Below are positions 1-64,000 of a DNA stretch of 64,000 bases, in pieces (the first letter of the stretch is position 1; each line of letters starts with the position of its first letter). The translations under genes were made by a program, and so were the position numbers. A model generated the notes under the pieces. That model was given only the letters and a program-made list of their open reading frames with translations. It did not search any database and had not been told where the DNA came from. Origin of the DNA: Gammaproteobacteria bacterium (GTDB lineage Bacteria; Pseudomonadota; Gammaproteobacteria; Steroidobacterales; GCA-2729495); the NCBI GenBank assembly GCA_024229935.1, contig JAAERX010000077.1, positions 124,001-188,000 on the forward strand, given 5' to 3'.

Positions 1-280
<280 letters not shown>

Positions 281-298
281 CCTTACAACTATGTGAGG

Positions 299-316
299 CT
301 CTGTTTAAACAGAGGA
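299..316 (+). promoter_or_regulatory. Palindrome overlapping the guaA ribosome-binding site
   Basis: Bases 299-314 form a perfect 16-base palindrome (CTCTGTTT/AAACAGAG). Its right arm contributes the AGAG of the AGAGGA Shine-Dalgarno sequence (311-316), 7 bases before the guaA ATG. In RNA it could fold as a 5-bp stem (CTCTG/CAGAG) with a 6-base loop and partly mask the ribosome site. The palindrome is seen; a role in setting GuaA translation is inference. Confidence 0.4.
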
Positions 317-323
317 AAGCAGC

Positions 324-1925
324 ATGTCGTCAGCTACCGGCATTGCAACAGCTACTGATGAAGCTGTATTGCATCGGGTACTTATTCTTGATTTTGGTTC
401 CCAGTACACGCAACTGATTGCCAGGCGTGTACGTGAGGCCGGTGTATATAGTGAGATATTGCCGTGGGATGTTGACGAGACACTGATTCGTGAATTTGCA
501 CCGAATGGGATAGTGCTTGCAGGTGGTCCTGAGTCAGTGGTGCTGGCGAGTCCGCCTCGTGCACCTCAGCTGGTCTTTGATCTGGGTGTGCCGTTGTTGG
601 GCATTTGTTATGGCATGCAGACCATGGCTGCACAACTCGGTGGTGAGGTTGAACCATCGGATGAGCGAGAGTTTGGCCATGCAGAGGTCACAGTTACCGG
701 TAAGAATCGTTTACTGGATGGCTTGCACGGCCTTGGTGACGATGACAAGGCGGCCATGAATGTTTGGATGAGTCATGGGGACAGGGTTAAGAAGTTACCT
801 GAAGGGTTTGTAGTTGCAGCCAGCAGTGCTAATGCACCACTCGCAGCTATGGCAGATGAAACCCGCAATTATTATGGTTTGCAGTTCCATCCTGAAGTAA
901 CGCATACGGATAATGGTCAGCTCATTATTGAGCGGTTTGTGCATGAGATCTGTGGCTGTCCCAATACTTGGAACCCTGGAAATATCATTGCCAGAGATAT
1001 AGAGAAAGTTCGTGATGAGGTTGGAAAGGGTAAGGTATTACTTGGCCTTTCCGGTGGAGTTGATTCTTCGGTTGTTGCGGCTTTGTTGCATGAGGCACTG
1101 GGTGACCAGTTAGTGTGCGTGTTTGTTGATCATGGCTTGCTACGTCTTAATGAAGGTGACCAAGTCATGGAAATCTTTGCGCAGAATCTGGGAGTCAATG
1201 TCATCCGTGTTAATGCCGAAGCGCGTTTTATGCAAGCCCTTGCAGGTGAAACGGATCCGGAAGCCAAACGTAAAATTATTGGCGGACTCTTTATCGATGT
1301 ATTTGAAGAAGAGGCAGACAAACTAGACCGGGTTGAATGGCTTGCTCAGGGCACTATCTACCCTGATGTTATCGAATCTGCCGGAGCAAAAAGTGGTAAG
1401 GCGCATGTGATCAAGTCGCATCATAATGTGGGTGGACTGCCGGAAGACATGAAGCTCAAGCTTATCGAGCCACTACGTGACTTATTTAAAGATGAGGTTA
1501 GAAAGATCGGTATAGAGTTAGGGTTGCCACGCGGCATGGTGTATCGACACCCATTCCCAGGACCCGGGCTAGGTGTACGTATATTGGGTGAGGTGAACAA
1601 GGAGTTTGCTGACCTATTACGACGAGCAGACTATATTTTTATTCAGGAACTTGAGAAGGCTGATCTTTATGATCAGGTTAGTCAGGCCTTTGCTGTTTTC
1701 CTGCCGGTTCGTTCGGTAGGGGTAATGGGTGATGGTCGTCGTTATGACTATGTTGTTGCCTTACGTGCAGTTGAGACCATTGATTTTATGACGGCGCGCT
1801 GGGCACATTTGCCTTATGAATTTCTAGATCATGTCTCACGCCGAATTATTAATGAGATTGATGGTATCTCCCGAGTCACCTATGACATTTCGGGTAAGCC
1901 ACCAGCTACAATTGAGTGGGAATAG
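324..1925 (+). CDS. guaA: GMP synthase (glutamine-hydrolysing)
   Basis: This enzyme converts XMP to GMP using ATP and glutamine, in the cytoplasm. The N-terminal class I glutamine amidotransferase domain (about residues 18-210) carries the nucleophile in GICYGMQ (Cys95) and the His-Glu pair in FHPE. The ATP pyrophosphatase domain follows with the PP-loop SGGVDSS near residue 243, and the C-terminal dimerisation domain ends in PPATIEWE, the usual GuaA terminus. At 533 residues it is about eight residues longer at the N-terminus than the E. coli protein. The ATG at 324 has a good AGAGGA site 7 bases upstream. It follows guaB directly and is probably cotranscribed with it. Confidence 0.98.
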
Positions 1926-1968
1926 TTCATATTATTTTTAGAAACAGGTACCTGCAGATATTGATACC

Positions 1969-2424
1969 ATGACTGATGCTGATGTGCATTTTATGGGGCA
2001 GGCGCTTGGTCTGGCACAGGCAGCAGAGGCTAATGGAGAAGTGCCTGTAGGTGCAATACTCGTTGTTGATGGTGAGATTGTTGGTCGTGGCAGTAATGCA
2101 TCCATAAGCCTGTCAGATCCAACAGCCCATGCTGAGATTCAGGCATTACGTGAGGCCGCAACCCACAGTAACAATTATCGGCTTAAAGGCAGCACGCTCT
2201 ATGTGACTTTAGAGCCATGCCCTATGTGTGCAGGTGCAATGGTGCATGCCCGGGTAGAGCGGCTTGTATACGCTTGTAGTGACCCGCGCAGTGGGGCTGC
2301 TGGTAGTGTATTTAATCTTGTTCAGGCTGATGAATTAAATCACCGTATGAGTGTTACTGATGGAGTGCTTGAAAATGAGAGTAAAAATTTATTGCAGACT
2401 TTCTTTCGTGCCCGACGCAAATGA
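1969..2424 (+). CDS. tadA: tRNA-specific adenosine deaminase
   Basis: TadA deaminates adenosine 34 of tRNA-Arg(ACG) to inosine so that one tRNA reads several codons. The zinc deaminase signature is complete: HAE (His54, Glu56) and PCPMC (Cys84, Cys87). The length of 151 residues is close to the family norm. It lies 43 bases downstream of guaA on the same strand; guaA-tadA adjacency also occurs in Pseudomonas. No clear terminator separates them. The end faces mltF, which is transcribed towards it, with only 16 bases between the two stop codons. Confidence 0.96.
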   Translation: MTDADVHFMGQALGLAQAAEANGEVPVGAILVVDGEIVGRGSNASISLSDPTAHAEIQALREAATHSNNYRLKGSTLYVTLEPCPMCAGAMVHARVERLVYACSDPRSGAAGSVFNLVQADELNHRMSVTDGVLENESKNLLQTFFRARRK

Positions 2425-2440
2425 ATGTTCAATCAGGTAA

Positions 2441-3892
2441 CTAGAGCCAGTTTAGTAAGGATGCACCATCGGCTGTTTGTAGTGAAACTCCGACCTGAGG
2501 TTGTTTGTCTGTTTTTTCCTCTGCTTTCCCCTGTGCTTGCTCATCTTGAGTCAGCCAGTTGAGAATCTCATAGTAGGTACGTACGTTGCTGACATACTGT
2601 ACAGGTTCCCAGCCACGTGCATAGCCATGTGGTGCTTGGCTATACCATTTACGGATAGCCAGCAAAGGTAAGTCTTCCTTAACATCAAGCCAACGATTAG
2701 GGTCAGCGCCCCGTTGCTTTGTTATTGCACGTGCATCCTGTACATGCCCATAACCAACATTGTAGGCAGCTAGTGCAAACCAACTTTTGTCTGGCTCAGG
2801 AATGTTAGTCAGGCGGTTTCTCAGCTCAGCAAGATAACGGGCTCCACCTGGTATGGCTTCATGTGGGTCTTGTCTGTCTGCAACGCCCACAGTGCTTGCT
2901 GTTACTTTGGTTAGCATCATTAAGCCGCGTACACCTGTAGGCGATATGGCATCAGGATTCCAGTGTGATTCCTGGTAACCAATTGCAGCAAGCAGACGCC
3001 AGTCAGTTTCAGTATTCAGGCCAGCAGTCTGAAATGAAAGCTCATAGGGCTTTAGGCGGGATTTATAGTGCTTTATAAAGGTGCGTGTGCCTACATAGTC
3101 GAAGCGATTAGTATGACCGTAGTAACGATCCAGAATTTGCTCCAGTTCACCGCTTGTTTTGATACTGTCAAAGTAATCTTTTACTTCTGTTTGTATATCC
3201 TGACTGCGGTGAAGACCAAATGCCCAGGCAAGTTGGTCTTCTTCTTTTAAAGTCATGGCAACACGCAGGTCCGGCATATAAGCACGATGAACAGCAAAGT
3301 CATTACTATCTACTACCGTGTAATCAATTTCCTGTTCTTCTACTGCTACCAGTAGTTCACTGATTTCAGTCTCGGTATTTTCTGCCCAGGCTAATTCAGG
3401 ATGAAGTTGCTTGATGTCATGGAGTGTATTGACATAACTGCTGCCGGCCATAATTTCCAGCTGTTTGCCATGCAGATCCTTGATGCTCCGGGGTTTACCG
3501 CTATTTAACCGATACACAAGTTCCTGCCTGACAGTCTGGTAGACAGGGCCAAAGGCAACCTGCTGTTTGCGCTCTTCTGTAACAGTAAGGCCAGCTGCGC
3601 CCAGATGTGCATAGCCACGCTTAAGTGCCGGAAGTAATTCGGCAAACTGGTCTACAGGTATAAAATCAACTTTGATTACGCGCCCGTATTTTTTGCTAAG
3701 GAAATTTGCAAAACCCTGAGTAAGCTGAAATTCAGGTCCATCTTCACCCAATGCGCCATGATAATAAGTAGTGGGGCTATTTCGGGTAATCACCCGCAGT
3801 TGACCAGAGGATAGAACCTCTTCCAACGTTGTCGGTGGTCTTGAGCAGGTGCCCAAAGCCAGCGCAAACAATATGATTGCCGCTTTTCTCAT
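2441..3892 (-). CDS. mltF: Membrane-bound lytic murein transglycosylase F
   Basis: MltF cleaves peptidoglycan glycan strands to 1,6-anhydro products. From the N-terminus there is a short hydrophobic signal with a lipobox-like LGTC, a solute-binding-protein domain (about residues 25-250), then a Slt-type lysozyme-like domain with the catalytic Glu in YQESHW near residue 305, SPTGVRGLMMLT, and AAYNVGYGHVQDAR. This two-domain order defines MltF. I chose the ATG at 3892 because it puts the signal peptide at the N-terminus; an in-frame GTG at 3952 would add 20 residues before it, and neither has a strong ribosome site. The guaA-tadA-mltF order is as in Pseudomonas. Confidence 0.93.
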   Translation of the reverse strand: MRKAAIILFALALGTCSRPPTTLEEVLSSGQLRVITRNSPTTYYHGALGEDGPEFQLTQGFANFLSKKYGRVIKVDFIPVDQFAELLPALKRGYAHLGAAGLTVTEERKQQVAFGPVYQTVRQELVYRLNSGKPRSIKDLHGKQLEIMAGSSYVNTLHDIKQLHPELAWAENTETEISELLVAVEEQEIDYTVVDSNDFAVHRAYMPDLRVAMTLKEEDQLAWAFGLHRSQDIQTEVKDYFDSIKTSGELEQILDRYYGHTNRFDYVGTRTFIKHYKSRLKPYELSFQTAGLNTETDWRLLAAIGYQESHWNPDAISPTGVRGLMMLTKVTASTVGVADRQDPHEAIPGGARYLAELRNRLTNIPEPDKSWFALAAYNVGYGHVQDARAITKQRGADPNRWLDVKEDLPLLAIRKWYSQAPHGYARGWEPVQYVSNVRTYYEILNWLTQDEQAQGKAEEKTDKQPQVGVSLQTADGASLLNWL

Positions 3893-4164
3893 GCATTTGT
3901 TGGTGCGGGAAGCCCTTTGGTTTTTCTCTAGGTGGGCAACAGACACGTTCACGTGTTTTTTGAATTATTAAGGTTACATGATCCTTCAGGTCAGGGCTAT
4001 GGTTTTAAAGGTCATATTTGGAATGATACTTATGTAAAGGCAAATAAAAACAATGACATGTGGGTCTAATGTCATGTAGTTGCTAGGTTTGCTTGTATTA
4101 ATACCCACCTGCTGAGTACAGCGTAAGTGGCGAAAAAAAGCCCCTTAACTTGTGTATGGAGAGC

Positions 4165-4761
4165 TTAAAAAGCGGTTGTTTTAGTGACCATGCACCAGAT
4201 GATATAGAAGGTAAGAAAGGTTGAAGCAATGCCGCGTATAGCTGCTTGTTTGACGTCCCGGTTGGGGTCGTCTTTGTGTGTATCAACAGCATAACGAATG
4301 ATATCGGGTACCAGTTGCTGAACGGCCATGATCCAGAATGCCACATAGGCATGTAATGCCCAGGGGGCATTTTCAAATCCACCAAAATACTTGTTAACCA
4401 GCATCAGTCCTGCAAGTGGGGTAAGTATGGATGTTGGCATGGTAATGCTTAGTGCCATGATGCGGAGCATGCTGCGTGCCATTACTCCCGTCTCTCTGTC
4501 ACCGATGGTTCGTACCCGCATTGCCCAGATATTGCTGAACAGGGTATGCCCAAAGAACATAAATCCGGAAAACTCATGAATAACCAGCAGAAAGAGATAA
4601 CCATCCAGTCCGGGGGGAGGCATAACCTTTATGCCGTTCCAGCCAAGAAATGGAATAGGCATTGGCAAGGTGTACAAAGTCATAACAATGAAAAAAAGGG
4701 AGTAGCGAATCAACTTATCTTTATTAAGGCCCGAGCTACTGGTTTGAGCTGCTTCGTTCAT
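4165..4761 (-). CDS. Integral membrane protein, DUF2269-like
   Basis: A 198-residue membrane protein with about four or five hydrophobic segments (about residues 20-40, 52-75, 100-125, 138-158 and 175-195). The second segment holds HEFSGFMFFGHTLFSN, with histidines inside the membrane region, and PDIIRYAVDTHKDDPNRD forms a charged loop. The pattern recalls the DUF2269 family of uncharacterised membrane proteins, but the match is from memory and weak. No enzymatic function can be assigned. It stands alone between mltF and a tRNA-Ser gene; the ~270-base gap before mltF contains only a 7-bp inverted repeat (4053-4075) that I could not link to a function. Confidence 0.75.
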   Translation of the reverse strand: MNEAAQTSSSGLNKDKLIRYSLFFIVMTLYTLPMPIPFLGWNGIKVMPPPGLDGYLFLLVIHEFSGFMFFGHTLFSNIWAMRVRTIGDRETGVMARSMLRIMALSITMPTSILTPLAGLMLVNKYFGGFENAPWALHAYVAFWIMAVQQLVPDIIRYAVDTHKDDPNRDVKQAAIRGIASTFLTFYIIWCMVTKTTAF

Positions 4762-4903
4762 GAGTTTCTGACTTCCTGCAGTATGGTTTTAGGAATGAAT
4801 AATGGCTGGTTTCCAGATGCCAGACCAGATATAGAGCAGGGGGGCTTGTGCTTTGTCCGGACGGTGGTCTGCCGGGTTTTCTAGCCTTATCTGGGAGAGT
4901 CTT

Positions 4904-4909
4904 TATAAT
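4904..4909 (+). promoter_or_regulatory. -10 box (TATAAT) for tRNA-Ser
   Basis: A consensus TATAAT sits 22 bases before the tRNA-Ser 5' end and is followed by the GC-rich discriminator CGCG, typical of stable-RNA promoters. No good -35 box is visible at 16-18 bases upstream. Confidence 0.5.
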
Positions 4910-4931
4910 CGCGACTGCTTAAAGGTGCCGT

Positions 4932-5021
4932 GGAGAAGTGACAGAGAGGCCGAATGTGCCTGATTCGAAATCAGGTGTGCGAGCGATCGTACCGTGGGTT
5001 CGAATCCCACCTTCTCCGCCA
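4932..5021 (+). tRNA. tRNA-Ser (anticodon CGA)
   Basis: A 90-nt tRNA with a 7-bp acceptor stem (GGAGAAG/CTTCTCC), discriminator G, encoded CCA, the long variable arm of class II tRNAs, and the T-loop GGGTTCGAATCCC. The anticodon loop TTCGAAA gives CGA, reading UCG serine codons. Confidence 0.95.
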
Positions 5022-5065
5022 GTTTCTGTGAAAGCTAATGCTGCCTACATGGCATTACCGGCAGG

Positions 5066-5100
5066 TTAAAAAAAGGCCGCCTCATGGGCGGCCTTTTTAT
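5066..5100. terminator. Bidirectional intrinsic terminator
   Basis: Stem GGCCGCC (5075-5081) with GGCGGCC (5087-5093), a 5-base loop, an A-run on the left and a T-run on the right. It can end tRNA-Ser transcription on the plus strand and the ompA-like lipoprotein gene on the minus strand. Confidence 0.85.
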
Positions 5101-5132
5101 TTATTTCATAACAGTTAAAATGCATTAGCTGC

Positions 5133-5816
5133 TTATTCTTTTACAACAGGGCGTAGCCGAACTTCAATCCGTCGGTTGGCTGCACGGCCTTCAGCGGTAT
5201 CGTTGCTTGCAATGGGTTGTGTGTCACCTAAGGAAACGGCTACCAGCTGTTGTTTTTGTATGCCTTCATCAGACATTAATTTGACCACAGCTGCTGCTCG
5301 TGCGGCTGCAAGTGACCAGTTGCTGGGAAAGCGATCAACGATGTTGGGGCCAACGGGTACATTATCCGTATGGCCAACAACAACAATCTGGTATGGCAAC
5401 TCTTCAAGCTGAGCTACTAGTGCCTTTATAGTGTCTACTCCTGCTGGTTTTATAGTGGCGGAACCTGAATTAAATAAAACGCTTTCATCCAGTGTCAGTT
5501 TAAGTCCGCTTTTCATCAGCTCCATTTTGACAGTGCCGGCAGCAATCAATACTTCCATTTCTATAGCTAGTTCGGCCTGCTCTTCCTGAAGAATGGCAAT
5601 ATCTTCATTTCGGATCTCAAGTTCCTGACCCAGGGCAATAGTTGCTGTATACAGCTCACTTCTCTGCATAGCCAGTATGTTATTTTCCTTTCGCAGTAAG
5701 TCGTTTTTACTTTGAGCTGCTTCATATTTATTTTGGCTGACGCATGCCGTAGTTAATAGTGCAAGACATACCAAAGAGATGCCTGTACGAGCATTTTTTA
5801 AGAATTTATTAGTCAT
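5133..5816 (-). CDS. OmpA-family peptidoglycan-binding lipoprotein
   Basis: A 227-residue lipoprotein. The signal peptide ends in the lipobox LTTAC (Cys about residue 25), so it should be lipid-anchored, probably in the outer membrane. Residues about 30-95 are rich in E, Q, L and A and look like a coiled coil. The C-terminal OmpA_C domain follows, with HTDNVPVG, the helix NWSLAAARA and the closing NRRIEVRL, which carry the conserved Asp and Arg used to bind diaminopimelate in peptidoglycan. The insert around FPSN resembles the MotB C-terminus, but there is no MotB transmembrane helix. It probably helps tie the outer membrane to the wall. It has its own terminator and no evident operon partner. 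Confidence 0.88.
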   Translation of the reverse strand: MTNKFLKNARTGISLVCLALLTTACVSQNKYEAAQSKNDLLRKENNILAMQRSELYTATIALGQELEIRNEDIAILQEEQAELAIEMEVLIAAGTVKMELMKSGLKLTLDESVLFNSGSATIKPAGVDTIKALVAQLEELPYQIVVVGHTDNVPVGPNIVDRFPSNWSLAAARAAAVVKLMSDEGIQKQQLVAVSLGDTQPIASNDTAEGRAANRRIEVRLRPVVKE

Positions 5817-5877
5817 TGTTAGTCCTTAATTGATTGATGTCTGTGCTTTAAAGACTACCCTCTTTTTAGGGTTAATA

Positions 5878-6063
5878 CTAATGCCGCTTATAAAACTTTA
5901 CCGGCGTTTCACCCTTCTCATTAGTCTTGGCACTATTGCTAGTGTCACAGCCATCACACCCGGCTTTACCCGTATGTTTCTTTTTATAACGCCGCAGTAG
6001 TTCCAGCCCAATTACAATAGCAACTATGCAAAGTGCAAGGATTTTTTGGGTGGTCTCATCCAT
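5878..6063 (-). CDS. FeoB-associated Cys-rich membrane protein
   Basis: A 61-residue protein starting MDETTQKILAL. It has one transmembrane helix (about residues 6-25), a basic stop-transfer RRYKKKH and a small cysteine motif CDGC, the layout of the FeoB-associated Cys-rich family that often takes the place of FeoC. It begins 11 bases after the feoB stop and so is the third gene of the feo operon. The frame is open further upstream, inside feoB, but that extension is not plausible. Its role in Fe2+ uptake, perhaps assembly or iron-sensing at FeoB, is inferred from context. Confidence 0.85.
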   Translation of the reverse strand: MDETTQKILALCIVAIVIGLELLRRYKKKHTGKAGCDGCDTSNSAKTNEKGETPVKFYKRH

Positions 6064-6074
6064 ATTGGGTTGCT

Positions 6075-8243
6075 TTAGATTAGTTGGTAGGCAAGTAGTG
6101 CACCGATATAACCCATACTTGTCATGTAACACCAGGCAGAGATTGGCCATTTCCAGCCATTGGTTTCTCGGCGCATGATGCCTACCGTGGCCATGCACTG
6201 CAGGCAAAAAGCAAAAAATATCATCAGACCTACAGCTACACCGGTGGTAAAGACGGGTGTGCCGTCCGTGTTGGTTGCATTTTGTAGTCGCTGCAGAAGT
6301 CGTGGATCTGTTTCATCGACATCACCACCAACAGAATAAATGGTACCTAATACTGCAACCACAACTTCACGGGCGGGAAAACTGGCGATAACGCCTGCTG
6401 TTATTTTCCAGTCCCAGCCTAATGGTGCAAAAACTGGTTGTATGGTTTTACCCATGCGCCCAAGATAACTTTGTTCCAGTAGTGTTGCTGATTCGGTACG
6501 GTCTATTTCAGCAAGTCTGTCATCCAGTGCGCTATCACTCAGCGTTGCTATAGCCTCTATACGTTGTGAGTCAAATTCAGCAAATACTGTTTCTGGGCGT
6601 GGGAAGTAGACAAGTGCCCAGACTACCAGTGCAACAGTAAAAATAACGGTGCCTGCCCGGTAGAGGAAAACCTGACCTCGATCGAGTAACCGTATTCCCA
6701 TTGATTTGAAATTAGGCAGACGATAGGGAGGCAGTTCAATTAGAAAGGTCGGTGTTGGGCCCTTAAGGGCAAATCGTTTCATGATGAGCGCAGTAAAAAT
6801 ACCGCCAAAAATGCCGAGCAAGTAAAGACCAAACAGAACCAGTCCCTGAGTGTTCAAAAAGCCCAGTAGGGTGGTGTCAGGTATAAAGGCAGCAATCAAC
6901 AGGGCATAAACCGGCAGTCTGGCTGAGCAGGTCATGAAAGGTGCGGCCAGCATGGTTACCAGTCTGTCACGTGGGTTTGGTATGACGCGGGTTGCCATAA
7001 TTCCAGGTACCGCACAGGCAAAACTCGATAGCATTGGAATGAAGGATTGGCCGGATAAGCCACACGACCTCATGACTCTATCCATCAGGAAGGCGGCACG
7101 TGCCATATAGCCAGAGTCTTCCAGAAAAATAATGAAGGCAAACAGAATAATAATTTGCGGTAAAAAGATAATGACACTGCCGACACCGGCAACTACACCA
7201 TCTACAAGTAGGCTGCGTAGGGCACCCTCGGGCATGGTAGAGCTCAACTGGCTACCAATGATGGCTGTTAGATTGTCAATGAAATCCATGATTGGACCTG
7301 CCCATGAAAATACAGCCTGAAATACTGTGGCCATGACCGCAAAGAACAAGATGAGCCCAATGAGCGGGTGGCTGGTGATTTTATCCAGTGTATCTGTTAG
7401 CAGCTGTTTACTTGCCTGTCTGGTTTCAATGGCCTGTACCGTTTTGTCAATCCAGGCGTAACGTGTGCGTGCCTCCAGAGCTGCGACAGTGCCATTGCTG
7501 GAGAGTTTGTCACGGCTTCTGGTGAGCATTTGCCGGGCTTCATCACCTGCCAGGTTCAGCAGGCGTTCTTCAGCTGCACCATCTTTATCTATCAGTGCTC
7601 GTTCGGCCTCAAACAGGGTTAACGTTGTGTCTGTTCCATTGAGCTTATCTACAAGTGTTCGTCCCGCTGTTCTGATTTCTGGTATCAGGCCTGGCCGTTC
7701 AGTTGGGCTTTCTTTTAATGCCTTGGCTAAAGCTTTCTTAAGTTCAGCAGTGCCTTTGCCACTGTTAGCAACAATCGGCACAACTTTGGCAGCAAGTTTT
7801 TCCCCCAGCAATTCTGGGTTAATACTTATGCCACGTTTGGTTGCCAGATCAACCATATTGAGTGCCACAACTGTGGGAATGCCAAGTTCTAATACCTGGG
7901 TTGCCATAAACAGGTTACGTCGCAGGTTGGCGGCATCAATAACAATCAGTACTGCACTAGGTAGTGGCATGTCATTGATGCGACCAAGCAGCACATCGGC
8001 AGAGACCATTTCATCGGGTGAGTATGCGGCAAGTGAGTAGGCACCAGGTAAGTCCACAAGTGTTATGGGGCCGGATTCAAGTTTAAGCAAGCCGGTATGC
8101 CGCTCAACAGTAACGCCTGGGTAATTAGCTGTTTTCTGACGCAGGCCTGTCAGATTATTGAAGAGCGCGCTTTTGCCGGTATTGGGGTTGCCGACAACCG
8201 CAATAACGGGGTTGGTGCTTTTTGATGAGGTTGCATCAGTCAT
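6075..8243 (-). CDS. feoB: Ferrous iron transporter FeoB
   Basis: FeoB is the GTPase-coupled inner-membrane Fe2+ importer. The N-terminal G domain has GNPNTGKS (G1, about residues 18-25), DLPGAYS (G3) and NMVD (G4). A helical GDI-like region follows, then a membrane core of about eight to ten helices with two Gate motifs, including the Cys-containing segments SFACAVPGIMATR and MTCSARLPVYALL. At 722 residues it is slightly shorter than E. coli FeoB. The ATG at 8243 lies 7 bases after the feoA stop; an upstream in-frame start at 8324 would sit inside feoA and is unlikely. It is the second gene of feoA-feoB-small protein. Confidence 0.96.
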   Translation of the reverse strand: MTDATSSKSTNPVIAVVGNPNTGKSALFNNLTGLRQKTANYPGVTVERHTGLLKLESGPITLVDLPGAYSLAAYSPDEMVSADVLLGRINDMPLPSAVLIVIDAANLRRNLFMATQVLELGIPTVVALNMVDLATKRGISINPELLGEKLAAKVVPIVANSGKGTAELKKALAKALKESPTERPGLIPEIRTAGRTLVDKLNGTDTTLTLFEAERALIDKDGAAEERLLNLAGDEARQMLTRSRDKLSSNGTVAALEARTRYAWIDKTVQAIETRQASKQLLTDTLDKITSHPLIGLILFFAVMATVFQAVFSWAGPIMDFIDNLTAIIGSQLSSTMPEGALRSLLVDGVVAGVGSVIIFLPQIIILFAFIIFLEDSGYMARAAFLMDRVMRSCGLSGQSFIPMLSSFACAVPGIMATRVIPNPRDRLVTMLAAPFMTCSARLPVYALLIAAFIPDTTLLGFLNTQGLVLFGLYLLGIFGGIFTALIMKRFALKGPTPTFLIELPPYRLPNFKSMGIRLLDRGQVFLYRAGTVIFTVALVVWALVYFPRPETVFAEFDSQRIEAIATLSDSALDDRLAEIDRTESATLLEQSYLGRMGKTIQPVFAPLGWDWKITAGVIASFPAREVVVAVLGTIYSVGGDVDETDPRLLQRLQNATNTDGTPVFTTGVAVGLMIFFAFCLQCMATVGIMRRETNGWKWPISAWCYMTSMGYIGALLAYQLI

Positions 8244-8250
8244 ATTGCTG

Positions 8251-8481
8251 CTATCCGTCAACCAGGCAAATATCAATCTGCCGTGCTTCGGCTTTGCGTA
8301 GCGATAGGGCGTAGCCCATAACATCTATTTCGATAGGATCACCACCGAGAGCGCTGCGAAGTAGGCTTACCGTTGTGCCTTCCAGCAGACCCAATGACAT
8401 AAGCCGTTGTGCCAGTGGCCCTTCATGATCCACGCGGGTAATGGTGGCTTGTTGCCCCAGTTTCAATTCATCTAATGTCAT
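8251..8481 (-). CDS. feoA: Ferrous iron transport protein A
   Basis: A 76-residue SH3-like FeoA. The sequence runs from MTLDELKLGQQATI through GPLAQRLMSLGLLEGT to VMGYALSLRKAEA, the standard FeoA pattern. It is a cytoplasmic partner needed for FeoB activity. It opens the feo operon; its start is 18 bases downstream of a near-consensus Fur box, so the operon should be repressed when iron is plentiful. Confidence 0.95.
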   Translation of the reverse strand: MTLDELKLGQQATITRVDHEGPLAQRLMSLGLLEGTTVSLLRSALGGDPIEIDVMGYALSLRKAEARQIDICLVDG

Positions 8482-8498
8482 GACGTGGCATTCTAATG

Positions 8499-8517
8499 CA
8501 AATGAGAATCATTATAA
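8499..8517 (-). promoter_or_regulatory. Fur box overlapping the feoA -10 element
   Basis: Bases 8499-8517 match 15 of 19 positions of the classical Fur consensus GATAATGATAATCATTATC. On the minus strand bases 8511-8516 read TATAAT, a perfect -10 box about 30 bases before the feoA start codon. Fur binding here would cover the promoter, the usual way Fur-Fe2+ represses feo. No good -35 is seen. Confidence 0.8.
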
Positions 8518-8616
8518 CTAACGAAAAGCCAAAGGATATGGGGTTTATACCTAAAGAGTTAGATCGGGGCTGATGTTAGTGACCGATATGTGCAAAATAT
8601 ATGATGTAGGGTATAG

Positions 8617-9735
8617 CTATTTGGTGGTCTGAAGTTCATAAGCACGTGTGAATTCATCATCAAAACGTTGCGGGAGCATATGGTTATTTAGTTGTGCCAG
8701 AGCTTCATAGGCCTGAGCATAGCGTTCACGGAAATCATCGGTTGTATTACCTGATTTTTTTTGTGCAGTAAAAAAAATCTCCAGAGCATCTGGCTCAAAA
8801 CACCCAAGGTAATCTTTCAGTGCAATACGCATGGCAGCCATAACTGCGCGCTGGTGATTCAATAATTCATCAAAGGCAGCATCAGCGGCCTCAGGTCCGC
8901 CGAGGGACTTGTGAGTATCGGGAGTAAGTAACAGGCGCAGTGCATTATCGATGCTATCTGCTGAACGCAGAGGATTGTTAGGTGTGTTTTTGGCGTTTTC
9001 ATTTAAGTTGAGGCGTGCCGTAATAGCATCTTTTGAGTTCAGCAGGGCATGGACACCATTAGTCAGATTAGCCAGTAAGTGGGCTGCATTTTTTAGTAAC
9101 TCTTTGGGGTCTATAGCCTTAAATTCATCTGGATCCATGCCTGCGGCACAAAGGAACTCTTCAGCTGCTGCAGAAATGCCATGATCCAGGGCTGTTCTAA
9201 GTAATTCTGCACTGGCTTGAGGAGGCAGTTCTTCACTCAACATGCTGAGTTCACCTGAGCCACCGCCTGGTGTCAGCATTGCGTCAAGTGCAATACCATC
9301 GTTCATGCTGTCTGGTGATACCATAGCCAGTTCTATAGATTCATCATCTATCTGCACCATCTGTGCACGTGCAACGGAATCACTCATACCGTCTTGGTCT
9401 GCTTCTGATATATCCTCTATAAGCGCAACTTTGATTTCAAATTCACCAAAACGCACGATATCATCATCAAAAAGGCGTTGTGAATTGCCGTTGCCAACAG
9501 CGAGATCGGAACCATTGATATAAACGCCGTTCCGGCTTAAATCAACCAGGTAATAGCAGCCATCCTGATAATTAATCATGGCGTGCTTGGATGAGATGTA
9601 GCGTTTAGAATCAGGCAGGGGCCAGTCACACTCTAGGCTACGGCCAATAGAGCCACCACAGGCTGTGAATTCCTGTATATATGCTCCGCCCATAGACTCG
9701 CGGTGTGCGCTCACAATTTGTAACTGTAGCGGCAT
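8617..9735 (-). CDS. FHA-domain protein, type VI secretion-associated (TagH/Fha-like)
   Basis: A 372-residue cytoplasmic protein. The N-terminal FHA domain (about residues 20-105) keeps the phosphothreonine-binding positions: GRS in SIGRSLECDW, the SSKH of ISSKHAMINY, and the NG of DLSRNGVYING. A low-complexity acidic linker follows, then a C-terminal helical domain (about 175-370) with AAEEFLCAAGMDP and FNP-like downstream features of the type-VI-secretion FHA family (VI_FHA/TagH). In known systems such proteins are phosphorylated or read by a Ser/Thr kinase. No other type VI secretion gene is in this window, so here it is an orphan; the two Ser/Thr kinases elsewhere in the window are conceivable partners, which is inference only. 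Confidence 0.82.
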   Translation of the reverse strand: MPLQLQIVSAHRESMGGAYIQEFTACGGSIGRSLECDWPLPDSKRYISSKHAMINYQDGCYYLVDLSRNGVYINGSDLAVGNGNSQRLFDDDIVRFGEFEIKVALIEDISEADQDGMSDSVARAQMVQIDDESIELAMVSPDSMNDGIALDAMLTPGGGSGELSMLSEELPPQASAELLRTALDHGISAAAEEFLCAAGMDPDEFKAIDPKELLKNAAHLLANLTNGVHALLNSKDAITARLNLNENAKNTPNNPLRSADSIDNALRLLLTPDTHKSLGGPEAADAAFDELLNHQRAVMAAMRIALKDYLGCFEPDALEIFFTAQKKSGNTTDDFRERYAQAYEALAQLNNHMLPQRFDDEFTRAYELQTTK

Positions 9736-9910
9736 CTTTTTTCCTAAAAATTGCTGCCTGATGTTTACTCAACACCAGTACAATAGTATCCACCAAAGAT
9801 GTTGCAGTGGAAATGGCATATATTCTGGTGCGTACATCACAGTTTCCGGTGCATTTGGTCGGTATTTATGAGTTGAGGTTATTCATGCGTCTCAGGTAGC
9901 CGCACTGAGG

Positions 9911-9916
9911 TATAAT
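9911..9916 (+). promoter_or_regulatory. Candidate -10 box for the DUF1820-purL transcript
   Basis: A consensus TATAAT lies 78 bases before the DUF1820 gene, in the 258-base divergent gap with the FHA gene. No convincing -35 sits at 17 bases upstream, so this is a candidate only. I see nothing else in that gap. Confidence 0.4.
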
Positions 9917-9993
9917 CTACTCGTGTTAGGTTTTTGTGTCAGTTGATTTAACTTAATTCACAGCAGCATTATTCAAGGCATGCAGAGAGTCAT

Positions 9994-10338
9994 ATGGCAG
10001 TGCGTCAGTTATATAAGGTTATTTTTATGAATCAGGGGCAGGTCTATGAGATTTATGCTCGTAGCGTAGGTCAGGGCTCCCTGTTTGGTTTTATTGAGGT
10101 TGAGGAGCTGGTCTTTGGCGAGCGTACAACTGTGGTAGTTGATCCTTCTGAGGAACGTCTCAAGGATGAATTTGATGCTGTTAAACGTACCTATCTACCG
10201 ATGCACTCAATTATTCGTATTGATGAAGTAGAAAAGCCGGGTGTGAGCAAGGTGAGCTCAGTTGATGGTAGTAATGTGTCGCCATTTCCAATGCCGGTTT
10301 ATACACCCAGCGGTCAAGGTGGGGGTGGAGACAGTTAA
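9994..10338 (+). CDS. DUF1820 family protein
   Basis: A 114-residue conserved protein of gammaproteobacteria with no known function. It begins MAVRQLYKVIFMNQGQVYEI and contains YARSVGQGSLFGFIEVEEL, which I recognise as the DUF1820 pattern. No signal peptide or membrane segment; the tail is short and Gly/Ser-rich (GQGGGGDS). It lies 57 bases upstream of purL on the same strand. The name gives no mechanism; it is probably a small cytoplasmic housekeeping protein. Confidence 0.85.
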   Translation: MAVRQLYKVIFMNQGQVYEIYARSVGQGSLFGFIEVEELVFGERTTVVVDPSEERLKDEFDAVKRTYLPMHSIIRIDEVEKPGVSKVSSVDGSNVSPFPMPVYTPSGQGGGGDS

Positions 10339-10395
10339 TGTCTGTTTTATCCTGGCTACCAAAACAGAGCCACTAAGCGGAATCAAATTTTAGAT

Positions 10396-13300
10396 ATGCC
10401 AGCTTTGCGTTTGCCTGGACCTCCGGCACTTTCCACATTCCGAATTGATAAATTGCTGCCTGCTTTGCAGTCTCTCGTGCCCTCTATAAAAGGCCTTACT
10501 GCACGGTATGAACACATAATTAACCTCGAGGCTGAGCTTCAGAGTGATGAGCTTCAGGTCTTACATGAATTGCTTCATTATGGTCCTTCTTATGAAAGTA
10601 ATATGGCACCAGGCAGTTCAGTACTTGTTGTGCCGCGACTCGGCACTATTTCACCCTGGTCCAGTAAGGCAACTGATATTGCTCGTAATTGTGGCTTGGA
10701 AAAAGTGCGTCGGATTGAGCGGGGTATTGTCTATGTAATCGATGTAGATGAATTAACTGCCGCGCATATAGATAAACTTGCTCCCTATCTTCATGACCGC
10801 ATGACTGAAGCCGTGCTGATGAATAATGCGGATGTTAGTTTGTTGTTTGCTACTCATGAGCCTGCACCGCTGCTACATGTGCCATTACTTAGCGAAGGTA
10901 AACCTGCACTTGAAAAAGCCAACGTGCAACTTGGTTTGGCGCTGTCCTCGGATGAAATTGATTATCTTGTTGAGGTGTTTACAAAATCAAAACGTGATCC
11001 AACAGATGCCGAGTTAATGATGTTTGCGCAGGCAAATTCAGAGCATTGCAGGCACAAGATATTCAATGCGACATGGACTGTTGATGGGGAAGAGGTGCCG
11101 GAAAGCCTCTTTGGTATGATTAGGTCTACACATAAAGCCTCACCCGATGGTGTGCTGTCTGCATACAGTGATAACTGTGCTGTTATAGAAGGTGGTCCGG
11201 GTGAGCGGCTTATTGCTGATCCGCTGAGTCAGCGTTATACCTTTAAAAAAGAAGACATTCATATATTGATGAAGGTGGAGACGCACAACCACCCGACTGC
11301 AATTTCCCCATTCCCGGGTGCGGCAACTGGTTCTGGTGGAGAGATTAGGGATGAGGGTGCTACGGGACGTGGCGCCACTCCAAAAGCAGGGCTAACGGGT
11401 TTTTCTGTTTCACATTTGCGTATACCCGGGTTCGAACAGCCCTGGGAAGTACAGTCATCCATTGGCAAGCCCAATCGTATTGCCAGTGCCAGCGACATTA
11501 TGCTGGAAGGCCCCATTGGCGGAGCTGCCTTTAATAATGAATTTGGCAGGCCAAATATTGTTGGCTACTTCCGCACCTATGAACAGCAGTTAGCAGATGA
11601 CCCTAACAAGGCAATTGGTTACCACAAACCTATTATGATTGCCGGTGGTATGGGCAATATCCGTTCTGCAGATGTGGAAAAACCGGAAGTATCGGCTGTT
11701 GCATCTATTGTTGTTCTGGGTGGGCCAGCCATGCTCATCGGTCTGGGTGGTGGTGCTGCATCATCTATGGGTAGCGGTAGCAGCAGTGAAGGTCTTGATT
11801 ATGCTTCTGTACAGCGTGGTAATCCTGAAATGGAGCGACGTGCACAGCAGGTTATTGATGCATGTTGGGCATTGGGTGCAAGTGATGAGGGTCACAACCC
11901 CATAATTATTATTCATGATGTGGGTGCGGGTGGTTTATCCAATGCACTTCCTGAACTGGTTGATCACAGTCAGTTGGGCGCAATCGTAGAGCTTCGGGAT
12001 ATACCTAACGCAGAGCCAGGTATGTCACCGCTGGAAATTTGGTGTAACGAAGCGCAGGAACGTTACATGCTGGCAGTGATGCCGGAAGATATGGATACTT
12101 TTGCGGCTATTTGTGAGCGTGAGCGATGTTTATATGCTGTTGTTGGGCAAATGAATGCTACCGGCTTACTTGAAGTTCGTGATGCATTGACCGGAGATGC
12201 ACCGGTCAATATGCAAATGAGTGATTTGCTTGGCAAGCCACCACAAACTGAAAAAAATATTCAGCGTGAGGAACGTAATATTCCGCTCTCTGAGCTGGCA
12301 GAAGTGGATATACCTGAGGCCTGCCGACGGATATTACGCTTTCCGACAGTGGCAGATAAATCATTTCTTATTCATATAGGTGACAGAACAGTTGGTGGGC
12401 TTGTTGCTCAAGATCAACTGGTGGGCCCCTGGCAGGTGCCTGTAAGTGATGTTGGTGTTACGGCACGTGATTTTATTTCAACTGCTGGTGAGGCTATGGC
12501 TATGGGTGAACGTACGCCTGTAGCTGTCCTGAATCCTGCAGCATCTGGTCGTCTTGCAGTGGGAGAAGTTGTTACTAATATGGCTGCTTCGCATATCGCC
12601 AGCTTGAGTGATATACGTTTGTCTGCCAACTGGATGGCGGCCTGTGGTTACCCCGGTGAGGATCAGGCGCTTTATGACACTGTTAAAGCTGTAGGTAGTG
12701 AGTTATGCCGTGAGCTTGGTATTGCTATCCCGGTGGGTAAGGACTCGTTATCTATGCAGACGCGTTGGCAAGAAGCAGGCGTCAGCAAAAATGTCTATGC
12801 CCCGTTATCACTGATTGTCACAGGCTTTGCACCGGTAATTGATGTACGTAAAACGTTGACACCGCAGCTAAGCTCTTTGGCAGACACCTCACTCATATTA
12901 CTGGATCTTGGTGAAGGGTATAACCGGCTGGGCGCTTCCTGCCTGAGCCAGACATTTAATTTGCCTGGTGGTGAGCCTGCCGATCTTGTTAGTGCTCAGC
13001 GCCTTAAGGATTTCTTTGCGGTAATACAGCTGGCCAATGAAGAAGGTCTGTTGCTTGCATATCATGATCGTTCTGATGGTGGTTTATTTGCCACTATGTG
13101 TGAGATGGCGTTTGCAGGTCATATGGGTATTGATGTGACAATTGATACTGATGATTTGCCTGGCACTTTATTTAGTGAAGAGCTGGGTGCCGTTGTGCAA
13201 ATACGCAATACAGACCGTGACCAGTTTAAGGCCATACTCGATGAGTATGGGTTGCTTGATGCAATGCATGTGGTTGGCGCACCCAATAAACATGGTCAGA

Positions 13301-14313
13301 ATGAGAATTGCCAGATAAGAATCCTGAATGGTGACAATGAGGTATTTGCTGACACACGAGCAAGCCTGCAACAGACATGGTCAGAAGTTAGTTACCGTAT
13401 GCAGGCAGAGCGTGATAATCCTGAAACTGCCCGGCAGCAATTTGACGTTATTTTGGATGATGATGACCCGGGGCTCAGTCCGCATGTGCCATTTGACCCG
13501 CAGGAAGATATTGCAGCAGCAATGATTGCTACGGGTGTGCGGCCGCAGGTTGCTATCCTACGTGAGCAGGGCGTTAACAGCCACAATGAAATGGCAGCAT
13601 CATTCTATAAGGCTGGTTTTGAGCCTGTTGATGTACATATGTCCGATATTCTTGCAGGTCGGCATGATCTGCAAGGCATTAAAGGTGTAATCGCCTGTGG
13701 TGGATTTTCTTTTGGAGATGTTCTTGGTGCTGGCGGGGGCTGGGCTAAATCAGTTCTGTTCCATGCTCAGGTGCGTGATGCTTTTCAAGCTTTTTTTGAG
13801 CGTAATGATACTTTTACGTTGGGTGTTTGTAATGGTTGCCAGATGCTTGCCAGTTTGCAGGATATTGTGCCCGGTAGCGAATATTGGCCACGTTTTGTCA
13901 GAAATTTATCTGAGCAGTTTGAAGCACGCTTGAGTCTTGTTGAGGTTGCTGAATCACCATCAATATTGCTCTCGGGTATGCAGGGTGCACGTTTGCCAAT
14001 TATTACTTCACATGGTGAAGGTCGTGCAGAGTTTGCTTCAATGGAGGAGCAAGCAGCATTTATTGCCTCTGCAAAGGTGCCCGTACGCTATGTGGACAAT
14101 TACGGTCAGCCTACAGAAGGCTATCCAATGAACCCTAATGGTTCTTATAAAGGAATTGCCGGTGCAAGCTCAGCCGATGGCCGGGTAACTATGCTGATGC
14201 CGCATCCTGAACGGGTGCATCGCACCGTGCAGCATTCATGGTCACCAGAAGAGTGGGGTGAGGATGGGCCGTGGTTAAGGATGTTCCGTAATGCGCGGGT
14301 GTGGGTTGATTAG
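10396..14313 (+). CDS. purL: Phosphoribosylformylglycinamidine synthase
   Basis: PurL makes FGAM from FGAR, ATP and glutamine, the fourth step of purine synthesis. At 1305 residues it is the large single-chain form of Gram-negative bacteria. Visible are the N-terminal PurS-like and linker domains ([14 protein letters not shown]), the AIR-synthase-like ATP domain ([20 protein letters not shown]), and a C-terminal glutaminase with the nucleophile Cys in GVCNGCQML near residue 1145 and the closing MPHPERVHR. The stop codon overlaps the stop of the opposite-strand gene by 4 bases. With guaBA and purF it completes four purine genes in the window. Confidence 0.98.
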
Positions 14314-14804
14314 CCGGTGCCGGTTGGTCGCTTGAATTGAGATACTTTTGGGTTGGTTGTCTCAGCATCCAGAATCTCATCGGACTGGGTTGCAAAAAAA
14401 CGTCGCATTTTGAGTTTTTGTCTGAGTAGTGCGTGCCTTATATAAGTCTGTTGCAATATATCCTTCATGATTTCCAGCAGCACAGCGGTCGTTTCACGGC
14501 TTAATCCATCTGCCTGATACAGGCTGGTTGTATCTGTACCGAAAAGGATGTCACGTATCTGCCGATGTATATGATCATCCACATTAGCCAGTCTGGAAGT
14601 TTCCTCTACTTGATCAAATAATTTTAGTCTGAAGCTTTCACCCTGTTCTGCAAATACAGCCTGTACGGTGAGGCGGCACATGACGGCAAAGGCATGTGCT
14701 AGTCCATGGCGGTAGCAACCCAGCGCATCCTGAAAGTAGGCTGCTACAGGCGCAGGCAGATAGTTGTAATGAAACTGTTCTGATTGTTTGTCGTTATCTT
14801 GCAT
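14310..14804 (-). CDS. Uncharacterised 164-residue protein
   Basis: I do not recognise this protein with confidence. It is soluble and mostly helical, with a pattern ([19 protein letters not shown], then CRLTVQAVF) that recalls DUF4145-type proteins, in which a helical start is followed by a Cys-Arg segment. The C-terminus is basic and polar ([11 protein letters not shown]). It starts at an ATG at 14804 and its TAA is encoded by the same TTAG bases as the purL stop. It lies 83 bases upstream of ettA on the same strand, so the two may share a transcript. Function unknown. Confidence 0.7.
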
Positions 14805-14887
14805 GAGGACGGTTGTTTATTTTTATGTCCAAAGTTTGTGCTAATACTTATACATACTAGCACTAAACTGTTGGTTTGGTTTATAAA

Positions 14888-16561
14888 TTAGCCTGTCAGG
14901 GCCTTATAGCGAATACGGTGCGGAGCGTCGGCAGCATCGCCTAGTCGCTGCTTCCTGTCAGCCTCATATTCCCCGTAGTTTCCTGCAAAAAACTCCACAT
15001 GGCTATCACCTTCGAATGCAAGTATATGTGTCGCAATGCGATCCAGAAACCATCGGTCATGGGAGATAACAACTGCGCAGCCTGGAAAATCGAGTAGAGC
15101 ATTCTCGAGTGCACGTAATGTTTCTACATCAAGATCATTGGTTGGTTCATCCAGCAGCAAGACGTTAGCGCCTTCCTGCAGAACCTTGGCCAGATGCACA
15201 CGGTTACGTTCACCACCGGATAGTTCGCCTATCTGTTGCTGTTGTTGCGTGCCTTTAAAATTAAAGCGACCACAGTAAGCACGTGAAGATGTCTCGTAGT
15301 TACCAACGCGTATCAGATCATCGCCTCCTGAAATTTCCTGCCATACAGTATTGCTGTCATTCAATGACTGACGTGACTGATCTACATAGGCCATTTGCAC
15401 TGTTTCACCTAGTCGAATTTCACCTGAATCAGATTGCTCAGAGCCGGTTAGCATTCTGAACAGTGTGGTTTTACCCGCGCCATTTGGGCCAATAACACCC
15501 ACTATGGCACCGGGCGGAATTAATAAGTTCAGGTTATCCACCAGCAATTTGTTGCCAAATGCTTTCCGCAGATTACTTATCTCAATGACAAGGTTGCCTA
15601 GGCGTGGGCCAGGTGGAATATAAATTTCATTGGTTTCCTGACGCTTCTGGAAAGTTTGTGAATTCAATTCATCGAATTGGGCAAGGCGTGCCTTACTTTT
15701 GGCTCGACGTGCTCCCGGGTTTGAACGTACCCATTCAAGTTCAGTTTTAATGCTTTTTTGGTGAGCCACTTCCTGCTTTTCTTCTTGTTTCAGACGCTGT
15801 TCTTTTTGTTCGAGCCAGGAGCTGTAGTTGCCCTCCCAGGGTATACCATGGCCACGATCAAGCTCCAGGATCCAGCCGGCTACATTGTCGAGAAAGTAGC
15901 GGTCATGTGTCACTGCAATAACGGTGCCTGCAAACTTTTCCAAAAACCTTTCAAGCCATGCAACTGATTCTGCATCTAGGTGGTTGGTTGGTTCATCAAG
16001 TAGTAGCATGTCCGGTTCTGACAGCAATAGGCGACATAGGGCAACTCGCCGTTTTTCACCACCGGATAACTTGCTTACATCGGCATCCCAGGGGGGCAGG
16101 CGCAGTGCGTCAGCTGCAATTTCCAGCTGTCGTTCAATTTCCCAGCCATTACAGGCATCTATTTTATTCTGCAGGTCACCTTGTTCTTCCAGGAGCTTAT
16201 TCATCTCTTCATCTTCAAGAGGTTCAGCAAAACGATCGCTGATTTCATTGAAACGATTGACCAGCTCTAGTGTGCCGCCAATGCCTTCTTCAATATTGCC
16301 GCGTACATCTTTATCGGGGTTGAGCTGGGGCTCCTGGTGTAGGTAACCAATTTTGATGCCCTTTTGAGGACGTGCTTCTCCATCAAATTCAGTGTCTATG
16401 CCACCCATGATCCGCAGTAGGGTGGATTTACCTGAACCGTTCAGGCCCAGAACTCCAATCTTGGCTCCAGGAAAGAAGCTTAAAGAAATATCCCGCAGAA
16501 TCTGCCGCTTGGGCGGTACGATCTTCGAAACCTGATTCATTGTAAAAACATACTGGGCCAT
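14888..16561 (-). CDS. ettA: Energy-dependent translational throttle protein EttA (ABC-F)
   Basis: EttA binds the ribosomal E site and gates the first elongation step according to ATP/ADP. It has two ABC ATPase domains without membrane segments: Walker [10 protein letters not shown] (about 39-47) and GPNGAGKTT (about 358), signatures LSGGEKRR and LSGGERNR, Walker [12 protein letters not shown] and [11 protein letters not shown]. The linker holds the arm and P-site tip rich in K, Q and E. The 557-residue length and the start [13 protein letters not shown] fit EttA rather than Uup or YheS. Confidence 0.97.
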
Positions 16562-16731
16562 AAAATAAATCGCCTGTTGGATGGTTTGAAATGTATTGGT
16601 TTAAAATTGTTTGAGTGTTCAAGCTGTGAAAGATATCTGATTATCCGGAAAGTGCTTTAGTTACGCCAGTTATACTTATCCTAGGCTTGTGGCTTGGTAA
16701 GAAAAAATGAGGTTTTTGGTGGAGATTTCTA

Positions 16732-17691
16732 TTGTCTGATGGTTCTAAAGTGCTGGTTATTAAAGATCAGCGGATAGCCCGCTATGGCTTTGGTGAGGGT
16801 CATCCGTTTGGGCCTGACCGGCATGATGTATTCCACAATGAATTGGAGGCTTCAGGTGTGGCAGCCCAAGTGGTATTTGTTGGTGCACGTAAAGCCAGCT
16901 GTGCAGAGCTGGCCGCCTATCATACCCACCGCTATATTGAGTATGTGCGTGAGGCTTGCAAAAGCAATCAGGTGATGCTGGATACAAATGATACGCCCGC
17001 ATTTGTGGGGTTATTTGAGGCGGCAGCCTGGGTAGCAGGTGGCACCTTGAATCTTGTAGATGGAATCATGGCCGGTAAAGCAAAACGAGGTTTTATACCT
17101 ATAGGCGGGCTGCACCACGCTGGCAGGGACCATACGGCAGGTTTCTGTGTATTCAATGATTGCGGGATTGCTGCTGAGGTGTTACGTGCTGATTATGGAT
17201 TACAGCGTATCGCCTATGTTGATATTGATGCTCATCATGGAGATGGCATGTATTACGCCTTCGAAGAGGACCCTGGTATCTATATTGCAGATATCCATGA
17301 GGATGGCCGGGCACTTTTTCCCGGTACAGGGCATGCTCGTGAGTGCGGTAAGGGTCTTGCAGAGGGGACTAAACTGAATATTCCCTTACGACCTCGTGCT
17401 GATGACAAACGGTTTCTGGAGGTTTGGGAGAAGGTAGAAGCCTTTTTGGAGGATGCCCGGCCTGAATTCATATTGTTCCAGTGTGGAGCGGATAGCATTG
17501 CCGGAGACCCTATTGCACATTTGCAGTTTACGCCGGAGGCTCATGCTCATGCTGCCAGACGGTTATGTGCTATAGCAGATAGGCATTGTGAGGGTAGAAT
17601 TATAGCTATGGGCGGGGGTGGCTATAATCGTGACAACCTGGCCAGGGGCTGGACGGCTGTAGTCCGGGAATTGGCTGCTAAAGGCACCTGA
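16732..17691 (+). CDS. Histone deacetylase family protein (AcuC/acetylpolyamine hydrolase-like)
   Basis: A 319-residue arginase-fold, zinc-dependent deacylase. The active site is intact: tandem His in GLHHAGRDHTAGFC, metal ligands in DIDAHHGDGMYY, the later Asp in FQCGADSIAGDP, and the Tyr loop GGGGYNRDN. Substrates of bacterial members include acetylated acetyl-CoA synthetase and acetylpolyamines; the sequence does not decide. The start is a TTG preceded by GGTGGAG seven bases upstream; there is no nearby ATG that keeps the N-terminal strand. It stands alone between ettA (divergent) and glyA, 93 bases before the latter. Confidence 0.9.
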   Translation: MSDGSKVLVIKDQRIARYGFGEGHPFGPDRHDVFHNELEASGVAAQVVFVGARKASCAELAAYHTHRYIEYVREACKSNQVMLDTNDTPAFVGLFEAAAWVAGGTLNLVDGIMAGKAKRGFIPIGGLHHAGRDHTAGFCVFNDCGIAAEVLRADYGLQRIAYVDIDAHHGDGMYYAFEEDPGIYIADIHEDGRALFPGTGHARECGKGLAEGTKLNIPLRPRADDKRFLEVWEKVEAFLEDARPEFILFQCGADSIAGDPIAHLQFTPEAHAHAARRLCAIADRHCEGRIIAMGGGGYNRDNLARGWTAVVRELAAKGT

Positions 17692-17784
17692 AGACACACT
17701 GAAAATCGCCGCCAGAGGCTCATTTCCCGGTACACTACGCCTCCTTTCTACAACCAGATAAACCCAAGACGGAGCAGTTTAAGT

Positions 17785-19038
17785 ATGTATAGCGATGAAT
17801 GGACAATCGCGGAGTTCGATCCTGAGCTTTATCAGGCACTTCAAGATGAATCTAAAAGGCAGGAAGAGCATATAGAGTTAATTGCGTCAGAGAATTATGC
17901 GAGTCCCAGGGTGCTTGAAGCTCAGGGCTCCAAGCTGACTAATAAATATGCTGAAGGTTATCCACGTAAACGTTATTACGGTGGTTGTGAATATGTAGAT
18001 GTTGCTGAAGAACTTGCAATAGCACGGGCAATGGAATTGTTTGATGCCGATTATGTAAATGTACAGCCACACTCTGGTTCGCAGGCAAACGGTGCAGTTT
18101 ATATGGCTTTACTGCAACCGCATGACACTGTTCTGGGGATGTCTCTTGATGCGGGTGGTCACCTGACGCATGGTGCGCCCATTAATTTTTCTGGTCGAAT
18201 TTATAACTCAGTGCAGTATGGACTTGATCTGGCTACCGGTGAAATTGATTATGCGAATGTTGAAAAGCTTGCTAATGAATGCAAACCAAAAATGATTGTG
18301 GCTGGTTTCTCTGCTTATTCACGTACCCTTGATTGGCAGCGATTTAGGGATATTGCAGATTCAGTTGGAGCCTACCTTATGGCTGATATGGCTCATGTTG
18401 CAGGTTTGATTGCAGTTGATGAGTACCCAAGTCCGGTAAATATTGCTGATGTAACAACTACCACGACCCATAAAACGCTTCGTGGGCCACGAGGGGGAAT
18501 GATCCTTGCTAAGGAAAATGAAGAAATTACCAAGGCATTAAGTTCCCGAGTGTTCCCGGGTAGCCAGGGCGGACCATTAATGCATGTTATTGCTGCCAAA
18601 GCAGTAGCATTTAAAGAGGCCATGCAGCCTGAGTTCAAAAGTTACCAACAGCAAGTCAAGAAAAATGCAACTCATATGGCAAAGACTTTGCAGGAACGAG
18701 GGTTAAGTATTGTTTCTGGTGGTACAGATTGTCATATGTTTCTTGTTGACCTTATCTCTAAAGAGATAACGGGTAAGGATGCTGATGCTGCACTTGGTCG
18801 CGCTAATATTACTGTGAATAAGAATGCTGTACCCAATGACCCACGCTCACCTTTTGTAACGAGTGGTTTACGGCTTGGTACACCGGCAGTTACTACTCGT
18901 GGTTTTAAAGAAGCAGAGGTTGGTGAACTAGCTGGTTGGATAGCTGATATTGTTGATAACCTGGATGATGAGGCACTGAATGCCCGGGTGCGGGAGCAGG
19001 TTTTGGAAATCTGCGCACGTTTTCCTGTTTATTCATGA
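17785..19038 (+). CDS. glyA: Serine hydroxymethyltransferase
   Basis: GlyA interconverts serine and glycine with tetrahydrofolate, supplying one-carbon units for the purine genes seen here. It is a PLP fold-type I enzyme of 417 residues. The PLP lysine is in [14 protein letters not shown] (Lys230), with the N-terminal [13 protein letters not shown] and the substrate loop YYGGCEYVD. It is followed 17 bases later by nrdR, a common arrangement. Confidence 0.98.
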
Positions 19039-19055
19039 TGCCCGAATAAACTCTA

Positions 19056-19562
19056 ATGCATTGCCCTTTTTGCGGTCATGAAGAAACCAAGGTTATAGAT
19101 TCGCGTCTGGCTGGCGAAGGTCGGCAAGTGCGCCGTCGTCGTGAATGCGGTGGCTGTCATGAGCGTTTTACTACCTTTGAATCTCCAGAATTGGTGATGC
19201 CAAGGTTAATAAAACGGGATGATACGCGTGAGCCTTTTGATGAGGTTAAATTGCGCAACGGTATCGTGCGCGCTCTGGAAAAACGTCCTGTCAGTAGTGA
19301 AACCATCGAGGAAATTGTTTCTCGTATTACTCACAGGCTGCAGGCGGAAGGTGAACAGGAAGTGTCAGCTCGTATTGTTGGTGAGATGGTTATGGAGGCA
19401 TTGCAGGCTGTTGATGAGGTCGCCTATGTGCGCTTTGCATCGGTATACCGAAGTTTTCAGGACGTAACTGAATTTCAGGATGAGATTCATCGTTTACAGC
19501 AAATAACAGGTGATACTTCACGTCGCAATCAGATGTCATTACTACCTGATGATAAAAAGTAA
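19056..19562 (+). CDS. nrdR: Transcriptional repressor of ribonucleotide reductase genes
   Basis: NrdR senses ATP/dATP and represses nrd operons. Its N-terminal zinc ribbon is complete (CPFC at residues 3-6, then CGGC near 31-34) and is followed by the ATP-cone ([14 protein letters not shown] to about residue 140). At 168 residues it is close to the 149-residue E. coli form plus a short tail. It heads the run nrdR-ribD-ribE-ribBA-ribH-nusB, with ribD starting 3 bases after its stop. Confidence 0.97.
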
Positions 19563-19565
19563 TGT

Positions 19566-20684
19566 ATGAGTATTTCTGCTGAAGATTATCGTTATATGGC
19601 AGATGCTTTGCGTCTGGCACGGCTTGGTCTTTATACGACTGATCCAAATCCGGCTGTGGGCTGCATTATCGTTAATCTTGAAGGTGAAGTTGTCGGCCAG
19701 GGCTGGCATGAACGTGCAGGAATGCTTCATGCAGAGCCACTTGCATTGCTTCAGGCTGGTGCAGCTGCTGCTGATGCAACGGCCTATGTAACGCTTGAGC
19801 CATGCAGTCATCATGGTCGTACACCGCCGTGTGCTGATCAGTTAATTCAGGCGGGTATAAAACGTGTAGTCTATGCAGCAGAAGACCCAAACCCCATAGT
19901 TTCAGGTGCAGGTGCACAACGGATGCGTGCAGCTGGTATTGAAGTTGATGGTGGTATTCTGGCGTCTGAGGCAGATGAGTTGAACCGTGGTTATGTGCAG
20001 AGAATGGTTACTGGCCGTCCTTGGGTGCGTAGCAAAATTGCTGTCAGTCTTGATGGCAGGACAGCGCTGGCCAATGGTGAAAGTCAGTGGATTACGGGTG
20101 AGCAGGCACGTGCGGATGTGCACCGTTGGCGTGCATGCAGTTCTGCTGTTTTGACGGGCTCTGGCACAGTACTGGCTGATGACCCTTCACTAAATGCACG
20201 CCCTGAAGGTATTAGTCATTTTACCCAGCCACTTCGAGTTGTGCTGGATTCAGGTCTGCGTACCCCTGTAACAGCAAAACTTTTTCAGACTGAAGGGCCG
20301 GTTTTAATTTGTCATTGTTCGGATGACAGCTTGCGGTTAGATGCACTGACTGCAAAAGGTGCTGAGTTATTGCGAGTTCCTGGGCATGGTCCGGGTGAGG
20401 TTGCCTTAGAAAGCATGTTGGAAAAACTTGCTGAGCGCGGTATCAATGATGTCTGGCTGGAGGCAGGGGCATTGCTTAATGGTGCTTTCCTTAATGATGA
20501 TCTGATTGATGAATTAATTGTGTATCAGGCAGGTAGCATTCTGGGTGACTCATCACAGGGTATGTTTGGTATAGAGCCATTAAAGAGCATGAAAGCACGA
20601 AAGCAATTTGATCTTACGGATGTGTGTCGCATTGGTGATGATGTGAGATTGACCTGGCGGCCTGAATTGAAAAAGTCAGCTTAG
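19566..20684 (+). CDS. ribD: Bifunctional riboflavin biosynthesis deaminase/reductase
   Basis: RibD deaminates the pyrimidine from GTP cyclohydrolase II and then reduces its ribose side chain. The deaminase domain (about 1-145) shows HAEPLAL and PCSHHGRTPPCADQ with the zinc ligands His and two Cys; the reductase domain (about 148-370) starts RPWVRSKIAVSLDGRTA. Length 372. The ATG at 19566 follows the nrdR stop by 3 bases, suggesting translational coupling. Confidence 0.97.
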   Translation: MSISAEDYRYMADALRLARLGLYTTDPNPAVGCIIVNLEGEVVGQGWHERAGMLHAEPLALLQAGAAAADATAYVTLEPCSHHGRTPPCADQLIQAGIKRVVYAAEDPNPIVSGAGAQRMRAAGIEVDGGILASEADELNRGYVQRMVTGRPWVRSKIAVSLDGRTALANGESQWITGEQARADVHRWRACSSAVLTGSGTVLADDPSLNARPEGISHFTQPLRVVLDSGLRTPVTAKLFQTEGPVLICHCSDDSLRLDALTAKGAELLRVPGHGPGEVALESMLEKLAERGINDVWLEAGALLNGAFLNDDLIDELIVYQAGSILGDSSQGMFGIEPLKSMKARKQFDLTDVCRIGDDVRLTWRPELKKSA

Positions 20685-20726
20685 AAGTCAGGCATGGAAA
20701 AAGAGATTGAGTGACAAGGTGAAGCA

Positions 20727-21326
20727 ATGTTTACTGGAATAGTGAGCGCAAAGGGAACGGTAAGTTCGATTGACCGGCAGGAAGGTCAGGCACGCTTTAC
20801 GTTTGCCTCAAAAGAACTTGACATGAGAGGTGTCAAATTAGGGGACAGTATTGCTGTTAATGGTGTTTGCCTTACCGTGGTTGACTTTTCTACTAAAAGC
20901 TTCAGTGCAGATTTATCAAGAGAAACGCTGGGTATGACCACTTTTGCTAATTGTCAGGTTGAGGCCCGTGTCAATCTTGAGCGTGCACTGGCGCTCGGGG
21001 ATTCGCTGGGCGGGCATATGGTGACAGGGCATATTGATGGCGTAGGCACAGTCAGGTCAGTACTCCCTGATGCAGGTTCTGTTTGTTTGAAGATAGAAGT
21101 ACCTGAGTTACTTGCACGATATATAGCTAAAAAGGGTTCGGTGTGTGTTGATGGGGTTAGTCTCACTGTAAATAGTGTGTTTGGTGCTGTTTTTGAGCTG
21201 ATGATTGTCCCGCATACGCAGGTAGCCACAATTATTGATGGTTATGAGCCCGGTACGCCAGTAAATATTGAGGTAGATATGATTGCTCGATATCTGGAGC
21301 GCCTCATGCAGTACACTTCACAGTGA
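20727..21326 (+). CDS. ribE: Riboflavin synthase alpha chain
   Basis: This enzyme dismutates two lumazine molecules to give riboflavin. The 199-residue protein has the expected internal duplication: MFTGIVSAKGTV and GDSIAVNGVCLTV in the first half, GHMVTGHIDGVG and KGSVCVDGVSLTV in the second. The C-terminus ends in a helix that makes the trimer contact (MIARYLERLMQ). The gap to ribD is 42 bases. Confidence 0.97.
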   Translation: MFTGIVSAKGTVSSIDRQEGQARFTFASKELDMRGVKLGDSIAVNGVCLTVVDFSTKSFSADLSRETLGMTTFANCQVEARVNLERALALGDSLGGHMVTGHIDGVGTVRSVLPDAGSVCLKIEVPELLARYIAKKGSVCVDGVSLTVNSVFGAVFELMIVPHTQVATIIDGYEPGTPVNIEVDMIARYLERLMQYTSQ

Positions 21327-21360
21327 ATAAGCAATTTTAAAAATAGAGGTTATAAAACCC

Positions 21361-22518
21361 ATGCAGGGTGACATAGAACATATGCCTACACAGACTGATC
21401 AAACTATCGGGTTCAGTAGTATCGAAGAGGTTGTTGCGGATATACGTGATGGCAAGATGGTTATCATTGTGGATGATGAAAGCCGTGAAAATGAGGGTGA
21501 TCTCATTATGGCGGCCGCCAAAGTACAGGCTGAAGATATTAATTACATGGCGCGTTATGGGCGGGGTTTGATTTGCCTGACACTGTCACGTGAACGCTGC
21601 AAAAAATTACGCTTGCCACTTATGGTTAGTGATACCAATGAGGCTCTGGCAACCAATTTCACCTTGTCAATTGAAGCGGCTGAAGGTATTACAACTGGTA
21701 TATCGGCGCATGACCGTGCTCGTACTATACGTGCGGCAGTAGCTGATGATGCGCAACCTGAAGACCTGCGCCAGCCAGGACACGTGTTTCCTCTCATGGC
21801 TCAATCTGGTGGGGTGCTGACACGTGCTGGTCATACTGAGGCGGGTTGTGATCTGGCGCGGCTTGCCGGTCTTGAGCCTGCGGCAGCTATAGTCGAGATA
21901 CTAAATGATGATGGCACGATGGCGCGGCGGCCTGAACTGGAGATCTTTGCTCGTGAGCATGGACTGAAGATTGGCAGTATTGCTGATCTTATTCGTTACC
22001 GGCTTGAAAAAGAGCAATCAGTTGAACGTATTTCAGAGCAAACAGTAGAAACTGAATTTGGTGAGTTCCAGCTGGTATGTTTTGAGGATCATATTAGTCG
22101 TAATGTGCATGCAGCCCTTATTAAGGGTGACCTCTCCGGAGAGTCGGCGCCCTTAGTGCGCGTGCATTTGCAGGATACATTGGGGGATGTACTTGGGGTA
22201 AGTAATTCCAAGTTGGGATGGCCATTACGGTCAGCTATTAAAACTATTGCTGAAGATGGGCGTGGGGTTATTGTAATCCTTAAATATTCAGAATCACCAC
22301 GCCAGTTCGTTGAAGCGATCAATGGGTTGCACTCTCCGGTTGGTGATATTGCAGGTAAGCGTGATGGCGGTAATGTGTTGCGTACTTATGGTACTGGTTC
22401 ACAGATTCTGCGTGATCTCGGTGTGACTCAAATGCGGGTATTGAGCGCACCAAAGCAAATGCACGCTATTTCTGGCTTTGGCTTAGAAATTGTTGAATAC
22501 ATAGATAAAAACGAATGA
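21361..22518 (+). CDS. ribBA: 3,4-dihydroxy-2-butanone-4-phosphate synthase with degenerate GTP cyclohydrolase II-like domain (RibBX type)
   Basis: The N-terminal domain (about residues 20-220) makes DHBP from ribulose 5-phosphate and keeps its signature DDESRENEGDLIMAA and RAGHTEAGCDLARLAG. The C-terminal domain (about 230-385) aligns with GTP cyclohydrolase II, but where the true enzyme has its three zinc cysteines (in the HxxCLTGD...RCDC region) this one reads VHLQDTLGDVLGVSNSKLGW, with no cysteine. The cyclohydrolase half should therefore be inactive, and a separate ribA is expected elsewhere. The ATG at 21361 has an AGAGG site; a second ATG at 21382 is possible. The stop overlaps the ribH start as ATGA. 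Confidence 0.94.
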   Translation: MQGDIEHMPTQTDQTIGFSSIEEVVADIRDGKMVIIVDDESRENEGDLIMAAAKVQAEDINYMARYGRGLICLTLSRERCKKLRLPLMVSDTNEALATNFTLSIEAAEGITTGISAHDRARTIRAAVADDAQPEDLRQPGHVFPLMAQSGGVLTRAGHTEAGCDLARLAGLEPAAAIVEILNDDGTMARRPELEIFAREHGLKIGSIADLIRYRLEKEQSVERISEQTVETEFGEFQLVCFEDHISRNVHAALIKGDLSGESAPLVRVHLQDTLGDVLGVSNSKLGWPLRSAIKTIAEDGRGVIVILKYSESPRQFVEAINGLHSPVGDIAGKRDGGNVLRTYGTGSQILRDLGVTQMRVLSAPKQMHAISGFGLEIVEYIDKNE

Positions 22519-23003
22519 CAAAACCTCCAGAAAAGACTCGTCCGGTTAGCATACGGCGGCAATTGTATGATGCTGCATTTTGTATTGTTGCAGCACGTTT
22601 TAATGCGGAAATTGTTGATGAGCTGGTTGCCGGCGCACGGGAGGCTCTGCTGGCAAATGGTGTAGTGGAGTCAGCAATTGAGACTGTATACGTGCCAGGT
22701 GCATTCGAAGTACCGCTGGCTGCTCAGCGAGCCGCACGTTGCCGACGTTTTGATGGCATTGTTGCTTTAGCAGCGATAGTACGTGGGGGAACCCCGCATT
22801 TTGATTACGTCTCAGCAGAAAGTATTGGAGGTCTGGGGCGTGTCGCACTTGATTGTGATATTCCGGTGGGTAATGGTGTATTGACTGTGGATACTATGCA
22901 GCAAGCGGTTGATCGTGCTGGTGGTGAGCAAGGCAATAAGGGTGCTGAGGCAGCATTGGCTGCTATCGAAATGGTACATCTGCTACGCGATCTGGGTAAC
23001 TAG
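22515..23003 (+). CDS. ribH: 6,7-dimethyl-8-ribityllumazine synthase
   Basis: RibH condenses DHBP with the ribityl-aminouracil to form lumazine. The 162-residue protein contains VPGAFEVPLAAQ, the catalytic His in GGTPHFDYVS and NGVLTVDTMQQA. The ATG overlaps the preceding stop (ATGA), so it is translationally coupled. Its stop is one base before the nusB start codon, the conserved ribH-nusB order. Confidence 0.96.
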   Translation: MTKPPEKTRPVSIRRQLYDAAFCIVAARFNAEIVDELVAGAREALLANGVVESAIETVYVPGAFEVPLAAQRAARCRRFDGIVALAAIVRGGTPHFDYVSAESIGGLGRVALDCDIPVGNGVLTVDTMQQAVDRAGGEQGNKGAEAALAAIEMVHLLRDLGN

Positions 23004-23004
23004 C

Positions 23005-23412
23005 ATGGCAGCAAAAGGCAGGCATGGGTCGCGGCGAATGCTGCTACAAGCTTTCTATCAGATGCAGGTAGCCGGACATTCAATGGATGAATTGGCAGAG
23101 CAGTTTACCAATCATCCTGAAGCAGTAACTTCAGATATGCAGTATTTCAATCAGCAGTTGTCTGCGGTGTTTGGATTGCAAGGGCAGCTTGAGATTGATA
23201 TTGCTGATTTTGGTGATATTCCACCAGATCAGCTGGATCCGACAGAGCATGCTGTTCTTTGGGTTGCACTTGCTGAGCTCAGGGTCTGTGGGGATATTCC
23301 GACCAAGGTGATTATTAATGAGGCCATAGAGCTCGCTAAGGAATTTGGTGCAGAGGGTGGTTATCGCTATATTAATGGCCTGCTTGATAAAGCTTCAGCA
23401 GAACTTCGGTAA
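23005..23412 (+). CDS. nusB: Transcription antitermination factor NusB
   Basis: NusB with NusE binds boxA RNA and supports rRNA antitermination. The 135-residue all-helical protein begins MAAKGRHGSRRMLLQAFYQ and ends with VIINEAIELAKEFG and YRYINGLLDKA, both family hallmarks. The start at 23005 follows the ribH stop by one base; an ORF reading further upstream lies inside ribH and is not real. Confidence 0.96.
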   Translation: MAAKGRHGSRRMLLQAFYQMQVAGHSMDELAEQFTNHPEAVTSDMQYFNQQLSAVFGLQGQLEIDIADFGDIPPDQLDPTEHAVLWVALAELRVCGDIPTKVIINEAIELAKEFGAEGGYRYINGLLDKASAELR

Positions 23413-23441
23413 GCCGGTACCAAGAGTCTATTGGTGACTAC

Positions 23442-24449
23442 GTGACAGAGCAGCCGACTATATCTGACCCGGCATCACTGCGTGAATTTTGCCTGATTGA
23501 AAAATTGTTTGCCCGGCGTGCTCGCAGCCGCTTACGAGCGGATGTCTCAATAGGTATAGGTGATGATGCTGCAGTGACACGTTTTTCACCTGACAATCCT
23601 GGTGAGGCAGATCTTGTTACTGCTACCGATATGTTGTCAGAGGGCACCCATTTTTTACCAGAGACACCAGCGCACTCAGTTGGACACCGGTGCCTTGCTG
23701 TTAATCTGAGTGATATTGCTGCTATGGGTGCTACACCATTGTGGGCCAGTATGGCATTGAGTTTGCCAGCGGTGGATGAGCAATGGCTGAATGAATTCGC
23801 CGATGGTTTTTTTGCGCTTGCGGATGTTTGTGGGGTTGAGCTTATTGGTGGCGATACAGTCCGTGGTCCCTTATCTGTAGCAGTTACAGTTCAGGGCAGT
23901 GTGCCCTGTGCTCAGGCTGTGCTGCGTTCTGGGGCGCAAACAGGTGACTTGTTATATGTGACAGGTGAGCCTGGTGCAGCTGCTGCTGGAAGACTGCTTT
24001 TAGCTGAGGCAGAAGAATTACCGGCAAGCACTCAGGCATTAGCGAATAAATTTATGTACCCCGAGCCACGGCTTCAGGTTGGGCTGGAGTTGCGGCCGTT
24101 GGTAAATGCAATGATTGATATATCCGATGGTTTGCATGCGGACCTGAAGCATCTGTTAGCTGCGAGCTCCAAAGGTGCCGCTCTTGATGTTGATAAATTA
24201 TGTTTGCATGCGGGTGTCGAATCAGGCTTTAGCAGGGCACAGGCAATTGAGTTGGCAATGTGCGGTGGTGAAGATTATGAATTGCTTTTTGCTGTTTCGC
24301 CTCGGAATGTTGCGCAGGTGCATAAGTTGGCGAAAGGGTGGTCATGCCGCCTGGCCTGTATAGGGGTTGTTACAGAATCTGCCCAGGTTGAATGGCGTCA
24401 GGGTGAAGAATCATATGCAATCCCGGATTCGGGTTACCGGCATTTTTAA
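23442..24449 (+). CDS. thiL: Thiamine-monophosphate kinase
   Basis: ThiL phosphorylates thiamine phosphate to thiamine diphosphate, the active cofactor. A member of the PurM/SelD ATP-binding superfamily, it shows GIGDDAAVT, DMLSEGTHF, AVNLSDIAAMGATP, GGDTVRG and MIDISDGL. It has 335 residues and a GTG start. The thiL-pgpA pair downstream of nusB is standard in gammaproteobacteria. Confidence 0.96.
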   Translation: MTEQPTISDPASLREFCLIEKLFARRARSRLRADVSIGIGDDAAVTRFSPDNPGEADLVTATDMLSEGTHFLPETPAHSVGHRCLAVNLSDIAAMGATPLWASMALSLPAVDEQWLNEFADGFFALADVCGVELIGGDTVRGPLSVAVTVQGSVPCAQAVLRSGAQTGDLLYVTGEPGAAAAGRLLLAEAEELPASTQALANKFMYPEPRLQVGLELRPLVNAMIDISDGLHADLKHLLAASSKGAALDVDKLCLHAGVESGFSRAQAIELAMCGGEDYELLFAVSPRNVAQVHKLAKGWSCRLACIGVVTESAQVEWRQGEESYAIPDSGYRHF

Positions 24450-24466
24450 TTAAGTGAGTTTATGCG

Positions 24467-24958
24467 TTGACACATCGTGAACTGGTAAAAAAAGTATTGT
24501 GTGATCCGCTGCACTGGCCGGCATTTGGTTTTGGTGCAGGACTAATGCCCGTAGCTCCTGGTACATGGGGGTCACTGCCTGGTGTCCTTATCTGGTGGTT
24601 ATTGCCAAAAGATATTTATCTGCAGGTGGGTGTGGCCCTGGTTGGGTTTGTGGTGGGCATTTGGCTGTGTGGTGAGAGCGCCAGGCGTATTGGTGTGCAT
24701 GACCATTCTGGTATTGTCTGGGATGAGATTGTTGGGATGTTTCTGGTGCTGATGGTTATACCCTCATTTGTACCTATGGAACCGGCATGGATATTGGCTG
24801 CATTCCTTGCTTTCAGAGTGTTTGATATATGGAAACCATGGCCGATTCGCGACCTGGATCACAGATTGCATGGGGGCCTCGGGATTATGCTCGATGACGT
24901 ATTAGCTGCTCTGTATGCCGCATTATTACTGAGTTTTTTGCATAAGCTACTTTTCTAA
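24467..24958 (+). CDS. pgpA: Phosphatidylglycerophosphatase A
   Basis: PgpA dephosphorylates phosphatidylglycerophosphate in the inner membrane to give phosphatidylglycerol. The 163-residue protein has GFGAGLMPVAPGTWGSLPG near the N-terminus, three or four hydrophobic segments and VWDEIVGMFL with the acidic residues of the active site. The start is a TTG preceded by AAGTGAG; the nearby ATG at 24462 leads straight to a stop. It follows thiL by 17 bases. Confidence 0.94.
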   Translation: MTHRELVKKVLCDPLHWPAFGFGAGLMPVAPGTWGSLPGVLIWWLLPKDIYLQVGVALVGFVVGIWLCGESARRIGVHDHSGIVWDEIVGMFLVLMVIPSFVPMEPAWILAAFLAFRVFDIWKPWPIRDLDHRLHGGLGIMLDDVLAALYAALLLSFLHKLLF

Positions 24959-24984
24959 TTACGTATAAAAACAGGTTGCGATCG

Positions 24985-26295
24985 ATGCCAATTCAAATGG
25001 CAAAAAATTCAGGTGGTCGTGCAGTGCCTGCCAAGGTTGGCAAGTACGAAATTATCAATGAAATAGGTAAAGGCACCACTGGTGATGTCTATTTGTCGCA
25101 TGATCCGTATTATGGTCGTGATGTTGCGGTTAAGGTGTATCACGCTCAGGCTGATGCAAATAGTCAGGCGGCCAATGTTGCCCGCAAGATGTTCTTCAAT
25201 GAGGCGCATATTGTAGGTATGTTGCAGCACCCGAATATTTTGCCCATCTTTGATGCGGGTCAAGAGGATGGTCATTACTATGTTGTAATGGAGCATGTGC
25301 GTGGTGCACGCACCCTGGCTTCTTATTGCAAGCCTGGCACTCTTCTGAATATCGAAGATGTCATTAAAAGTTTATATAAGTGTGCCAAGGCGCTGCATTA
25401 TGCACATGGTCGCGGTTTGATTCATCGCGATATAAAACCCAGCAATATTATGCTGACACCCGATAATGATGTGCGGATTATTGATTTTGGCATTTCACTG
25501 CTTAAGGGAGCTGATTTGTCAGTTATCCAGGGTATTGCTGGTTCACCCAGCTATATGTCTCCGGATCAGGTCCAGTCAATGGAATTAACAAAGGCATCAG
25601 ACCTGTATTCTTTGGGTGCTGTCATGTATGAAATGCTGACCGGCTTTCGTCCATTTCGTGCAGATGCACTGGCTAAGTTGCTCAACCAGATAGTATTTGC
25701 GACTCCGCCCCCTATCCATACACTACGAAATGATGTTCCAGAGGGGTTGGAAGAAATTGTTGCTCGTGCAATGCAGAAAGAACCGGAAAAGCGCTACTCA
25801 AGTGGTGCAGAGATGGCGGTCGAGTTAACACGTGTATATCAGGAATTTACCAAAGATAACCATGATGAGGTTGATCAAAAGGAACGGTTTGCCATTCTTC
25901 GCCGCCTGAATTTCTTTCATGATTTTTCACATGGTGAAATTCGTGAGTTATTACGGGGAAGTAACTGGCTGGATTTTAAAGCAGGTGAAGATATTGTCCG
26001 TGAAGGTGAATTAGACGACCATTTTTATGTCATTGTTACCGGAGAGTGTATCGTTGAGAGTAACGGCATGATGCTTGGCTCAATGGAAATGGGTGATTGT
26101 TTTGGGGAATCTGGTTATGTGAGCAGTGCCAAGCGTACTGCGACCATTAAGGCGCGCGAAAATGTTACGGTAGTCAGTATTGGGGCAACTATGCTGGAGC
26201 AGTTATCTACTGAGTGTCAGTTGCGTTTTAATAAAGTATTTCTAAGCACTTTAATTCACCGTCTACAGGGTGACGGTGAGGCTGCCGGTAGTTAA
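24985..26295 (+). CDS. Ser/Thr protein kinase with C-terminal cyclic nucleotide-binding domain
   Basis: A soluble protein of about 436 residues. The Hanks kinase domain (about 17-285) is complete: glycine loop [13 protein letters not shown] lysine, HRDIKPSN catalytic loop, DFG, the activation end SPSYMSPDQ and [14 protein letters not shown]. After a short linker comes a cNMP-binding domain (about 305-425) with [18 protein letters not shown], which keeps the Glu and Arg of the phosphate-binding cassette. The order is the reverse of eukaryotic PKG. No membrane segment. The ATG at 24985 has AGG nine bases upstream; a TTG at 24976 is an alternative. The gene follows pgpA by 26 bases and its TAA overlaps the xseB stop. 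Targets unknown. Confidence 0.9.
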
Positions 26296-26531
26296 TCTTT
26301 GCTTTCTACCGCTTTTTCGAGGTTTTTCAGGTCGCCATCAAGCAGTATTTTAACCCTCTGTTCTGCTGCACGTAGAGCCGTTTGGCAGTCACGACTTAGC
26401 TTCACGCCTTTCTCAAATTGCTTGAGGGCTTCCTCCAGAGGGATATCACCATCCTCAAGTTGCTGTACGATGGTTTCCAGTGCGGTCAGGGACTTTTCCA
26501 GGTCGGGTGCACGTTTACGGCTGGTAGTCAC
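26292..26531 (-). CDS. xseB: Exodeoxyribonuclease VII small subunit
   Basis: XseB is the small helical subunit of Exo VII, which degrades single-stranded DNA with XseA. The protein, 79 residues from the GTG at 26531, has the hallmark [19 protein letters not shown] and [12 protein letters not shown] helices. A GGAG site lies upstream of the GTG; a longer reading from 26600 adds a non-conserved leader. In relatives xseB is followed by ispA and dxs; here neither follows, because the neighbouring gene runs head-on into it. Confidence 0.93.
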
Positions 26532-26754
26532 TTTGTTTTTCTCCTGATTTTGAGGGGTTACAGAGTGTGTAAGGTTTGCATATGCCCGGGCGAGGGTCAA
26601 TTTATCTCTGCTACAGGGGCTGAGTTGGTGATATCAATGAATAATTGCATTGCATATTTCTAGAAGTCGAATATTATTCTGCTGGGTTTAGTGTTGTCTT
26701 GAGGCTGCTTTATGTGCGGTCATCTTTGTATACTTTGGAAAGGATACCTTTGTT

Positions 26755-28641
26755 GTGAGTAAAAGCTACAGCGCCTCAGATATCGAGGTGCTCAGTGGTC
26801 TGGAACCGGTTCGTCGGCGCCCGGGCATGTATACCGATACTTCGCGACCAAATCACCTTGCACATGAGGTGATCGATAACAGTGTGGATGAGGCAATCTC
26901 AGGTCATTGCAAGCGTATAGATGTCACGCTCTATAAAGATGGCTCACTTGCGGTTAGTGATGACGGTCGGGGTATGCCGGTTGATAAGCACCCTAAAGAA
27001 AAGATACCTGGAGTGGAGCTTATCCTGACTCGCCTGCATGCCGGCGGTAAGTTTTCAGGTGAAAATTATAAGTACTCTGGTGGCTTGCATGGTGTTGGTG
27101 TCTCTGTTGTTAATGCTTTATCAAAGAATCTTGAGGTATGGATTTGTCGTGATGCCAAGGAATACAACATTAGTTTTGCAGGCGGCAAAAAGCGCAGCAA
27201 GCTTGAGGTTGTAGGTAAGGTTGGCAAGCAGAATACAGGAACGACAATACGTTTCTGGCCTGATCCTAAGTATTTTGATTCAAGTAATTTTTCAGTAAAA
27301 CGTTTGCAGCATGCCTTACGTGCTAAGGCTGTATTGTGCCCTGGACTGCGTATTCGCTTTGAGGTTGAAAAAACGGATGACAAGTTTGAGTGGCAGTATG
27401 ATGGAGGTCTTGAACAGTACCTTTTGGAGGAGCTGGGCAAGGCCGAGACATTGCCAGTTGAGCCTTTTGGCGGCAGTCTGAAAGGCAATACAGAGGAAGT
27501 CGATTGGGCGGTGGTGTGGGTAAATAGTGATGCGCCTCCGGTAAATGAATCCTATGTAAACCTGGTGCCTACTGCGCAGGGCGGTACCCATGTTAATGGT
27601 TTCAGAGCTGGCCTTACTGAAGCTCTCAGAGAATTTTGTGATGTGCGTAATTTATTACCCAGAGGTGTACGCATAGCTCCTGAGGATGTTTGGGATGGAG
27701 TTGCCTTTGTGTTGTCTGCCAAGATAGAAGACCCACAATTTTCGGGTCAGACCAAAGAGCGCCTGTCATCACGTGAGTGCGCTGCATTTATATCAGGAAT
27801 TATTAAGGATTCCTTTGCGCAGTGGCTTAATCAGCATGCCGATACGGGAGACCTGATAGCCCAGCGTGTCATAGACATCGCTCAGCGCCGTATTAAGGCA
27901 AGTAAGCAGGTAAAGCGCAAGAAAATTGCGTCAGGACCTGCCTTGCCGGGCAAGCTGGCAGACTGCACAAGCACAGACCCTGAGCGCGGTGAGTTATTTC
28001 TGGTTGAAGGTGATTCGGCAGGCGGTTCGGCCAAGCAGGCGCGTAATCGTGATACGCAGGCAATTTTGCCCCTGCGCGGCAAGATACTTAATACGTGGGA
28101 AGTTGACTCTGGAGAGCTTCTTGGCTCGCAGGAAGTAAATAATATCAGTCTGGCAATTGGTATAGACCCCGGTAGTAAGGATTTGTCTCAACTTCGTTAT
28201 CACAAGGTTTGTATTCTTGCTGATGCTGATTCTGATGGTCTGCATATTGCTACTTTGATATGTGCCTTGTTTGTAAGGCATTTCCCTGCTCTGGTCTCAG
28301 CTGGTCATGTGTATGTGGCTATGCCACCGTTGTTTCGAGTGGATGTGGGTAAGCAGGTTTTCTATGCGCTTGATGATCAGGAACGGCAGGGTGTGGAGGA
28401 TCGCATTGAAGCTGAAAAACTTAAGGGTAAGGTCAGTATTACCCGTTTTAAGGGCTTGGGTGAGATGAGTCCCGGACAGTTGCGCGATACAACGATGGCG
28501 CCGGAAACACGTCGTCTGGTATTGCTTACCAATGATACTGCTACTAAGACAGATGAAGTGATGGATATGCTCCTGAACAAGAAGCGCGCCAAAGATCGGC
28601 GTGTATGGCTGGAAAACAAGGGTAACCTTGCTGAGATTTGA
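26755..28641 (+). CDS. parE: DNA topoisomerase IV subunit B
   Basis: ParE is the ATPase subunit of topoisomerase IV, which unlinks daughter chromosomes. Seen are the GHKL ATP site (EVIDNSVDEA, DDGRGMP, GGLHGVGVSVVNAL), the transducer (QTKERLSS) and the TOPRIM domain with EGDSAGGSAKQARNRD and DADSDGLHI. Its 628 residues and the absence of a long insert fit ParE rather than GyrB. The start is a GTG with AAGGA about ten bases upstream. parC follows 44 bases later. Confidence 0.96.
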   Translation: MSKSYSASDIEVLSGLEPVRRRPGMYTDTSRPNHLAHEVIDNSVDEAISGHCKRIDVTLYKDGSLAVSDDGRGMPVDKHPKEKIPGVELILTRLHAGGKFSGENYKYSGGLHGVGVSVVNALSKNLEVWICRDAKEYNISFAGGKKRSKLEVVGKVGKQNTGTTIRFWPDPKYFDSSNFSVKRLQHALRAKAVLCPGLRIRFEVEKTDDKFEWQYDGGLEQYLLEELGKAETLPVEPFGGSLKGNTEEVDWAVVWVNSDAPPVNESYVNLVPTAQGGTHVNGFRAGLTEALREFCDVRNLLPRGVRIAPEDVWDGVAFVLSAKIEDPQFSGQTKERLSSRECAAFISGIIKDSFAQWLNQHADTGDLIAQRVIDIAQRRIKASKQVKRKKIASGPALPGKLADCTSTDPERGELFLVEGDSAGGSAKQARNRDTQAILPLRGKILNTWEVDSGELLGSQEVNNISLAIGIDPGSKDLSQLRYHKVCILADADSDGLHIATLICALFVRHFPALVSAGHVYVAMPPLFRVDVGKQVFYALDDQERQGVEDRIEAEKLKGKVSITRFKGLGEMSPGQLRDTTMAPETRRLVLLTNDTATKTDEVMDMLLNKKRAKDRRVWLENKGNLAEI

Positions 28642-28685
28642 CCGCCTGTGTAGACGCAGTAATCCTGCGCAAAGAGTGAAAGATC

Positions 28686-30968
28686 ATGGCCAAACAAAAC
28701 CAACTTGATTTTGAAGGTATTGAGAGTCTGCCCGTAGCTGAATTTACTGAGAAGGCATATCTGGATTACTCCATGTATGTGATTCTCGACCGTGCGCTGC
28801 CACATATAGGTGATGGGCTTAAGCCGGTGCAGCGACGCATTATTTATGCGATGAGTGAACTGGGTCTTAGTGCTGCTTCTAAAGCAAAGAAGTCTGCGCG
28901 TACCGTTGGTGATGTACTGGGTAAGTTTCATCCACATGGTGATACCGCCTGTTATGAGGCTATGGTGCATATGGCGCAGGATTTTTCCTATCGTTACACA
29001 ATAGTCCACGGCCAGGGCAACTGGGGTTCTTCTGATGACCCTAAATCCTTTGCAGCGATGCGTTACACAGAGGCCAAACTGACTGGCTATGCACGGCTGC
29101 TTCTGGAGGAGCTAGGTGCCGGGACAGTAGAGTGGGTAGCTAACTTTGATGGCACCCTGCAAGAGCCTGTGTTATTGCCTGCACAGGTGCCCAACTTATT
29201 GCTCAATGGCGCGACTGGTATCGCTGTGGGCATGTCTACAGATGTGCCACCACATAACATTAATGAAGTTATTAGTGCCCTCGTGCGTTTGCTGGATGAG
29301 CCTAAAACCACGCTGCGTGGTTTGATGAGTCATATTAAAGGCCCGGATTTTCCAACTGGCGGTGAAATTATTTCACCAAAGTCCGAGATCAGTGATATTT
29401 ATAAAACGGGTAACGGTACTCTGCGGGTGCGGGGAACCTGGGAACAGGAAGGTCAGGATATTGTTATTACGAACCTGCCTTACCAGGTCTCGGGCAGTAA
29501 ACTGCTGGAGCAAATTGCTGCACAGATGAGGGCCAAGAAGTTGCCGATGGTGGATGATCTGCGTGATGAGTCTGATCATGAGAACCCAACACGACTGATT
29601 ATTACTCCACGCTCTAATCGTGTGGATGTCGGTGCGCTTATGGGGCACCTTTTCGCTACGACTGACCTGGAAAAGACCCAGCGGGTCAATCTTAATGTCA
29701 TTGGCCTGGATGGCCGACCTGCTGTCCGCAGTCTTATGGAGGTGCTGTCTGAGTGGTTGGAATTCAGATTGGCAACTGTGCGGCGTCGGCTTGAGTTCCG
29801 GCGTGATCGGGTTACTGAGCGGTTGCACATACTTGATGGCTTACTAATTGCCTACCTGAATATAGATAAGGTCATCAAAATTATCCGTGAAGAGGATGAG
29901 CCAAAACCGGTATTGATAAAGCGCTTCAAAATTTCTGATATTCAGGCCGAATCTATACTCAATATTCGCTTACGCAATCTTGCCAAACTTGAAGAGATGA
30001 AAATCCGCGGTGAGCAGGATGAGCTCAATGCTGAGCTTAAAGATTTGTTAAAGCTCCTTAAGAGCAAGGCTAGGCTCAAGGGGCTGGTACGCAGTGAACT
30101 GTTGCAGGCTGCAGAAGATTTTGGTGATGACCGTCGTACGTTAATAGTTGAGCGTGAAGCGGCTCAAGCGATGGATGAAAAAGAGCTGTTGCCCACTGAA
30201 CCTGTCACTGTTGTTTTATCAGAACGTGGTTGGGCAAGGGCTGCCAAGGGGCATGAAGTGGACCCACGTGCGTTGAGCTATAAATCAGGTGATGGTTTCC
30301 TTGCAGCAGCACAGGGACGTAGTAACCAGGAGGTTGTTTTTGTCGACAGCCGAGGTCGTGCGTATACCCTTCAGGCGCATACTTTACCGTCTGCCAGAGG
30401 GCAGGGCGACCCATTGACGGGCCGCTTTAAGCCCGCTGATGGTGCCGCATTTTGTGGTGTGATGGCGGGTGACCCGGAAAACTGGTGGTTGGTTGCAAGC
30501 GATGCAGGTTATGGTTTTTTTGTGCAGCCGGGTGACCTTTATTCACGTGCTAAGGCTGGCAAGGCGATGCTGCGTGTTCCAGAGGGTGGCAAGGCTCTTG
30601 CCCCTGTGACTATAGAAGGTGATGAATTCCCTGAAGATGCTTTGGTTGCAGCGGTGGGTTCAGCCGGACACTTGCTTGTATTTCCTTCATCTGAGTTGCC
30701 GGAGATGGCACGGGGTAAAGGTAATAAATTAATAGGCATACCAGGTAAAAAATATAAGGCAGGTGAAGAGCGGATGGTTTCAATGGCTTTGCTGGAGCCT
30801 GAGCAAAATCTGATTGTTTATTGTGGTTCCCGGAAAATGACACTTAAAGCACGGGAAATTGAAGATCGCTATATGGCAGAACGGGGTCGTCGTGGAAGTT
30901 TGCTGCCACGTAATTATCGTAAGGTAGACCGGATTGAAGCAGAAATTATTTATGATGATGCTGAGTAG
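28686..30968 (+). CDS. parC: DNA topoisomerase IV subunit A
   Basis: ParC is the cleavage and religation subunit of topoisomerase IV. The breakage-reunion domain shows [21 protein letters not shown]-type sequence at the start, and the catalytic Tyr in RYTEAKLT. The quinolone-resistance region reads [10 protein letters not shown], with Thr87 where many relatives have Ser. A C-terminal beta-pinwheel (about 500-760) follows. Length 760. The parE-parC order suggests one transcript. A 7-bp hairpin (CTGTGCA/TGCACAG, 31010-31032) lies after the stop but has no T-run. Confidence 0.97.
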
Positions 30969-31064
30969 ACCGTCTGCTTGGGGTGTCTGATACCTGGCCT
31001 TTTGATTGCCTGTGCATTTCTGCCTTGCACAGTAGCTTGTGTCACATTAGGCGCGGGTATCTCC

Positions 31065-33167
31065 CTAAATGGCGTCCGCCATTCTCAGTGGGGTTTTAGC
31101 AGCAGATGAACGACTGGTGCCCTCAATTATAATTTCCTGATTTTGCAGGTAATTGCCTTGCATGTAACTGATATTGAGTCGCCATAGAATGGCCATGGTG
31201 TCGGCATCCTGCACGCGTTCCGCAATGGTTCGTATACCTTTTTCCTTGGCTTGTCGCGCATATGTCTTTATCTTGTTCTGGGCTTCAGTATTTTTATGCA
31301 GTGCTTGCATTAAGCTGCCATCAATCTTCATGTAGTCCATTGGTATATGTGTGAAAATACGGTTTGAGGCATCAGTTTTGCCAAAGTGTTCTACAGCAAA
31401 TTTAAATCCATTTTTATGTAGTGCTTCAGCAAGTTTTTGAGTAGGGCGAAGATGTTTGACAGCGATATCTTCTGCAACCTCAAAACATAGCTTGCTTGGA
31501 ATTACCTTTGCATGCTCTGCTTGCTTTTGTATCCATGTCGGTAGGGTTTCATCCAGAATGGAGTCTGCGGATAAACGAATAAATACGAGCCTGACTTTAT
31601 TTGAATTACAAAAGGACATAGATGCCCCAATAATCCAGCGATCAATATTCTTGCTTAGGCCAGTTCGCTCTGCCACCGGCATAAATTCGCCTGGTAAGAT
31701 GGTGTTGCCTTCTTTGTCGAGCATACGGACCAGTGTGTCATAGGTGTCATTGATGTCTTCATTAAGACCGCCGATGGGCTGGTGTTTGAGGCGCAGACGG
31801 TTGTTCATCAGCGCCTTACGGATCCTGGGTATCCAGATAGTATCGTCTTGACCTATTTCCTTTGCTGCGCTGTTGGACTTGCTAAGTTGGATGCGATTGC
31901 CACCTGCTTTTCGACCTGCTTTGCATGCGTGTTCAGCATCTTCTAATAGTTTAATAATAGAAGTATTTGTGGAATCAATCTCACATATACCTACAGTGCA
32001 GGTAATAATGGCCGAACGGTTTTCATATTCAAATACTGTGTCATTGATGGTTTTTAGAAGCTGTTCAGCCCAAGCCTCAACATCAGACATTGTGCCGCGT
32101 TCCAGCACGACGGTGAATATTGTGCCACCAAAGCGACCATAGATATCATTGGATTGGGTAAACTCTTGTAGAATTTGAGAAATCTGAGTAATGATTACTT
32201 CAGTACCTATTAGTCCAACATCATCCAGAGCTTCAGAAAATTTGTCAGGACGTATATAAGCAACAACACGCACACCACCTGTGGGTGTGCGTTCAAGTCG
32301 TTTGCCGGCAATTTTTAAAAAGTGACTACGATTGAAAAACCCTGTTTTCTGATCGTGTTGGATTGCTTGTTCAATTAAGTCTTCAGGTAGCTCTTCTGGA
32401 GTTTGCTCAGGGCTTACCAGTATCCGAATAGCTGGGTCATCATCGTATTCAATATTCTCAAGGTTTAAGGCAAGAGGTAGCTTGCTGCTGTCTTGTCTGA
32501 GACATTTAATATTAAGTTTTGAGTCAGTTGATTTGCTTTTCTGACAGTCGGCAAGTCCAGATTTAAGAGTAGGGCGGTCTGATTTGGTGCATAAATCCAT
32601 GATCGGATACCCAGTTAGATCTGTATCCTGAGGGAAGCCAAATAATGCCAACCAGGCTGGGTTGGCATTAACAATGATACCTTCCTGGATGTCTGCTATA
32701 GCATCAATAGTTAGCTGTTTTAGGGAATGTAACTCTTGTTTGTATTGGCTGGCAGATACCAGCACCTTTTCAAGAGTGTTTTCAAGTTTGTATGTTTTCA
32801 GCTCTCGTCCTGCAACGGCCTGTAGGCGCTCAATATTTAGAAGAGAGATGACATCTCTGGCTCCGTTCTTCATTGCGGTGACTATGTTTGCTTCATCAAT
32901 GTTATTGTTAACAAGTAATATGGGGGTACTTATTCCACTGCTACCCCGTATTTTCACTATCTGTTTAAGCTCAGGTGAATCAGCCTCCGCAAATAGCAGG
33001 ATTAATTTGGGTGGATGCTTTGCAATGGCGTTCTTCAGGTCACCGGGGTTTTGGACACGTACACAATGTGCAGCATGACCTGCATCCCGAAGCGCAGTAT
33101 TGATTGCTGCGACATCATCATCTTTAACTGTAATTATCAGGACTGAAATGCCCATAGACTCACTCAA
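31065..33167 (-). CDS. FimX-like protein: degenerate REC, PAS, GGDEF and EAL domains
   Basis: A 700-residue soluble signalling protein. The order is receiver-like (about 8-125), PAS (about 145-260), GGDEF-like (about 280-430) and EAL-like (about 445-690). All catalytic motifs are changed: the receiver has LLFAEAD where the phospho-acceptor Asp should be, the GGDEF loop is RFGGTIF, and the EAL position reads YDTLVRM. This matches FimX of Pseudomonas in size, order and loss of activity; FimX binds c-di-GMP through its EAL-like domain and controls type IV pilus assembly. The presence of fimV 6 kb away fits. Whether it binds c-di-GMP cannot be seen from sequence alone. Confidence 0.85.
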   Translation of the reverse strand: MSESMGISVLIITVKDDDVAAINTALRDAGHAAHCVRVQNPGDLKNAIAKHPPKLILLFAEADSPELKQIVKIRGSSGISTPILLVNNNIDEANIVTAMKNGARDVISLLNIERLQAVAGRELKTYKLENTLEKVLVSASQYKQELHSLKQLTIDAIADIQEGIIVNANPAWLALFGFPQDTDLTGYPIMDLCTKSDRPTLKSGLADCQKSKSTDSKLNIKCLRQDSSKLPLALNLENIEYDDDPAIRILVSPEQTPEELPEDLIEQAIQHDQKTGFFNRSHFLKIAGKRLERTPTGGVRVVAYIRPDKFSEALDDVGLIGTEVIITQISQILQEFTQSNDIYGRFGGTIFTVVLERGTMSDVEAWAEQLLKTINDTVFEYENRSAIITCTVGICEIDSTNTSIIKLLEDAEHACKAGRKAGGNRIQLSKSNSAAKEIGQDDTIWIPRIRKALMNNRLRLKHQPIGGLNEDINDTYDTLVRMLDKEGNTILPGEFMPVAERTGLSKNIDRWIIGASMSFCNSNKVRLVFIRLSADSILDETLPTWIQKQAEHAKVIPSKLCFEVAEDIAVKHLRPTQKLAEALHKNGFKFAVEHFGKTDASNRIFTHIPMDYMKIDGSLMQALHKNTEAQNKIKTYARQAKEKGIRTIAERVQDADTMAILWRLNISYMQGNYLQNQEIIIEGTSRSSAAKTPLRMADAI

Positions 33168-33375
33168 AATCCGTACCTAATTAGCATAATTACTGTTTTT
33201 GCAGATATAAAACTCTGCAAAGCAACTAATTTAAAGGTCTGTGAGCTGTTTGGGTGTGACCTGTGTCGGATAATGTGAAATGGTGATTATTATGTAATAT
33301 GGGTATTTGTAGGCTGGGGCACTCAAATGATTGAGACGTATAGCTGTGTTTGGTGTCGGACTCTGTATGATAGGC

Positions 33376-33424
33376 GCCCCTTTCAAGCGCTCGGGCACAG
33401 ATTAAGTGCTCAGGGGCATTTTTT
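33376..33424 (+). terminator. Terminator-like hairpin in the efp leader (possible attenuator)
   Basis: GCCCCT (33376-33381) pairs perfectly with AGGGGC (33412-33417), and inside it GGGCAC (33393-33398) pairs with GTGCTC (33406-33411) around a 7-base loop. Six Ts follow (33419-33424), just before the AGAGAG ribosome site of efp. In position and shape it resembles an attenuator. There is no upstream gene on this strand for it to terminate. Confidence 0.5.
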
Positions 33425-33440
33425 AGAGAGTATTTTTAAG

Positions 33441-34007
33441 ATGGCTTCCTACAGTACCAATGAATTTCGCTCTGGTTTAAAACTGCTAATTGATGGTGAC
33501 CCATGCACCATTATTGATAATGATATTGTTAAGCCGGGCAAAGGACAGGCTTTTAATCGCGTCAAAATTCGCAACCTGAAGACAGGCCGAGTAGTTGACC
33601 GGACTTATAAATCGGGTGAATCCGTTGAGGCAGCGGATGTCGTTGAGTTTGAAATGCAATATTTATATAACGATGGTGATCAGTGGCACTTCATGGATCC
33701 TGAGAGTTTTGAGCAATATCCGGCTGATGAAGCAGCTGTTACTGATGCAAAGCAATGGCTAAAGGAAGAGGCAATATGCAATGTAACCTTGTGGAATAAT
33801 GTTCCGCTATTAGTCGAACCACCAAACTTTGTTGAACTGAAAATTGTTGAAACGGATCCGGGGCTTAAGGGTGATACTGCACAAGGTGGCATTAAGCCAG
33901 CACGACTGGAAACAGGTGCCAGTGTCCGGGTGCCGCTCTTTGTTGAGGAAGGCGAACTCATAAAGGTTAATACCCGGACAAGTGAGTATGTTTCCCGGGT
34001 TAAATGA
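33441..34007 (+). CDS. efp: Translation elongation factor P
   Basis: EF-P rescues ribosomes stalled at polyproline. The 188-residue protein begins [16 protein letters not shown] and has the KOW-like N domain and two OB folds. The tip loop KPGKGQAF carries Lys34, the residue that EpmA modifies with beta-lysine; epmA is its convergent neighbour. The frame is open back to an ATG at 33327, but the extra 38 residues cross the leader hairpin and are not part of the family, so the start is at 33441. Its stop is one base from the epmA stop. Confidence 0.97.
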
Positions 34008-34008
34008 T

Positions 34009-34995
34009 TTAGCCGCCAGGCAAAAAGCTAAGGGTCGCTCCTACAGAGTTATGACCGGTAGTAATCATTAATAGACGGTCAAATCCGACTGCTACTCCAG
34101 AGCAGGCCGGTAGGCCTGATTCTAAAGCGGCAAGTAAGTGCTCATCTATAGTTACAGTGGCAAGGTTTGATTGCTGTCGTTTTTTGTTGTCTTGCTGGAA
34201 CCTTTCTGCCAGCTCAGTTGCATCCTGTAGTTCGCAATAGCCGTTAGCGAGTTCCAGTCCATTCAGGAAAACCTCAAAGCGTTCGGCAAGCAGTTTATTG
34301 TCAGGGTTTAACTTTGCCAGCATAGCCTGTTCGGCCGGGTAATCGGTCATGACATACAGGATATCTTTTTCAAAGGAAGGAGTTACGATGTGACTGGCAA
34401 GTAAATCAAGCCAGCAAGTACGGTCATCACCAATAGCATCAATGAGCTGCTTATCAATAATATCTGCAAGGGAGTTCAGGGCAGTTGAGCGAATATCTTC
34501 AAGTGTTGCGGAGATAGGATCTAGGCTGCAGGCTGATTGAAATGCTTCTGTATAGCTGATGGTCCTGTATTTTGTGACTGGCAAATTTCCGTGTTGACTT
34601 AGATTTTTAATTAATTCGCATGTGTCATCAATCATTGCTTTCAGGTTGAACCTCAGCCTGTACCATTCGATCATTGTGAATTCTGGTTGGTGACGGGTTC
34701 CGGTCTCACCGTCTCTGAAAACTTTAGCTATCTGGTAAATATCCTGAGGGTATGCAGCCAGTAACCGTTTCATGTGGTATTCAGGAGATGTTCGCAGCCA
34801 GCGTTTTGAATTTTGCACATCCAGTTCTATGGATTGCAGATGTGGGTCTGTGACTGCTTGTGTGACAAGTACCGGTGTTTCGACTTCAAGTACAGATCTG
34901 TCTGCAAAGTATTTTCTTGCACTAGCAAGCATAGCTGCTCGGGTTTGCAGTGTTATAAGGTTAGTGGCTGGTAGCCAGGAATTATTGTGCTGCAT
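34009..34995 (-). CDS. epmA: EF-P--(R)-beta-lysine ligase
   Basis: EpmA (GenX/PoxA/YjeA) is a class II lysyl-tRNA-synthetase-like enzyme that attaches (R)-beta-lysine to EF-P Lys34. The 328-residue protein lacks the tRNA anticodon-binding domain and shows the class II motifs VLEVETPVL (motif 1), FRDGETGTRHQPEFTMIEWY (motif 2) and GVAVGFDRLLM (motif 3). The start MQHNNSWLP at 34995 overlaps the psd end by 14 bases; an in-frame ATG at 35028 would overlap it more. The partner EpmB (lysine 2,3-aminomutase) is not in the window. Confidence 0.95.
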   Translation of the reverse strand: MQHNNSWLPATNLITLQTRAAMLASARKYFADRSVLEVETPVLVTQAVTDPHLQSIELDVQNSKRWLRTSPEYHMKRLLAAYPQDIYQIAKVFRDGETGTRHQPEFTMIEWYRLRFNLKAMIDDTCELIKNLSQHGNLPVTKYRTISYTEAFQSACSLDPISATLEDIRSTALNSLADIIDKQLIDAIGDDRTCWLDLLASHIVTPSFEKDILYVMTDYPAEQAMLAKLNPDNKLLAERFEVFLNGLELANGYCELQDATELAERFQQDNKKRQQSNLATVTIDEHLLAALESGLPACSGVAVGFDRLLMITTGHNSVGATLSFLPGG

Positions 34996-35863
34996 AGTTC
35001 TCTGATAATTGACCAATACGCTGCCCAACCTGAACCGTATTACCTGTCTGTAGAGAACTGTTCCAGATTAGTTTGCCGGGTGGTGCAAGTACAACAATGG
35101 TTGATCCCATGTTGAAGTGCCCCATATAGGCGCCACGTTCGAGTTGTGGAGCAGATGGGCTAGTGAAGTCTGTATGGACAATATTGCCATCCCCTGCAGG
35201 AAAGATTTCACCCTCCCATGCAGTTGAGATACTGGCAACGTTCATGGCACCAACAAGTACCAATGCAAAGCGTCCATGGTCACTGTTGAACTGACAAACT
35301 AAACGTTCATTAATCGCATACAGGTTAGGCACGGATGCGGTGGTACGGGCATTAACTGAATAAAGTAGTCCGGGAATGAACAGGGTTTTTTCCAGTATGC
35401 CTGCTATTGGCATATGCAGGCGATGGTAGTTGTAGGGGGCAAGGTAGATGGTGGTGTAAGCACAATTAGCGAGGTTAGTGGCCATTTGCGTATCACCCAA
35501 CAAACTTTGCATGCTAAAGGTTATTCCCTTGGCCTGAAGTAATTGCTCTTGTTGTGCATAACCTGTTTGGGCAATTGTGCCATCAGCAGGGCATATAAAA
35601 CTATTGTGCTGTTGATCTAAAGGTCGGGCACCTGCTTGTAATTTGCGGGTAAAAAACTCATTGAAATGTTTGTAATCAGATGGAATTTCTTTTTCAGCTT
35701 CACTTGTCTTAACTGAGTATAGCCAGCAAAAAACGTTAATAAAATTATTTTTAAACCAGCGAGACTCACTTCGGCTAAGCTTGTAAATAATATTCCCTAT
35801 AGTCCGTGCAGGCAGAATTTGCTGAAAAAAAACGATAAGGCGGTTGCTTAAAGATACGGTCAT
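34982..35863 (-). CDS. psd: Phosphatidylserine decarboxylase proenzyme
   Basis: Psd makes phosphatidylethanolamine at the inner membrane. It self-cleaves at GST to form a pyruvoyl group; the site is visible in HFNMGSTIVVLAPP close to residue 250. The His of the charge relay is in APYNYHRLHMP. The length of 293 residues matches type I bacterial enzymes. It starts at 35863 and its end overlaps the epmA start, so the two are likely cotranscribed. Confidence 0.96.
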   Translation of the reverse strand: MTVSLSNRLIVFFQQILPARTIGNIIYKLSRSESRWFKNNFINVFCWLYSVKTSEAEKEIPSDYKHFNEFFTRKLQAGARPLDQQHNSFICPADGTIAQTGYAQQEQLLQAKGITFSMQSLLGDTQMATNLANCAYTTIYLAPYNYHRLHMPIAGILEKTLFIPGLLYSVNARTTASVPNLYAINERLVCQFNSDHGRFALVLVGAMNVASISTAWEGEIFPAGDGNIVHTDFTSPSAPQLERGAYMGHFNMGSTIVVLAPPGKLIWNSSLQTGNTVQVGQRIGQLSENYAAQ

Positions 35864-35938
35864 GTCTATTTAAAGGTAGTGTGGTGATTGAAGAGACGCG
35901 TTATTCTACACTGCAGCAGTGTGAGGATAGTTTTTATA

Positions 35939-36808
35939 ATGGTTTTAAAGGTAGGACAATTAATTGAAGATATAGCTACGGGGTTTGCTCAGGCAGAACT
36001 CTTTTATGGCCATGGCACGGATAATCCTTATGATGAAGCTGCTGCTTTGGTGTTTCATGTAATGGGGCTGGAGCATGCTGGGGATGTTGACCAGTATCAG
36101 CATGAAGTGACTACTGAGCAGCATGAACGGGTGCAATTATTGTCCGTTTGTCGGGTTGAGACACGTAAACCATTGGCTTATTTGCTGAAGGAAGCCTGGT
36201 TTGCAGGGATTCGCTTCACTGTTGATGAGCGAGTTCTGATACCACGCTCACCTTTAGCAGAACTCATCACAGGTCACTTTGAGCCCTGGGTTAATCAGGA
36301 TAAGGTTAGTTCGATTCTTGAAGTTGGTACAGGTAGTGGTTGTATAGCCATTGCCTGTGCACTTGAGTTCCCAACCGCCCAGGTCACTGCTACGGATATC
36401 TCACCTGACGCACTTGAGGTAGCGAGGCTGAATACTGATCGTTATCAGCTAGCTGAGCAGGTGAGCTTGGTTAAAGCCGATCTTTTAGACGGAATTGAAG
36501 GGTCTTTTGATATTATTATTAGTAATCCACCTTATGTACCTGACCATGAAAGTGCTGAATTACCCTCAGAATATTTGCATGAACCTGTGCTTGGGCTTTT
36601 CAGTGGTGCGGATGGTCTGGATTCGGCGCGACGAATCCTGCAAGATGCCCCGCGTTTATTGAGTGCTGGCGGAATACTGGTATTGGAGGTTGGTGCTCAA
36701 TGGGAAGCACTTGAACAGGCTTTTCCCTCGTTACCCTTTATCTGGCTTGAGTTTGAGCATGGTGGTGAAGGGGTGGCTGTACTTCAGGCAGTTGATTTGC
36801 AGCAATAA
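35939..36808 (+). CDS. prmB: 50S ribosomal protein L3 glutamine methyltransferase
   Basis: PrmB methylates a glutamine of ribosomal protein L3. The 289-residue protein has an N-terminal helical domain, then a Rossmann methyltransferase with ILEVGTGSGCIAIACA (SAM site) and the substrate motif SNPPYVP. The relative PrmC modifies release factors; the neighbouring aroC and the N-terminus MVLKVGQLIED favour PrmB. The ATG at 35939 is preceded by GAGGA; an upstream start at 35888 would add unconserved residues. Confidence 0.92.
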   Translation: MVLKVGQLIEDIATGFAQAELFYGHGTDNPYDEAAALVFHVMGLEHAGDVDQYQHEVTTEQHERVQLLSVCRVETRKPLAYLLKEAWFAGIRFTVDERVLIPRSPLAELITGHFEPWVNQDKVSSILEVGTGSGCIAIACALEFPTAQVTATDISPDALEVARLNTDRYQLAEQVSLVKADLLDGIEGSFDIIISNPPYVPDHESAELPSEYLHEPVLGLFSGADGLDSARRILQDAPRLLSAGGILVLEVGAQWEALEQAFPSLPFIWLEFEHGGEGVAVLQAVDLQQ

Positions 36809-36869
36809 TGAAGACAATAGCGTTAAAATCCCTGCATCTTAAGTAAGTTCTTTTAAAGAAGTAGTAATT

Positions 36870-37961
36870 ATGGCTGGCAATACTATTGGCAAACTATTCA
36901 CGGTCACCACTTATGGTGAGAGCCATGGCCCCTGTATTGGTGCCGTTGTGGACGGTTGCCCGCCTGGGATGGAGCTTAATGAGTCAGATATTCAGCCAGA
37001 TTTGGAGAGGCGTCGTCCAGGTAAGTCTCGTCATCATAGTCCGCGCCGTGAAGCAGATGAGGTTCGAATTCTCTCGGGTACTTTTGAAGGTCTGACTACC
37101 GGTACACCTATTGGGTTACAGATTGAAAACCTTGATCAAAAGTCCAAAGATTACAGCGAGATAAAAGATAAATTTCGACCCGGCCATGCTGACTATACCT
37201 ACCAGCAAAAATACGGTATTCGGGACCATCGTGGGGGTGGCCGCTCATCGGCACGTGAAACAGCTATGCGTGTGGCAGCGGGTGCAATTGCTAAAAAGTA
37301 TCTACGGCAGGTGGCCGGTATAGAAATCCACGGTTATCTTGCGCAGTTGGGGCCAGTGAAAGTAGAGGCTAAGGATTTTTCTGTCGTTAATGACAATCCT
37401 TTTTTCTGTGCTGATCCTGCGCGTATTAATGAATTGGAAGCCTATATGGATGCCCTGCGAAAAGAGGGTAATTCCATAGGGGCACGTATTAATGTTGTAG
37501 TAACTGGCATGCCTGTTGGCCTTGGTGAGCCGGTATTTGATCGCCTTGAAGCAGATATGGCGCATGCGCTTATGAGCATTATGGCGGTTAAAGGTGTGGA
37601 GTTCGGTGATGGTTTTGCAGTGGTTGAGCAAAAAGGCACGGAACACCGTGATGAAATTACGGCTGATGGTTTTCGAAGTAATTCGGCAGGTGGCACTCTG
37701 GGAGGGATTTCCTCAGGCCAGGATATTCTGGCAAGTATTGCGCTTAAACCCACATCCAGTATCCGTTTAGGGGGCGAGACTGTGGACAAACAGGGTAAGC
37801 CTGCACAGATAATGACCAAAGGCCGACATGACCCCTGTGTCGGGTTACGTGCCACACCCATAGCTGAAGCTATGCTGGCAATAGTGTTGATGGATCACTA
37901 TTTAAGACAGCGTGGGCAGAATGCTGATGTTGTTACTGAGACACCTATAATAAGCTCCTGA
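36870..37961 (+). CDS. aroC: Chorismate synthase
   Basis: AroC forms chorismate from EPSP with reduced FMN, the last common step to aromatic amino acids and folate. The 363-residue protein has TYGESHGP at the start, [35 protein letters not shown] and the C-terminal [17 protein letters not shown], all family signatures. prmB-aroC-asd order is common in gammaproteobacteria. The gap before asd is 46 bases. Confidence 0.98.
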
Positions 37962-38007
37962 ATTAATAAAATAATTTAATACTGGATATATTTCCAGGAT
38001 CCTGAAT

Positions 38008-39030
38008 ATGAAAGATAAATTTAATGTTGCCGTGGTTGGCGCTACCGGCATGGTTGGTGAAACAATGCTGGAAATACTGGCCGAAAGAAATTTCCCGGTA
38101 GGTAAGCTACATCCTTTGGCCAGTGAGCGTTCACTGGGTAAAAGTGTAATGTTCGGTAGTCGTGAAGTGCCATGTGAAGTGCTGGATACGCATGATTTTT
38201 CGGACACAGATATAGCCTTATTTTCAGCAGGTGGAGATGTTTCGGCAGAATATGCTCCACGTGCTGCTGATGCAGGGTGTATCGTTATCGACAATACTTC
38301 ACATTTCCGTATGGAAGAAGATATTCCGCTTGTGGTGCCTGAGGTTAATGCCTCAGCACTGAAGGGTTATAAAGCACAGAATATTATTGCGAATCCTAAT
38401 TGTTCTACTATTCAGATGGTTGTAGCTCTGAAGCCTATTTATGACGAGGTGGGTATAGAGCGAGTTAATGTGGCGACTTATCAGGCAGTATCCGGCGCAG
38501 GCCGAAGTGCTGTTGAGCGGCTGGCAACTCAGGCTGCGAGCTTGCTCAACGGCCGACCTGTTGAGTTGGAAGGTGATGAAAAACAGATAGCTTTCAATGC
38601 TATACCTCACATTGATGTATTCCAGACCAATGGTTATACCAAAGAAGAGATGAAAATGGTTTGGGAGACCCAGAAGATATTTGCTGATACAGCTATCAGG
38701 GTCAACCCGACGGCAGTGAGAATTCCTGTTTTCATTGGGCACTCTGAAGTGGTCCATTTCGAAACCCGTGAAGCTATAACAGCCGAGCGTGTGCGCGAGT
38801 TATTGGCTGCAGCTCCCGGTGTTTCTGTAATAGATGAACTTAAAATGGGTGGTTATCCGACTTCTGTCACAGAAGCCTCAGGCACTGATCCGGTATATGT
38901 AGGGCGGATTCGTGAAGATATTTCCCACAAACGAGGTATTAGCATGTGGGTAGTTGCGGATAATGTACGTAAGGGTGCAGCATTAAATAGTGTTCAGATT
39001 GCTGAGATATTGGTACGTGAATACTTATAG
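38008..39030 (+). CDS. asd: Aspartate-semialdehyde dehydrogenase
   Basis: Asd reduces aspartyl phosphate to the semialdehyde, feeding lysine, diaminopimelate, threonine and methionine. The 340-residue enzyme has an N-terminal NADP fold (VAVVGATGMVGETMLEIL), the nucleophile in NPNCSTIQM (Cys about 131) and a His-containing segment near the C-terminus. It sits upstream of fimV, as in Pseudomonas. Confidence 0.98.
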   Translation: MKDKFNVAVVGATGMVGETMLEILAERNFPVGKLHPLASERSLGKSVMFGSREVPCEVLDTHDFSDTDIALFSAGGDVSAEYAPRAADAGCIVIDNTSHFRMEEDIPLVVPEVNASALKGYKAQNIIANPNCSTIQMVVALKPIYDEVGIERVNVATYQAVSGAGRSAVERLATQAASLLNGRPVELEGDEKQIAFNAIPHIDVFQTNGYTKEEMKMVWETQKIFADTAIRVNPTAVRIPVFIGHSEVVHFETREAITAERVRELLAAAPGVSVIDELKMGGYPTSVTEASGTDPVYVGRIREDISHKRGISMWVVADNVRKGAALNSVQIAEILVREYL

Positions 39031-39132
39031 GCTATAGTGAGTGCGTTGTTGTGCTGTATTCAACCTAATTAGCGTGCCTTTCGAGCATTTTGCCGAAGCC
39101 GCTTGATATAACCGCAAGTCTGGGGATTTGTG

Positions 39133-42100
39133 ATGCGTTTGTGTACGACCGCTGCTTGCTGGATTTTATTTGCGTTAGTGCCTATTACCGGCTCTGCTTT
39201 GGGGCTGGGAAATATTTCACTGGACTCGGCTCTTAATGAGCCATTTGCAGCCGAAATCCCACTGCAGTCTCTTGGTAGTACTGATCTGAACCTATTGAAT
39301 GTATCTCTTGCTACCAATGATACATTTAAACGATATGATCTTGATAAGCCTGAATTTCTTAATGACTTTAAATTTACGGTTGTTAATGTTGATAATGGCC
39401 AACCGGTCATACGTGTTACTTCAATTAAACCGGTTCCTGAACCCTTTGTTACATTTCTGGTGGATGTTAAATGGGCATCGGGTCGGTTGTTGCGTGAGTA
39501 CACCGTATTGCTTGATCCACCTGTTTTTGAAGAGGCGGTCATACAACAGCAATCAATTGTTAAGCCAGCTTTAACTGCAACACCATTTGAAACAGATACA
39601 GCAGGACAGGTTGTACGTCAGCCCTTGCAAGAGTCTGTTACAGATGAACCTGCGCCTGCTAAAGAACAGAAGAATGAGCTACGAGCTGTAGTTGAGCCAG
39701 AACCTGAACAGGAAGCAGTTGCTGAGCAGCCATCACAGGTATTGCCAGAGCCACAGGCTCAAATGCTTGGTGATTCATATATGACACAACGTGGCGATAC
39801 ATTATGGAGTATTGCCAATCGTACCCGAGGCGATAGCGGTCTGACTATGAATCAGATGATGCTGGCATTATTTCGTGCTAATCCTGAAGCGTTTCTTGGC
39901 AATATTAATGCACTTAAGTCTGGTTCTATTTTACGTATACCTGAGCAGCAGGAAGCTGGTGGTGTTGGTATTAGTGAAGCAACTAATGAAGCGGTTGAGC
40001 AGCATGCTGCCTGGGCCGGTGGTTCTGTCCGACCAGGTGAAGTTGAGCCAGTTGGTGATCAATTGCAATTGGTTGCACCAACGACAGATTACACCGCAGA
40101 TAGTGCACAGTCTTTTGTCAATGCTGATGTTGATAGTGAGGGCAATGTTCAGTCGGATGCTGGCGTATGGGAAACAGGATCAGAAAAAGATCAGCGTCTT
40201 TTGCAGGTGCAGGATGATGAGCTGAGTGCCTTACAGGAGCGGATAGTTGAAGCTGAACAGACTCCTGTAGAAGGTGACGTTGCAATTGATGAGGCTCTGC
40301 TTGGGCCTGAATTAGGTTTGCAGGATGAAGAAATTATTGTTGAAGCAATTGATGAGCCAGTTGGTTCACCATTTGTGGATGATTCTGAGCTATTAACGGA
40401 TAACTCAAAAGATCAGTCAGCTCAGGTTGAAGCAATGCCGGTTGAGGATATGGCTGGTGAGCCGACCGATACCAGTAAGGTTGTTCAGTTGCCAGAACAG
40501 GGTGAGGCATCCCTGGTAGATACACTGATGGGCTGGGCTGTTGGTGCGTGCTTATTGCTGCTGGTGTTTTTCCTGGTACGTCGACGTACAGGCACAGCCA
40601 ATCCTGACTCTACCGATACCTGGGATGATGCAGGTGAAGGATCATTGCATGACCAGTCTATTGATGATTTTGCCGATATGCCATCATTTGAAGACTCTAT
40701 TGTTGATGATGAGATTGATGATGCATTAGCAGAAGATGCAGCTGGGCCAGCTGAGGTTTCTGAACCTGAAGCAGAACCTGAAGTATCACCAATATTTGAC
40801 GAAGCAGCAGAAGAGTCAATGCGAGAAGCTGCAGCCAAGCTTGATATTGATTCGCCGGTGGATTTTGATCCGCCTGATATGACTGAGTCAGCCGCATCAC
40901 CGGATGTGTCAGATGCTCTCGACCCTCGTGATGATGAGGAGGGAGAGTTACCACTAGAGAAAACGATTAGTACAGGAGCACCGCTTAATCTTGATAATTC
41001 TGATCCCATTGCAGAAGCTGAATTTCATATGGCTTATGGCTTTTACGATCAGGCTGCTAATTTATTGGTACGAGCGTTGGAAGATGAAGCAGATAATCGT
41101 GCCTATCGCGTGAAGCTGATCGAAGTATATTTTGTTTGGGAAAATAAAGAGGGCTTCCTGAAGCAGGCTACAGCGCTTCATGAATCAATCACTGACAGTT
41201 CAGATTCTGACTGGAGCAAAGTGCTGATTCTTGGCAAGCAGTTATGTCCTGATGCTGAGTTGTTTGCAGGCAGTGATTCAAGCGCAACAATTGCTGATGC
41301 AATGGACCTTGAGTTGTCTGATATTGGTGATACTGGAATTGACTTCAGTCTTGGTGGAACAGAAGTTAAAGCGCTGGATGAAGGTTCCCTTAATATGGCC
41401 CTGGGTGGCGATCTGCTTGGCGATGTGGCTGACCAAGATTTATCCCTCAATTTAGGTTCTGAAACTTCTATTATTGCTGATACTGATGATTTGCCACTAA
41501 ACCTTGATGAGATGGGTGAAGAGGCTGTTGATTCTGAGCCAGAACAAGGCTTGCAGGAGGCCGATGCTGATACTTTTGATGCAACACTGCGCCCGGATGA
41601 GGATCTTGCCGTCACTATGGAATCACCCACGCTTGAAGTGCCAGGTTCCATAGCAGATACATCAGAGATGCCCGTACTTAATGAGGACTCATTGGCTGAT
41701 CCTGCTTCACTGGATATAGATCTGAGCGGACTGGCTAATTTGTCAGTTGAAGATGAAGTAACACCTTTACCGGTTGATGAAGATGGTGCCCTTAATCAGC
41801 TGGATAACATAGGTGAATTTTTGACTCCGAAAGATATGCGCAAGAGCAGTGTGGATGATGAGCCCACCATGCTGTCTAACGCAGATGATATTCAAGATAT
41901 GATAGCGGCAGAAGAGACTGACGCTTTGGGAGATACGCTACAACAGCCATCACCGGAGAATACATCTGACGGTGACACGGCTGAACAGCCGGAAATTTCC
42001 GTGGATGATGAGCTTGGTATGGATGCCGTAATTCCTGAAGATGCCACTATGACAGAGGTCGGCACCAAGCTTGATCTGGCCCGGGCTTATATCGATATGG

Positions 42101-42204
42101 GTGATCCTGATGGTGCGCGCAGTATTTTGAATGAGGTTATTGAAGAGGGTGGAGAATCGCAACAGCAAGAAGCCCGACAACTGCTTGAAGAGCTTGGCGA
42201 TTGA
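39133..42204 (+). CDS. fimV: FimV-type polar hub protein with LysM and TPR
   Basis: FimV helps assemble type IV pili and organise the cell pole. The protein is about 1023 residues with a signal peptide, a periplasmic FimV N-terminal domain (LGNISLDSALNEPF), a LysM motif (about 215-275, RGDTLWSIANRTRGD) for peptidoglycan, a transmembrane helix (about 462-482), then a very acidic cytoplasmic tail with TPR-like segments, one near 630-690 and the conserved C-terminal FimV TPR (about 975-1024, KLDLARAYIDMGDPDGARSI). A GTG at 39130 is an alternative start. Its stop is overlapped by the TTG start of truA. Confidence 0.93.
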   Translation: MRLCTTAACWILFALVPITGSALGLGNISLDSALNEPFAAEIPLQSLGSTDLNLLNVSLATNDTFKRYDLDKPEFLNDFKFTVVNVDNGQPVIRVTSIKPVPEPFVTFLVDVKWASGRLLREYTVLLDPPVFEEAVIQQQSIVKPALTATPFETDTAGQVVRQPLQESVTDEPAPAKEQKNELRAVVEPEPEQEAVAEQPSQVLPEPQAQMLGDSYMTQRGDTLWSIANRTRGDSGLTMNQMMLALFRANPEAFLGNINALKSGSILRIPEQQEAGGVGISEATNEAVEQHAAWAGGSVRPGEVEPVGDQLQLVAPTTDYTADSAQSFVNADVDSEGNVQSDAGVWETGSEKDQRLLQVQDDELSALQERIVEAEQTPVEGDVAIDEALLGPELGLQDEEIIVEAIDEPVGSPFVDDSELLTDNSKDQSAQVEAMPVEDMAGEPTDTSKVVQLPEQGEASLVDTLMGWAVGACLLLLVFFLVRRRTGTANPDSTDTWDDAGEGSLHDQSIDDFADMPSFEDSIVDDEIDDALAEDAAGPAEVSEPEAEPEVSPIFDEAAEESMREAAAKLDIDSPVDFDPPDMTESAASPDVSDALDPRDDEEGELPLEKTISTGAPLNLDNSDPIAEAEFHMAYGFYDQAANLLVRALEDEADNRAYRVKLIEVYFVWENKEGFLKQATALHESITDSSDSDWSKVLILGKQLCPDAELFAGSDSSATIADAMDLELSDIGDTGIDFSLGGTEVKALDEGSLNMALGGDLLGDVADQDLSLNLGSETSIIADTDDLPLNLDEMGEEAVDSEPEQGLQEADADTFDATLRPDEDLAVTMESPTLEVPGSIADTSEMPVLNEDSLADPASLDIDLSGLANLSVEDEVTPLPVDEDGALNQLDNIGEFLTPKDMRKSSVDDEPTMLSNADDIQDMIAAEETDALGDTLQQPSPENTSDGDTAEQPEISVDDELGMDAVIPEDATMTEVGTKLDLARAYIDMGDPDGARSILNEVIEEGGESQQQEARQLLEELGD

Positions 42205-43004
42205 TACTGACGGCGCAGTCACTCCAACGATTTGCAACTGGCATTGAGTATGATGGAGCTGCTTATTGTGGCTGGCAGAGTCAGCCGCACGCCCCCAGCA
42301 TTCAGCAAGAAATAAATCGCGCACTTAGTGTCGTTGCTGCTAAACCGCTTCAATGTTTGGGTGCCGGGCGAACAGATTCAGGTGTGCATGCCAGTGGGCA
42401 GGTAGCGCATTTTGAAACCAGTGTTAGTCGGTCACCTCGTTCTTGGTTGTTAGGCGCGAATAGTAATTTGCCGGACGATATCAGTATTTTATGGGTACGC
42501 CCTGTAACAGCTGATTTTCATGCGCGATTTTCAGCAGTTTCCCGCACCTATCGCTATGTAATTCTTAATCGTCAGGTGCGCTCAGCCCTACAACGGGAAC
42601 GTGTTTGGTGGATTTATCATCCACTCGATCACAAGCGTATGCACGCCGCTGCTCAGCAATTGCTTGGAAAGCATGATTTTTCAGCGTTTCGTGCCTCGGC
42701 ATGTCAGGCCAATACTCCGGTTAGAGTGATGGAGCACCTTAATGTCACCCGAACAGGTGATTATTTATATGTGGACTGTAAAGCGAATGCTTTTTTGCAT
42801 CATATGGTCCGCAATATAGTGGGTTCACTGATACGTATAGGGCAGGGGGAGGCCTCTGTAAAGTGGCTTGCAGATGTGCTGCATGGAAGGGACCGGACGA
42901 AGTCGGGCATTACGGCGCCTGCTGCTGGTCTGACGCTGACTAGCGTTGGTTATCCTCATGGATTGCTGGGTCAATCTGATGCAGGTGATCTCCCGGCAGC
43001 ATGA
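42201..43004 (+). CDS. truA: tRNA pseudouridine synthase A
   Basis: TruA makes pseudouridine at positions 38-40 of tRNA anticodon arms. The 267-residue protein has the catalytic Asp in GAGRTDSGVHASGQVAHF and the family segment FLHHMVRNIVGSLIRIG. It starts with a TTG at 42201 that overlaps the fimV TGA by three bases, which suggests coupling. In Pseudomonas trpF follows; here the next gene is accD, 53 bases on. Confidence 0.95.
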   Translation: MILTAQSLQRFATGIEYDGAAYCGWQSQPHAPSIQQEINRALSVVAAKPLQCLGAGRTDSGVHASGQVAHFETSVSRSPRSWLLGANSNLPDDISILWVRPVTADFHARFSAVSRTYRYVILNRQVRSALQRERVWWIYHPLDHKRMHAAAQQLLGKHDFSAFRASACQANTPVRVMEHLNVTRTGDYLYVDCKANAFLHHMVRNIVGSLIRIGQGEASVKWLADVLHGRDRTKSGITAPAAGLTLTSVGYPHGLLGQSDAGDLPAA

Positions 43005-43057
43005 TTATTATTTATTTAGGTGATACCTGAGCGTCTCTCGTTTATTATGCGCACACT

Positions 43058-43921
43058 ATGAGCTGGTTTGAAAAAATTATTCCATCACGGATTAAGACAG
43101 AGCGACGTAAGCGTTCTGTGCCGGAAGGTATCTGGGAGAAATGTCCTGGCTGTGGTGCGCAGCTTTATCGTGCCGAGCTTGAGCGGAATCTGATGGTGTG
43201 CCCAAAATGCAATCATCACATGCGTTTATCCGCTCGCCAGCGTCTGGATGTCTTTCTTGATCCTGATACAGGCAGGGAGATTGCAGAACGGTTGAGCCCT
43301 AATGACCCGTTAAAATTCCGAGACAGCAAAAAGTACCGTGACAGGATTGTGCAGGCGCAGAAAAGTACCGATGAAAAAGATGCCCTTATTGCAATGACGG
43401 GTATGCTTAAGGGGCAGCCGGTCGTTGTATGTGCATTTGAATTCAGTTTTATGGCTGGTTCAATGGGCTCTGTAGTAGGGGAAAAATTTGCCAGGGCTGC
43501 AGCCTATAGCAGAGAAAATCATATGCCCTTAATTAATTTTTCTGCCAGTGGCGGTGCGCGAATGCAGGAAGCATTGTTCTCGTTACTACAGATGGCTAAG
43601 ACCAGTTCTGTACTTGCCAGTCTTGCTGAGGCTGGTATTCCTTATATATCCGTTCTGACTGATCCGACTACAGGAGGCGTATCTGCCAGTCTTGCCATGC
43701 TTGGGGATATGAATATTGCTGAGCCGCATGCTTTGATTGGTTTTGCAGGCCCACGTGTTATTCAACAGACTGTTGGTGAAACATTGCCGGAAGGTTTTCA
43801 GCGTAGTGAATTCTTACTTGAGCATGGAGCGCTCGATATGATTGTTGATCGGCGTCATATGCGTGATGAAATTTCTGCACTTTTATTAAAATTACTTAAG
43901 CTCCCAATGCCATCTCACTGA
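43058..43921 (+). CDS. accD: Acetyl-CoA carboxylase carboxyltransferase subunit beta
   Basis: AccD with AccA transfers CO2 from biotin to acetyl-CoA, committing carbon to fatty acids. The 287-residue protein begins [13 protein letters not shown], has the zinc finger CPGC...CPKC (about 29-50) and the crotonase-like core with [17 protein letters not shown] and [16 protein letters not shown]. accD-folC order is conserved in gammaproteobacteria. Confidence 0.98.
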
Positions 43922-43972
43922 GTGGGGTTATTCTTTAGTTCACCTGCTTCACGTTAATCTGGCGTATGACTA

Positions 43973-45235
43973 ATGACGCTTAAATCGTTGCCTGAGTGGC
44001 TTATCTGGCAGGAATCTCTGAATCCTGCAGAAATTGAGCTTGGCCTTGATCGGGTGCTGGCAGTCTCTCGACGGCTGAAACTTCATCCGCCGGCCGGGTA
44101 TGTGTTTACGGTTGCAGGGACTAATGGTAAGGGCTCATGTGCTGCGGCACTTGAAGCTTTGCTGCAGGTATCTGGTTTAACTACAGGCCTCTACACATCG
44201 CCTCATCTCATACGTTATAACGAACGAATTCGTATCAATAATCAGCTTGTTGATGATGCGATACTTGTGGATGCATTTGAGCACATTGAGTCCGTACGTG
44301 GGGACACTCCCCTTACTTTCTTCGAATTCGGGACATTGGCTGCATTGTGTATTTTTGGTGACAGACGCTGTGATGCCTGGATACTGGAAGTAGGGTTGGG
44401 TGGTCGTCTTGATGCAACAAATTTGATTGATGCTGATACGGCCATCATTACCACGGTTGATCTGGATCATCAGGACTGGCTTGGTGATACGGTTGAGAAA
44501 ATTGCTGCAGAGAAGGCTGGTATTATGCGGCCGGGTAAGCCTGCATTTTATGGAGACGAAAATGTACCGCTTAGTATCCGTGAGTATGCACAAGAAATCG
44601 GAGCATCACTTAGTTGCAATGGCGAGGCTTACTCTTATTGTGTGCATGCGGATACATGGACATGGCAGGGGCATGAAGTCTCTTTGAGCAAGCTGCCCAT
44701 GCCCTCTCAGTGTGCACAGGTGCAGATTAAAAATCAGGCGCTGGCATTGGCAGCTGTTGAAGCCTGTGAACCGGGTTTGCTGTCTGACCCGGGTCAAATC
44801 AGGAAGGTGCTCGGCAAATTACAGGTGGCGGGCCGTTTCCATGAATTTAGTGATACTCATCATTGGGTACTTGATGTTGCTCATAACCAACAGGCTGCAG
44901 CTGTATTAAGAGTTGGTTTGCAGCAACTGGATAAACGACCGACAACTATAGTTGTGGGCATGCTGGCAGATAAGCAGGTAGAGTTGTTTGCTCAGGAACT
45001 GGCAGGAGTGGCTGATTGCTGGCTGGTCTGTTCGACGGCAGCGGTTCGTGGCAGTACCGCGGATGAACTGGCTAAAAGATTATCTGGGGTACTGGATGTG
45101 CCGGTAGAGGCTACAGGAGAGGTGCTAGTTGCTATGGATCGGGCGCGGGAAAGAGCACCTGTGGGTGGACGCATTGTTATTTGTGGTTCATTTCTGGTTG
45201 TTGGTCCCGCCCTTGAGTTGCTTGGTCTATACTGA
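43973..45235 (+). CDS. folC: Dihydrofolate synthase / folylpolyglutamate synthase
   Basis: FolC adds glutamate to dihydropteroate and extends the polyglutamate tail of folates. Of 420 residues; seen are the P-loop VAGTNGKGSCAAALEALL, the Mur-ligase-like segment YTSPHLIRYNERIRIN, TTVDLDHQDWLG and the C-terminal domain with LDVAHNQQAAAVL. It lies 51 bases after accD. Together with folD and glyA it supports the one-carbon and purine genes of the window. Confidence 0.97.
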   Translation: MTLKSLPEWLIWQESLNPAEIELGLDRVLAVSRRLKLHPPAGYVFTVAGTNGKGSCAAALEALLQVSGLTTGLYTSPHLIRYNERIRINNQLVDDAILVDAFEHIESVRGDTPLTFFEFGTLAALCIFGDRRCDAWILEVGLGGRLDATNLIDADTAIITTVDLDHQDWLGDTVEKIAAEKAGIMRPGKPAFYGDENVPLSIREYAQEIGASLSCNGEAYSYCVHADTWTWQGHEVSLSKLPMPSQCAQVQIKNQALALAAVEACEPGLLSDPGQIRKVLGKLQVAGRFHEFSDTHHWVLDVAHNQQAAAVLRVGLQQLDKRPTTIVVGMLADKQVELFAQELAGVADCWLVCSTAAVRGSTADELAKRLSGVLDVPVEATGEVLVAMDRARERAPVGGRIVICGSFLVVGPALELLGLY

Positions 45236-45257
45236 ACCCCGTACTGGAGGGTATTCC

Positions 45258-45797
45258 ATGGATAGGGCATTGTTAGAGCGTATGGTAGGAGCGGTTGTGC
45301 TCGTGCTGTTGTTCGTTGTATTTGTTCCTGCTCTACTTGATGGTCGTCAGGATGACAATGAAGGGCGAGCTGATGCCTCAGGTTCCCGAGTTGGTACCAG
45401 GACTGAAGTTATAGTGCTTAATGCCAGTAAGCCCGCTGCACCCCCTGTTGTAGAAGCGGTCAAACTGCAAGTTAAGGCAGCTCCAAAAAAGATATCTTCT
45501 CAACCAGTAAAACCAGTTGCCGCCCCAAAACCAAGACAGCAGGCTCCTCGAGATGGGTTTGCGGTGCAACTGGGCAGTTTCACCAGTCGGGATAATGCTA
45601 TGGGTTTTGCGAGCAGTATCAGTGAGGCTGAGTATCCGGTTTTTGTAAAGAGGGCGGCTGCATCCAGTGGTGCCGTCTTTCGTGTTTATGCCGGTCCAAG
45701 AACAACACGTGAGGAGGCTGATAAACTGGCCGCCAGACTGGTAGCTGATGGTCAGAGTGTTATGGTTGTTGACTTGAGTGGTGCAGGTGGTGGTTGA
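45258..45797 (+). CDS. dedD: SPOR-domain protein, DedD-like
   Basis: A 179-residue inner-membrane protein with a short cytoplasmic start, one transmembrane helix (about residues 10-28), a Pro/Lys/Ala-rich periplasmic linker and a C-terminal SPOR domain (about 100-175, FAVQLGSFTSRDNAMGFA), which binds denuded septal glycan. This is the DedD layout, a cell-division protein. ATG at 45258 has CTGGAGG 7 bases upstream. Its end overlaps the start of cvpA. Identity as DedD rests on domain order and the folC-dedD-cvpA-purF context. Confidence 0.9.
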   Translation: MDRALLERMVGAVVLVLLFVVFVPALLDGRQDDNEGRADASGSRVGTRTEVIVLNASKPAAPPVVEAVKLQVKAAPKKISSQPVKPVAAPKPRQQAPRDGFAVQLGSFTSRDNAMGFASSISEAEYPVFVKRAAASSGAVFRVYAGPRTTREEADKLAARLVADGQSVMVVDLSGAGGG

Positions 45798-46305
45798 CAT
45801 TATCTGGTTTGACTATCTGTTAATTACAGTCATGCTCATCTCGACTGTGATCAGTCTGTTTCGTGGCTTCTTTAAAGAAGCGCTTTCTCTGGCAACCTGG
45901 GTGATTGCCATCTGGCTGGCATGGCGCTTTGGGGTGCAGTTTTCTGGAGAACTGGAACCCTGGGTAACTGAACCCGTATTACGTTTATGGCTTGCTCGTG
46001 TCCTGATATTTGTCTTTGGCTTGCTTGCCGGTGGGTTACTTAGCAGGTTGATTAATATTCTTATACTTAGTACAGGATTGACAGGTACTGATCGAGCGAT
46101 TGGAATGGTGTTTGGCTTTGGTCGTGGGGTAATTCTGGTGGGGCTTCTGATTATGGTATTGGATATGATGGGATTCTCAAATTCGGTTTGGTGGCACGAA
46201 TCAAAATTATTGCCGTATGCTGCGCCTGTGGCTGATATCATTCGTCATGAGGCTGAGAATGGCTTTAAATATGTAGATAGAATAACGATGCCAGAGGCTA
46301 TTTGA
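45778..46305 (+). CDS. cvpA: Colicin V production protein (CvpA)
   Basis: A 175-residue membrane protein with four hydrophobic helices and the CvpA pattern FRGFFKEALSLATWVIA near the N-terminus and GRGVILVGLLIMV later. It is an inner-membrane protein of uncertain mechanism, linked to envelope stress and colicin V production. Several in-frame GTG codons (45778, 45781, 45787, 45790) could be the start; I give the first. It overlaps dedD and precedes purF, as usual. Confidence 0.9.
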   Translation: MVQVVVDIIWFDYLLITVMLISTVISLFRGFFKEALSLATWVIAIWLAWRFGVQFSGELEPWVTEPVLRLWLARVLIFVFGLLAGGLLSRLINILILSTGLTGTDRAIGMVFGFGRGVILVGLLIMVLDMMGFSNSVWWHESKLLPYAAPVADIIRHEAENGFKYVDRITMPEAI

Positions 46306-46351
46306 ACGGACCTCGGGCATGGCGACAGCTTTTTAACGCAGGGACTCACAC

Positions 46352-47884
46352 GTGTGCGGTATTGTTGGCATAGTTAGTAACCGGTCTGTCAATCAGGCTA
46401 TTTATGATGCATTAATTGTTTTGCAGCATCGCGGTCAGGATTCTGCAGGAATCATGACCGAGGATAATGGCATTTTGTGCCAGTATAAGGATAACGGGCT
46501 CGTCCAGGATGTATTCCAGGAGGGGCACATGATGCGGCTGCGGGGGAACATGGGTATTGGTCATGTGCGTTACCCAACCGCAGGTTCATCTAAATCTGAT
46601 GAGGCCCAGCCCTTCTATGTAAATTCACCATACGGTATTTGTCTTGGACATAACGGTAATTTAACGAATACGGTTGAATTACAGGCCATGCTTAAGCAGC
46701 AGGATAAACGGCATCTGAATACAGGTTCAGATACGGAGGCATTGCTCAATGTCTTTGCCCATGAATTACAGGTTCAGAATATTCCCAGGTTGACTCCCAA
46801 TTCTGTTTTTGATGCGGTTGAACGTGTACATAATCGTTGTGAAGGCGGTTATGCAGTTGTCGCCATGATAATGGGTGAGGGTATAGTCGCTTTTCGTGAT
46901 CCACATGGTATTCGTCCAATAGTACTTGGTCGACGTGAATCAGACGGTATAGTTGAGCATATGGTTGCTTCAGAAAGTGTTGCCCTGGATGCTCTGGGTT
47001 TTGAGCTGGAGCGCGATATCCTGCCGGGTGAAGCAGTCTTTATTGAAAAGGATGGCACCTTACACAGCAAGCAGTGCGGGCCGCAGGAAGGTTACACACC
47101 CTGTGTTTTTGAGTTTGTATATTTTGCCCGGCCTGATTCCATTCTCGATAGTATTTCTGTCTACAAGTCTCGCTTACGAATGGGTGAGCAGCTTGCCAAG
47201 AAGATACTTAAAGAACGACCGGATCATGATATTGATGTTGTTATCCCGATACCTGACTCAAGCCGCACGAGCGCCTTGTCTGTTGCGCACAGCCTTGGGG
47301 TTAAGTACAGGGAAGGCTTTATTAAAAATCGCTATATTGGGCGAACATTCATTATGCCGGGGCAGGAAATGCGCAAGCGCTCGGTAAGGCGCAAGCTCAA
47401 TGCTATTGATCTGGAGTTTCGTGACAAAGTTGTTTTACTGGTTGATGATTCTATTGTGCGTGGTACCACCTCGCAGCAAATTATAGAGATGGCACGTGAG
47501 GCAGGGGCACGTAAAGTTTATTTTGCATCGGCTTCCCCACCAGTGAGATTTCCAAATGTATACGGTATTGATATGCCTGCATCTTCTGAATTAGTGGCAT
47601 GTAATCGTACTGAGCAAGAGGTTGCTGACCTGATTGGTGCTGACTGGCTGATTTATCAGGATATTGATGACCTTATTCGTGCGGTTCAGTATGACAATGG
47701 AGACATCAGGGAGTTTGATACCTCATGTTTCTCCGGAGAATATGTGACGGGTGATGTTACACCTGACTATTTGCGTCGTATTGAAGTTGGTCGTTCAGAC
47801 GAAGCTAAACAGGCAGACAGAAATCGCTTGGCTGATCAGGCTGAGCTAAAAGATAAAGCAGACTCATCTGCCAGAATTTTCTGA
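46352..47884 (+). CDS. purF: Amidophosphoribosyltransferase
   Basis: PurF makes phosphoribosylamine from PRPP and glutamine, the first step of purine synthesis. The catalytic Cys is residue 2 of MCGIVGIV and becomes the N-terminus after Met removal. The Ntn glutaminase (about 1-230) is followed by a PRPP site LLVDDSIVRGTT (about 365-376). Its 510 residues match the E. coli form. The start is a GTG, kept because Cys must follow it. Confidence 0.98.
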   Translation: MCGIVGIVSNRSVNQAIYDALIVLQHRGQDSAGIMTEDNGILCQYKDNGLVQDVFQEGHMMRLRGNMGIGHVRYPTAGSSKSDEAQPFYVNSPYGICLGHNGNLTNTVELQAMLKQQDKRHLNTGSDTEALLNVFAHELQVQNIPRLTPNSVFDAVERVHNRCEGGYAVVAMIMGEGIVAFRDPHGIRPIVLGRRESDGIVEHMVASESVALDALGFELERDILPGEAVFIEKDGTLHSKQCGPQEGYTPCVFEFVYFARPDSILDSISVYKSRLRMGEQLAKKILKERPDHDIDVVIPIPDSSRTSALSVAHSLGVKYREGFIKNRYIGRTFIMPGQEMRKRSVRRKLNAIDLEFRDKVVLLVDDSIVRGTTSQQIIEMAREAGARKVYFASASPPVRFPNVYGIDMPASSELVACNRTEQEVADLIGADWLIYQDIDDLIRAVQYDNGDIREFDTSCFSGEYVTGDVTPDYLRRIEVGRSDEAKQADRNRLADQAELKDKADSSARIF

Positions 47885-47898
47885 CACTGTCACCTTAG

Positions 47899-49116
47899 AT
47901 GAGTATTAAGGCTATTATTATTGAGTCAAGCAAGGATTATCGATCCTTAATTTCTCATCACCTGCAGACACATTGGCCTGACTGCAAAGTGACGCAATAT
48001 GACCCGGATGAAGCGGGTCGACTTTCAGACGACTTTTCCGGAGCAGGGAATGACCTCGTTGTACTGGGTGATCCTTTAGGCGCAGAGAGCGGTCTGGATT
48101 GGTTGCGTCAGTTCAGGGGAGTTAAGGGTTTTCCTCCTGTGATCATGTTGGGTGATGGAGATATTCCAAGTATTGTTGCTGCCATTAAGTCCGGTGCAAG
48201 TGACTATATTTCACGTGCAAATGTGTCACATAAAGCCCTGATAGAAATATGTGAGGCAGCTTTGGATTCAGTTGACGCAGGAGTGGGCTCACGTTCCTCG
48301 ACAATCACAAATGGGTTTGATATTCCTGAACTTAAAGGCTTCCAGATAGAACGATGTATCTCTCGGGGGGAAATTGCATCTGTTTACTTGACCCGGGATA
48401 TGAGTAGTGGTCGTGATGTTGTATTGAAAGTCCTGCGACAGGTTCCGGATTCTGGTGGCGGTAATGTGGTTTTCGACCGGTTTTTGCGAGAATTTGATCT
48501 GATTGGCAGGATATCCCACTCTAATGTGGTCAGTATTTATAACCTGGGGATAGCGGATGATCATGCCTTTATTGCAATGGAATATTGCAGCCGTGGTAGC
48601 TTGAAACGGCGAATACGGATTGGGATGTATGCGGATCGTGCTGAAGATATTATGCGTCAGATAGCCGAAGCATTAGGTGCCATTCATGAGCTTGGGGTGC
48701 TGCATCGTGACCTCAAACCAACAAATGTTTTGTTCAGGGAAGATGAAAGCGTCGCATTAATAGATTTTGGGCTTGCCAAGCAGGCTCATCTAAAAGCGGA
48801 ACTTACAGGAACAGGGGAGATCTTTGGTACGCCATATTACATGAGCCCAGAACAAGGTCATGGTGAATCACTTGATGTGCGTTCAGACATCTACAGTTTA
48901 GGTGTTATTTTCTATGAAATGTTGACAGGCCATAAACCGTTTGAAGGCAATACTGCGATGGCTGTAATTCTCAAACATGCACGGGAGCCTATCCCGCGTT
49001 TGCCTGAACACCTATCACATTATCAGCCTGCTATTGATAAGATGATGGCAAAAAGATTGAGGCACCGTTTTCAGACAGTTAAAGAATTGCTGGAGTGGTA
49101 CCCGGCTACTGCTTGA
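47899..49116 (+). CDS. Receiver-domain / Ser/Thr protein kinase fusion
   Basis: A 405-residue soluble protein. The first ~125 residues have receiver-like folding, but the usual acidic pair is replaced by ES and the phospho-acceptor site reads VVLGDPLG, with Gly where the Asp is expected and Asp one position later, so phosphorylation is uncertain. The kinase domain (about 145-400) has a changed glycine loop (SRGEIASVY), VVLKVL, HRDLKPTN, DFGLA and TPYYMSPEQGHG, all consistent with activity. No membrane segment. It starts 14 bases after purF, so it may be cotranscribed, and its stop abuts the lpxH stop with no gap. Target unknown. Confidence 0.88.
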   Translation: MSIKAIIIESSKDYRSLISHHLQTHWPDCKVTQYDPDEAGRLSDDFSGAGNDLVVLGDPLGAESGLDWLRQFRGVKGFPPVIMLGDGDIPSIVAAIKSGASDYISRANVSHKALIEICEAALDSVDAGVGSRSSTITNGFDIPELKGFQIERCISRGEIASVYLTRDMSSGRDVVLKVLRQVPDSGGGNVVFDRFLREFDLIGRISHSNVVSIYNLGIADDHAFIAMEYCSRGSLKRRIRIGMYADRAEDIMRQIAEALGAIHELGVLHRDLKPTNVLFREDESVALIDFGLAKQAHLKAELTGTGEIFGTPYYMSPEQGHGESLDVRSDIYSLGVIFYEMLTGHKPFEGNTAMAVILKHAREPIPRLPEHLSHYQPAIDKMMAKRLRHRFQTVKELLEWYPATA

Positions 49117-49839
49117 CTAGAAGTCAAGTGTGAGTAGTTGCGGACCATTTGAGTCCCAGCTGAGTACACTGCCGGACTGATACCAGTCTCCAAGCACGAT
49201 GCGCTGTTTGTGCTGACCATCAGCCTCAAAATTGTGAATAGCGGGTTGATGTGTGTGACCATGCAGAAGTATATTCACATGATGATTTTTCATGCTTTCT
49301 TCAATAGCCCCTTGATTTACATCCATTATTTGTGCTGATTTATATTGGATACTGGTTTGGCTTTTGCCCCGTGCGGTATCAATAATCATGCGCCTTAAAA
49401 AGAAAGGTAATGCATGGTAAATCCGCATGGATAGTGGGTGGTGTACAAAACGTCTGTAGCGTTGGTAGCTCAGGTCATCTGTGCAATAAATGTCGCCATG
49501 GCTAATGATTACTGATTCACCTGCAACATAAATAAGAGTTGGGTCAGGTAGCTGAATCATCCCTGTGGTTTCAAGAAACTGCTTGCCAACCATAAAATCT
49601 CGGTTGCCAGGTATAAAGAAACATTGCGTGCCAGACTTAGTCAGTTGTGCAAGTGCAGTTATCACCTTTTTATGGTGAGGGTTTGGATCATCATCACCTA
49701 TCCATGCCTCAAAAAGATCTCCCAAGATATAAAGTCTTTCGGTAGCTGCCGCTTTCTTGCTGAGGAAGTTTAAGAATGCACTGGTGGCAGCTGGACGTGA
49801 TGGATCCAGATGTAGGTCAGATATAAATAGGGTGGTCAT
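49117..49839 (-). CDS. lpxH: UDP-2,3-diacylglucosamine diphosphatase
   Basis: LpxH hydrolyses UDP-2,3-diacylglucosamine to lipid X in lipid A synthesis, at the cytoplasmic face of the inner membrane. The 240-residue metallophosphoesterase shows ISDLHLD, LGDLFEAWIGDD, GNRDF, SHGD and HGHTHQP, the metal-binding series of the family. The stop abuts that of the convergent kinase gene. The periplasmic cyclophilin gene lies 12 bases upstream on the same strand, so they probably form an operon with folD. Confidence 0.96.
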   Translation of the reverse strand: MTTLFISDLHLDPSRPAATSAFLNFLSKKAAATERLYILGDLFEAWIGDDDPNPHHKKVITALAQLTKSGTQCFFIPGNRDFMVGKQFLETTGMIQLPDPTLIYVAGESVIISHGDIYCTDDLSYQRYRRFVHHPLSMRIYHALPFFLRRMIIDTARGKSQTSIQYKSAQIMDVNQGAIEESMKNHHVNILLHGHTHQPAIHNFEADGQHKQRIVLGDWYQSGSVLSWDSNGPQLLTLDF

Positions 49840-49851
49840 GCAAAACCCAGG

Positions 49852-50490
49852 TCAGGGTGCCGTTTCACTTTGATTGATTTCTGTACCTGAGTCAGGGTTA
49901 ATCATGGCCATATGGGTGATTACAACGGGCTCAATGGGTACATCTTTTGATAATTCAGGGATCGGGCCGGGGCCTGTTGCTACGTAACCGATCTGATCAA
50001 CAACGTCCATGCCCTCAATAACCCGCCCAAATACGGTATAACCCCACCGAGTGAGGCTGGGGTCAAGGGCAAGATTGTCACCAAGGTTGATATAAAACTG
50101 TGAGTTCGCACTGTGTGGGTCAGTGGTTCTTGCCATTGCTATAAAGCCACGCCGATTGCTAAGACCATTGCCTGATTCATTGGCAATAGTTGCCTGTGAT
50201 TCTTTCTTTTTATAATTTAAATCATAACCACCAGCTTGCACCATGAAGCCAGCAATAACGCGATGAAAAATCACACCGTCGTAGTAACCGCTCTCTACAT
50301 AGTTTACAAAGTTGCGTGCTGTTTTTGGCGTGCGTTTAGCAAAGAGTTCAATGGTAAAGTTTCCAATGTTTGTTTCTACGGCCACTTTTGGGTAATCAGG
50401 TAGTTTATCTTCTGCCAGCACAGGAGCTGATGCCCATAGGCTAATAAGTGCACAGGAAAAAACTAGTTGTATAAAGTTACGGGTGTTCAA
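49852..50490 (-). CDS. Peptidyl-prolyl cis-trans isomerase, exported cyclophilin
   Basis: A 212-residue cyclophilin. A signal peptide ends near ASAPVLA (residue 26), so it acts in the periplasm, like PpiA. The core has YYDGVIFHRVIAGFMVQAGGYD, NSQFYINLGDN and GRVIEGMDVVDQIG. It catalyses proline isomerisation in exported proteins. It is 12 bases before lpxH and 42 bases after folD. I leave the symbol open between ppiA and ppiB because context matches ppiB (lpxH neighbour) and targeting matches ppiA. Confidence 0.93.
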   Translation of the reverse strand: MNTRNFIQLVFSCALISLWASAPVLAEDKLPDYPKVAVETNIGNFTIELFAKRTPKTARNFVNYVESGYYDGVIFHRVIAGFMVQAGGYDLNYKKKESQATIANESGNGLSNRRGFIAMARTTDPHSANSQFYINLGDNLALDPSLTRWGYTVFGRVIEGMDVVDQIGYVATGPGPIPELSKDVPIEPVVITHMAMINPDSGTEINQSETAP

Positions 50491-50532
50491 TGGCGTACTC
50501 CGGCTTTTATCTATCTTTAAGTCTGCTTTACT

Positions 50533-51378
50533 TTAGCGTTCTGCCGCGGCAAGTGTGTTGTATATCAGCATGGCAACTGTCATAGGGCCAACGCCACCTG
50601 GTACAGGCGTGATCCATGCAGCTCGTTCAACAGCTGCCTCAAAACCCACGTCACCACGCAGGCTTCCATCATCCTGTCGGTTAATGCCTACATCAAAGAC
50701 AATGGCGCCGGGTTTAACCCATTCTCCGGGTATCAAACCGGCTTTACCAACGGCAACTGCCAGAATATCACCCTGGCGGACTTTGGCTTCAAGGTTGGTT
50801 GTAAACTTATGACAGATGGTAACAGTGGCGCCTGCCAGCAGCATTTCCAGTGCCAGTGGTCTGCCCACAATATTAGATGCGCCTACGATCACGGCATGTT
50901 TGCCTTTTGGATCGACACCTATATGTTCCAGCATTTTCATAATGCCAAAGGGTGTGCATGGGCGCAGTGCGGGTATCCGTTGTGCAAGACGGCCCACGGT
51001 GAAAGGGTGAAATCCATCCACATCCTTGCGGGGATCGATGTGTTCAATAATTTTATGGGGCTCAATGTGTGTGGGTAGGGGTAGCTGAACCAGAATGCCG
51101 TTAACCTCTTCGGCCTGATTGAGGGTATCGATAAGTTGCAGCAGATCTTCTTGTGAGGTGTTCTTGGGTAGGTCATGTTCAATAGACTTGATGCCGGCGT
51201 CCTTGCATGCATTACGCTTATTACGTACGTAAATGGCTGAGGCAGGGTCAGTACCAACCTGTATAACAGCCAGACCCGGAGCCATTTTGCCAGCAGCCAC
51301 ACGGGTTGCAATGCGTTCTCTAACGCTGGAACGGACCTTCTGTGCGATTGCTTTGCCGTCTATAAGTTGTGCAGACAT
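50533..51378 (-). CDS. folD: Methylenetetrahydrofolate dehydrogenase/cyclohydrolase
   Basis: FolD interconverts methylene-, methenyl- and formyl-tetrahydrofolate using NADP. The 281-residue protein has the active-site Lys and Tyr segment [44 protein letters not shown] for NADP and the C-terminal [14 protein letters not shown]. It provides formyl units for purine synthesis and is probably the first gene of a minus-strand operon folD-cyclophilin-lpxH. Confidence 0.97.
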
Positions 51379-51539
51379 GCTTGATTTTTCCCAATATTCA
51401 CAAAAAGCAGATGTTGTATTGCAGGGCGCACAAGATACCAGAGCCTTATGTCAGTCAACAGCCCGACCGGCATTTATCTTGGCTCATTGACCTGTATCTG
51501 TCCGCCCCGTATCATCCCCCGCCGCTGGGTATGGATTTG

Positions 51540-51545
51540 TATAAT
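51540..51545 (+). promoter_or_regulatory. -10 box (TATAAT) for tRNA-Pro
   Basis: A consensus TATAAT lies 20 bases before the tRNA-Pro 5' end. The -35 region is not recognisable at the expected distance. Confidence 0.45.
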
Positions 51546-51564
51546 GCTCAGTAGCAAGAAGTGT

Positions 51565-51641
51565 CGGGGCATAGCGCAGCCTGGTAGCGCATCTGCTTTG
51601 GGAGCAGAGGGTCGGGAGTTCGAATCTCTCTGCCCCGACCA
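51565..51641 (+). tRNA. tRNA-Pro (anticodon TGG)
   Basis: A 77-nt tRNA with acceptor stem CGGGGCA/TGCCCCG, discriminator A, encoded CCA, and T-loop GAGTTCGAATCTC. The loop TTTGGGA gives anticodon TGG. Confidence 0.95.
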
Positions 51642-51976
51642 ATCTTGTGTTTGATTGAAAATGTGGGTTAATTATCCAGAGAAGCTTGATTCAAGTTCAA
51701 AGTAGCCTAAAAGGTTGTGGAGAGCCACCCAAAGGGCGCACGATAAGCTGTTTCTGGCATAAGGGTTGGATAGACCCTAATGGCAGTACGATTGATATCG
51801 CATTTAGCAACACCCACTAGAAGCAGCTCTTGGGCTTATGCAGAATTGTCCAGGAGGCGTAAGGGTTTATTGACCTTTAGGGTAGTGTGATTGATGTTGA
51901 GACGGTGGTGGGATTTATACTTGGTAGCGGTATTAATAAAAGCACCGCTGCAGCAGTTACAATAAACCTGGTATAT
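51642..51976. other. 335-base spacer between tRNA-Pro and tRNA-Arg
   Basis: No gene is supported here. Two related blocks lie exactly 100 bases apart, 51756-51800 and 51856-51899, sharing TAAGGGTT...GACC...AGT..GATTGAT with many transition differences, so it looks like an old, decayed duplication. A possible -10 (TACAAT, 51958-51963) sits just before tRNA-Arg. An opposite-strand open frame across the tRNAs is not a gene. Confidence 0.5.
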
Positions 51977-52053
51977 GCGCCTGTAGCTCAACCGGATAGA
52001 GCACCGGCCTTCTAAGCCGGGGGTTGCAGGTTCGAGTCCTGCCAGGCGCGCCA
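51977..52053 (+). tRNA. tRNA-Arg (anticodon TCT)
   Basis: A 77-nt tRNA with acceptor stem GCGCCTG/CAGGCGC, encoded CCA, and T-loop AGGTTCGAGTCCT. Loop CTTCTAA gives anticodon TCT for AGA codons. Confidence 0.95.
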
Positions 52054-52089
52054 TTCTGACAATGAATGGTGCAGTAGTAAAAAGACAGT

Positions 52090-52166
52090 GGTGGGTGTAG
52101 CTCAGTTGGTAGAGCCCTGGATTGTGATTCCAGCCGTCGCGGGTTCGAGTCCCGTCATCCACCCCA
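52090..52166 (+). tRNA. tRNA-His (anticodon GTG)
   Basis: The acceptor stem is GTGGGTG/CATCCAC; the base before it is the G(-1) typical of histidine tRNA, facing discriminator C73 (52163), followed by encoded CCA. Loop TTGTGAT gives anticodon GTG. Confidence 0.95.
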
Positions 52167-52207
52167 TTTAAAATGAGACTGCATTTGCAGCTTGCTGGAA
52201 AAGTTTT

Positions 52208-52283
52208 GGGCCGTTAGCTCAGTTGGTAGAGCAGTTGACTCTTAATCAATTTGTCGTAGGTTCGATCCCTACACGGCCCACCA
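52208..52283 (+). tRNA. tRNA-Lys (anticodon CTT)
   Basis: A 76-nt tRNA with acceptor stem GGGCCGT/ACGGCCC, discriminator A, encoded CCA. The loop CTCTTAA gives anticodon CTT for AAG codons. Its last nine bases are part of a longer inverted repeat with the following terminator. Confidence 0.94.
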
Positions 52284-52334
52284 TAAATAAAAAAAGGCTC
52301 CGAAATACGGGGCTTTTTTTATTTATGGTGGGCC
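52275..52334 (+). terminator. Terminator of the tRNA group inside a 60-nt inverted repeat
   Basis: The core is GGCTCCG (52296-52302), a loop AAATA, then CGGGGC and seven Ts, a clear intrinsic terminator. The arms continue outwards without mismatch: the sequence GGCCCACCATAAAT and seven As on the left is matched by seven Ts and ATTTATGGTGGGCC on the right. The left arm therefore includes the tRNA-Lys 3' acceptor strand and CCA. Confidence 0.85.
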
Positions 52335-52587
52335 TTTGGTGCTTGTTTATGCTGATGATGTGCGGGATTTTTGCTTTTCAATTATGATTTATTAAGTATT
52401 GTGATGGTTAGCTTTGAATATATGTTGCGGCGAATCACTCATGATCACGCTGTCAGGGCGGGCTTGGAAGCAATCTGCAGGTAACATAATGGGTAATAAA
52501 TTTGTATATGTTGCCTGCTTTAAGGATGTTCCTTGTATGCCCCAAGTGTATGATAAATGTATAAGAATAAAAAAATGAGGGCAGGGG

Positions 52588-54372
52588 ATGAAAAATCTTC
52601 TTGCGGCAGTTCTGCTGCTTATGTGTGGGTGTAGCTCCGTTGATGTAACAAGTCAGGAAACTGTCTTAGCTCAAGGCACTTGGGAAACAACTCTACAGTC
52701 ACGTGATCTTAATAATGATGGAATTGTTGACGCCTGGTATGACAGTACCTTAGACGTGACTTGGACTGCGGAACCGGGACTAGCGGTTAGCCAGGGATCT
52801 ACCTTCGCGGTCGATGCCACAGGGGGTAACCCGAGAGGCTGGACGGGACTAACGAATGCATTGCTATGGGTTAACTATCTAAATAGCACACACTTTCTTG
52901 GTGTAGATGAGTGGCGTTTGCCTAAGTTTGTTGATGTAGGTGGTGATGGCTGTACCAAAGGTGTTGACTGTGGTCAGTATCATGATGTTGCAATAAGTGA
53001 ACTTGCTCATATGTATTCTATTACTCTCGGCAATCTTCCCTCTTGTGGGACTCTACCGGACACTTGTCCACAACCTGGAGGGGGGCTCACTAACGAGGGG
53101 CCTTTCAGCTTTCTGAGTAGCCCTGACAATTCTAATGATTACTATATTGTTGATTCTGCCCTGGGTGAGCAGAACCCTTGGGTTTTCGATATCAGTATCG
53201 GTGCACAAAAAGAGCCGGATTCTCAGGTTATTGAGCGCGGCCTGCCGTGGGTCCTAATTGATGGCGACATTGCGGACCGTGTCCCAAGTGCACCTGGTCG
53301 TGAGGATTCTCCAGGTGACTATGCCAACCTTCATTGCCCAGGTGATGTCAATCTTGACGGTCTGCCCGATCTGGTTGCGGTTACATCAGGTGGGCGTGTG
53401 ATAATACGCGACATCGATGCTACAACCACATCTCGTTTTGATCTGGAGTATGCGCATGGAGTTATAGATTCTGAGTTAGTACCTGATATAGATGGAAACG
53501 GTTCACCAGAACTCATTGTTCTTGGCACCAGTCTTACCGAATTGCGAGACTTAGCTACCTTTGAACTGCATTCGGCAGTAAATTTTTTAACCACCCTCCC
53601 GCCAATTGATCTGGAGATAGTGGATGATGTAAACGGTAACGGCTACCCAGAGGTGGCGAGTCTCAGTGATCGTAATTGGGCTGTAATTCAAGTAAGAGAT
53701 GGTAAGACCGGTGAGCTCCTGCGTTATAACGCTGACCGAGATAGTGATCCACGATCCCTGTTCAGAGTGCCCAGCTCTGCACAATCTGGAATTAGGGGGT
53801 TAGGTGAGGTCTATGGCGCTGCCCGTTTTTTTCGTATTGCAGACAGCTCGCAGTACTTAGGCGCTGGGCGCATACCATTACAAGCGGTGTTCATCCCTGA
53901 TAGCGGTGGTGACGGTTCGCCCCAAGTTGCTGTACTTAAATTGTTTGCGGATACCGGTGTCGATAGTCTGTCACTTTATAATACTGTTGATATGTCAGGA
54001 GGGATAGCGCTGGCTACAGACCTGCCGGTGCCTATTGGCTTAGGTGAACCTTTTACTGCAATGTCGCTTCTGGTTGCCCCAGATATGAACGATAATGGCT
54101 CATCTGAAACTGTTGTTTATGAATATGAAACAAGTGGTACACGGCATAAAGCGCGTATCAATGATGGCCGCACTGGTGAACTGCTTAGCACGGTGCGTTT
54201 CAGCGAGCAGTTAATGGGGCTAGATGCAGTTGTTTGCCCGGACATTAACAATAACGGTTCTGCAGAGATTGCTATTCTTGGTATGCGGTATAGCGATGAT
54301 GCGATTTTGGTGCACGTTAAGGATACCGCCACGGATGAGTTATTGGGGGCAGTGAGTTTTCCGCGTTTGTAA
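52588..54372 (+). CDS. Lipoprotein with DUF1566 and FG-GAP-like repeats
   Basis: A 594-residue secreted lipoprotein (lipobox LMCGC, Cys15). Residues about 25-225 hold a DUF1566 (Lcl-type) domain: WVNYLNSTHFLGVDEWRLPK and a later GLPWVLIDGD. From about 245 to the end there are six evenly spaced calcium-loop repeats (DVNLDGLPD, DIDGNGSPE, DVNGNGYPE, DSGGDGSPQ, DMNDNGSSE, DINNNGSAE), the pattern of an FG-GAP/VCBS beta-propeller. A seventh loop (DLNNDGIVD) precedes the DUF1566 part. It is probably surface-exposed and adhesive or carbohydrate-binding, which is inference. It stands alone after the tRNA group; the 253-base upstream gap is AT-rich with no clear promoter. Confidence 0.85.
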   Translation: MKNLLAAVLLLMCGCSSVDVTSQETVLAQGTWETTLQSRDLNNDGIVDAWYDSTLDVTWTAEPGLAVSQGSTFAVDATGGNPRGWTGLTNALLWVNYLNSTHFLGVDEWRLPKFVDVGGDGCTKGVDCGQYHDVAISELAHMYSITLGNLPSCGTLPDTCPQPGGGLTNEGPFSFLSSPDNSNDYYIVDSALGEQNPWVFDISIGAQKEPDSQVIERGLPWVLIDGDIADRVPSAPGREDSPGDYANLHCPGDVNLDGLPDLVAVTSGGRVIIRDIDATTTSRFDLEYAHGVIDSELVPDIDGNGSPELIVLGTSLTELRDLATFELHSAVNFLTTLPPIDLEIVDDVNGNGYPEVASLSDRNWAVIQVRDGKTGELLRYNADRDSDPRSLFRVPSSAQSGIRGLGEVYGAARFFRIADSSQYLGAGRIPLQAVFIPDSGGDGSPQVAVLKLFADTGVDSLSLYNTVDMSGGIALATDLPVPIGLGEPFTAMSLLVAPDMNDNGSSETVVYEYETSGTRHKARINDGRTGELLSTVRFSEQLMGLDAVVCPDINNNGSAEIAILGMRYSDDAILVHVKDTATDELLGAVSFPRL

Positions 54373-54445
54373 CTATTAAGTTTGTAGCAAAGATGTCCAG
54401 AGTAATGGCTGGTTTGGTATTTACTTATAAGTTTCTGCTTTGATC

Positions 54446-55489
54446 CTATTTAAACTTTGGCATTACCTGCTCAGCAAATAATCGGCTTTGCTCAACCATG
54501 CCTGCTTGTCGTTCACCATGTGGGTGCGCAATGGGTGACCCAGCAAGTATATAAATGTGATCCAGTCCCAGATCAATAATACTTTTTAAGCGCTGCTCAC
54601 ATTTTTTTGCCGGTCCGCATATTGAGAACCAGTTAACAAAGTCATCACTGACTTCAGTGGAGTGGCCTGCTTCCTCCTGAGCATGGTTATCCATGTCATA
54701 TTGCTTTTGCATATGGGCAGCAAGCTCTTTTAATTGCGGAGGTAGATGATCAAGTGAGGCATTTTTCATGCCCGCAAAATGAGCAACCATGCCAGCGATC
54801 ATGCGGCCGATGTTAATAGCACGTTGCTCATCTGGGTCACATACAAGGTTTATGAATGCGCCGATACTGACTGAGTCGCGGCTACGACCAATTTTTTGTA
54901 ATTGTTCTGTAGCTGTATTTATGGCCCATGTAATTCTTTCGGGCGCACTGCCAACAGCAAAACTGATGCGATCTCCGGTTTCAACTGCCATCTGAATAGT
55001 TTTTGGACCGGTACAGGCAATATCAACAGGTACAGGGGGAATGTCCAGTCCCTTTAACCAGCGCAGTGCCGATTCTTTTTCGCCGCGCATGATGGTTTCA
55101 CCATGCATATAAGCTTGCAATTGTTTGACATAGGTACGTAATTGTTTGGTAGTCGCATTGTGTTTGCCAATATGGGCAGCGGATGAATCACCGCGACCTA
55201 TGACGCAGATAGTCCGACCCCTGCCACCATTTTGCATGGACTCTTGTTGCAGGCTCATTAAGGCGGTAGCTGTAACTGCCGCATCACGTGTGATGGGGTT
55301 TGTCACTCCGGTACCCAGTTGTAGTGAAGTGGTAGTAGCTGATGCAAGTGATAACTGCCCGTAAGGATCAGGAGCAAGGTTTTGGGTATCGGGGCAAAGC
55401 AGATAGTCAAAACCCATAGCCTCAATTTTACCGGCTAGTCGGGCTGTATAACCCGCTGATGGTTCCATAACGAGACCAAATTGAGTCAT
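54446..55489 (-). CDS. Luciferase-like (LLM-class) flavin/F420 oxidoreductase
   Basis: A 347-residue TIM-barrel oxidoreductase of the bacterial luciferase superfamily, similar in outline to methylenetetrahydromethanopterin reductase. Seen are the N-terminal strand GLVMEPSAGY, LASATTTSLQLGTGVTNPITRDAAVTA, CVIGRGDSSAAHIG and the C-terminal GLDHIYILAGSP. Whether it uses FMN or F420 cannot be told. Its ATG overlaps the stop of the upstream SDR gene (ATGA), so both are translated together. Substrate unknown. Confidence 0.85.
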   Translation of the reverse strand: MTQFGLVMEPSAGYTARLAGKIEAMGFDYLLCPDTQNLAPDPYGQLSLASATTTSLQLGTGVTNPITRDAAVTATALMSLQQESMQNGGRGRTICVIGRGDSSAAHIGKHNATTKQLRTYVKQLQAYMHGETIMRGEKESALRWLKGLDIPPVPVDIACTGPKTIQMAVETGDRISFAVGSAPERITWAINTATEQLQKIGRSRDSVSIGAFINLVCDPDEQRAINIGRMIAGMVAHFAGMKNASLDHLPPQLKELAAHMQKQYDMDNHAQEEAGHSTEVSDDFVNWFSICGPAKKCEQRLKSIIDLGLDHIYILAGSPIAHPHGERQAGMVEQSRLFAEQVMPKFK

Positions 55490-56289
55490 ACTTTTTGTTC
55501 CAGTGCTGAAATGATGTCGCGTTTTTTGAAACGTGATATCAGGAAGCGACAAATTACTTTGGGAGTGGTGAGCCAGCGTACGGCTGCGCCGTTACCTTTG
55601 CTTGCGAGCATGTTCTCAACAAGCCAGGGCGTAACAGTCTCTACAGTATCAGCAAGAATATTGTATACACCTTTCTTTCTCTCCCAGTCAGGTGCTGACT
55701 GTGCTTCTTTGGAGATGAGTAGTTCTGTTAATACCATGCCGGGGCTTAGGTAGCACATCTCAACGGGTGTGCCTTTACACTCATTGACCATAACCTTGGT
55801 GAAATAGCGAAGTGCATATTTACTGGCACCGTAAGGCCCATACTTTTCCATGGTCTGGCCATTGCTGCCAAAGCCTTCCATGTTCCAGATGCGTCCGCTG
55901 CCTTGTGTGAGCATACCGGCCATTGCGACTCGGCTGCAGTGCATAACACCGGTGAGGTTGGTGTTGATAGTAGCGACATAGTCCTCTTGTGGTGTATTGG
56001 CAAAATTTTCATGTATGCCGTCACGCCCGGCATTATTAATCCAGTAGTCAATACGCTCAAATGCCGCAATGCCAGCATCCCAGAGAGCCTGTACCTGGAA
56101 ATAATTGCCCACATCACAGGGTTGTCCGGCTATCAATTCAGCTGAAAATTCCATACTGAGCCTGGCAACCACCTTATCTACATCGGTCTGACTACGGCTG
56201 CTGATCAGCACTTTGTGGCCCCGCTGCAGGAACTCCCGAGCCATTCCGAGCCCGATTCCTTTGGTGCTGCCCGTAATTACTACATTCAT
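55486..56289 (-). CDS. Short-chain dehydrogenase similar to chlorophyll(ide) b reductase (NYC1/NOL-like)
   Basis: A 267-residue Rossmann SDR. The NAD(P) motif TGSTKGIG is at 6-13, NNAG at 85-88, and the catalytic Tyr153 and Lys157 in YGASK. The usual Ser position (140) is Phe, with Ser142 in NMEGFGSNG. This segment, together with SPGMVLTELL and the end WLTTPKVICRF, resembles plant chlorophyll b reductases NYC1/NOL as I remember them. The organism shows no photosynthesis genes here, so the substrate is likely something else. It is the first gene of an operon with the luciferase-like enzyme; AGGGG lies about ten bases before the ATG. Confidence 0.85.
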   Translation of the reverse strand: MNVVITGSTKGIGLGMAREFLQRGHKVLISSRSQTDVDKVVARLSMEFSAELIAGQPCDVGNYFQVQALWDAGIAAFERIDYWINNAGRDGIHENFANTPQEDYVATINTNLTGVMHCSRVAMAGMLTQGSGRIWNMEGFGSNGQTMEKYGPYGASKYALRYFTKVMVNECKGTPVEMCYLSPGMVLTELLISKEAQSAPDWERKKGVYNILADTVETVTPWLVENMLASKGNGAAVRWLTTPKVICRFLISRFKKRDIISALEQKV

Positions 56290-56466
56290 GAGTCTTAGCC
56301 CCTGTATATGTTCTGTGGTTTTTGAAGCTTGTCAGGCCTGCTGTTTGAGACATTAACCTTGTACTTTTGCTCTTTCCGTTGTGGTGTGATTTTTCGGCAG
56401 TTTGCCATGCTTTATTAAAGACCGCCTCTTTCGTGGAATGAGGCACCAACAGTTGGTAGTTTGCAT

Positions 56467-56472
56467 TATAAT
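56467..56472 (+). promoter_or_regulatory. -10 box (TATAAT) for tRNA-Leu
   Basis: A TATAAT sits 36 bases before the tRNA-Leu. A -35 at the normal distance is not recognisable. Confidence 0.4.
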
Positions 56473-56507
56473 AACGACGCTTTAACGGTCAGGTTAACCT
56501 GAAAAAG

Positions 56508-56592
<85 letters not shown>

Positions 56593-56689
56593 TACCGTTT
56601 CTGGCAACTCTGAAATATGGTTAACACATATGTCAGAGCGATTACGAATTACTGAACAGACCCGGATAACAACACAGGAAAAAAAGATA

Positions 56690-57985
56690 ATGCAGGTTTC
56701 TGTAGAAGTTTCAGCAGGACTTGAGCGACGTATGCGCGTTCAGGTTCCAGCAGAAAAAATAGATAAGGAAGTGGATGCCAGGCTCCAGAAAGTAGGGCGT
56801 AGCGCCAAGATTAAGGGTTTTAGGCCCGGCAAGGTACCCGCTAAGGTTATCCGGCAACAATACGGTAGTGAAGTGCGCCAGGAAGTATTGCAGGAGATAT
56901 TGCAATCCAGCTATTCCGAAGCGGTAACACAGGAGAAGCTCCAGCCTGCAGGTGGGCCAAGTATAGAACCGGAGAGCCTTGAGGAAGGTGAGGATCTCGC
57001 TTATACAGCCATATTTGAGGTTTATCCTGAGTTTGAACTAAAGGGGCTGGCCAAGATAAAAGTGCAGCAGGCAGAAGCAACGATCGATGACAGTGATATC
57101 GATACGATGCTGCAAAATCTGCGCAAGCATCGTGCTACCTGGAATGTTGTTGAGCGTAAGGCCGCTGATGGCGATCAGGTGACTCTGGATTTTACAGGTA
57201 CCTTAAAAGGTGAACCCTTTGAAGGTGGTAGTGCAGAGGCATTTCCCGTTGTATTGGGTGAAGGAGCCATGCTGCCGGATTTTGAAAAAAACCTCACAGG
57301 TGTGTCAGCGGGTGAAGAAAAAACCTTCAAGATGAAGTTTCCCAAGGACTACCATGCTACAGAACTGGCTGGTCAGAAGGTTGAGTTCAAGATTAATGTC
57401 AGCCAGATTGCTGAACAGGTTCTGCCTGAAGTGGATGCCGAGTTTATCAAGGCATATGGGCTTGAAAGCGGAAAGATGGAGGATCTGAAAAAGGATATCG
57501 TTGCCAATATGGAGCGTGAGCATGAAGCCAAGACCAAAGCGGATGTGAAAAAACAGGTTTTAGACGGCCTGATAGACGGCAACAGTATTGATATACCGGA
57601 TGTTCTGGTGCGTCAGGAATGTGAATCCATGCAAAAAGAGGCGATGCAAAGGGCTGGTATTACTGATGAAAATCAAGCACCTGAAGTTAATTCCTTTCGT
57701 GAAACTGCAGAAAGACGTGTGCGCCTGGGCTTACTGATGAGTGCGGCTATACGTGAGAACGACCTTGAACTGGATCAGAGTCGGGTTACTGCAAAAGTGG
57801 ACGAAATGTGTGCTCCGTATGACAACCCTGATGAAATACGCAATATTTATCTGCAGAACCCACAATTTCTGGGGCAGATAGAGAGCATGGTTTTAGAAGA
57901 GCAGGTAGTTGAATGGTTGACTACCCAGGCAAAAGTAAGTGGTAAGACAATGAGCTTTAAGGAATTGATGGAATTGCCAGCCTGA
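56690..57985 (+). CDS. tig: Trigger factor
   Basis: Tig is the ribosome-bound chaperone and prolyl isomerase for new chains. Its 431 residues start MQVSVEVSAGLERRM; the ribosome-binding signature GFRPGKVP is near residue 45, the FKBP-type isomerase domain at about 150-245 (DGDQVTLDFTGTLKGEPF), and the rest is the helical chaperone arms. The ATG at 56690 has AGGA ten bases before it; an ATG at 56630 would add a non-conserved leader. It heads the tig-clpP-clpX-lon quality-control block. Confidence 0.97.
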   Translation: MQVSVEVSAGLERRMRVQVPAEKIDKEVDARLQKVGRSAKIKGFRPGKVPAKVIRQQYGSEVRQEVLQEILQSSYSEAVTQEKLQPAGGPSIEPESLEEGEDLAYTAIFEVYPEFELKGLAKIKVQQAEATIDDSDIDTMLQNLRKHRATWNVVERKAADGDQVTLDFTGTLKGEPFEGGSAEAFPVVLGEGAMLPDFEKNLTGVSAGEEKTFKMKFPKDYHATELAGQKVEFKINVSQIAEQVLPEVDAEFIKAYGLESGKMEDLKKDIVANMEREHEAKTKADVKKQVLDGLIDGNSIDIPDVLVRQECESMQKEAMQRAGITDENQAPEVNSFRETAERRVRLGLLMSAAIRENDLELDQSRVTAKVDEMCAPYDNPDEIRNIYLQNPQFLGQIESMVLEEQVVEWLTTQAKVSGKTMSFKELMELPA

Positions 57986-58051
57986 GCTTGTTAATCAGGC
58001 AGGTTGAACTGAGTATTAAATTAATCTGAATATGATAAGGGTATGAGGTAA

Positions 58052-58681
58052 ATGGAAACGAAAGCGCTCAATCTGGTGCCGATGGTGGTTGAACAGACTT
58101 CCCGGGGGGAACGATCCTATGATATTTATTCACGTCTGCTAAAAGAGCGGGTGGTCTTTTTGGTGGGCCAGGTTGAAGATCACGTCGCCAATCTTATCGT
58201 GGCGCAGCTGTTGTTCCTTGAATCAGAAAATCCTGATAAGGATATTCATCTGTATATCAATTCTCCGGGTGGTTCAGTAAGCGCTGGGCTGGCCATCTAT
58301 GACACCATGCAGTTTGTCCGCCCTGATATCAGCACCATATGTGTAGGTCAGGCGGCCAGTATGGGTGCATTCCTGTTGTCAGGTGGCGCCAAGGGTAAGC
58401 GCTTTTCTTTGCCTCATTCACGGATGATGATTCATCAGCCACTGGCTGGCTTTCAGGGACAGGCATCGGATATTGATATTCATGCGAAAGAGGTACTGCA
58501 GACCAAGGATCGTCTGAATAAATTACTGGCTGGGCATACCGGGCAGCCACTTGAGAAGATCCAGAATGATACAGATCGTGACTTTTTTATGAGTGGTGAT
58601 GAGGCTGTGGAATACGGCTTGATTGATACTGTGCTGGTACGCCGTGAACTGTCAGAAAGCAGCACAGAGGTCACAGAATAA
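58052..58681 (+). CDS. clpP: ATP-dependent Clp protease proteolytic subunit
   Basis: ClpP forms the tetradecameric serine protease chamber fed by ClpX or ClpA. The 209-residue protein has the N-terminal [20 protein letters not shown], catalytic Ser in [11 protein letters not shown], His in [11 protein letters not shown] and an Asp later (about 175). It follows tig by 66 bases. Confidence 0.98.
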
Positions 58682-58816
58682 GGGTTTGATGGTAAAATGC
58701 ATGGCGTGGTGCTTTGCACCCTTGAGTGCAGCCATGTTATATAGGTTTGGAAGCTCGCCGGGGGGTGAGTGCGCGCAATAGCTGATCCGGTAAAAAATGG
58801 GTCGCCGAGGTACGGG

Positions 58817-60133
58817 ATGTCTGAAGGAACGAAAGGTAGAGGCGAAGAGGGTAAGTTGCTTTATTGCTCCTTTTGCGGCAAGAGTCAGCATGAGGTTCGC
58901 AAACTAATTGCCGGGCCATCGGTATTTATTTGTGATGAGTGTGTAGAGCTTTGTAACGATATTATTCGTGAAGAGCTTGAGGACAGGTCTGATGATGGAC
59001 AGGCTAAGCTTCCCAAGCCACAGGAAATTAAAGATGTTCTTGACCAATATGTGATTGGTCAGCAGCGCGCCAAGAAGGTGCTGTCGGTTGCTGTCTATAA
59101 TCACTACAAACGACTCGATACTTGTTTGAACAATGACAAAAATGATATCGAGTTATCCAAAAGTAATATTTTATTAGTAGGTCCAACCGGTTGCGGTAAG
59201 ACCCTGCTGGCAGAAACACTTGCACGTTTATTGAATGTGCCGTTTACCATTGCAGATGCCACCACACTGACTGAAGCAGGGTATGTGGGTGAGGATGTTG
59301 AAAACATCATCCAGAAGTTGCTGCAGAAATGTGATTATGATGTAGAAAAGGCTCAGACTGGCATTGTCTATATCGATGAAATAGACAAGATTTCTAGAAA
59401 ATCAGACAACCCTTCTATTACCCGTGATGTTTCAGGTGAGGGTGTACAGCAGGCATTGCTGAAGCTGATTGAGGGTACGGTTGCATCAGTACCCCCTCAG
59501 GGAGGCCGTAAGCACCCTCAGCAGGAGTTCCTGCAAGTGGATACAGCCAATATTCTGTTTATAGTAGGTGGTGCATTTGCTGGCCTGGACAAGGTCATCC
59601 TCAGTCGCTCGGCTCGTTCAGGCATTGGGTTTGTTGCCGAGATCAAAACAGAGGAAGAGCAGCCGAATATAGGTGAATTACTCGCTGATGTTGAGCCGGA
59701 AGACCTTATCAAGTATGGACTGATCCCTGAATTTGTGGGTCGGTTACCGGTTGTGGCAACGCTTGATGAGCTTGATGAAGAAGCACTTATCACGATTTTG
59801 GTTGAACCTCGCAATGCTTTAACCAAGCAATATGCCAAGTTATTTGAGATGGAAGGCGTGAGTCTTGAATTTCGTAATGATGCACTGCAGGCAATTGCTG
59901 CGCGAGCTATGCAACGTAAGACAGGTGCACGTGGTTTGCGCACAATCCTTGAAAGTGTCCTTTTAGACACCATGTATGATTTACCAAGCATGAAAAATGC
60001 ATCAAAAGTTGTGGTGGATGAAGGTGTTGTGACCGGCGAGACTAAGCCTTACATAATCTATGAGTCTGAAGAAATACAGGATTCGGAGCCTGCCGGGGAA
60101 GAGCAACTTCCCACTGGTTCTGACAGAGCTTGA
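58817..60133 (+). CDS. clpX: ATP-dependent Clp protease ATP-binding subunit ClpX
   Basis: ClpX unfolds tagged substrates and passes them to ClpP. The 438-residue protein begins [11 protein letters not shown], with a zinc-binding domain (CSFC and CDEC about residues 18-44), Walker [11 protein letters not shown], Walker [10 protein letters not shown] and the pore loop GYVGED. The ATG at 58817 has GAGG seven bases upstream; a longer reading from 58769 is unlikely. The gap to clpP is 135 bases. Confidence 0.98.
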
Positions 60134-60194
60134 AGCTATCGTTATCCTGTCGCTGTTAAAGACACATCACCCGTAGCTTGAGATGCAGCCTTTT

Positions 60195-60214
60195 ACGTGA
60201 CTGTGTGGTCACGT
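60195..60214 (+). promoter_or_regulatory. Perfect inverted repeat upstream of lon
   Basis: ACGTGAC (60195-60201) and GTCACGT (60208-60214) form a perfect 7-bp inverted repeat with a 6-base spacer, 35 bases before the lon ATG. It could be an operator or an RNA hairpin in the leader. It does not match the CIRCE element, and no T-run follows, so it is not a terminator. Confidence 0.45.
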
Positions 60215-60249
60215 GCGAGCAGTAAACGATCAAACTGGAGACACCCTGA

Positions 60250-62661
60250 ATGTCAGATTCTGTTGAACAACCGATGACAAATGTGCCTATTTTACCGCTA
60301 CGTGATGTGGTGGTTTACCCGCACATGGTGATTCCTTTGTTTGTCGGGCGTGAGAAATCAATCCTGGCTCTTGATACAGCGATGGAAACCGGCAAGAAAA
60401 TATTGCTAGTGGCCCAGAAACAAGCAGATATCGATGCACCGACGCTGGATGACATCTACCGGATTGGTACTCTGGCAACCATCCTGCAGCTTTTGAAGCT
60501 GCCTGACGGGACCGTTAAGGTTCTTGTAGAAGGTGGTAGCCGTATTAACCTTACCAAGGTGCATGAAGGCGAATACTTTACTGCTGATATTGAATATATA
60601 GATGAGTTGCCTGAGGAAGACTCGCGGGAACTGGAAGGGCTAAAGCGTACTGTTGTCAGTCAGTTTGAGAATTACGTGAAACTTAATAAGAAGGTGCCGC
60701 CCGAGATACTGACCTCTTTGTCCAGTATTGATCAGCCGGGACGTCTTGCTGATACTGTTGCGGCCCATATGTCACTGCAGCTGGATGAAAAACAGAAAGT
60801 GCTTGAGATTGCAGGTATTCAGTTGCGTCTTGAGCATGTCATGGCATTAATTGATGCCGAGATCGATATGCTGCAGATTGAAAAACGGATCCGTGGCCGT
60901 GTTAAACAGCAGATGGAACGTAGTCAGCGTGAGTACTATCTGAATGAGCAGATGAAGGCGATTCAGAAAGAATTAGGTGAGATGGAAGATGCACCTAATG
61001 AGTTGGCTGAGCTGGAGCAAAAGATTGAGGACTCCGGTATGACTGCTGAGGCCAAGGAAAAAGCTGTTTCTGAGCTTAATAAGTTGAAAATGATGTCGCC
61101 CATGTCTGCAGAGGCGACGGTGGTACGCAATTACATCGACTGGCTGGTCAAGGTGCCGTGGAAAAAGAAAACCCGCATCCTGCGCAAGCTGGACAAGGCT
61201 GAAACCATCCTTGAGGAAGATCATTACGGACTCGATAAGGTTAAGGAACGTATTCTTGAGTATCTTGCCGTCCAGCTACGTGTACGTAAGCTTAAAGGGC
61301 CCATACTTTGCCTGGTGGGGCCTCCTGGCGTAGGTAAGACCTCGTTAGGCCAGAGTATTGCCCGGTCTACAAATCGTAAGTTCGTACGTATGTCTTTAGG
61401 TGGGGTACGTGATGAGGCTGAGATTCGTGGCCACCGCCGAACCTATATTGGTTCTATGCCAGGCAAGATTTTACAGAACCTGTCCAAGGTAGGTGTTCGC
61501 AACCCATTAATGCTGCTGGATGAGGTTGACAAGATGTCAACAGACTTCCGTGGTGATCCTTCCTCAGCGATGCTGGAGGTGTTGGATCCGGAACAAAACT
61601 CATCATTTGCTGATCATTACTTTGAAGTTGATTTTGATCTATCGGATATTATGTTTGTCTGTACAGCCAATACGCTGAATATCCCTGCACCATTGCTTGA
61701 TCGTATGGAAGTGATTCGTATTCCGGGCTACACGGAAGATGAAAAACTTAATATTGCTAAGAAATATTTGGTGCCCAAGCAGATGAAGGCTAATGGCCTT
61801 AAGCCTGAAGAACTGGCTATTGCTGATAGCTCAATTCGTGATGTGGTGCGTTATTACACCCGGGAAGCAGGTGTGCGAAATCTTGAGCGGGAAATAGCCA
61901 AAATTTGTCGCAAGGTTGTAAAGAATTTGTTATTGCAGCCTAAAGACAAGCAAACACATGTAGCAGCAAAGAACCTTGAGAAATACCTTGGGGTTCGTCA
62001 GTACCGTTATGGTCGTGCAGAAGATAATGATCAGGTTGGACAGGTAACCGGGCTGGCCTGGACTGAGGTGGGTGGCGAATTATTAACCATTGAAGCTATG
62101 GTTATTCCAGGTAAAGGTAAATTAATGCATACCGGAAAGCTGGGTGAGGTTATGCAAGAGTCTATTCAGGCTGCGACAACTGTAGTTCGCAGTCGATCTG
62201 AGTTGATTGGGATTGATGCGGATTTTCACCAGAAACTGGATATCCATATCCATGTTCCTGAAGGTGCGACACCCAAAGACGGGCCCAGTGCAGGCGTTGG
62301 AATGTGCGCAGCTTTGGTTTCAGCCCTTACAAATATACCCGTACGCTCAGATGTTGCCATGACGGGTGAAATCACTCTCAGGGGGGAGGTGCTGCCTATC
62401 GGAGGCCTGAAAGAAAAATTGCTGGCAGCTCATCGGGGCGGTATCACCACGGTTCTGATTCCAAGTGAGAATGAAAAAGATCTGGTCGAAATACCCAAGA
62501 ACATCAAGGACAAGCTGACTATTGTTCCAGTACGTTGGATAGAAGAAGTGCTTAAATATTCACTCCAACATATGCCTGAATCCAAGGTTCAGGTATTGCC
62601 AAAAGACGACAAGCAGGGTAAATCTGGCGAGTCAGATGAGAAGGGTGTGAGGCCACATTAG
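60250..62661 (+). CDS. lon: ATP-dependent protease Lon
   Basis: Lon degrades misfolded and regulatory proteins in the cytoplasm. The 803-residue LonA protein has an N-terminal substrate domain ([16 protein letters not shown]), the AAA+ module with Walker [10 protein letters not shown] near 356, and a C-terminal protease with the Ser-Lys dyad: Ser in [10 protein letters not shown] (about 679) and a downstream Lys in [14 protein letters not shown]. The ATG at 60250 is preceded by TGGAG. clpX-lon-hupB order is conserved. Confidence 0.98.
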
Positions 62662-62693
62662 AACCTCTCTAAAATTTTCTGTGGGACTTTATG

Positions 62694-62723
62694 TTGACAG
62701 CGCTTTTTCGTGGCTGGTATAAG
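62694..62723 (+). promoter_or_regulatory. Sigma-70 promoter of hupB
   Basis: TTGACA (62694-62699), an 18-base spacer and TATAAG (62718-62723) make a strong vegetative promoter. It gives a leader of about 140 bases before hupB. A 6-bp inverted repeat GTCATC/GATGAC (62819-62834) and a T-rich stretch lie in that leader. Confidence 0.65.
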
Positions 62724-62870
62724 AAAAGGGTAGTAGCCAGAACCGTTGAATTTCTTGGGTTTGCGGTTTGGTATAAGGCCGCTTTGTAAGATTGATTGCA
62801 AGGCGGTAGCTACGGGTGGTCATCACTAGATGACTTTTGAGTTTTTTTTAGTTCGTTAAAAGGTGGATTG

Positions 62871-63143
62871 ATGAACAAGGGTGAATTAATTGAGTCAGTA
62901 GCTGCATCTGCAGGTCTTTCTAAAGCTGATGCGGGTCGTGCCGTTGATGCTGTAGTACAGTCTATTGCAAGTGCTCTTTCAGGTGGTAATCAGGTATCTC
63001 TGGTTGGATTTGGTACGTTTACGGTGAAGCATCGCGCAGCTCGTCAGGGCCGCAACCCCCGCACCGGTGAAACAATCCAGATTAAAGCCAGTAATGTGCC
63101 TGGATTCAAGGCTGGCAAAGCCTTGAAGGAAGCTGTAAACTAG
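62871..63143 (+). CDS. hupB: DNA-binding protein HU-beta
   Basis: HU compacts and bends the nucleoid DNA. The 90-residue protein starts [11 protein letters not shown] and has [18 protein letters not shown], where the Arg-Asn-Pro tip inserts into the minor groove. A TTG three bases before the ATG is not needed; AGGTGGA is just upstream. It has its own promoter, follows lon and ends in a structured region before the terminator at 63209. Confidence 0.97.
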
Positions 63144-63208
63144 CGCGCCTTTAGCGCATATAGGCCCTTTTGGGGGCTGGCGCGGATCTTTAATTTGGGT
63201 CTTGATGC

Positions 63209-63244
63209 CAAAAAAATCGGCGCTTAAGAGCGCCGATTTTTTTG
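63209..63244 (+). terminator. Intrinsic terminator of hupB
   Basis: ATCGGCGCT (63216-63224) pairs with AGCGCCGAT (63229-63237) around TAAG, flanked by an A-run and a T-run. Between hupB and it lies another foldable stretch (CGCGCC/GGCGCG, 63144-63184) without Ts. Confidence 0.9.
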
Positions 63245-63310
63245 GTCCGGAACGTTTAAAAGTAAGTTGTTAAACCAGTTGTAAAGCAAATGCGCAAGCA
63301 GCTTTACCCT

Positions 63311-63386
63311 GGGTGCTTAGCTCAGCTGGGAGAGCGGCGCCTTTACACGGCGTAGGTCGGGGGTTCGATCCCCTCAGCACCCACCA
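63311..63386 (+). tRNA. tRNA-Val (anticodon TAC)
   Basis: A 76-nt tRNA with acceptor stem GGGTGCT/AGCACCC, discriminator A, encoded CCA, and T-loop GGGTTCGATCCCC. Loop TTTACAC gives anticodon TAC. Confidence 0.95.
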
Positions 63387-63394
63387 GTTTATGC

Positions 63395-63471
63395 GGAGTG
63401 GTAGTTCAGTTGGTTAGAATACCGGCCTGTCACGCCGGTGGTCGCGGGTTCGAGTCCCGTCCACTCCGCCA
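63395..63471 (+). tRNA. tRNA-Asp (anticodon GTC)
   Basis: A 77-nt tRNA with acceptor stem GGAGTGG/CCACTCC, discriminator G, encoded CCA, and T-loop GGGTTCGAGTCCC. Loop CTGTCAC gives anticodon GTC. Only 8 bases separate it from tRNA-Val, so they are cotranscribed. Confidence 0.95.
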
Positions 63472-63504
63472 TTGATTATAATCGATGATTATTGATCGAG
63501 AATC

Positions 63505-63532
63505 CGGGCGTCCCAAATGGGGCGCCTTTTTC
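63505..63532 (+). terminator. Intrinsic terminator of the tRNA-Val/Asp unit
   Basis: GGCGTCCC and GGGGCGCC (63507-63526) form an 8-bp stem around AAAT and are followed by five Ts. Confidence 0.85.
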
Positions 63533-63599
63533 GTTTCAGGTACGGCTACAATATAAGCCCATAAGCCGTTATAGATATGGAAATAAAACAGACAAGACT

Positions 63600-64000
63600 A
63601 TGCTGCAGATAATTAGAGAACGACTAACAGGCTGGTTCGCCATATTTATTCTTGGCGCAATTGCACTTACTCTGGTGCTAACCTTTGGCAATATTGATAC
63701 CGGGTTTTCTGGTGCTGGTACGGCAGCCACAGTGAATGGCGAAGAAATTCCTATCCAGGATTTTCGACGTGTGTATCAGCGACAACGCCAGCAATGGGAA
63801 AGAGATTACCGGGCGCAGATTCCTGATGCTATGGCACAGGATATGGCTGATCAGGTTGTTCAATCACTGGTAAGGAATCGTGTGTTGGCTCAGCATATTC
63901 ACTCCATGGGTTATCGAGTGAATAATGATGAGGTTATTGCCGCAATTGAAGCAATGCCTGGATTTTATGTGGGAGGCAAATTTTCCCGGCCCTCTTATAA
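63600..64000 (+). CDS. ppiD: Peptidyl-prolyl isomerase D, N-terminal part (cut by window edge)
   Basis: The first 133 residues of PpiD, a membrane-anchored periplasmic chaperone that helps proteins leaving the Sec translocon. It starts MLQIIRERLTGWFAIFIL, with a single transmembrane helix (about 12-31) that points the rest into the periplasm, then a SurA-like N-terminal chaperone domain (VNGEEIPIQDFRRVYQRQR and LVRNRVLAQHI). The parvulin domain lies beyond the window. The position after hupB matches the conserved lon-hupB-ppiD order, here with two tRNAs inserted. Confidence 0.92.
   Translation, partial: MLQIIRERLTGWFAIFILGAIALTLVLTFGNIDTGFSGAGTAATVNGEEIPIQDFRRVYQRQRQQWERDYRAQIPDAMAQDMADQVVQSLVRNRVLAQHIHSMGYRVNNDEVIAAIEAMPGFYVGGKFSRPSY

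Follow-up and report, generated by a model that had tools for sequence, protein, structure and literature searches.

The cGMP-dependent protein kinases (PKG) carry two or more cyclic nucleotide-binding (CNB) domains ahead of an AGC kinase. Couplings of a kinase with a CNB domain in prokaryotic genes were known in 2012, none of them then studied at the protein level according to the portion of Taylor et al. 2012 (PMC3415842) considered here. In Kannan et al. 2007 (PMC2246266), 'kinases' of unstated kind appear in the row 'Other_bacterial' of Table 1 as domains joined to CNBs in bacteria, and histidine kinases are given a separate row. A survey of planctomycete Ser/Thr kinases includes the CNB among kinase-associated domains (PMC11032199), and the main text of a 2005 census of bacterial kinases contains neither 'cyclic nucleotide' nor 'cNMP' (PMC1262709). 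A search of the open-access literature, with subscription journals mostly outside its reach, returned no biochemical study of a bacterial kinase-CNB protein. The fusion type is already in print, and the gene described here, from a 64,000-nucleotide stretch of gammaproteobacterial DNA (the window), is a further member. Kinase and CNB lie together in one prokaryotic gene, which fits the CNB-coupled kinases of Taylor et al. and resembles those of Kannan et al. and the planctomycete survey. Unlike the present account, the portions of those works considered here name no gammaproteobacterial orthologue group, synteny or partner cyclase.

The whole fusion is encoded in a single frame, with two possible start codons, and is, as the initial annotation had described, a complete Hanks kinase followed by a CNB. 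Both domains score above their Pfam cut-offs. Coordinates are given in Table 1, and residues of the protein from the window's genome (the host protein) are numbered from the TTG start.

Table 1. Features of the kinase-CNB locus and its neighbours, in window coordinates.
Feature	Position	Strand	Remarks
nusB	22909..23412	+	Upstream; NusB 84.8 bits; true start probably later
thiL-like gene (AIRS domains)	23442..24449	+	Upstream of kinase-CNB
pgpA	24467..24958	+	Upstream; PgpA 148.3 bits; ends 26 bases before the kinase ATG
Kinase-CNB fusion gene	24976..26295	+	439 codons from TTG 24976; ATG 24985 equally possible as start
Hanks-type Ser/Thr kinase domain	25045..25803	+	Residues 24-276; Pfam Pkinase 164 bits, cut-off 31.7
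cNMP-binding domain core	25972..26205	+	Residues 333-410; cNMP_binding 54.8 bits, cut-off 27.5
Phosphate-binding cassette	26101..26151	+	Residues 376-392; Glu378, Arg387, Thr388
xseB (exonuclease VII small subunit)	26292..26600	-	Convergent, downstream; Exonuc_VII_S 71.6 bits

The kinase domain has its catalytic residues in place (Lys53, Glu76, HRD at 150-152, Asn157 and Asp170). These residues and the Pfam score mark it as a Hanks-type bacterial Ser/Thr kinase, for which phosphotransfer is predicted. The cassette pattern occurs once in a pattern search of the host protein, giving one CNB, and it holds the Glu and Arg reported earlier, which we take to be the anchors of the cyclic phosphate. 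By these two residues the CNB is of the cAMP- or cGMP-binding type, with nucleotide binding predicted. A cytoplasmic location had also been proposed, and hydropathy agrees with it: the highest 19-residue Kyte-Doolittle mean is 1.29, there is no stretch of transmembrane strength, and values above 1.6 occur in 5 of 121 homologues. The predicted structure of the fusion was of poor quality (mean pLDDT 54.1, pTM 0.35).

Among solved structures, the kinase domain is closest to StkP (3.5e-50) and PknB (9e-42), a likeness to the PknB/StkP-type kinases. It differs from the PASTA-bearing Stk1/PknB family in reaching 267 bits against a curated cut-off of 450, in lacking a transmembrane-strength stretch, and in having no PASTA match in the Pfam table. 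The best-scoring solved relatives of the CNB are PKG and PKA regulatory domains. In the PDB, its top single-domain match comes from an apicomplexan PKG (36.8 bits, E 3.5e-8); the chain-level E of 3e-28 is a sum over several domains. The fusion shares with PKG the presence of kinase and CNB in one chain and a cassette with Glu, Arg and Thr. It differs in having a single CNB that lies C-terminal to a PknB-like kinase across a short linker, and a simple pattern search after residue 276 found no AGC hydrophobic C-tail motif. The initial annotation had read the protein as PKG-like parts in reverse order. Its kinase, cassette residues, domain order and cytoplasmic location are supported, and the genome has a cyclase (below), the absence of which would have counted against that reading. 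The comparison with PKG is not supported: domain count, kinase type and the missing AGC tail motif led us to reject homology of that kind, and on sequence grounds 'PKG reversed' is an analogy only.

The intergenic distance between pgpA and the kinase ATG suggests that the two are probably transcribed together, an operon assignment drawn from spacing. The order nusB-thiL-pgpA-kinase of the window recurs in G368, which belongs to the same genus, and in G118, which belongs to a different family; G040 shows thiL-pgpA-kinase, and G017 has the kinase immediately after a thiL-like gene. We considered these neighbours as a clue to function and set them aside, since nusB-thiL-pgpA are conserved but housekeeping genes. 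Tandem kinase-CNB copies elsewhere adjoin genes for phosphoglucose isomerase and a CBS-pair protein; in two loci from other gammaproteobacteria, kinase-CNB pairs flank these two genes (L077:5766-10717, where the domains were checked, and L078:5174-10030). Within the window, a second Ser/Thr kinase gene lies at 47899-49116 on the plus strand. Its N-terminal receiver-like domain scores 22 bits where Pfam requires 30.2, and the protein is a possible response-regulator kinase fusion.

The kinase-cNMP order, which the initial annotation had suggested seeking in other bacteria, occurs at full length in at least 73 of the 369 genomes sampled from the host's class and in 35 of 182 families (182 being the highest family label in the sample), among the matches listed. 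This count was read from matches down to about E 1e-60 with at most four candidates scored per genome, so that weaker or extra copies are missed, and it includes one genome (G174) with a partial match only, over residues 117-431. Of 60 near relatives, host included, 54 carry the fusion, and some lineages have several paralogues. Among 378 Pseudomonadota genomes, again with at most four candidates scored per genome, the full-length matches listed (E <= 1e-50) are those of the host, G086, G754, G768 and G651, all of the host's class. None of 303 matching plasmid records covers 80% of the query. The fusion is widespread and its gene order conserved; it is therefore, as judged from these sequences, an old and conserved gene, probably inherited vertically.

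We aligned 121 sequences: the host protein, four others and 56 loci from the genome searches, and 60 chosen by hand from the matches listed (118 rows differ). Every one of the 121 has the kinase Lys, alpha-C Glu, HRD, Asn and DFG Asp. The stretch from kinase end to CNB start measures 29-48 residues (median 32), and because the fusion is conserved with so short an inter-domain stretch across the alignment, it is no chance or assembly join. In the CNB, all rows share Gly377, 120 of 121 have Glu378 and 103 have Arg387. Position 388 varies: T in 68 rows, S in 16, P in 10, N in 9 and other residues in 18. The Thr after the Arg, raised earlier as a possible link to cGMP-dependent kinases, is therefore no marker of cGMP. 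A Cys immediately preceding the cassette's FGE (window 26098-26100) is kept in 103 of the 121 proteins and looks like a family signature.

The 18 rows that lack Arg387 are scattered over separate parts of a quick tree, with some long branches of uncertain placement: a clade in the host's family, locus L025, a clade spanning families f53, f147 and f159, a pair in f68, and locus L161. The host-family clade comprises six loci, and all six genomes retain a cyclase-FHA gene of the kind described below; in the f53/f147/f159 clade the cassette is degenerate. These losses, together with the variation at position 388, are what one would expect if the CNB sensed a non-cyclic nucleotide or another metabolite and the kinase were not gated by cAMP. 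There is precedent for such ligands, as the relevant passages of two papers describe purine nucleosides for the CNBs of trypanosomatid PKA (PMC10959531) and haem for CooA (PMC2246266). Retention of the Glu and Arg anchors in nearly all and most rows, respectively, speaks against it, as do the cyclase and Crp of the host itself and the greater frequency of cyclases in genomes with the fusion, and we judge a non-cyclic ligand unlikely. The C-terminal helix region is conserved as well (Gln415 93%, Phe422 91%, Arg429 93%; n = 121). Read alongside the loss of Arg387 in several lineages, this would suit a CNB that serves as a ligand-independent dimerisation or docking module, with the kinase controlled by autophosphorylation alone. 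Pure dimerisation has no need of the cassette, which most rows keep, and this makes such a module distinctly improbable.

We then considered which nucleotide the host could supply. The initial annotation had recommended checking the genome for cyclases, and the genome has one PF00211 match, a cyclase-FHA fusion with both Guanylate_cyc and FHA domains above cut-off. Its gene lies at L001:1501-2406 (C76:217768-218670), outside the window and about 67 kb from the kinase-CNB gene on the same contig, and unlike the arrangement of the CNB its FHA domain belongs to a protein separate from the kinase. The host genome gave no PF01295 (class I cyclase) match and no CYTH match. PF00027, the cNMP-binding family, has five matches in four proteins: the kinase-CNB, a Crp (309 bits, curated cut-off 266), an Fnr/FixK-like regulator that stays below its cut-offs, and a twin-CNB rhodanese protein. 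The last of these (L003:1207-2250, minus strand, contig C48) has its two cNMP-binding domains ahead of the rhodanese domain and is another possible cyclic-nucleotide receptor. There are seven Pkinase matches in the genome, one of them weak, and two adjoin PP2C genes.

The cyclase-FHA proteins were aligned in 39 rows (38 loci, with the host counted twice) taken from 53 near-relative and 84 class-sample genomes with a match. D13, K53, D57 and D110 are present in 39 of 39 and R121 in 38; we presume them to be the two metal Asp, the Lys/Asp purine pair and the Arg, and we take the Lys/Asp pair as a mark of an adenylyl cyclase. The FHA core residues checked are present in all 39 rows. In class III cyclases an Asn usually precedes this Arg in the active site. 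The host has Ser117 there, and the 39 rows have Asn in 17, His in 18, Ser in 3 and Ala in 1. The host protein is thus a candidate class III adenylyl cyclase with the metal Asp, Lys/Asp and Arg residues but not the usual Asn. Because this cyclase carries the adenylyl pair and the host Crp scores above its cut-off, cAMP is a more likely ligand than cGMP. A PKG-like preference for cGMP could be argued from Thr388 in the host protein and from the apicomplexan PKG match, but that Thr is found in little more than half of the family, the adenylyl pair is present in the sole PF00211 cyclase of the host and in every aligned row, and the host has Crp; we consider cGMP a very remote prospect.

The cyclase-FHA is present in 45 of 73 genomes with the kinase-CNB and 39 of 296 without (odds ratio 10.6), and by family in 23 of 35 against 23 of 147, kinship ignored in both. 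FHA is a phosphothreonine-reading domain, for which a link to kinases in general is expected. Genomes without the fusion were divided into those with another kinase only (79 genomes, matching the kinase-CNB query at E <= 1e-40 and not listed as full-length) and those with no kinase match. With kinship ignored, the cyclase-FHA occurs in 26 of 79 and 13 of 217 of these, respectively (odds ratio 7.7), so part of the association belongs to kinases in general. Kinase-CNB genomes still exceed other-kinase genomes (45/73 against 26/79; odds ratio 3.3, p 0.0006, kinship ignored), and the 133 genomes in which PF00211 and kinase matches occur together divide 45/20/26/42 (odds ratio 3.6), likewise with kinship ignored. 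More broadly, and again ignoring kinship, any PF00211 match is found in 65 of 73 genomes with the fusion and 173 of 296 without, and a class I or class III match in 67 of 73 and 190 of 296. Class I cyclases alone have no association (20/73 against 89/296), and with no match in the host they were discarded as the cAMP source. In one genome (G087; L208:768-5216) a GAF-GAF-PAS class III cyclase gene stands about 0.7 kb from a kinase-CNB gene, in divergent orientation; this single, weak case was picked since two listed matches shared a contig.

Among the 60 near relatives, 52 have both kinase-CNB and cyclase-FHA, two the kinase only, one the cyclase only and five neither. The kinase-only genomes are 72-73% complete and the cyclase-only genome 99%. 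Four order-mates (G408, G413, G414 and G420) are without kinase-CNB, cyclase-FHA and a Crp match. This joint absence would favour a cAMP-gated kinase, and it may also reflect a general loss of signalling genes; these genomes have 0-3 kinase candidates each. A further genome (G370, 87% complete) has neither kinase-CNB nor cyclase-FHA, but Crp is present.

Six genomes from three families carry a fusion with intact Glu and Arg and have no PF00211 or PF01295 match: G118, G331 and G234 in f120, G148 and G260 in f150, and G241 (loci L128-L130, L036, L039 and L048). They count in favour of a non-cyclic ligand and against a cAMP-gated kinase. Crp above cut-off is absent from five of the six, the exception being G241. 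The CYTH family comprises class IV cyclases and triphosphatases, and each of the six genomes encodes a single CYTH protein that could belong to either group; a ligand other than cAMP and a class IV cyclase are both possible there.

Taken together, these comparisons make it reasonably probable that this soluble protein is a Ser/Thr kinase gated by the CNB at its C-terminus, most likely with cAMP as ligand. In the proposed mechanism, cAMP from the single FHA-fused PF00211 cyclase would bind the CNB, the C-terminal helices of the CNB would then move, and kinase activity would change; inhibition by the apo-CNB would probably be relieved by cAMP. Direct switching of the kinase by the nucleotide was proposed in the initial annotation and is likewise what we infer from the domain architecture. 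The predicted cyclase-FHA, its Ser117 notwithstanding, would be the likeliest source of cAMP. The catalytic residues, the cassette, the short linker and the deep conservation of the fusion all point to cAMP gating, as do a host equipped with one PF00211 cyclase and Crp and lacking a class I match, and the greater frequency of cyclases beside the fusion. Pointing the other way are the loss of Arg387, including in a host-family clade that retains the cyclase-FHA, Ser117 in the host cyclase, and the tendency of the cyclase-FHA to accompany other kinases too.

The pairing of the two proteins also suggests a reciprocal circuit, in which the phosphothreonine output of the kinase would recruit or regulate the cyclase via FHA and cAMP would set the kinase via the CNB. 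The data allow such a loop and co-occurrence hints at it, and we regard it as a speculative idea of low probability, made less likely by the occurrence of the cyclase-FHA with other kinases. Direct docking of FHA on the kinase activation loop was rejected for the host group, because Thr is absent from the host loop and present in that of only 1 of 36 near homologues (the host among them), though 80 of 121 rows overall have one. The FHA domain could still read substrates, or products of the other kinases of the genome.

The host kinase-CNB is a good test case for the question of whether bacterial kinases come under cyclic-nucleotide control. Its orthologue group is deeply conserved, and a soluble, single-CNB protein of about 440 residues should suit expression. 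A testable partner is at hand in the cyclase-FHA, and the natural Arg-less and cyclase-free variants offer controls. If the reciprocal loop were true, many Gammaproteobacteria would possess a self-contained, PKA-like loop built from different parts.
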